Positions 1 to 23,911 of a DNA stretch of 23,911 bases are shown here, piece by piece. The stretch is taken from positions 1 to 23,911 of IMG/VR virus record IMGVR_UViG_3300018048_000059; one strand, 5' to 3'. Below the pieces are notes generated by a model that was not told the DNA's origin, ran no database searches, and was given only the letters and a program-made list of their open reading frames with translations. This stretch comes from a virus. The position numbers and the translations under genes were made by a program. Position 1 is the stretch's first letter. Each line of letters starts with the position of its first letter.

Positions 1-223
1 CATGCAGTACGGTATAGATAACAGCTTCGAGGGTCTTACAATACTTGGTAGAGATGAGTATACGGTGCGGTTCAGGAGTGTACTCTCCGATACAATCATG
101 ATTGTAGACAACTTCAAACTCAACATGAATGCTATCAGGAAAGTCTTGGAATGGTTTATGAATACGGAATGTATTGTAAAGATGTTCAATGAAACTAACG
201 GTTATAAATCCTTGCGCCTTCAC
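1..223 (-). CDS. Probable SprT-like zinc metalloprotease, partial (3' end outside window)
   Basis: Downstream of the M15 peptidase the minus strand stays open in one frame for 74 codons to the window edge. The product has protein-like composition (FRIHKPFQDFPDSIHVEFEV, then PEPHRILISTKYCKTLEAVI) and ends in TVLH followed by a codon beginning with G. In SprT-like proteins a strand reading like 'ILIS' is followed by a helix ending in HExxH, so the sequence stops at what would be the H-E of the zinc site. That matches the spacing of the family but is inference, because E and the second H lie outside. The proposed GTG start at 223 overlaps the peptidase gene by 29 bases; an in-frame TAA lies just upstream, so no earlier start is possible. 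No strong ribosome binding site is seen. SprT-like genes are recurrent in marine phages; the role here is unknown. An overlapping plus-strand frame (2-325) is less likely. Confidence 0.5.
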   Translation of the reverse strand, partial: MKAQGFITVSFIEHLYNTFRIHKPFQDFPDSIHVEFEVVYNHDCIGEYTPEPHRILISTKYCKTLEAVIYTVLH

Positions 224-635
224 GATCGATTACCAACATCTGTCTTCGAGGTTCCGCACCTTCGGGTGGGAATGAGATGTGTATCCAGGAATCATATTCT
301 AATATCAGTTGGTCAAAAGGAATAGAGGAGTCTGCGATTACCTCGAATACTCGTCCAACATGAGCATAACGATCACAAGTGAAATCACAAGCAAGACCCA
401 TAATATGTTGGCTGGTCCTTTTAGATCCAAGAAGATCGTTGAGAGCTTCACACCTAAAACCACTACTAACAATAATAGGCAAACTATCAAGCTTAGTCCT
501 AACAAGTTCCATTCCTTTCGCTAATGTTTTTAAGTTCTCCAACTGTATGTCGTTGGGTTTATTTATTATACCATGACGTGCAGCTAACTGCGACCTCGTC
601 ATTTCTTCCAAGGTAAAGTGTTCTGATAACCTCAC
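195..635 (-). CDS. M15-type peptidoglycan peptidase (endolysin)
   Basis: A 146-residue protein that very likely cleaves peptide cross-links of the host cell wall at lysis. It has the Peptidase_M15_3 / D-Ala-D-Ala carboxypeptidase-like layout: SSGFRC at about residues 57-62, the zinc signature H77-x-x-G-x-x-x-D84 (HIMGLACD), and a C-terminal W-x-H site (WIHIS, H119). H77, D84 and H119 are the expected metal ligands. Length is typical for single-domain phage enzymes of this family, and no cell-wall binding domain is present. No signal peptide is visible, so export through the holin just upstream is expected. The start at 635 follows the holin stop with a short overlap (holin ends at 632), suggesting coupled translation. 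The C-terminus overlaps the proposed SprT-like gene. Confidence 0.88.
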   Translation of the reverse strand: MRLSEHFTLEEMTRSQLAARHGIINKPNDIQLENLKTLAKGMELVRTKLDSLPIIVSSGFRCEALNDLLGSKRTSQHIMGLACDFTCDRYAHVGRVFEVIADSSIPFDQLILEYDSWIHISFPPEGAEPRRQMLVIDREGARIYNR

Positions 636-1027
636 TGTGTTAGGCCCTTAGCCTTTTCCCAAGAGCGTAGACCCGCAAGGCCAAGTAGTGCAATAGTTAG
701 TTCCATTAGTACATCTGTTTGTAGTTGAGGTAATACAGCATTGATGCCATACAAAGCTAACCCCCATTGAAGTATCGGGTTAAGCACAAATATCCAAGCA
801 AAACCAATACCGCACACCCACCCAAGGAAAGGACGCCAACCAGCAATAAACACGCTGCGATGATTAGCTTCGATCTTATTCGTCTCAGCCTGAGCGAGAT
901 TAATCTGTGCTGCATTGTCGATAAGAGCTTTTTCAATGTCTGCCTTTGCTTTCTCTTTGGCATTGTTATCGGGTATTACTTTATCTAAGACAGAACTAAC
1001 GACTGATATGATTGGACCCCACATCAT
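632..1027 (-). CDS. Holin, three-transmembrane (GTA_holin_3TM-like)
   Basis: A 131-residue protein expected to form holes in the inner membrane that release the peptidase encoded next. Residues 1-17 are mildly hydrophobic. Residues 20-57 are a charged helix rich in K, E, A and Q. A motif GWRPFLGW (63-70) follows and leads into hydrophobic segments at about 70-95 and 104-121, with a short charged tail (RSWEKAKG). The arginine/tryptophan motif before the membrane segments is characteristic of PF11351-type holins found in gene-transfer agents and many phages. The gene begins with twin ATG codons (1027-1022). The first ATG shares bases with the TGA stop of the 44-residue gene upstream (ATGA overlap). 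The twin start recalls dual-start holins, but here both products would carry the same charge. Confidence 0.8.
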   Translation of the reverse strand: MMWGPIISVVSSVLDKVIPDNNAKEKAKADIEKALIDNAAQINLAQAETNKIEANHRSVFIAGWRPFLGWVCGIGFAWIFVLNPILQWGLALYGINAVLPQLQTDVLMELTIALLGLAGLRSWEKAKGLTQ

Positions 1028-1158
1028 TTAGATGCAATCGCCTTCAACCAATCGCTCAACTTTATAAGGACACTCTTGATCATGCTTACGCTTGGCTTTC
1101 GGATAACTTCGTAGGCCACGAGTATCAAGATAACTATGAGTATATAGATCATCCACAT
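1024..1158 (-). CDS. 44-residue single-TM protein of the lysis cassette
   Basis: A very small gene, 44 codons plus stop. The product starts MWMIYILIVILILVAY, a classical single membrane segment (about residues 2-17). A 28-residue basic, amphipathic tail follows (EVIRKPSVSMIKSVLIKLSD onward), ending in LKAIASK. The start at 1158 is preceded by a purine-rich AAGAAGGGG ribosome binding site about eight bases upstream. The stop TGA overlaps the holin start as ATGA, arguing strongly for real, coupled translation. A longer frame (1028-1261) occupies the same DNA but yields a cysteine-rich, arginine-rich peptide with no such signals, so it is taken as a shadow. Plausible roles are an accessory holin, antiholin or small spanin-like protein. 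I recognise no family. Confidence 0.65.
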   Translation of the reverse strand: MWMIYILIVILILVAYEVIRKPSVSMIKSVLIKLSDWLKAIASK

Positions 1159-1200
1159 TTTGTATTCCCCTTCTTAACATTTGACATAGTCTTGTTAACA

Positions 1201-1371
1201 TTATATTTTGCCAACAATAACAGATATTACAATAGCACCGAAGCCAGTCATGCATCCCCAAATAAGTTTACCAAGCATAGCTTCAAGACGATCAAGACGA
1301 TAGTGCAATGTTGCATATCGTTCTGCACATAACTTCTCGTGGGCTGCTAGCTTTTCGTCTGGTGTCATCAT
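1201..1371 (-). CDS. 56-residue membrane-anchored lysis protein (XhlA-like layout)
   Basis: A second very small gene, 56 codons plus stop. The product opens with MMTPDEKLAAHEKLCAERYA, a charged helix continuing through HYRLDRLEAMLGKL. It ends in one membrane segment, WGCMTGFGAIVISVIVG at about residues 38-54. A short N-terminal coiled coil followed by a C-terminal membrane anchor is the layout of haemolysin XhlA-type phage lysis accessories, though the match is by layout and the family assignment is tentative. Twin ATG codons at 1371-1366 are preceded by AGGA at 1378-1375, partly within the stop region of the oxygenase gene, giving good spacing. It is the first gene of the lysis block and is followed 42 bases later by the 44-residue membrane protein. 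Confidence 0.7.
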   Translation of the reverse strand: MMTPDEKLAAHEKLCAERYATLHYRLDRLEAMLGKLIWGCMTGFGAIVISVIVGKI

Positions 1372-1376
1372 CAATC

Positions 1377-2492
1377 CTATTTAAAGTATGGTCCTACTAA
1401 CCATGTTACGGCACTGTATCGAGTTCCTGTTGTTACTGGCTCAACACCATGTATCATATAACTAGGAAATACTAACACAGTTCCTTTGCTTTGTGGTGGA
1501 TAAAATACTCTACCATCAGCGTTAATAAAAAACTTACCACCTTCATAATCATCATTCAAAAATGCCAAGCATGTGAGCTTTCTTGTCTCTTCACTATGAC
1601 TATGAAACGTATCTACATGTTGAGTGTAATGTCCTTCTGGTTTATATATTAATAACTCAGTTTGATTAGAATGAGTTATATGATATTGCCACCAATACTG
1701 GTTTGCATTTAATCCTGTTGATGTTAGTGTGGCACCAATGCCTACATTTTGTGGCAGTATAACTCTTTTAACATCTCTAATTGTTTTATCTATTTCTCCA
1801 GTATTGTTACCAATGTATGGTGGTTCTTTATTTATACTGTCTTGTGAGTATGTGTTAATTAAGTTATTGCAAAAGTCATGAGACAAATGATTATCAAATA
1901 CAGCACAATTAGTTAATGTTCGTTCAGTAAGTGTATTTTTAGAGACACCTAATGACTGACGTTTATCATACTTCCATTCAGCATGTGGTCCATCAGCATC
2001 TACATAATGTAAGAATACTTGTGCTTGCCATTGACCTTCAGTATACTTTTCTCGCCAATGCTCAACTTCCATGCCACGATACAAAACGGCATCACCTACT
2101 TGCATATCTACTTTGTTACCTTCCATGTAGATAGACCATACGTCACCTTCAAAACCTAGTGTAATGGTTGCTGATATTTCACAGGCTGGTCTGTCTTTAT
2201 GCTTTACAAGTTCGTCACCAGGAGCATATAATCTTGCGTATGAATAAGTTGGATATAATCTTTTACCACAATGTTTTTCAAAGTGTGGTAATAAGTCTAC
2301 TAACAACTGGTCAAATGTCTGTGTTCCATGTACAGCTTCTGACTTTGGGCATTGTATATCTTTTACTGTACGTCCGTTTACAACTAAATCTTTTAATGCT
2401 TGTGTTAATTCTGCACAGTTTTGTTCGTCTAAAAAGCTTTTTAAATGTACATAACTGTTTTGTTGAAAACTATCAATGCTTGTTTGATACAT
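1377..2492 (-). CDS. Tandem-domain 2-oxoglutarate/Fe(II)-dependent oxygenase
   Basis: A 371-residue cytoplasmic protein with two copies of the 2OG-Fe(II) dioxygenase fold. Domain one (about 1-175) carries H98-K-D100 and H145 (VEHWREKY), the facial triad for iron. At the place where the cosubstrate-binding R/K normally sits it has Q (GQWQAQVFLHY). Domain two (about 195-371) has H292-V-D294, H348 (MIHGVEP) and R358 (TGTRYSAVTW), a complete prolyl-4-hydroxylase-like set, plus NDDYEGGKFF before the second half. Such enzymes use 2-oxoglutarate and O2 to hydroxylate proteins, nucleic acids or small molecules; the substrate is not readable here. The gene sits between the fiber module and the lysis module. 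The start at 2492 has no clear Shine-Dalgarno sequence (AT-rich CAATATATT precedes it), so expression may depend on the gene upstream, which ends at 2502. Confidence 0.88.
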   Translation of the reverse strand: MYQTSIDSFQQNSYVHLKSFLDEQNCAELTQALKDLVVNGRTVKDIQCPKSEAVHGTQTFDQLLVDLLPHFEKHCGKRLYPTYSYARLYAPGDELVKHKDRPACEISATITLGFEGDVWSIYMEGNKVDMQVGDAVLYRGMEVEHWREKYTEGQWQAQVFLHYVDADGPHAEWKYDKRQSLGVSKNTLTERTLTNCAVFDNHLSHDFCNNLINTYSQDSINKEPPYIGNNTGEIDKTIRDVKRVILPQNVGIGATLTSTGLNANQYWWQYHITHSNQTELLIYKPEGHYTQHVDTFHSHSEETRKLTCLAFLNDDYEGGKFFINADGRVFYPPQSKGTVLVFPSYMIHGVEPVTTGTRYSAVTWLVGPYFK

Positions 2493-2501
2493 AATATATT
2501 G

Positions 2502-2777
2502 TTATTCTGGATATGGTTCATCAACCTGTTTAGTATAGCATGATCCATCTTTGTAATACCATACATCTGCCATACACTCATCTGGACAATCTACCCATAT
2601 TAATGTCGAATAAGTTTCAAATGTTTTGTTTGCATCAACAACTTCTGCAACTCTCATAGTATCTTCTATTGTAGAATAATTTGGATCATATTGTTGTGTT
2701 TCTGTATTCCATGTCCAAGAGGAAATCCAAGTAACATTAGAAATTTCTGTTGTGCTAATTAATGCTTTTTTTGCCAT
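2502..2777 (-). CDS. 91-residue fiber-adjacent protein, unknown function
   Basis: A 91-residue acidic, aromatic-rich protein (four Trp, several Tyr). It has an N-terminal stretch NVTWISSWTWNTETQQYDPN and a C-terminal WVDCPDECMADVWYYKDGSC. The three C-terminal cysteines and the DCPDEC...YYKDG pattern recur in small proteins next to tail fibers in marine phages and cyanophages, as far as I recall; I know of no proven function. An AAGGA ribosome binding site lies just before the ATG at 2777, only nine bases after the fiber stop, so it is co-transcribed with the fiber. A fiber chaperone or a small fiber-associated virion protein would fit the position. This is inference from context only. Confidence 0.6.
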   Translation of the reverse strand: MAKKALISTTEISNVTWISSWTWNTETQQYDPNYSTIEDTMRVAEVVDANKTFETYSTLIWVDCPDECMADVWYYKDGSCYTKQVDEPYPE

Positions 2778-2786
2778 AATTTATCC

Positions 2787-5700
2787 TTAATATTCCACTA
2801 TTACTACACCACCACCACCTGTTCTATTAGGAGCGGGTAAAGATGTTGCTGAAGCTCCACCAGCACCTCCGCCATATAATCCCCCACTATTACGTGACAA
2901 TCCACCTCCACCTAATATAGAAGATCCACCAGTACCTCCTCCTTGAGTAACACCAGGACCTGTTTGCGGACCTGGAAATGTCACCACACCAGCACTACCA
3001 GCTTGACCATCTATATTGATCGATCCACCAGAACCAGCACCTCCAGTCCCACCTATATATGTACCTCCAGCACCTCCACCAGTTGCAGAACAATAAGCTC
3101 CAAATGAAGAAGTACCGCCTGTTCCAGTGCTACCTGATCCAATTGTAACAGTTACGTTAGTGGCACTAGGAAACGGTACAACTTCTATAGCTGCTCCACC
3201 AGCACCTCCACCTCCTCCTTGTCCAGCCATTGGAGCTGGTGTAGGTCCAAAGGTTCCTTGTAAACCACCACCACCACCACCACCAATTACTGTCACTTTA
3301 ACTTTTTCTACTGTTCCTGGATTTGTCCATGTGCCTGGTGAGGTAAAAACTTCTATGTTGCTAAAGCCACCACCAGCTGCTAAAGTAGTCCATGTCATTG
3401 TTCCGTCACCATCAGACGCAAGGTATTGTCCAGCAGTACCATTGCCTGATACATTTAATTCATCTGCACCAACAGAGTTGTCTGCAATTGTAGATGCGTT
3501 TACTTCATTTAATGTTGCAAGAGATCCTAGGCCTAATGATGTTCTCGCAGTAGCACCTGATTCTGCCACCCATGTTGATCCATTACCAACAATAAAGTTT
3601 CCGTCAGTGTTTGCTAATCCACCAATAGCAGTTAAGTCTGCATCTAATGGTTGCTTGCCATCTAGTGCTGTTTGTAATCCATCAACATTACTAATAATGT
3701 GATTGTGTGAATCGTCTGCAATAGTTACTGCAATAGATGTAGTTCCACTTCCTGACACATCACCTGACAATGTGATTGTTTGGTTTGCAGTTAAAACATT
3801 AGCACCACCTTGTTGTAAGTTTCCTGTGAAGTTTGCAGTAACATCATCATACTTAGCTGTGTCTGCATCATATCCTTGAACAGTTACACCGATGTCAGCA
3901 TCAACTACGATAGTTGCATCATAGCCCTGTACTGTGGATCCGATGTCTGATGAAGTTAATATATTTGCATCATAGGCCTGAACAGTAGATCCAATATCTG
4001 TATCGACTAGAACATTACTACCACCATTCTGAAGAGTACCTGTAAAGTTAGCAGTAGTGTCATCGTATTTAGCCGTATCAGCATCGTAACCTTGTACACT
4101 TGTACCAATGTCTGCTGACTTAAGTATGGTTGCATCATATGCCTGGACTGTTGATCCTATGTCTGAATCTAGTACAGCATCAGATCCTAATGCTGTATTA
4201 ACATCAGTTGCAGTAAGTGTTACAGCACCTGTTCTGGTGTTAAATGAAGTTACTGCTCCTGATGCTGAGAATGCAGCAGCTTGCCATGCAGATCCATCCC
4301 ATACATAAAGTTGCTCATCAACTGTGTTGTAATATAAAGCACCAGTTGTAGATGTGGTTGGAGCAGAAGATGCTGCACCTAAATATGTATTTGCAAATGT
4401 CACTACATCAGATACATTATCTGAAACAGTTGTAATGTCATCACTGATAGGACCAAGTGCTGTGATCTCTGTTGATAATCCAGCCACTGTACCTATGTCA
4501 GCTGCATCAGCAACAACTGTTGTAATATCAGATGAGAGTCCAGCGACAGTTGTAACATTAGCACTAATGCCAGCTACTGTTGTAACATCTGCAATATTGG
4601 TTGCGGTCGTATTGACATTGGCTATATTAGTTGCAGTGGTATTCACGTTAGCTATATTAGTTGCAGTGGTATTCACATTAGCTATGTTAGTTGCGGTAGT
4701 GTTAATGTTTGTTTCGTTTGCGTTGACTGCATTGATGTTAGTTTCATTCGCTGCAACGGCACTCACATCTGCACTGATTCCAGCTACAGTATTTACATCA
4801 GCAATGTTCGTAGCTACTGTGCCTATGTCAGTTCCATCTGCTGCAACAGTAGTGACATCTGATTCAATGCCAGCGACTGTAGTAACGTCAGCACTAATGC
4901 CAGCAACAGTATTGATGTTAGTTTGATTTTCTACAGAAGGTGTAAGTTGATACCAAGTTGTTGTGCCAAGGTCATATACTTTCATGACATTGTTTGTTGT
5001 ATCAAAGTATAATGCGCCATCGGCTAATGCATTACCATCATTGTCTAATGTAGGATCACTAGCTTTAGCACCAAGGTATGCATCATCAAAGTTATCGAAC
5101 ACGGCTTCAGCCGCTGCTTGTGCGGCCTCTGCTAATCCTTGTGCTGTTTCTGCTCCAGTCTGTGCAGTCTCTGCATTTGTTTCAGCAGTCTCTGCTCCAG
5201 TCTGTGCTAACTCTGCGGCTGTTTGTGCAGTTTCGGCTAAAGCTTGTGCGGCTTCTGCTGCTGTTTGTGCGGCTTCTGCATCTGTGGCACTTGCTTCTGC
5301 TGCATCTGCAATATCTTGTACTGATTCAGCATCAACCAGCACTGCCCATTTAGCAGCATCTGCATTAGAGTCAATCGGTAATGATCCTGAAGATGTGTGT
5401 GCAGTAAGACAGATGTAAACGTTTTCATTGCTTGTGTCTTTAACTAAGTCACGCTTATTGTATTCAACGCCAGATGACCAGTTTCCACGGTAGTCACCAA
5501 CTTGTTCACCAATGGTTGGATTACCATCTGCATCAAACGCTAATGTTTTGTTAGCACGATCCACATTGTTTGGCAATGTCATATTCACTGTAGTAGGATC
5601 TGTATTAGGCGCACGTAATGCACGATCAGATTGTTCTTGAACTTGTTGTACAAAGATTGTTTGGCTATCAAACTCATCGTTCAAGGATGTAGCGAAGAGT

Positions 5701-5996
5701 GGACCACCAGTTGTAAAGTCTGTTGTTCTTTGAATTGTTCTATCGCCAATGATTGTAATTCGATCAGACGCAGTAGGCGTGCTAGGAACATTAGTGCCAG
5801 TCACAATCGTAACAGATCCAGTTCCATCTCCATCAATGGATACAGTATAGTCTGTGGTTAGAGTAAGTTCTGTGTAGTTAAAGTATACAGCAATGTCAGT
5901 CTGTGCTAATACTTCGAATTCAAATGCGTAAGGGCCTACACCAGCTGAACCAGTGTAAACTATACGTCTCGTTGTGCTTGATATGTCGATTGCCAT
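2787..5996 (-). CDS. Tail fiber with T7 gp17-like N-terminus and glycine-rich tip
   Basis: A 1069-residue receptor-binding fiber. Residues 1-150 match the T7 gp17 N-terminal attachment domain (RRIVYTGSAGVGPYAFEFEV, later FDSQTIFVQQVQEQSDRALR), which docks to the tail tube. Next come an alanine-rich coiled coil (about 232-299, AET-AQT repeats), a decapeptide repeat region (about 355-540, xxVTTVAGIS / ATNIANVNTT units), and five copies of DIGxxVQxYDA (about 600-730). A linker (VDGLQTALDGKQPLDADLTA) leads to a glycine-rich tip (about 880-1069) that starts FTSPGTW, has long GGGG runs and ends GGGGVVIVEY. The tip resembles Gly-rich adhesin domains and probably sets host range. The start at 5996 has an AGAGGATT ribosome binding site. 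It lies after the internal virion genes, as gene 17 does in T7. Confidence 0.93.
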   Translation of the reverse strand: MAIDISSTTRRIVYTGSAGVGPYAFEFEVLAQTDIAVYFNYTELTLTTDYTVSIDGDGTGSVTIVTGTNVPSTPTASDRITIIGDRTIQRTTDFTTGGPLFATSLNDEFDSQTIFVQQVQEQSDRALRAPNTDPTTVNMTLPNNVDRANKTLAFDADGNPTIGEQVGDYRGNWSSGVEYNKRDLVKDTSNENVYICLTAHTSSGSLPIDSNADAAKWAVLVDAESVQDIADAAEASATDAEAAQTAAEAAQALAETAQTAAELAQTGAETAETNAETAQTGAETAQGLAEAAQAAAEAVFDNFDDAYLGAKASDPTLDNDGNALADGALYFDTTNNVMKVYDLGTTTWYQLTPSVENQTNINTVAGISADVTTVAGIESDVTTVAADGTDIGTVATNIADVNTVAGISADVSAVAANETNINAVNANETNINTTATNIANVNTTATNIANVNTTATNIANVNTTATNIADVTTVAGISANVTTVAGLSSDITTVVADAADIGTVAGLSTEITALGPISDDITTVSDNVSDVVTFANTYLGAASSAPTTSTTGALYYNTVDEQLYVWDGSAWQAAAFSASGAVTSFNTRTGAVTLTATDVNTALGSDAVLDSDIGSTVQAYDATILKSADIGTSVQGYDADTAKYDDTTANFTGTLQNGGSNVLVDTDIGSTVQAYDANILTSSDIGSTVQGYDATIVVDADIGVTVQGYDADTAKYDDVTANFTGNLQQGGANVLTANQTITLSGDVSGSGTTSIAVTIADDSHNHIISNVDGLQTALDGKQPLDADLTAIGGLANTDGNFIVGNGSTWVAESGATARTSLGLGSLATLNEVNASTIADNSVGADELNVSGNGTAGQYLASDGDGTMTWTTLAAGGGFSNIEVFTSPGTWTNPGTVEKVKVTVIGGGGGGGLQGTFGPTPAPMAGQGGGGGAGGAAIEVVPFPSATNVTVTIGSGSTGTGGTSSFGAYCSATGGGAGGTYIGGTGGAGSGGSINIDGQAGSAGVVTFPGPQTGPGVTQGGGTGGSSILGGGGLSRNSGGLYGGGAGGASATSLPAPNRTGGGGVVIVEY
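4591..4710 (-). repeat. Four tandem 30-bp repeats in the fiber gene
   Basis: Four consecutive 30-base units occupy this stretch. The two central units (4621-4650 and 4651-4680) differ at one base; the outer two are diverged. They encode the ten-residue unit ATNIANVNTT four times within the larger degenerate repeat region of the fiber. The period is an exact multiple of three, so unit gain or loss would keep the frame and change fiber length. There are no unique spacers between units. Confidence 0.85.
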
Positions 5997-6034
5997 AATA
6001 ATCCTCTACTATATTTTACTCTTGTTAATATAAA

Positions 6035-6052
6035 ATATCCACTAAGTGATAT
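6035..6052 (-). terminator. Weak AT-rich hairpin with T-run before the fiber gene
   Basis: Read on the minus strand, ATAT-CAC-TTA-GTG-G-ATAT forms a short stem with one bulged base, immediately followed by TTTTATATT. It lies in the 65-base gap between the 860-residue virion protein and the fiber. The stem is short and AT-rich, so it could be a weak, leaky terminator or an mRNA 3' end, or chance. I see no convincing promoter in the same gap. Confidence 0.3.
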
Positions 6053-6061
6053 CTGATAATG

Positions 6062-8644
6062 CTAAAAACCTGTAAATTGTTGCGATGGTTTAGTCAATAA
6101 AAACTCCTGATTGTAGTCTTTTTCCATTCTTTTCTCCATTCTCTTTAATACACCTGGATTCATAGTCTCCATCATTTGATATCCAATAAGATAATCAAAT
6201 GCTGTTTTAGTATAGAACAGGTTTAAGAAAGGTATATTGGTAGATATCACTCGATACGCTTGTCGTGCAGCTTTATCACCTTCACCACTAACTCCGTATT
6301 TAATTCCTTGCAACACATCAAATGCACTTAATGGGACTGGGCCAAGCATACTTGCTGCAATGTCTGCACCACTTCTTGTTTCCTGGAATAACACATCACC
6401 ATATATACCCAAACCACCACCTTGTAAAAATGCGGCTGTCCATGTTTTAGCTTTTAATGGATCACGTGCAGATCGGCCTTTGAGTATGTCTTTAGCAGTC
6501 ATGGATACATATCCAAGTAAAGCAGATGTTACTAACACTGAAGACACACCACTAATTGCTCTAGCTTTATTGCCCGCTCTCCAGAATGATGCTTCTCTAG
6601 ATAATGTTTTGTATACAATAGACATTGGGAATGCTTTAAACTGTCCGATAAAACGAATAGCCTCACCAAGGTATGTACCCGCTAACAATCCTTGAGTCAT
6701 CTTTGCTTTAATCTTTGCATCTGGTTCAATCACAGCGTAAGTAGACCTATCTAATAACATACCAGACACAGATGATTTAAACTTTTCTTTGATGATTCTA
6801 ATCTCACGTTCACTTGCCTGTTTCAATCCAGCAATATTTAATGCTTGTTGATCAGTAATATTATCTAAGTTTCTAATGCTAATAAACTCTTTGCCATCAG
6901 CAGATCTTTCCATAGCGACTGATCGAATAACATCCCAGCGTGCTGCATCAATGTTATATTGATTGAATAGATTCTTTAATGATGGATTTAATTGATCAAA
7001 CTGGAGGTTCTTTTGTTTAGCAAAGTAATTTGCCATGCTTAACATTGCACCTTCTTTGAGAGTATTAGTCCACCAAGATAGTAAGTTGTATTTAAAGAAT
7101 GTTCTTTGGACATTCGTCCAACCTTTAGATAAGTTATCACCAACCTGGAATCGTCCTGATATGTCATATATGGTATTGTCAGCCATAAAGCCTAAAGCTT
7201 CTGCAATCTCTTTCTTATCTTTACTGCTTTTTAATCTGAACAACGATCCTAATGCTTCAGCCATACCACTCAAAAAACCTCGACCTTGGTATCTCATTTC
7301 AGCACCATACTGAGCTAAGTCAGATGCAGCACTAATGACAGCTCCACCAAGCTTAGCTGTACTAGCCACAGTACGAGCTATAGCTGACCATCTGGCTAAT
7401 GCAAATCCTTCAACAGAATAGATAGTACCATCAATAACGTCCATGTATTTCTTGTATTGACCACTAGATACTTTACCAGCATCTTTACCTTGCTGGGCCA
7501 TACGTGTTGCTACAGCTTTTCTAATCTTCTCAAAGTTCTGTGCGGGCTTGGTTCCTAATGTATCCATAATACCAATGTTACGACCAGCAGTTGTTAAGCC
7601 AGAAAAGAATGATTCATTCAAGTTACCAACACCAAACATTTCATTATATTCAAACCAACTGTCTGCATCTTTAAAGTGTAAGACTCGTTTCATCTCTGCT
7701 GATTTAGCAACGTTTTTTGTTGGCCTTGCACCAAAAGTAAACTCAGCACCATTAGATTTTAAGCTTTCATTACGCACAAGAGAGTTGTATGCAAACAACA
7801 TAAACTCATCAATGTTGTCTGTATCAGCAAATGTTCTATCTTTATCTAATTTATCCATAACAAAATCCTTCCAGGCAGCAAAGTTCTTGTTATAGTTTTG
7901 ATCGTATTTATTAGCTAATGCTGGATCTGTCGGTACATCTTGTTTGCCTAATACCTTTGCTGCATCACGCACAAGATATGGATCATGAGATTGTCTGACC
8001 ACATAACCCCAAAGTTTAGGAATGTTTGCACCACGATCATTAAGTTGTTGCCTGACCATCTCAGAGTATTCATGCATAATCGTTGCAATCTTTACAATCT
8101 CTGGATTCTTTTCTGTGACTTTCGGTTTAACTCCAGCATCGGCTTCTGCTTTAGTCGGTTGTTGTGCTAATTCATACCATGTTCTAGCAATTCTTAATTG
8201 AGTATTTCTGTCGGCATTAGCAAATAACTTCTCTACACCAGCATCTCTAAGCTTTTTAGGAAATCCATTAATCAATTGATTGACTGCCGCATGCTGTTGA
8301 ACTGCTGCTGAGGCCCTAGCCCCTTTCTTCTGATCAGTTGAGCCAACCAGAATCGCTGTTAATCCTTCTTGTGGATTGTCTGGAAACTCATCTAACACGT
8401 AATCAACTAACTCTCTTCCTTTGATTTCATCTTCAATAGCATTACGTTTATTGATTTTACGTTGTAATACAATCTGAGCTTGTACGTCTTTAGCAACTTT
8501 ATCAACGTTAATTTCATCAATGCTACTTAGTTTAAGCTCAGCTTGTGCGATCTTAATTTGATTCAGAATCTCATCTTTTTCAACAAAGCCGATAGATGAC
8601 TTGTCTAGTAACTTTTCAACTCTTAATAAACATTTATCTGCCAT
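6062..8644 (-). CDS. Internal virion protein, C-terminal gp16-like part (860 aa)
   Basis: A large mostly helical protein in the position of T7 gp16, the DNA-ejection protein that forms a channel across the cell envelope. The N-terminal third is charged and helical (VEKLLDKSSIGFVEKDEIL). The middle has an alanine-rich amphipathic region (ARWSAIARTVASTAKLGGAV). Near residue 700 there is a strong hydrophobic segment (VSSVLVTSALLGYV). The C-terminus carries NLFYTKTAFDYLIGYQMMET followed by MNPGVLKRMEKRM, a motif I recall at the C-terminus of ejection proteins in other podoviruses. With the 403-residue protein upstream it totals 1263 residues, near the 1318 of T7 gp16, so the pair may be a split gp16. 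No transglycosylase motif is visible. The start at 8644 lies one base after the upstream stop (TAAGATG), with GGAAG as the ribosome binding site. Confidence 0.75.
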   Translation of the reverse strand: MADKCLLRVEKLLDKSSIGFVEKDEILNQIKIAQAELKLSSIDEINVDKVAKDVQAQIVLQRKINKRNAIEDEIKGRELVDYVLDEFPDNPQEGLTAILVGSTDQKKGARASAAVQQHAAVNQLINGFPKKLRDAGVEKLFANADRNTQLRIARTWYELAQQPTKAEADAGVKPKVTEKNPEIVKIATIMHEYSEMVRQQLNDRGANIPKLWGYVVRQSHDPYLVRDAAKVLGKQDVPTDPALANKYDQNYNKNFAAWKDFVMDKLDKDRTFADTDNIDEFMLFAYNSLVRNESLKSNGAEFTFGARPTKNVAKSAEMKRVLHFKDADSWFEYNEMFGVGNLNESFFSGLTTAGRNIGIMDTLGTKPAQNFEKIRKAVATRMAQQGKDAGKVSSGQYKKYMDVIDGTIYSVEGFALARWSAIARTVASTAKLGGAVISAASDLAQYGAEMRYQGRGFLSGMAEALGSLFRLKSSKDKKEIAEALGFMADNTIYDISGRFQVGDNLSKGWTNVQRTFFKYNLLSWWTNTLKEGAMLSMANYFAKQKNLQFDQLNPSLKNLFNQYNIDAARWDVIRSVAMERSADGKEFISIRNLDNITDQQALNIAGLKQASEREIRIIKEKFKSSVSGMLLDRSTYAVIEPDAKIKAKMTQGLLAGTYLGEAIRFIGQFKAFPMSIVYKTLSREASFWRAGNKARAISGVSSVLVTSALLGYVSMTAKDILKGRSARDPLKAKTWTAAFLQGGGLGIYGDVLFQETRSGADIAASMLGPVPLSAFDVLQGIKYGVSGEGDKAARQAYRVISTNIPFLNLFYTKTAFDYLIGYQMMETMNPGVLKRMEKRMEKDYNQEFLLTKPSQQFTGF

Positions 8645-8645
8645 C

Positions 8646-9857
8646 TTATCTTCCGTTTAAACAATTGGTTAAATCTTTAATTGCTGCTTCTAAATCAGTA
8701 GACTTAGCTTGTGCTTCATCAAGTGCTTCTGATGCGGCTTGAATCTCTTTTGCATCTTCATCAAATCTTAACTCTGGACGTGCTTGACGTTTCTCTTCTA
8801 GTCTCTTCGTTAAGTTTTCTATTTCAATATCAAAGTCTGATTCTGTTTTATTGACTGTATTATTAACAGCAGTTTTTTCTTGTTGGTCAATCTTTGTTTT
8901 TTCTGGTTTAACTCTGTTATTTGGTTTAGCAGAAGTATCAGATGATTGTTTTAATGTAGAGTCAGCATCTACAATCGGTGATACATCAACTTCCTTTTCT
9001 AACAACAAGTCATTCAATGATTTTTCAAGCAATGTTTTTCTAGTCAGCGGATCAGTTCTTTCTAGATCTCTCATGACAGCAGAGTTTTCTGGATAGTATG
9101 CTTTATATAGATTGATCTCAGCATCTCTTAAGTTAGGTGAATCTATACCTAATTCCTCTCTGGCTCGTCTTACCTTTGCTTTAAACTCTGTTCTAATCGC
9201 AAGATCTGATAGTTTTCCAGAAGCTACATGTAATCCACCACCAAGGATTGATCCGAAGGTAATGTTTAAAAAACTATCTGCTAATCCATAATCTGCTTGT
9301 AATTCACTTGCGGCTAATGCAACAATAGGTTCTACAACTGCGGCACCGACAGCACCTTCTATTACACCTTTAGCAAACCTAGCTCGAGTAAATCCTTGCT
9401 TGGCTACCATTTGTGCCATACGTGCTTGACCAACAACTGGAATAAATGCTGATGCTACGTTAATAGGATCTAGCATACTTACACCTAAACCTACTGCAAA
9501 CTTAGCTACACCAACACCAAAACCTTGTGGGCCTCGTGCAATAATAGCTTGTCTTTCACGTTCTGCTTGCTTCTCTTCAACCATTAAGTCAACAACAGAT
9601 TGGTATTCATCTTCTTCAAATGATAAGCCTAGCTCACCATATTCTTTATTGAGTTGATCTTTAGGAACAAGAGGGCTATTCTCATTTTGTTTTGCACGTT
9701 GTAATTCAATTAATGTTTGTGTAGATTCTAGTGGATTTCTTGCCCATGTCTCTTTAGCGGTTGCTTTTAAAACATCACCAAGGCCTACAATATATTGATC
9801 ATAACCAGATTCTTGTACTGATGTATTAATCTCAAGACCAAATCCTATTTGAGCCAT
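8646..9857 (-). CDS. Internal virion protein, N-terminal gp16-like part (403 aa)
   Basis: A 403-residue protein with two glycine/alanine-rich hydrophobic stretches, about 112-142 (GVGVAKFAVGLGVSMLDPIN) and 164-214 (GVIEGAVGAAVVEPIVALAA). Such segments suit insertion in the host membrane during ejection. From about 340 to the end there is a long charged coiled coil (KRLEEKRQARPELRFDEDAK) joined by a low-complexity, lysine- and serine-rich linker (about 290-335). It lies between the gp15-like and the 860-residue proteins, and is probably one of the ejected core proteins. The separate start and stop make it a distinct polypeptide; the neighbouring frame begins one base after its stop. The function is inferred from order and composition rather than from a recognised domain. 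Confidence 0.7.
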   Translation of the reverse strand: MAQIGFGLEINTSVQESGYDQYIVGLGDVLKATAKETWARNPLESTQTLIELQRAKQNENSPLVPKDQLNKEYGELGLSFEEDEYQSVVDLMVEEKQAERERQAIIARGPQGFGVGVAKFAVGLGVSMLDPINVASAFIPVVGQARMAQMVAKQGFTRARFAKGVIEGAVGAAVVEPIVALAASELQADYGLADSFLNITFGSILGGGLHVASGKLSDLAIRTEFKAKVRRAREELGIDSPNLRDAEINLYKAYYPENSAVMRDLERTDPLTRKTLLEKSLNDLLLEKEVDVSPIVDADSTLKQSSDTSAKPNNRVKPEKTKIDQQEKTAVNNTVNKTESDFDIEIENLTKRLEEKRQARPELRFDEDAKEIQAASEALDEAQAKSTDLEAAIKDLTNCLNGR

Positions 9858-9858
9858 A

Positions 9859-12258
9859 TTAATCCTCTAAGCCAAAGACTCGCTTGCCTCTAGCTTTTTT
9901 CTCTTCTAGAATTCTCAGTTCATCGGCTGGCATAGTTAATCTTTTTTGCGCCTGTTTCTTACGCCCTATTCTTTCAATTACTGTTTCGCCTTTTGGAACT
10001 GTAATGTCTATGTTAGTAAATGGTACAACCATGCTTGCATCGTCAAATTTAAATGTTAAGAAATTACCATTTGCATTTTGTATCGGACCAAAAGAACCAT
10101 CAGCCATAGTAATACCATAGATTAATCCAGTACCATCAGCAGTGTTTTGCCACTTACCATTCTCTACCATTTGAGTTCTAAACTCTAAATCACGCTCTTT
10201 CTCATCTACAATATTTAGAAATGAGCCAAATGGGACTGCATTAAAATCTGCTAAATGAATATCTTTAATACGCTCTGCTTTGGCAATAATATTATCTGGG
10301 TCAATCTCTTTACTATTATATTTTGTAGGAACATAATAAGTATCTTTAAGTTGAAAAGTTTTTGTTAATGTTCCAGCTGCGTCTTTAACAGAATTACTTA
10401 ATGATTTACCTGATTGCATTTCACTAATGGCTAAGTAAGTTAATGCATCTTTAATATTATCTAATTTTTGTGTTGCAATACTTTTATTCATTGGATTTTG
10501 TAACATAACAACATTGTCAAAAGCTGCAAGTTGATTAGCAATTTCTCTACGAATTTCAATATATGTAGTATTTTTTTCTTTAGCTACGGTTATTAAGCGT
10601 TTTTGTTCTTCCTCATCATCAAAGCTCATAAACTTAGCAGTTAATGTTGGATTGCTAAAATAAGATGATAATTCCGCAGTTGTAGGTAAGCCGCCTTGAA
10701 CTAATTGAACTAACGCAGCTGAGTTATCTGCACCAAACTGGTCATCTAATACTTGTAACATAGCTATTCTAGTTTGAGCATCAGAGAGTTTGTATGTATT
10801 TACAAATGCATTAACCTCATCTTTAGTAAATAACAGCATATCTTTATCAAGATCGCTAATACCATACTTGTCAGCATTGCGTTCTACTAGTTGCTTTCTT
10901 GCTAGAACTTTGTTTGCCAAATCAGGATCATTTAAATTTAACTCTTCAAAGTTTCCATCACGCTTGCCTATTAAGCCAACAGGATCATTTTTTAAAGCAA
11001 CAACCATATTTTTTACATACGGTTCTAATATGCTTAATCTTTGATTTTGATCTATTGTTAAGTCTTTATTAGGATCAATTTTTATTGCTAATAATTCATC
11101 TCGCTCTGCTGCTAATTCAGGTAAACTTGTTTTATTAAGCTGTTCAATTTGAGTTGATTGTTTAACCATAAGATCAATTTGGTCTATCAAATCAGATCCA
11201 GGCCCAACTAGCGCATACATTTCTTTAATTTTAGCTGGAGGAATACGCTGACCTTCTGCCAAATAATTATCATTAATTAATCTTAATTCTCTTTGTGCGA
11301 TCTTGTCTCGAGCTGCAATCTCTGAGTTAATATATGACAGTTCATTGTTAATTAACTTTGCAAATCTATCTTTATCTGTAGACTGCATGTAATAACTTGC
11401 TTCAGATGATTTATCTTTTGGTAATGCATTTAAAACTTCTAAGATACTTTTGCCTCTGTATTTTTGTGCAATAGCTTTTGCATGATGGCCATCATCAATA
11501 AACTGTAATCCATCAGCTAATTGTTGCGCTAATTTTACTTGTTGACGTGTACCGCTAAATGACATGTCTCTTGCCATTTGCTGGATAACATCTTTGTATT
11601 GTTGTTTTTGTTCTAATGTGGCATTAGGATAAGCAAGTAAAAAGTTTTGATAATCACGTTCTACATTGACTTTCATCAACTCAGCATTAAATACACGCTT
11701 TTCTTCTTCTTGATTACGTATTAATGTATCTGCTTGATTAAGATAGTTACGTGCAGATGCAGTTGCTTGTGCGCCATAACCTTCAGCAATTTTAGGATTA
11801 ATCCCACTTAAAAACTCAACATGAGCAGAAATAGGCTCTTGTAATTTTTGTAAAACTTGGCCTTGATTAGTAATCTTTCCGAGACGCACTTGCTCTAAAA
11901 TATCTGCACTAGTTTGATCTAACTCTAGTCTTAACTCTCCAGCAATTTGTTGACTTAAAACGTCCTTAATTGCATCATTATAAGTTTTACCACCTTTTAA
12001 AAACTCATCAATTGGATTACCACCCGTTTGACGTGCTTGATCTATTTGTTCTTTTGTAATTGGATTAGCAATAGCATCTTTAACTGCTTGTTCACTTGCA
12101 TAAACATTTGCTTGTTCAAGAAATTTTGTACCAGCAGAAGTTAAAAATCTATCAAGACGTTCATTTGCTGCAAGTGATTCTTGAATAGGTGCATTAGTAA
12201 ATTGTTGCATGCCAGTCATTGTAATGCCAGATGACTGATATTGTTTTAACTTGCCCAT
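9859..12258 (-). CDS. Internal virion protein, T7 gp15-like (799 aa)
   Basis: A 799-residue, almost entirely helical protein rich in Q, A, L, K and D, without membrane segments. Length and position (after the gp14-like protein, before the gp16-like pair) match T7 gp15 (747 residues), which forms the internal core and, after ejection, the periplasmic tube with gp16. Typical stretches are AQQLADGLQFIDDGHHAKAI and ERDYQNFLLAYPNATLEQKQ. The C-terminal part is less helical (FNAVPFGSFLNIVDEKERDL), followed by a basic tail (RIGRKKQAQKRLTMPADE). The start at 12258 overlaps the end of the upstream gene by 13 bases, pointing to coupled translation. No catalytic motif is seen. Confidence 0.8.
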   Translation of the reverse strand: MGKLKQYQSSGITMTGMQQFTNAPIQESLAANERLDRFLTSAGTKFLEQANVYASEQAVKDAIANPITKEQIDQARQTGGNPIDEFLKGGKTYNDAIKDVLSQQIAGELRLELDQTSADILEQVRLGKITNQGQVLQKLQEPISAHVEFLSGINPKIAEGYGAQATASARNYLNQADTLIRNQEEEKRVFNAELMKVNVERDYQNFLLAYPNATLEQKQQYKDVIQQMARDMSFSGTRQQVKLAQQLADGLQFIDDGHHAKAIAQKYRGKSILEVLNALPKDKSSEASYYMQSTDKDRFAKLINNELSYINSEIAARDKIAQRELRLINDNYLAEGQRIPPAKIKEMYALVGPGSDLIDQIDLMVKQSTQIEQLNKTSLPELAAERDELLAIKIDPNKDLTIDQNQRLSILEPYVKNMVVALKNDPVGLIGKRDGNFEELNLNDPDLANKVLARKQLVERNADKYGISDLDKDMLLFTKDEVNAFVNTYKLSDAQTRIAMLQVLDDQFGADNSAALVQLVQGGLPTTAELSSYFSNPTLTAKFMSFDDEEEQKRLITVAKEKNTTYIEIRREIANQLAAFDNVVMLQNPMNKSIATQKLDNIKDALTYLAISEMQSGKSLSNSVKDAAGTLTKTFQLKDTYYVPTKYNSKEIDPDNIIAKAERIKDIHLADFNAVPFGSFLNIVDEKERDLEFRTQMVENGKWQNTADGTGLIYGITMADGSFGPIQNANGNFLTFKFDDASMVVPFTNIDITVPKGETVIERIGRKKQAQKRLTMPADELRILEEKKARGKRVFGLED

Positions 12259-12902
12259 GTTGGAACCTTCGTTTGATTGTAAATACTATACGCATTGCCA
12301 ATGTGATATAGAGCGTCAAATTTAGAACCATTGACAGCTTGATCAGCAGCAGCATTAAGTAATGAATATTGCGCATCTTCAAACAATTCAGATGACATAC
12401 TACTAAATTCTAACGCACTTAAATCACGTAAATAACGTTCTTCATTTTTCTTTGTGACAAGCTTTACTGAACCATCTAATCCATTGACACCCGCTGCAAA
12501 CCCTGTAGCTAAAACACTTGCATTAGTTGCAATTAATTCGCGTGTTTTATCGTTAGCTGCTCTTAATATATTAAGCCTGTTAATTTCTTGATCTACACGC
12601 ATCTGTTCTGCTTGCAGTTGATATTGTTGCTCAATATACTGGCCACGATTGTATGCGCCTACGGCTTGCAATCCTGAAAATCCAGCTGATATTAATCCAG
12701 AATATTTGTTATACAGATCAAAGGCTGTGCCAAATCCAGCTAACAATCCGCCACCGCCAGGTGAAAGAATTGCTGGGTTCATCATCATAGACGCACCAAC
12801 ACTAGCAATAGGTGCAGATATAGCGGCTACTGTTCCAGCTGTAGCTGCTGCGCCTCCCATTCCTGTCATCGTTGCCCCAGCGAAGGGTACTGCTGCTCCC
12901 AT
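12246..12902 (-). CDS. Internal virion protein, T7 gp14-like (218 aa)
   Basis: A 218-residue protein with a long N-terminal glycine/alanine/methionine-rich hydrophobic region (about 1-85, e.g. GATMTGMGGAAATAGTVAAI). A helical domain follows (YIEQQYQLQAEQMRVDQEIN, about 92-150), then a C-terminal stretch with SSMSSELFEDAQYSLLNAAA. T7 gp14 (196 residues) has the same size, place and layout. It is ejected first and forms a pore in the outer membrane, so the hydrophobic N-terminus fits that job. It lies between tail tubular B (ends 12905) and the gp15-like gene, which overlaps its 3' end by 13 bases. Confidence 0.8.
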   Translation of the reverse strand: MGAAVPFAGATMTGMGGAAATAGTVAAISAPIASVGASMMMNPAILSPGGGGLLAGFGTAFDLYNKYSGLISAGFSGLQAVGAYNRGQYIEQQYQLQAEQMRVDQEINRLNILRAANDKTRELIATNASVLATGFAAGVNGLDGSVKLVTKKNEERYLRDLSALEFSSMSSELFEDAQYSLLNAAADQAVNGSKFDALYHIGNAYSIYNQTKVPTWAS

Positions 12903-12904
12903 AA

Positions 12905-14869
12905 TTAAGTTCCTTGATGTGTTGCTACTTTATATTCTAAACCAAGCAATGTCATTTTTAATGGAGCAGATTGTGTAACTGTAATCTGTCCTTCATTGCT
13001 ATACCCAAGTATACCATGCAATACCTTTGTTCCTGTAAACTCTGGTACTGTATTATCTAATGCATTAATACCTAAGCTACGAATAGGTACTAAATTACCA
13101 TTAATGACAATATTTTGTGTTTCATATAACAATGCATTTACTTCTACAATACGTTTTTTAAATCCAATACGAGTTCCACCTACCACTCTTAAATCGATAG
13201 GCATAGTCTTGACTTCTACACTAATTGGTAAACCAACTTCACACGAAGTTGTTGGAGTATTAGTAAAAGTCACGGCACTATCAGCTGTCTGATCTTCCTC
13301 AACTAAACCATCTGACAGCACATTCACTGTGGAACCATCAATATGTGATGCATCCAAGCTTGCCACTGCTCCGCCTATAACTGCACTGTCAGTTAGTAGA
13401 TTTTCCACAAACACCTCAACATAGTATTTATCTGTACCATTATCATCCCGTTTAACAATAGTATAAATATCTGTAATATCCACACCTACATCTAAATAGC
13501 TACCTACTGTGGTAAATTCAGATGCAGCAATAACGTTTTGTGATCGTAATAAAGAGAACACGGCCATTGAGCCATCATCTTCATTAACAATAAATAGTAA
13601 ATCATTTTCATCAGTATTTACTGCACGACGCAAGTCCATGCGTTTTGGACCTTTCAGTAAATGACCAGACAGTAATGAGATTTTAGAAGTGACATAAGTT
13701 AAGAATGTATCAGAGTATGCAATCTCAGCTAATTGTTTACCTTGTCTTTGTATAAATAACACACCAGATTCTAGCTGTTTGACACGCACACCTTCTTTGA
13801 TACCATTTCTTGATGTATTGGATACAAAAAAACTTGTTGGCGTAATCGGTGTTAAACCTTCTTGAATAACAGCGAACTCACCACCTGATGTAAATATTTG
13901 TAGATCTCTACCGCTAATAAGATCAATGATAGCATTAAAAGTATTAGTATCGAGAGTAGCCTCAACAGCATCATCATCTAATCCTTCTACTGGTTCAAAA
14001 TCAAAAAACAATCCTACTTTAGATCCCCATATTGTTGATGGTCTTGATTTAGACCCACCAAAGAATAATCGACCTTGATGGAAAGTCACAGATCTTGGCC
14101 ATCCTTTTGATGCTGACCATACATCTTCATAACCTGTTTCTAGTTCCCAGTCACCTGAAGCAATTGCTGTTGTTCCAAAAAATGGAAACTCTGTGACTAC
14201 ATTGACTTTTGTTGCACTAACATATTCAACAATTCTAGCTCTACCTTGCGGTTCAGCATTAATATATTGTCCAACATGAGCTGCTGTAAATACTGATGTG
14301 CTGGCAGTGAGCGTTACTTTTCCTGTTACATCACTAGGAGTTAACGTAGCAGCTGGATTGCTTGTTGATAAAGTAAAAGCATATTGTGGAATAGAGTTAA
14401 ATGGAATATCAGAAATAGACCAACTCGTGTCACTTGTTCTGGTAATTCTTTTTGGAGCCATATCTTCGTCTACAACAATCAATGTATCTGCTGACTGTGT
14501 AAAACACATTGCATTTAATCTAGCACTTGCAATAGTGGTTGTTAGGTAATTATCACCTGATCCATTAATATCGGTTTGCAATACTTTATTCTTAAAAATA
14601 TACATGCGATTGTTGGTAAAAGCCAACATATAACTATCGCTAACTGAAAATTCAAAATGCACAAGACGTACACCATTTTCTGGACTGCCACCTAGTTCAG
14701 CTAAAAACTTACTTCCTGGCCTACGATGCACGCCACCTTGTGGTTGACATATAACATTGCGAGCTGTTTGCAAGCCATTTTTGTATGAATCTAAATCAAT
14801 ACGAGAACGTACTAGTGGATCTAACTCTCCACTGGTAAAGTTTGTTTGAATATCAACAAACCTAGCCAT
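12905..14869 (-). CDS. Tail tubular protein B (T7 gp12-like nozzle)
   Basis: A 654-residue, beta-rich structural protein. The N-terminus is diagnostic: FTSGELDPLVRSRIDLDSYK, then GLQTARNVICQPQGGVHRRP. It matches the start of T7 gp12 and of podovirus stabilisation proteins, where the 'GEL.P...gR.D...Y..g...a.N......Gg..rRpG' pattern is conserved. A GW-R...F-x-QGRLFF-G motif occurs mid-protein (WPRSVTFHQGRLFFGGSKSR), also typical. Hexamers form the nozzle below the tail ring. It is shorter than T7 gp12 (794 residues), consistent with loss of peripheral domains. Its ATG at 14869 shares the A of the upstream TAA stop (TAATG), so translation is coupled to tail tubular A. Confidence 0.93.
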   Translation of the reverse strand: MARFVDIQTNFTSGELDPLVRSRIDLDSYKNGLQTARNVICQPQGGVHRRPGSKFLAELGGSPENGVRLVHFEFSVSDSYMLAFTNNRMYIFKNKVLQTDINGSGDNYLTTTIASARLNAMCFTQSADTLIVVDEDMAPKRITRTSDTSWSISDIPFNSIPQYAFTLSTSNPAATLTPSDVTGKVTLTASTSVFTAAHVGQYINAEPQGRARIVEYVSATKVNVVTEFPFFGTTAIASGDWELETGYEDVWSASKGWPRSVTFHQGRLFFGGSKSRPSTIWGSKVGLFFDFEPVEGLDDDAVEATLDTNTFNAIIDLISGRDLQIFTSGGEFAVIQEGLTPITPTSFFVSNTSRNGIKEGVRVKQLESGVLFIQRQGKQLAEIAYSDTFLTYVTSKISLLSGHLLKGPKRMDLRRAVNTDENDLLFIVNEDDGSMAVFSLLRSQNVIAASEFTTVGSYLDVGVDITDIYTIVKRDDNGTDKYYVEVFVENLLTDSAVIGGAVASLDASHIDGSTVNVLSDGLVEEDQTADSAVTFTNTPTTSCEVGLPISVEVKTMPIDLRVVGGTRIGFKKRIVEVNALLYETQNIVINGNLVPIRSLGINALDNTVPEFTGTKVLHGILGYSNEGQITVTQSAPLKMTLLGLEYKVATHQGT

Positions 14870-15483
14870 TAATACCTCACATCAATTAATGAAAAATCTT
14901 GTATTGCATTTGTTGGATTGCCTTGGCCATCAATCCTCATTGCTTGTCTCATATAACCACCACGACCATTTTCACCTGGAGTACCTTCTGCAACTGTTCT
15001 CCAATATTCTGCACGATCAGGTTGATCAGTAATTGGCATAGCTAAATGCCAAGCCATTTCATATTTTAGTAATTGTACAAAGTAATGTGGTAATGCAAAT
15101 TCAGAAATATTATATTGATAATCTATATATACTTCTTCATAATCTGTTAATAATTTACTACCTATAAGACGATACTCTCTGCGTTTTGGTGAGCCTATCT
15201 CATCTGCATCATATACAGCATTAGGTCTCCCAATAATGTCAGAGGGTAGTTGATATTCATATTTGTATTCATTAGTTGGGGTAGTCACTAATCTTGCTAA
15301 TGCAGTTTTTTTGAATGAGAATGACCATGGATACATGGTTAATGTTCTAATTTTAATATCTGGATAAAGTCTAGAACAGATATTAGATTCATCTGTGCCT
15401 TCAGTAAATGATGATATAGGATTAGCACCAAGCATTAGTAATGCATCGGAACATATTTTGATATCGGTATCACCTGTAGCCAT
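14869..15483 (-). CDS. Tail tubular protein A (T7 gp11-like)
   Basis: A 204-residue adaptor/gatekeeper protein linking portal to nozzle; T7 gp11 has 196 residues. Recognisable features are the early ICSDALLMLGANPISSF (small helix then turn), RLYPDIKIRTLTMYPWSFSF (the conserved 'R.....Ld..pWsFa' segment of these tail-tube proteins) and YQLPSDIIGRPNAVY. A helical LPHYFVQLLKYEMAWHLAMP stretch and C-terminal RYWRT-like helices follow. The gene begins 68 bases after the capsid-associated gene, downstream of a strong hairpin, with an AAAGGAAAG ribosome binding site. Its stop overlaps the tail tubular B start. Confidence 0.92.
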   Translation of the reverse strand: MATGDTDIKICSDALLMLGANPISSFTEGTDESNICSRLYPDIKIRTLTMYPWSFSFKKTALARLVTTPTNEYKYEYQLPSDIIGRPNAVYDADEIGSPKRREYRLIGSKLLTDYEEVYIDYQYNISEFALPHYFVQLLKYEMAWHLAMPITDQPDRAEYWRTVAEGTPGENGRGGYMRQAMRIDGQGNPTNAIQDFSLIDVRY

Positions 15484-15507
15484 TTTCTTTCCTTTAAATG
15501 TGCAAAT

Positions 15508-15531
15508 AGGTAGGCACCGAAGTACCTACCT
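15508..15531 (-). terminator. UUCG-capped hairpin after the capsid genes
   Basis: On the minus strand AGGTAGGTAC-TTCG-GTGCCTACCT makes a ten-pair stem (one G-U) closed by a C(UUCG)G tetraloop, an exceptionally stable RNA cap. It sits 20 bases past the stop of the 93-residue gene and 25 bases before the tail tubular A start. The bases after it (ATTTGCACATTT) are only moderately T-rich. It may therefore be a partial terminator, like T7 T-phi after gene 10, or an mRNA-stabilising/processing element that raises capsid mRNA over tail mRNA. Confidence 0.7.
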
Positions 15532-15550
15532 TTCTGCAATATATTACAAC

Positions 15551-15832
15551 TTAGTCAGCGTCTGCGACTGATAGTGCTGTACCGTCAGATACATCAACTA
15601 CGCCAGAAGCATTAGAAAGTACAGTAACTAAAGACGATGTAGGCACAGAAGCATCCCATACATGAATTAAGTCACCAACTTTTAATACTGATGATGCGTC
15701 ATTGAAGTAACCTGATGTATTGATATCAGCAAGTGCATCAGTGCCAGGTGCTGTATAGCTCCACATTTGAGGAGCATTACCAGCTTTAGACTGACCACCT
15801 ATCGGTTGTAGATTGTCTTTATTATAAGCCAT
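15551..15832 (-). CDS. Capsid-associated small protein (probable head decoration)
   Basis: A 93-residue acidic protein immediately after the major capsid gene, with a strong AAGGAG ribosome binding site at 15845-15840. Key stretches are GQSKAGNAPQMWSYTAPGTD, SGYFNDASSVLKVGDLIHVW and SGVVDVSDGTALSVADAD. The GYFND...LKVGD...VVDVSDGT pattern recurs in small proteins encoded next to capsid genes in marine phages, as I recall it. They are likely beta-rich and probably bind the capsid or form a small head projection, but I know of no proven role. It shares the capsid gene's promoter region and lies upstream of the hairpin, so it should be expressed at capsid level, which supports a high-copy virion protein. 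Confidence 0.75.
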   Translation of the reverse strand: MAYNKDNLQPIGGQSKAGNAPQMWSYTAPGTDALADINTSGYFNDASSVLKVGDLIHVWDASVPTSSLVTVLSNASGVVDVSDGTALSVADAD

Positions 15833-15839
15833 GTGTTAT

Positions 15840-15845
15840 CTCCTT
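15840..15845 (-). promoter_or_regulatory. Strong ribosome binding site of the 93-residue gene
   Basis: AAGGAG on the minus strand, seven bases before the ATG at 15832. Together with the AAGGAG of the capsid gene it is among the best Shine-Dalgarno matches in the window, in line with high expression. Confidence 0.7.
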
Positions 15846-15846
15846 A

Positions 15847-16689
15847 TTAAGCTTCACGACATGTGATTTGAACAATACCTTCAGCATCGATCGCTACTGC
15901 ACCAGCTGAAAACATAGCATTCACTAAGAATGATGTTTTTTCTGGAACATAATTGATCTCTGTCTTAGGACCCATACCTTCAGCATAGCCAACTGCATCT
16001 TTGTGGAATGCCCAGATAGTTCTATCTAAAGAACCGTCAACAGCTAAACCACCTTCAACTCTGTCGCCAAGTACATGGAAATTGAAACCTAAGAATGTAT
16101 TGATTTCTCCAGATACTAAAGCTTTAACTGAGTTGTAGTCAGATGAAGTAACTTCTGTTTCGCCTAGTAATGCAGCTAAAGAATTAGCATGAATTACCAT
16201 GTGACGATCTTGTGGAGGTACGTTGTTTTTATCTAAAGCTTTCTTAGCAGCTAAAAGCTTGTCTAAGTTTAAGTTAGAGTCAGTACCACCGATGTCATTA
16301 GAAACAGTGTTTGATGTTGAAGATGCTGTTAAAGCATCAATAATAAGTTGGTCTTGACGACGACCGATAGCATTAGCAACAACTTGTACTAATTCTTGTC
16401 TTTCGTCAAAGTTAACTTTTTGTTGCATGAAGATGTCGGAATATTCTGCTGCATTCCAATCTTCCATTGTTGCTGTTACTTGTGAAAAATCCACATTCAA
16501 TGGTGTTACGTCTGTTTGTGGAATACGTAATGTTGCTACGCCTTTACCCGCTTTCGGGAATTTTGCTGTTGAACCCTCAACGCCACGTCTTTGTCTTACT
16601 GCGCCAACTAACTGCGCTTTAGCTTGGTAAGCCTGTTTAACTTCGGCATCAAATAGGGTAACAAAAGCATTAGATAATCCAATAGCCAT
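15847..16689 (-). CDS. Major capsid protein (HK97 fold)
   Basis: A 280-residue shell protein. Position between scaffold and the tail genes, short length without extra domains, and motifs identify it. QKVNFDERQELVQVVANAIG is the spine-helix type sequence; TLRIPQTDVTPLNVDFSQVT and NAAEYSDIFMQQK are the preceding strand segments. DRHMVIHANSLAALLG and FLGFNFHVLGDRV match the 'R..vi.p......L' and 'v.gf.v...n.l' blocks of HK97-fold capsid proteins of T7-like podoviruses. There is no N-terminal delta domain, consistent with the separate scaffold gene just upstream. A promoter-like element and structured leader precede it, and an AAGGAG ribosome binding site lies six bases from the ATG at 16689, both fitting the most abundant virion protein. 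Confidence 0.92.
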   Translation of the reverse strand: MAIGLSNAFVTLFDAEVKQAYQAKAQLVGAVRQRRGVEGSTAKFPKAGKGVATLRIPQTDVTPLNVDFSQVTATMEDWNAAEYSDIFMQQKVNFDERQELVQVVANAIGRRQDQLIIDALTASSTSNTVSNDIGGTDSNLNLDKLLAAKKALDKNNVPPQDRHMVIHANSLAALLGETEVTSSDYNSVKALVSGEINTFLGFNFHVLGDRVEGGLAVDGSLDRTIWAFHKDAVGYAEGMGPKTEINYVPEKTSFLVNAMFSAGAVAIDAEGIVQITCREA

Positions 16690-16818
16690 TATTAGCTCCT
16701 TAGTAATTAATAAAAGTAAATTAATCGCTGTGGTGTGCCAGAGATGTCTGGGCCGTGCTTGCTATTAACGATAGCCAGTCGACAAGACTACTTGCGTTTA
16801 AGGGTTACATGAATATGT
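16690..16818 (-). promoter_or_regulatory. Structured 5' leader of the capsid gene
   Basis: A non-coding stretch with a chain of small hairpins, in minus-strand order: TTACAT-ATTC-ATGTAA (16820-16805), AGTC-TTGTC-GACT (16789-16777), GCTAT-CGTTA-ATAGC (16775-16761) and CCAGA-CATC-TCTGG (16751-16738). Then comes an AT-rich single-stranded-looking region and AAGGAG (16701-16696). It would form a folded 5' UTR of roughly 130-140 bases if transcription starts at the promoter-like element upstream. It may stabilise the capsid mRNA or control its translation. No known riboswitch is recognised. Confidence 0.45.
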
Positions 16819-16860
16819 AATAGGCCTCATTCCCGATTTTACATGGGAACAAAGCCTATT
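16819..16860 (-). repeat. 16-bp inverted repeat around the capsid promoter
   Basis: On the minus strand AATAGGCTTTGTTCCC and GGGAATGAGGCCTATT can pair along all 16 positions (three G-U pairs), separated by a ten-base loop ATGTAAAATC. It begins 11 bases after the scaffold stop. There is no following T-run, so it is not a standard intrinsic terminator. The loop contains the TAAAAT proposed as the -10 element of the capsid promoter. Confidence 0.75.
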
Positions 16861-16865
16861 GTCAA
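16836..16865 (-). promoter_or_regulatory. Sigma-70-like promoter upstream of the capsid gene
   Basis: TTGACA (16865-16860, perfect -35), an 18-base spacer and TAAAAT (16841-16836, five of six -10 bases) on the minus strand, starting seven bases past the scaffold stop. It points at the capsid gene 147 bases away. If real, host RNA polymerase could boost capsid transcription. The -10 lies in the loop of a long inverted repeat and the -35 touches its outer edge. Confidence 0.55.
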
Positions 16866-16871
16866 GCAATT

Positions 16872-17681
16872 TTAGCCAAAATTTTGAGCAAATGCTCTTT
16901 CGACTTTTTGACGGTAGGATGGATCAGATTGATATCTAGGATCTGCTACCATTTGATATAACTCTTCTCTAGATGGTGCGCCTTCGACTGGAGTAGTTTC
17001 GACAGGAAGTCGACCTTCATAAGATGCTCTCAGTTTTTCTAATGCAGCAATACCTTTTGCAGTACCACCCATTACTTTAAACTCTTCAAAGTCATCCTCA
17101 CCCCAAACGCCTTTTTGAACTAAACTAGATGCCCATTTTACAATACCATTAATTCTAACATCAGCATTAGGGCCTAAAGATTTACGCTCTTGTTCTAAGT
17201 TAATTTGTTGAGTTTCTGCATTAAGCATGTTACTTTCTACAACTTCACTAACAAGATCATCTAACGCAGCTTGACTCACACCATACTTAGATGCCCAGGT
17301 CACAACATGGTTACGTAATGGGTCATCTTCTGGTGTAGGACCAAATGCAGATAAATCATAGTTACCATCTGCTGGCGCCTTGTGCTTACCTTGAGAGATT
17401 TGTTTACGTAAGTCCATCCATGATTTAGCAATGCCTTCTAAATCTGGAGCATCTTCATCTGCTTTCCAGAAATTTTCAGGCCACCAATCAGGTCGTTCTA
17501 GTGGTTCATTATCTTCAGACTCAGCCGCAAATTCTGCTTTGGCTTTTAATTCTTCAGGATCACGATGATCTATTTCTACTTTTTGTGGACTCTCAGCATT
17601 AGCTTCTTCGACTTCTGGACTTGCTCCATCGAGTAGGCCAGTGCTTTCTTGATCCACACTAGGCTCGAGTGTTTCTTCCAT
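16872..17681 (-). CDS. Capsid assembly scaffolding protein
   Basis: A 269-residue, strongly acidic, helical and probably partly disordered protein directly before the capsid gene, the standard place of T7 gp9-type scaffolds. The first 80 residues are rich in E, D and S (SPEVEEANAESPQKVEIDHR). Next is PDWWPENFWKADEDAPDLEG followed by IAKSWMDLRKQI. This 'P.WlPEkFw...G....LaksY.eLek' block is common to phage scaffolding proteins. The C-terminus (EELYQMVADPRYQSDPSYRQ, then KVERAFAQNFG) is the likely capsid-binding end, by analogy. It would direct shell assembly and leave before packaging. Its ATG at 17681 shares a base with the upstream stop (TAATG). Confidence 0.87.
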   Translation of the reverse strand: MEETLEPSVDQESTGLLDGASPEVEEANAESPQKVEIDHRDPEELKAKAEFAAESEDNEPLERPDWWPENFWKADEDAPDLEGIAKSWMDLRKQISQGKHKAPADGNYDLSAFGPTPEDDPLRNHVVTWASKYGVSQAALDDLVSEVVESNMLNAETQQINLEQERKSLGPNADVRINGIVKWASSLVQKGVWGEDDFEEFKVMGGTAKGIAALEKLRASYEGRLPVETTPVEGAPSREELYQMVADPRYQSDPSYRQKVERAFAQNFG

Positions 17682-17944
17682 TATAATTTCCTTGCTCTAA
17701 TTAGCCTTGCTTCTAAATCCTTAACTATTGAATTTTGTCCTTCACGGTAAAATGCGTAGCTTGGATCGCTACCTGGCAAGGCAACAGGTTGCTCAACAAC
17801 TGCTTCACGCAGCCATTTCATTAACTTCTCCCCGTCCTCACCCCCTAGGACACGTAAACAAAGACGATCTAAATCATCTCGCTTTTGTAGACCATCACCT
17901 TTTTCAAGAGGCAATGCTTCTTGTAAATCTTCCCATCCAGCCAT
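17681..17944 (-). CDS. Bbp19-like small head/portal-region protein
   Basis: An 87-residue protein between portal and scaffold. The pattern LDRLCLRVLGGEDGEKLMKW followed by SDPSYAFYREGQNSIVKDLE resembles the Bbp19 family, where a 'f..pdG..vL..L' helix is followed by 'REGqRsvv..I'. Proteins of this family sit in the same place in many podoviruses. Their function is not established as far as I know, but a head-completion or ejected role has been proposed by position. The start at 17944 is two bases before the end of the portal gene, with an AAGGATAATA ribosome binding site, and the stop overlaps the scaffold start. Confidence 0.7.
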   Translation of the reverse strand: MAGWEDLQEALPLEKGDGLQKRDDLDRLCLRVLGGEDGEKLMKWLREAVVEQPVALPGSDPSYAFYREGQNSIVKDLEARLIRARKL

Positions 17945-17946
17945 TA

Positions 17947-19506
17947 TTATCCTTGTGGTTGTTGCATCATGGCCATTTCTTGCTGCTGTGCCATCTGTGC
18001 CATTTGTGATGCTTGTTCTTTCATAATTGCACGCTCAGTTGGTGTTGGTCGTAATCGTTGTGGTACGCCTAATTTCTCAGCAATGTAATCCATCATTTCG
18101 TCAATCTTAATAGTCATTGCACCTTCTGGTCCAGCTTGTTGTGCAATCTGTGCATATTGTAAAATGTTTTGCACATCATCCATATTCTGTGCCATGGCTA
18201 ATGGAGCTACTGGTGCAATCTTAATTTCTAAACCATTCACTTTTAGTGGTAATGCAATGATACCACGTTCATCCATCACTTGCAGTATTTTGGATACTAA
18301 TGGAATCATTGTTTCATTAATCAAGCGACCAAAAGCAGAACCTAAATTCTGTGATAATTCTTTCATACGTTCTACAACTTCTGTTGCTGATCGAGCTGAC
18401 ATGTTGTCTGGTGGTAATGATTCATCAAGAAGAATACGCTTGATATTCATACGTAAATCATTCATCACAATGTTAGAGACATTGAAGTCACCCGCACGTG
18501 GTAATGGTCTGAGTGATTCACCTTGTGGACCACCGTTACGTGCTACTGGAATAATCGCTCCAGGAACAATTTTAATTGTATTAGGATTTAATACACCGTC
18601 ATCAGCAGCTGTATAAACGCCAGCAATCGCTAAAGATGCATTCTTTAATACTAACTCTAATGTTTTATTTAATGTCTTAATATCAGGCAGTGCAGTAATT
18701 AATGGACCACGACCATAGATCTCACCAGCGACTTTAGCATAACGTGATACAATCCAAGGACTGTAATTCATACGTCTGTACACGATCTCTGTTTTAGATT
18801 CTTTGTGAATTACATGGTAGCAATAATCACCACGCTTTTGATCAAAAATAGTTGCTTCAATTAGCTCAACATCATCTGTTGGTTTATCATTAATCTTTTT
18901 TTGCAAATCTGCTGGTATGTTTGCATCCATCCATTGCCTTTGGATTGATTCGCCTTTCATGCGCATACGTCTGTAAACATTATCAATCTGACCATTAGCA
19001 CCTTCTTCAAATGATACTAAGTACTGTGGTACTGGAATAAAGTTAATTGCGCTTAAGTCATCGCCTGGCTGTATCATCATAACAGCTGTACCTACAGATA
19101 AATCAAGTAAGAACTCTCCAATAGCAACATCAAAATTAGATTGTTTTAATGTATCAAATAATTTATCATTATAAAGATCTAATGCAGCTTGAGCTTCTGC
19201 CTGACGATCCATTGGAATGTCTGATCCTGGTTCTAATCGACACCATTTTCTTTGTGGAGGGAATATGCCAGATTGCATACGGTTAGCAAATCGTTGTGTA
19301 GAATTAATTGCAGTAGAATCGAATACACGATTCATCTTTTTCGTTCCACCTACTTTACCATCGTAATGACCATCGTATAGGTTACGTTGTGGTAGAGCAA
19401 ACTCATAACATTCTTCATATAAACTTCTAAAGTCTTCTTTCTTAATTAAAGCCTTCTCATGTCTTTTTAAAACATCTTCAGCTTTTAATCTCATCATGTC
19501 TACCAT
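17947..19506 (-). CDS. Portal (head-tail connector) protein, T7 gp8-like
   Basis: A 519-residue portal protein; T7 gp8 has 536. The N-terminus RHEKALIKKEDFRSLYEECY, then FALPQRNLYDG, and RVFDSTAINSTQRFANRMQS followed by GIFPPQRKWCRLEPG are hallmark blocks of the PF12236 head-tail connector family. IVSRYAKVAGEIYGRGPLIT and ALPDIKTLNKTLE are the conserved segments before the stem. SARSATEVVERMKELSQNLG lies in the long helix region. The C-terminus is a Q/M-rich tail (QMAQMAQQQEMAMMQQPQG). Twelve copies form the ring at the unique vertex where the terminase docks and to which tail tubular A binds. The start at 19506 follows the upstream stop by one base. Confidence 0.94.
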   Translation of the reverse strand: MVDMMRLKAEDVLKRHEKALIKKEDFRSLYEECYEFALPQRNLYDGHYDGKVGGTKKMNRVFDSTAINSTQRFANRMQSGIFPPQRKWCRLEPGSDIPMDRQAEAQAALDLYNDKLFDTLKQSNFDVAIGEFLLDLSVGTAVMMIQPGDDLSAINFIPVPQYLVSFEEGANGQIDNVYRRMRMKGESIQRQWMDANIPADLQKKINDKPTDDVELIEATIFDQKRGDYCYHVIHKESKTEIVYRRMNYSPWIVSRYAKVAGEIYGRGPLITALPDIKTLNKTLELVLKNASLAIAGVYTAADDGVLNPNTIKIVPGAIIPVARNGGPQGESLRPLPRAGDFNVSNIVMNDLRMNIKRILLDESLPPDNMSARSATEVVERMKELSQNLGSAFGRLINETMIPLVSKILQVMDERGIIALPLKVNGLEIKIAPVAPLAMAQNMDDVQNILQYAQIAQQAGPEGAMTIKIDEMMDYIAEKLGVPQRLRPTPTERAIMKEQASQMAQMAQQQEMAMMQQPQG

Positions 19507-19507
19507 A

Positions 19508-19930
19508 TTATTTCCCTACTCCCATTAATAGTCCTCTGTTTTTTAATCTTGGATTTTTCATTGATTGCATAGCTTCTTGCTCTTCTTGATCCATAATTGT
19601 GTGAATTTCTTCTGATCTTTTATTAAGTTGTTGAGCATTGTTATATATTGGAAATTTACCAGCTGCAATGTCTTTTTTCCAAATATCATACAACTGATCT
19701 TCATTGGTAATTACTTTACCCAAATCTCTTACATATCCAGGAACAGAAACATATTTACCTTTGTTTGGTCCTTCAGGAATAATAATGCCTGTAGAATATA
19801 CAGTAACTGGACGACCTTCTGAATCTCGACCAACTTTTCCAGATTTAATAGTGTCACGATGATATTTAACAATATTCTTTTCTGCTTCTGACAATGTCAT
19901 CATGTGACGCGGCATATACATTTCAGCCAT
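19508..19930 (-). CDS. Hypothetical phage protein upstream of portal (140 aa)
   Basis: A 140-residue mixed-charge protein without recognised domains. It begins MAEMYMPRHMMTLSEAEKNI, contains a short beta-like segment VGRDSEGRPVTVYSTGIIIP then NKGKYVSVPGYV, then a helical middle (DQLYDIWKKDIAAGKFPIYN), and ends in a basic tail NPRLKNRGLLMGVGK. It is inside the structural operon: the gene upstream ends two bases before its ATG and the portal begins one base after its stop. A minor virion or assembly protein is a reasonable guess from position. No signal peptide, membrane segment or catalytic motif is seen. Confidence 0.65.
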   Translation of the reverse strand: MAEMYMPRHMMTLSEAEKNIVKYHRDTIKSGKVGRDSEGRPVTVYSTGIIIPEGPNKGKYVSVPGYVRDLGKVITNEDQLYDIWKKDIAAGKFPIYNNAQQLNKRSEEIHTIMDQEEQEAMQSMKNPRLKNRGLLMGVGK

Positions 19931-19932
19931 AA

Positions 19933-20205
19933 TTATCCCTTTTTATTTTTGTTTGCAAAATTACGTGCTGCTTCTTTACTGCCAAAACCCCACGCTTGTA
20001 ATGCTTTTTTTAATCGAGTGGGTCTACCCTTCTCATCTTTTAGTGGACCAGACATACCAGAGAAGCGTGCAGCAAAGCTGACACGACGACCATCAGTCCC
20101 AGATTTCTGTGGTGGTTTAAGATCTCCACCATCTTTATTTTCAAAGTGTTTACGTCCAGCTTCATTTAATCCACCTTCAGGGTTTTGATATTTCTTAGCG
20201 ACCAT
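19933..20205 (-). CDS. DUF6321-like small basic protein
   Basis: A 90-residue, very basic, glycine-rich protein. YQNPEGGLNEAGRKHFENKD is the recognisable signature ('NPeGGL..aGR..y....g..lkpp'), followed by SFAARFSGMSGPLKDEKGRP and LKKALQAWGFGSKEAARNFA, ending NKNKKG. The signature matches DUF6321-type proteins that are widespread in marine phages, but no function is established to my knowledge. The basic charge and the 'R..FcaR..g..gp' core would suit nucleic-acid or virion DNA contact. The start overlaps the stop of the 168-residue gene (TAATG). Confidence 0.75.
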   Translation of the reverse strand: MVAKKYQNPEGGLNEAGRKHFENKDGGDLKPPQKSGTDGRRVSFAARFSGMSGPLKDEKGRPTRLKKALQAWGFGSKEAARNFANKNKKG

Positions 20206-20711
20206 TATTCAGTCCAACTTAATATAATTTCAGCAGCATGCGGATTGTTATTCGTATCTGCATTAGTTAATCTAAATAAGTATGGTGTTAATCCTTTAAG
20301 AATAATGTTATTACCACCTACTTCACCACCACCACCTTTTTTACCAACACCGCCAGTAAGTATTTCTTGTAAGATGGGTGTACCTACATACACTACTGTT
20401 GGATTTAATACGGCTACACCTTGACTTACAATCGTACTGGCTCGATTACGATTAATAATTGGCAATGATGTTCCACCTGTTACGTTTGCATTCTCATATA
20501 AATAACCAATTGCATTACCATTACATAATCCTGAAATACTAAATACAGGATTGACTCCACTAGGAAACGCAATGGCAATATCAATACTTTCTGTAGCTGG
20601 CAATGGATCAGCAAATGTACGCAATGATCCTGTTGAAAAGCCATGACCTTCAATCAGCCTGACTTGTTCAATATCTCGCGTTGGGTATGCCCCTCTATTA
20701 TATATTTTCAT
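20205..20711 (-). CDS. Hypothetical beta-rich virion-type protein (168 aa)
   Basis: A 168-residue protein with alternating hydrophobic/polar strands and few charges, as in virion surface proteins. Examples are RGAYPTRDIEQVRLIEGHGF, IAFPSGVNPVFSISGLCNGN, SQGVAVLNPTVVYVGTPILQ and the C-terminal NNPHAAEIILSWTE. A glycine-rich loop VGKKGGGGEVGG lies at about residues 121-132. I do not recognise the family. It could be a head fiber, decoration or small tail protein. The ATG at 20711 directly follows the stop of the 44-residue gene, with the polyA/G of that gene's lysine tail (AAAAAAGAAAAAA) upstream in place of a canonical ribosome binding site. Confidence 0.65.
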   Translation of the reverse strand: MKIYNRGAYPTRDIEQVRLIEGHGFSTGSLRTFADPLPATESIDIAIAFPSGVNPVFSISGLCNGNAIGYLYENANVTGGTSLPIINRNRASTIVSQGVAVLNPTVVYVGTPILQEILTGGVGKKGGGGEVGGNNIILKGLTPYLFRLTNADTNNNPHAAEIILSWTE

Positions 20712-20846
20712 TTATTTTTTCTTTTTTGGAAATCCAGCTAACATGTTTTTATAAGCTTTTGGTGAAATCGTAGAATCTTCTTTTGACCGACTCGTACCTT
20801 CTTTTTTACGCTTATTCATGTTGTAATATAATCCTTTAGGCTTCAT
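20712..20846 (-). CDS. 44-residue basic phage protein (KGLY...KKAY type)
   Basis: A small gene of 44 codons: MKPKGLYYNMNKRKKEGTSR, then SKEDSTISPKAYKNMLAGFP and KKKK. The pattern 'KGLYyNinkrrk.G.srpk..StiS.kaY..m..GFpkkk' is one I recall from tiny proteins of environmental phages; no function is known to me. It is about one third lysine/arginine, so nucleic-acid binding is conceivable. Its ATG shares a base with the upstream TAA (TAATG), and its stop directly abuts the ATG of the 168-residue gene, so it is translated as part of a chain. Confidence 0.75.
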   Translation of the reverse strand: MKPKGLYYNMNKRKKEGTSRSKEDSTISPKAYKNMLAGFPKKKK

Positions 20847-20995
20847 TAATATCCCTTTTTCTTTTGACCAGATTCAGACATTGCAATTGCTACAGCTTGT
20901 TTACGATCAGTTACTTTCTGACCTGAGCTAGATTTTAATGCGCCAGATTTATATTCTTTCATAACTTTGCGCACTTTCTTTTGCATTTTATCCAT
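20846..20995 (-). CDS. 49-residue DUF6496-like basic protein
   Basis: A small gene of 49 codons: MDKMQKKVRKVMKEYKSGAL, then KSSSGQKVTDRKQAVAIAMS and ESGQKKKGY. The core 'kV.kVM.EfK.G.LkSssG..Vt.RkQAiAIalsea' is the DUF6496-type signature, found in many phages and also in bacteria and archaea. The function is unknown. The conserved 'sG..Vt.r.QAiAIals' helix and high lysine content suggest DNA or RNA contact. Its ATG overlaps the TAA of the 63-residue gene and its own TAA overlaps the next ATG, both as TAATG. Confidence 0.8.
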   Translation of the reverse strand: MDKMQKKVRKVMKEYKSGALKSSSGQKVTDRKQAVAIAMSESGQKKKGY

Positions 20996-21186
20996 TATTT
21001 AGATTCCTTTTTTTTCATGGCACCTTTAAGTATGTCTTTAAGCGGATTATCTTTCATCTTAGATTTGGTAGTAAAATATTCATCTTGATATTCTAAAAAC
21101 TTATCACGATCAGTTCTAAATAAATACTCCATTGTTTCGGTTGTAGGTTTACCATCTTTACCAAATTTAATTTCTTTGTCGCTCAT
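20995..21186 (-). CDS. Hypothetical small charged protein (63 aa)
   Basis: A 63-residue, highly charged, lysine-rich protein (IKFGKDGKPTTETMEYLFRT, then DRDKFLEYQDEYFTTKSKMK), ending DILKGAMKKKESK. There is no membrane segment or known motif; a short helical protein is likely. It starts inside the last codon of the 227-residue gene through an ATGA overlap (stop 21183-21185) and ends in a TAATG overlap with the DUF6496-like gene, so the real-gene call rests mainly on coupling and frame integrity. Confidence 0.6.
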   Translation of the reverse strand: MSDKEIKFGKDGKPTTETMEYLFRTDRDKFLEYQDEYFTTKSKMKDNPLKDILKGAMKKKESK

Positions 21187-21866
21187 AATTTTAATCCCTT
21201 ACCTAATGTTGTTGTGCCAAATCCCAACCCTGTTTGACCTAAAGCTGGTAACCCTGTAGATGGTGTGTCCCCTGGAAGTAATGCTTTTGCCACAACACCC
21301 CCTGTACCTCTTGCTAATCTTTTACGACTTGCTTTTGATGCTGCTGTATCACGTTTAGCTTGGGCAGCTCCACGCTCCGCTGATCGTTCAATATCAGATA
21401 ATTCACCCGCAGTAAAGTCTTCACGCTTAGATCCATACACATCATAGAATCGTGATGTATATTGTTTCTCTTTTGTCTTTGGATCAACTGTAAATATTGC
21501 ACCTTCTGGAGCAACATAGCTTGTTGATGTTCTAGCTGATGCACCGCCACCATAACCAAAGAATGGACTATAAGTAGGTGTATAACTCAATGCTTGCCAT
21601 CCCGATAATGGTGAGTACGTTCCATAAGATGTACTTGTTTGTTTTTTACCAGGCTGATATTCACCTGTCGGCATTAGGAACTCTTTGTTTTGGCTTTCAA
21701 CGGTTCGATAACCAGATTTAATTTGCTCATCAACGGCTTTGTTCCACCAGTCTTCAGATTTAAAGATGTTACGACCGCCAGCAAGATTCAATAAATCTTT
21801 TTGTGCTGTTTCAGCTTTAGGAAGCATACCTCTTGCTAATGCCATACCAAAGTCAAGGGCTGCCAT
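21183..21866 (-). CDS. Hypothetical virion-region protein (227 aa)
   Basis: A 227-residue protein with three parts. The N-terminus is helical (AALDFGMALARGMLPKAETA, then QKDLLNLAGGRNIFKSEDWW). The middle, about 70-120, is low complexity and rich in S, Y, G, P and T (TSTSYGTYSPLSGWQALSYT, then PTYSPFFGYGGGASARTSTS). The C-terminus is basic then glycine-rich (KASRKRLARGTGG...GLGFGTTTLGKGLKL). The 'RxRLARGTGG...LL' segment recalls disordered tails of small podovirus virion proteins, but I do not recognise a family. It lies three bases after the 80-residue gene and overlaps the next one. A minor tail or ejected protein is plausible from context. Confidence 0.65.
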   Translation of the reverse strand: MAALDFGMALARGMLPKAETAQKDLLNLAGGRNIFKSEDWWNKAVDEQIKSGYRTVESQNKEFLMPTGEYQPGKKQTSTSYGTYSPLSGWQALSYTPTYSPFFGYGGGASARTSTSYVAPEGAIFTVDPKTKEKQYTSRFYDVYGSKREDFTAGELSDIERSAERGAAQAKRDTAASKASRKRLARGTGGVVAKALLPGDTPSTGLPALGQTGLGFGTTTLGKGLKL

Positions 21867-21869
21867 AGA

Positions 21870-22112
21870 TTATCCTAACGTCTTTTTTTCTTCTTCATCT
21901 AATCCAGTTTCAGGTGTTAGACGAGATTCTGACAATAACATTCTTTTGCCTCCACGCATTCTTGCTCGTTTTTGTGCTGACATTTGCTCTGCTAAATCAC
22001 GCTTTTCTTGCTCTGCTGTTTCTCTTGCTTTTGCTGTTGCCTCACGCTGCATGCGTAACGACTCTTCAGCTGCTGATGTATCTGGCTTGCCGCCACCGAA
22101 TGCACCACCCAT
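21870..22112 (-). CDS. 80-residue protein with a basic Gly motif (possible gp7.3-like)
   Basis: Glycine-rich start (MGGAFGGGKPDTSAAEESLR), a charged coiled coil (about 20-48, EATAKARETAEQEKRDLAEQ) and a C-terminal KRARMRGGKRMLLSESRLTP. The tail resembles the end of T7 gp7.3 (a small tail/ejected protein), whose C-terminus reads KKARAGGKKSLSVARSSGGG; the match is short and the assignment is inference. A strong GAGGAGAA ribosome binding site precedes the ATG, which shares a base with the upstream TAA stop. It lies directly behind the gp13-like gene, so both may serve virion maturation. Confidence 0.6.
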   Translation of the reverse strand: MGGAFGGGKPDTSAAEESLRMQREATAKARETAEQEKRDLAEQMSAQKRARMRGGKRMLLSESRLTPETGLDEEEKKTLG

Positions 22113-22603
22113 TAAATTCTCCTCATCATGTATGTATCATCTTTATCCGCACTATGGGCAACCATAATACCTTCTTCAATAAATCGAAGACCTTTAGCCC
22201 AACGTACAGCCCTTTTATCTTCACACTTTACCGTAATTTGTATACGATGTAAATTAAATAATATCTGACAGCTATCAAAGAATGCAAATGCACCTTTTGT
22301 CATAGCTACTGGGTATCTTCTAGCTTTCTCAGAAAAGAGCGACCACGCTTCACCAACTCCATTCCATAAAAACACAAGACCAAACATAGCGACAGGCTGA
22401 TTATTAACGAACGCAGTAATACAAGGACCGCAGTTAGACTGAAATATAATAAGCCGTTTTCGATCTTCAATCGTAAGCGATTTAGATCCATAGTCATAAA
22501 TGCCTTGAAAGTTTGATAGATGACTTTCGTGGAAAGGTAAATAATAGCCATGATCCACATCAGGCATCTGTTTAAGTATTTGATCAACGTTGGTTAAAAA
22601 CAT
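22112..22603 (-). CDS. GNAT-fold virion protein (T7 gp13 / DUF2833-like)
   Basis: A 163-residue protein with the acetyltransferase-like layout of T7 gp13 (PF11090), an assembly factor needed for correct internal core formation. Key stretches are GPCITAFVNNQPVAMFGLVF (strand pair), GVGEAWSLFSEKARRYPVAM (the W-x-l-fs/t segment typical of these phage proteins) and KRAVRWAKGLRFIEEGIMVA (final helix-strand 'A.rwak.LGF..eG'). The Q/R-x-x-G-x-G/A acetyl-CoA loop of active GNAT enzymes is not clear, so catalytic activity is doubtful. It starts 20 bases inside the end of the terminase gene and ends in a TAATG overlap. In T7 the homologue lies after the tail genes, so its place here is a rearrangement. 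Confidence 0.78.
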   Translation of the reverse strand: MFLTNVDQILKQMPDVDHGYYLPFHESHLSNFQGIYDYGSKSLTIEDRKRLIIFQSNCGPCITAFVNNQPVAMFGLVFLWNGVGEAWSLFSEKARRYPVAMTKGAFAFFDSCQILFNLHRIQITVKCEDKRAVRWAKGLRFIEEGIMVAHSADKDDTYMMRRI

Positions 22604-23911
22604 CGAAGTCAGTATTTACAACTGTTTGTGATATCAATGTATTTGCACTGAGTCCTGACTTAGTCATGCGTTTATGCTCACCCCCGCCTAAAAGTAAGTA
22701 ACCAAATGCATCACCAATGTGTGAATGTTCATTTTTATTTGGACTATCTTTAAATCGTTCTTGTCCAGCACCGACAGCGACCCGTTTAAAGTGATAACCG
22801 CCCGCCAAAGATTTACGTAATCGTTTGCAAGAAGTATGTATCATGAGTCCCGGCTTACCCGCAATCAATCTTTGCATTGGAGCTGCGGCTGCTTCACGTC
22901 TGACTCTAAAGTTATTTGATGGAGTTGGCTGTGCTTTTAATCCAAGCGTTCTTAAATAATCAAAGGCAGTCACTTCATAGATGGCATCACGTTGCATACC
23001 CGCTGGGTCGCCCCAAACAAGTATCTGTGCTTTTGGATATTTAGCGTTGATCTCAGCGAGTAACTGTTGACCAAATCTTTCCAGACCCATATCTTCTGTC
23101 ACAATTTCATGTAACACTACCCATCGACCATTTGCTAATCGTTGCCCGATTGCGGCTGCCGGTGTTAAACCGAAGTCAAGACCAATATGAATAGGTAAGC
23201 TTGGGTCATATTCTACTTCAGCACTGCTCATTGCGCTATCATCATACTCTGCCCATACGGGTCGTCCTTCTTGAACGTATGTGTATTTACCTTCTGCATA
23301 ACATCTGATCCAGTCTAGATTTTTACCCCCTAGCATCTGATTATAATATCCGCCTGGTAAGTTGTTTACGTTTTCTGCTTTACTGTTAATGGTCCACCAA
23401 CGACCACCCGCAAAGATGTGATCGTTAGCTTCAGGATGATCAGGTAAATCTTCAGGTGATACTTCTACGACGCCACCAGGTTGTTTAAAGAAGTCCCATC
23501 CATACTTACCCGTGATCGGTTCTTTCTCACTTAGGCGGAACCACCAATGGTCGTCATCCATTGGGTTAGTATCCATCCACACTCCATGCCAAGTCGGTCC
23601 ACCATCCCGTTGTGTAGGATAGCGACCAACCCGATGAGTGAGACCATCAATAACAGCCTTTGGTAATTCTCTTGCTTCATTGACCCATGCTCCTGTTAAC
23701 TCTAATGATAATAGTTTACGTACGTCTTTAGGTTGGTCCAATGCTAAGAAGATTACTTCACAATCGATGCCAGCGGCATCACCTCGGGAGGGTAGGCGTA
23801 TATGGTGAGTAATCGGAGGTGTATATAACATCGGACCAAAAGTGTTTTCAGGAAATAACTCTTGCCATGTTTTAATTGTTGTTGTCTTTAATTCTGGATA
23901 AGAGTTCCTGA
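22584..23911 (-). CDS. terL: Terminase large subunit, partial (N-terminus outside window)
   Basis: The C-terminal 441 residues of the packaging motor. The frame stays open to the right edge (RNSYPELKTTTIKTWQELFP precede the first internal Met at 23831), so the true start and Walker A are outside. Visible are the ATPase tail, LLSLELTGAWVNEARELPKA (Walker B region with the catalytic E) and the arginine-rich LTHRVGRYP. The RNase H-like nuclease follows, with IHIGLDFGLTPAAAIGQRLA (first Asp), AQILVWGDPAGMQRDAI (second) and HSHIGDAFGYLLLGGGEHKR (third). ATP-driven packaging through the portal and cutting of concatemers are the known roles of the family. No small terminase is recognised in the window. 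Confidence 0.92.
   Translation of the reverse strand, partial: RNSYPELKTTTIKTWQELFPENTFGPMLYTPPITHHIRLPSRGDAAGIDCEVIFLALDQPKDVRKLLSLELTGAWVNEARELPKAVIDGLTHRVGRYPTQRDGGPTWHGVWMDTNPMDDDHWWFRLSEKEPITGKYGWDFFKQPGGVVEVSPEDLPDHPEANDHIFAGGRWWTINSKAENVNNLPGGYYNQMLGGKNLDWIRCYAEGKYTYVQEGRPVWAEYDDSAMSSAEVEYDPSLPIHIGLDFGLTPAAAIGQRLANGRWVVLHEIVTEDMGLERFGQQLLAEINAKYPKAQILVWGDPAGMQRDAIYEVTAFDYLRTLGLKAQPTPSNNFRVRREAAAAPMQRLIAGKPGLMIHTSCKRLRKSLAGGYHFKRVAVGAGQERFKDSPNKNEHSHIGDAFGYLLLGGGEHKRMTKSGLSANTLISQTVVNTDFDVFNQR

Follow-up and report, generated by a model that had tools for sequence, protein, structure and literature searches.

Introduction

The major capsid gene of phage T7 has a strong transcript of its own, made from the phi10 promoter and opening with the structured 5' leader of gene 10. 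Phage HK022 has put RNAs, structured RNAs that lie near their promoters. Outside these phages, 5'-terminal stem-loops of the ompA type are described as stabilising mRNA (Emory et al. 1992, as cited in PMC2777011), and the phage-linked Rfam families, including manA, wcaG and c4, are covarying structured RNAs (PMC2864571).

Here we describe a capsid locus from a large group of short-tailed phages with one isolate, MEP301, in culture. As judged from sequence comparison, the group has a capsid-specific promoter of the host type and a new structured 5' leader, and in the branch of the DNA analysed here a second hairpin, lying over the promoter, apparently disrupts the leader fold in transcripts that come from upstream. 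The locus resembles T7 phi10 in a capsid transcript of its own with a structured 5' leader, but phi10 is read by the phage polymerase, whereas the hexamers found here are of the sigma70 type and MEP301 has no RNA polymerase gene. It also differs from the T7 gene 10 leader in that the leader is a large covarying fold and that a terminator stands before the promoter in most relatives. As in the ompA type, a base-paired structure lies at the very 5' end of the mRNA of a highly expressed protein; in ompA-type protection a simple stem suffices, whereas this leader consists of four hairpins, shows both conserved loops and internal loops that recur, and would have stabilisation as its presumed effect. 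Like HK022 put it is a structured RNA with which a phage transcript would begin, but it is capsid-specific, and downstream of it there are no terminators beyond chance. In contrast to the Rfam phage families, the leader is without an Rfam match: neither the window nor any of four divergent relatives carrying it reached a curated threshold. The leader was found ahead of the capsid gene in all close relatives that we examined and yet is in no RNA family database. It is a specific RNA element, open to experimental test, before the gene that a phage usually expresses most heavily. Furthermore, the replacement of terminator by hairpin among these phages provides a clean comparison of how a late gene is kept independent of upstream transcription.

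The capsid gene neighbourhood

The window, by which we mean the whole stretch of DNA analysed, is a 23,911-base virus contig of a podovirus. Its closest isolate is MEP301, a phage of OM43 (Methylophilales), with a DNA identity of 75.8% over 96% of a 2.3-kb stretch. The gene order in the window is portal, small gene, scaffold, capsid, small gene and tail tubular A, and MEP301 shares this order except for one additional small gene. Because the portal-to-tail genes are all on the minus strand, the promoter and the repeat described below have to be read on the minus strand. The major capsid protein gene (15847-16689, minus) matched PHROG 3437 (E 3e-59), its product is 86% identical to the MEP301 capsid protein, and a Shine-Dalgarno AAGGAG can be read from the sequence at 16696-16701 (minus). 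The gene for the scaffold or capsid assembly protein (16872-17681, minus) matched PHROG 1052, head assembly (E 7e-6), and MEP301 gp32 is equally placed. Elsewhere in the window, at 1377-2492 (minus), a 371-aa protein matched in its first half a PHROG called ferrochelatase and in its second half 2OG-Fe(II) oxygenase and DNA endonuclease families, suggesting that this is probably a fused or misnamed gene.

A sigma70-type promoter predicted at a fixed distance from the capsid leader

A first-pass annotation of this DNA had reported a TTGACA and a TAAAAT with an 18-base spacer adjoining the scaffold stop. We found this to be correct on the minus strand: the -35 hexamer TTGACA (16860-16865, minus) starts 6 bases after the stop of the scaffold gene, which ends at 16872, and the -10 hexamer TAAAAT occupies 16836-16841 (minus). 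With 11 of 12 consensus matches and a spacer of 18, this is the best promoter-like site in the direction of the genes. Promoter-like sites as such were not enriched, 56 being present in 20 kb of the window against 71 expected by shuffling, so that the promoter claim needed comparison with relatives; on sequence grounds, it is only this comparison that gives the promoter its significance.

In a 90-nt stretch of each of 107 unique sequences, we located the two-hexamer match with the best score and compared its position with that in shuffles. In 65 of the 107 sequences the -10 of this match ended 6-7 nt short of the leader, and in 67 it ended within 4-8 nt, as opposed to 5.7% of the shuffles. The top-scoring match was elsewhere in the stretch in 40 sequences; by inspection, boxes like TTG and TAnnAA are mostly visible at the usual place in sequences outside the fixed-distance class. 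TTG(A/C)-type hexamers are placed in relatives as the -35 is in the window, and the spacing between -10 and leader was repeated in a further set of capsid loci. Since a start site normally lies 6-7 nt from its -10, the first base of the leader is the expected +1. In the window the start predicted from this conserved distance is 16828 (minus), 7 nt past the -10, which agrees with the start near 16829 that had been predicted earlier; the expected +1 in MEP301 is 23742, with TTGCAA and TATATT bearing an extended TG there. That chance hexamers happen to lie beside a chance inverted repeat is hardly credible: promoter-like matches in the window are indeed no commoner than in shuffles, but chance would not keep a fixed distance to a strongly covarying leader over 107 sequences and a further set, nor would it give covariation between the arms of the repeat.

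These comparisons support a host sigma70-type promoter for the capsid gene, as the first-pass annotation had supposed. The hexamers recur in relatives at 6-7 nt from the leader start, and MEP301 encodes no RNA polymerase according to its authors (PMC8024684); the window itself is a fragment. A stem conserved without the hexamers, which had been named as the pattern speaking against a promoter, is the opposite of what we saw, the hexamers being kept throughout and the stem in one lineage only. The suggested likeness to phi10 as an operon-internal boost stands in part. The capsid gene would get its own start, but a terminator precedes the promoter in most relatives, and there the promoter would therefore open a fresh transcription unit instead of boosting an operon from within.

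A conserved, structured leader RNA in front of the capsid gene

Directly downstream of the promoter we found the dominant feature of the region, absent from the earlier account: a conserved structured capsid leader RNA of about 105 nt (16724-16828, minus), recognised by a covariance model with 72.9 bits (E 4e-15) and supported by covariation. In 80 IMG/VR contigs, MEP301 and the window, the conserved stretch between the scaffold and capsid genes starts with (A/G)AGGC. A MAFFT alignment of 33 short-loop members yielded a structure of 24 pairs, made up of P1 with an inner P2, P3, P4 and P5. By alignment and covariation, the window has the P1/P2 hairpin at the 5' end (16801-16827, minus; AGG[CCUA]UUACAU-AUUC-AUGUAA[C]CCU, with a C / CNNA internal loop), P3 at 16782-16795 (minus; GCAAG..CUUGU) and P4 at 16761-16775 (minus; GCUAU-CGUUA-AUAGC, then a conserved AAGC). 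Covariation further places P5 at 16732-16754 (minus; GG[C]CCAG..CUGG[CACA]CC), with an outer GC/GC pair suggested by C87-G122. P1 and P5 contain the identical asymmetric internal loop, a C opposite CNNA between GG/CC pairs. We considered this repeated loop as a C-loop and do not claim it as such, the published paper having given no usable consensus.

In the 33-member alignment 91.0% of the cells were paired, against 78.4% after shuffling, and pairing dropped to 23-48% when partners were slid by one to three columns. The same was true of 99 leaders fitted to the covariance model, with 93.6% of cells paired (79.2% shuffled), 419 double-change cells versus 135, and collapse on sliding. The further capsid loci again showed covariation (88.1% vs. 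75.9% shuffled). Mutual information, for which the structure was not used, gave model pairs as all nine of its strongest pairs, and two additional candidates, columns 45-52 and an outer C-G pair on P5. The fold was retained across leaders of 39-70% G+C. The single-sequence folding energy of the leader was unremarkable (z -0.82), and P1 averaged only 11-20% by nearest-neighbour energies even with its own start, which means that the fold rests on covariation. Taken together, a covariation-supported fold was found in the 5' region of one gene family, and the element can be classed on these comparative grounds as a structured cis-leader RNA. In the A3 numbering, columns 45 and 52, on either side of the 5' strand of P3, form A-U, C-G or U-G pairs in 99% by weight and have strong mutual information; this pairing would be a tertiary or pseudoknot contact.

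The occurrence of the leader was first determined in 82 sources, namely the capsid genes of 80 IMG/VR contigs, MEP301 and the window. The covariance model was trained on the 33 short-loop members, and long-loop members such as the window and MEP301 were outside the training set. The model gave one match per source in 82 of 82, upstream of the capsid gene (96 bits in MEP301), with no second copy in the window or MEP301. It matched once each in 100 of 100 further loci, which were picked because their capsid proteins resemble those of two divergent members and include some contigs that overlap earlier ones. A pattern of P4 and its linker occurred at 119 places in 120 IMG/VR stretches; all 113 matches with enough downstream DNA precede a capsid gene, and the other six are near a contig end where the next gene is cut off. 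The model found no leader in Vibrio phages, HTVC010P, HTVC028P, Hodr, Skadi-5, a Manatee Spring phage or SI2-type relatives, all of which are relatives with more distant capsid proteins. A permissive search of the window and five relatives with Rfam 15 gave no match to the leader, and a tRNA/tmRNA search gave none. By BLASTN against 50,697 phage records, one of two divergent leaders had no match and the other matched only MEP301, and our literature search found no description of this leader. The pattern search of 84,980 bacterial and archaeal genomes returned 17 matches, one of them a real leader and the rest at chance level. This genuine leader (L297:86-188, 77.7 bits) comes from a short contig that had been binned with the genome of an uncultured Flavobacteriaceae; the contig is probably of phage origin or was misbinned.

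An inverted repeat over the promoter, best read as a read-through hairpin

The promoter is overlapped by an inverted repeat with two 16-position arms and a 10-nt loop. As the first-pass annotation had described, the -10 lies within the loop and the -35 touches the outer edge of the repeat. The 5' arm, AAUAGGCUUUGUUCCC (16845-16860, minus), is in the promoter spacer and outside promoter-initiated RNA, and the 3' arm, GGGAAUGAGGCCUAUU (16819-16834, minus), overlaps leader positions 1-10, the 5' strand of P1. The claim that the 16-bp repeat pairs fully holds for the sense-strand RNA, where 16 of 16 positions pair with three G.U, but not for the DNA, in which the arms are complementary at 13 of 16 positions (81%) and form no perfect palindrome. 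The sense RNA hairpin has a folding energy of -22.6 kcal/mol (z -4.1, 0 of 200 shuffles), and the antisense strand is weaker (-16.8). Because the 5' arm is upstream of the predicted start, the whole hairpin would be contained only in read-through transcripts.

The long hairpin was present in 34 of the 107 sequences, in one lineage only. In this lineage the arms covary, the mean score being 11.25 for native pairs and 8.92 for swapped ones; the observed arm-pairing sum was reached by none of 20,000 permutations, and the result holds with one sequence per inner-arm type (16 types). When mismatches in the sense orientation were scored without favouring either kind, there were 57 G.U and 7 A.C, as would be expected of a stem that forms in RNA of the capsid sense and not of an operator in DNA; a C-to-T mutation bias in the 5' arm may be a partial source of the G.U excess. 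It had also been proposed that the repeat is an operator for a dimeric regulator, in which case the RNA hairpin would be incidental. We consider this improbable. The dyad is centred on the -10 and overlaps the -35 and -10 as repressor sites do, but its DNA symmetry is imperfect, the mismatches are of the kind that RNA tolerates, and the other lineage has the promoter but lacks the repeat. Moreover, an operator would keep its sequence, whereas the arms vary widely in relatives, the half-sites diverging while pairing is retained. Nor does the 16-bp hairpin look like an intrinsic terminator, as ACAUAUUC follows the stem and the hairpin is absent among the terminator-like sites. Of the three readings proposed in the first pass, an RNA hairpin in read-through transcripts has the best support, and the repeat is best read as a read-through hairpin that blocks correct folding of the leader.

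We then compared the two lineages. An intrinsic terminator upstream of the promoter was found in 0 of 34 hairpin members versus 64 of 73 others, where it lies just before the promoter; the promoter is retained in this other lineage without the long hairpin. On the capsid tree the hairpin and terminator states are split by a single well-supported branch, and, as far as this tree tells, the replacement is one evolutionary switch that has been retained since. Because there is a single change on the tree, we rejected the mutual exclusivity of terminator and hairpin as independent evidence. The terminator also bears on another possible role of the hairpin, that of an RNase III-like processing site which cuts scaffold-capsid read-through RNA and so gives a 5' end near the leader start. 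The position of the hairpin and its compensatory changes fit such a site, and in T7 promoters and RNase III sites are near each other, but a stem of about 12-17 bp with wobble pairs is short for RNase III, and a terminator at that place in the other lineage suggests insulation, not processing. We regard processing as rather unlikely.

Proposed functions of the hairpin and the leader

Returning to the read-through hairpin as a block to leader folding, we propose the following mechanism. The sigma70-type promoter (16865-16836, minus) would provide a separate transcript for the capsid gene, with its 5' end at 16828 or no more than one base away; we infer this to be the actual start. This transcript would begin with the first base of the approximately 105-nt leader, located only before the capsid gene. 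The window's lineage has no terminator between scaffold and capsid, and has instead the hairpin with its 5' arm in the promoter spacer. In read-through transcripts the hairpin would pair with the first 10 or so leader bases and stop P1 from forming, which would tie correct folding of the leader to initiation at the capsid gene's own promoter. The function of the leader would presumably be lost in read-through RNA, and this would replace the insulation that the terminator gives in the other lineage. Consistent with this, the predicted probability of P1 in the window was 0.16 with its own start versus about 1e-8 in read-through RNA, and in the terminator lineage added upstream sequence was predicted not to abolish P1. 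Comparison among relatives establishes the leader, its structure, its capsid-only location, the fixed distance between promoter and leader, the compensatory hairpin and the replacement of terminator by hairpin. The explanation as a whole, with a capsid promoter, a structured leader abutting the start and a read-through hairpin blocking P1, appears to us reasonably probable.

We think it most likely that the leader, as a structure at the 5' terminus, stabilises the capsid mRNA or enhances its translation. This is our first choice because 5'-terminal stems stabilise mRNA and the capsid gene needs high output. We also considered whether a freed CCCUU hides the Shine-Dalgarno in read-through RNA, and rejected this, as the predicted accessibility is nearly unchanged between the transcript forms. 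The calculated energies make P1 only modestly stable and give no Shine-Dalgarno switch, and thus lend no support to a simple translational switch. A binding partner is conceivable, as unpaired bases of the leader are conserved. The leader might in that case be a regulatory sensor that adjusts capsid synthesis on binding a small molecule, a host protein, or the phage's capsid or scaffold protein. Its capsid-only location suits a sensor, and loops and linkers (CGA, GCAAGC and the repeated C/CNNA loops) are conserved beyond the needs of a simple protective hairpin. On the other hand, we saw no conserved alternative pairing that hides the Shine-Dalgarno, and its accessibility is predicted to be similar in both forms, so a sensor is possible but unlikely. 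A long late operon has its predicted +1 at the first base of the leader, and it could accordingly be asked whether the leader acts like put, as an antiterminator on RNA polymerase at the start of late transcription. Downstream, terminator-like sites do not exceed chance in either the window or MEP301, which leaves little for a put-like antiterminator to read through, and we think this role very improbable. Our broader proposal, which we offer tentatively, is that the leader represents a new functional class of phage RNA, required for high capsid synthesis and active only when made from its own promoter and refolded into an inactive form in read-through RNA, as an RNA-level counterpart of the terminator in sister phages.

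A second leader type in SI2-type phages

Phages of the SI2 type, whose capsid is about 50% identical, have a different conserved leader at the equivalent place, after a terminator and a similar promoter. This leader is upstream of the capsid gene in L202 and L210-L260 (e.g., L213:259-358) and has the motif GCAGACCC..CGGCACCC..GGCCC..CCCTCGRT. A long stem is predicted in it, with double changes in 5 of 15 pairs, suggesting that it is probably structured as well. The presence of a second leader type in SI2 phages suggests that structured capsid leaders may be general in the wider phage group.

Two minor observations were made in these sequences. The terminator region behind the scaffold gene at L213:106-216, in which the terminator hairpin includes a CUCCUCCC stretch, resembles the alphaproteobacterial sRNAs SorX (E 0.001) and ar14 (E 0.05), below Rfam thresholds. 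In L211, L212, L221, L231, L248 and L254 there is an extra start codon after the leader and before the capsid match, and the extra stretch looks like a hydrophobic N-terminal extension or a small gene.
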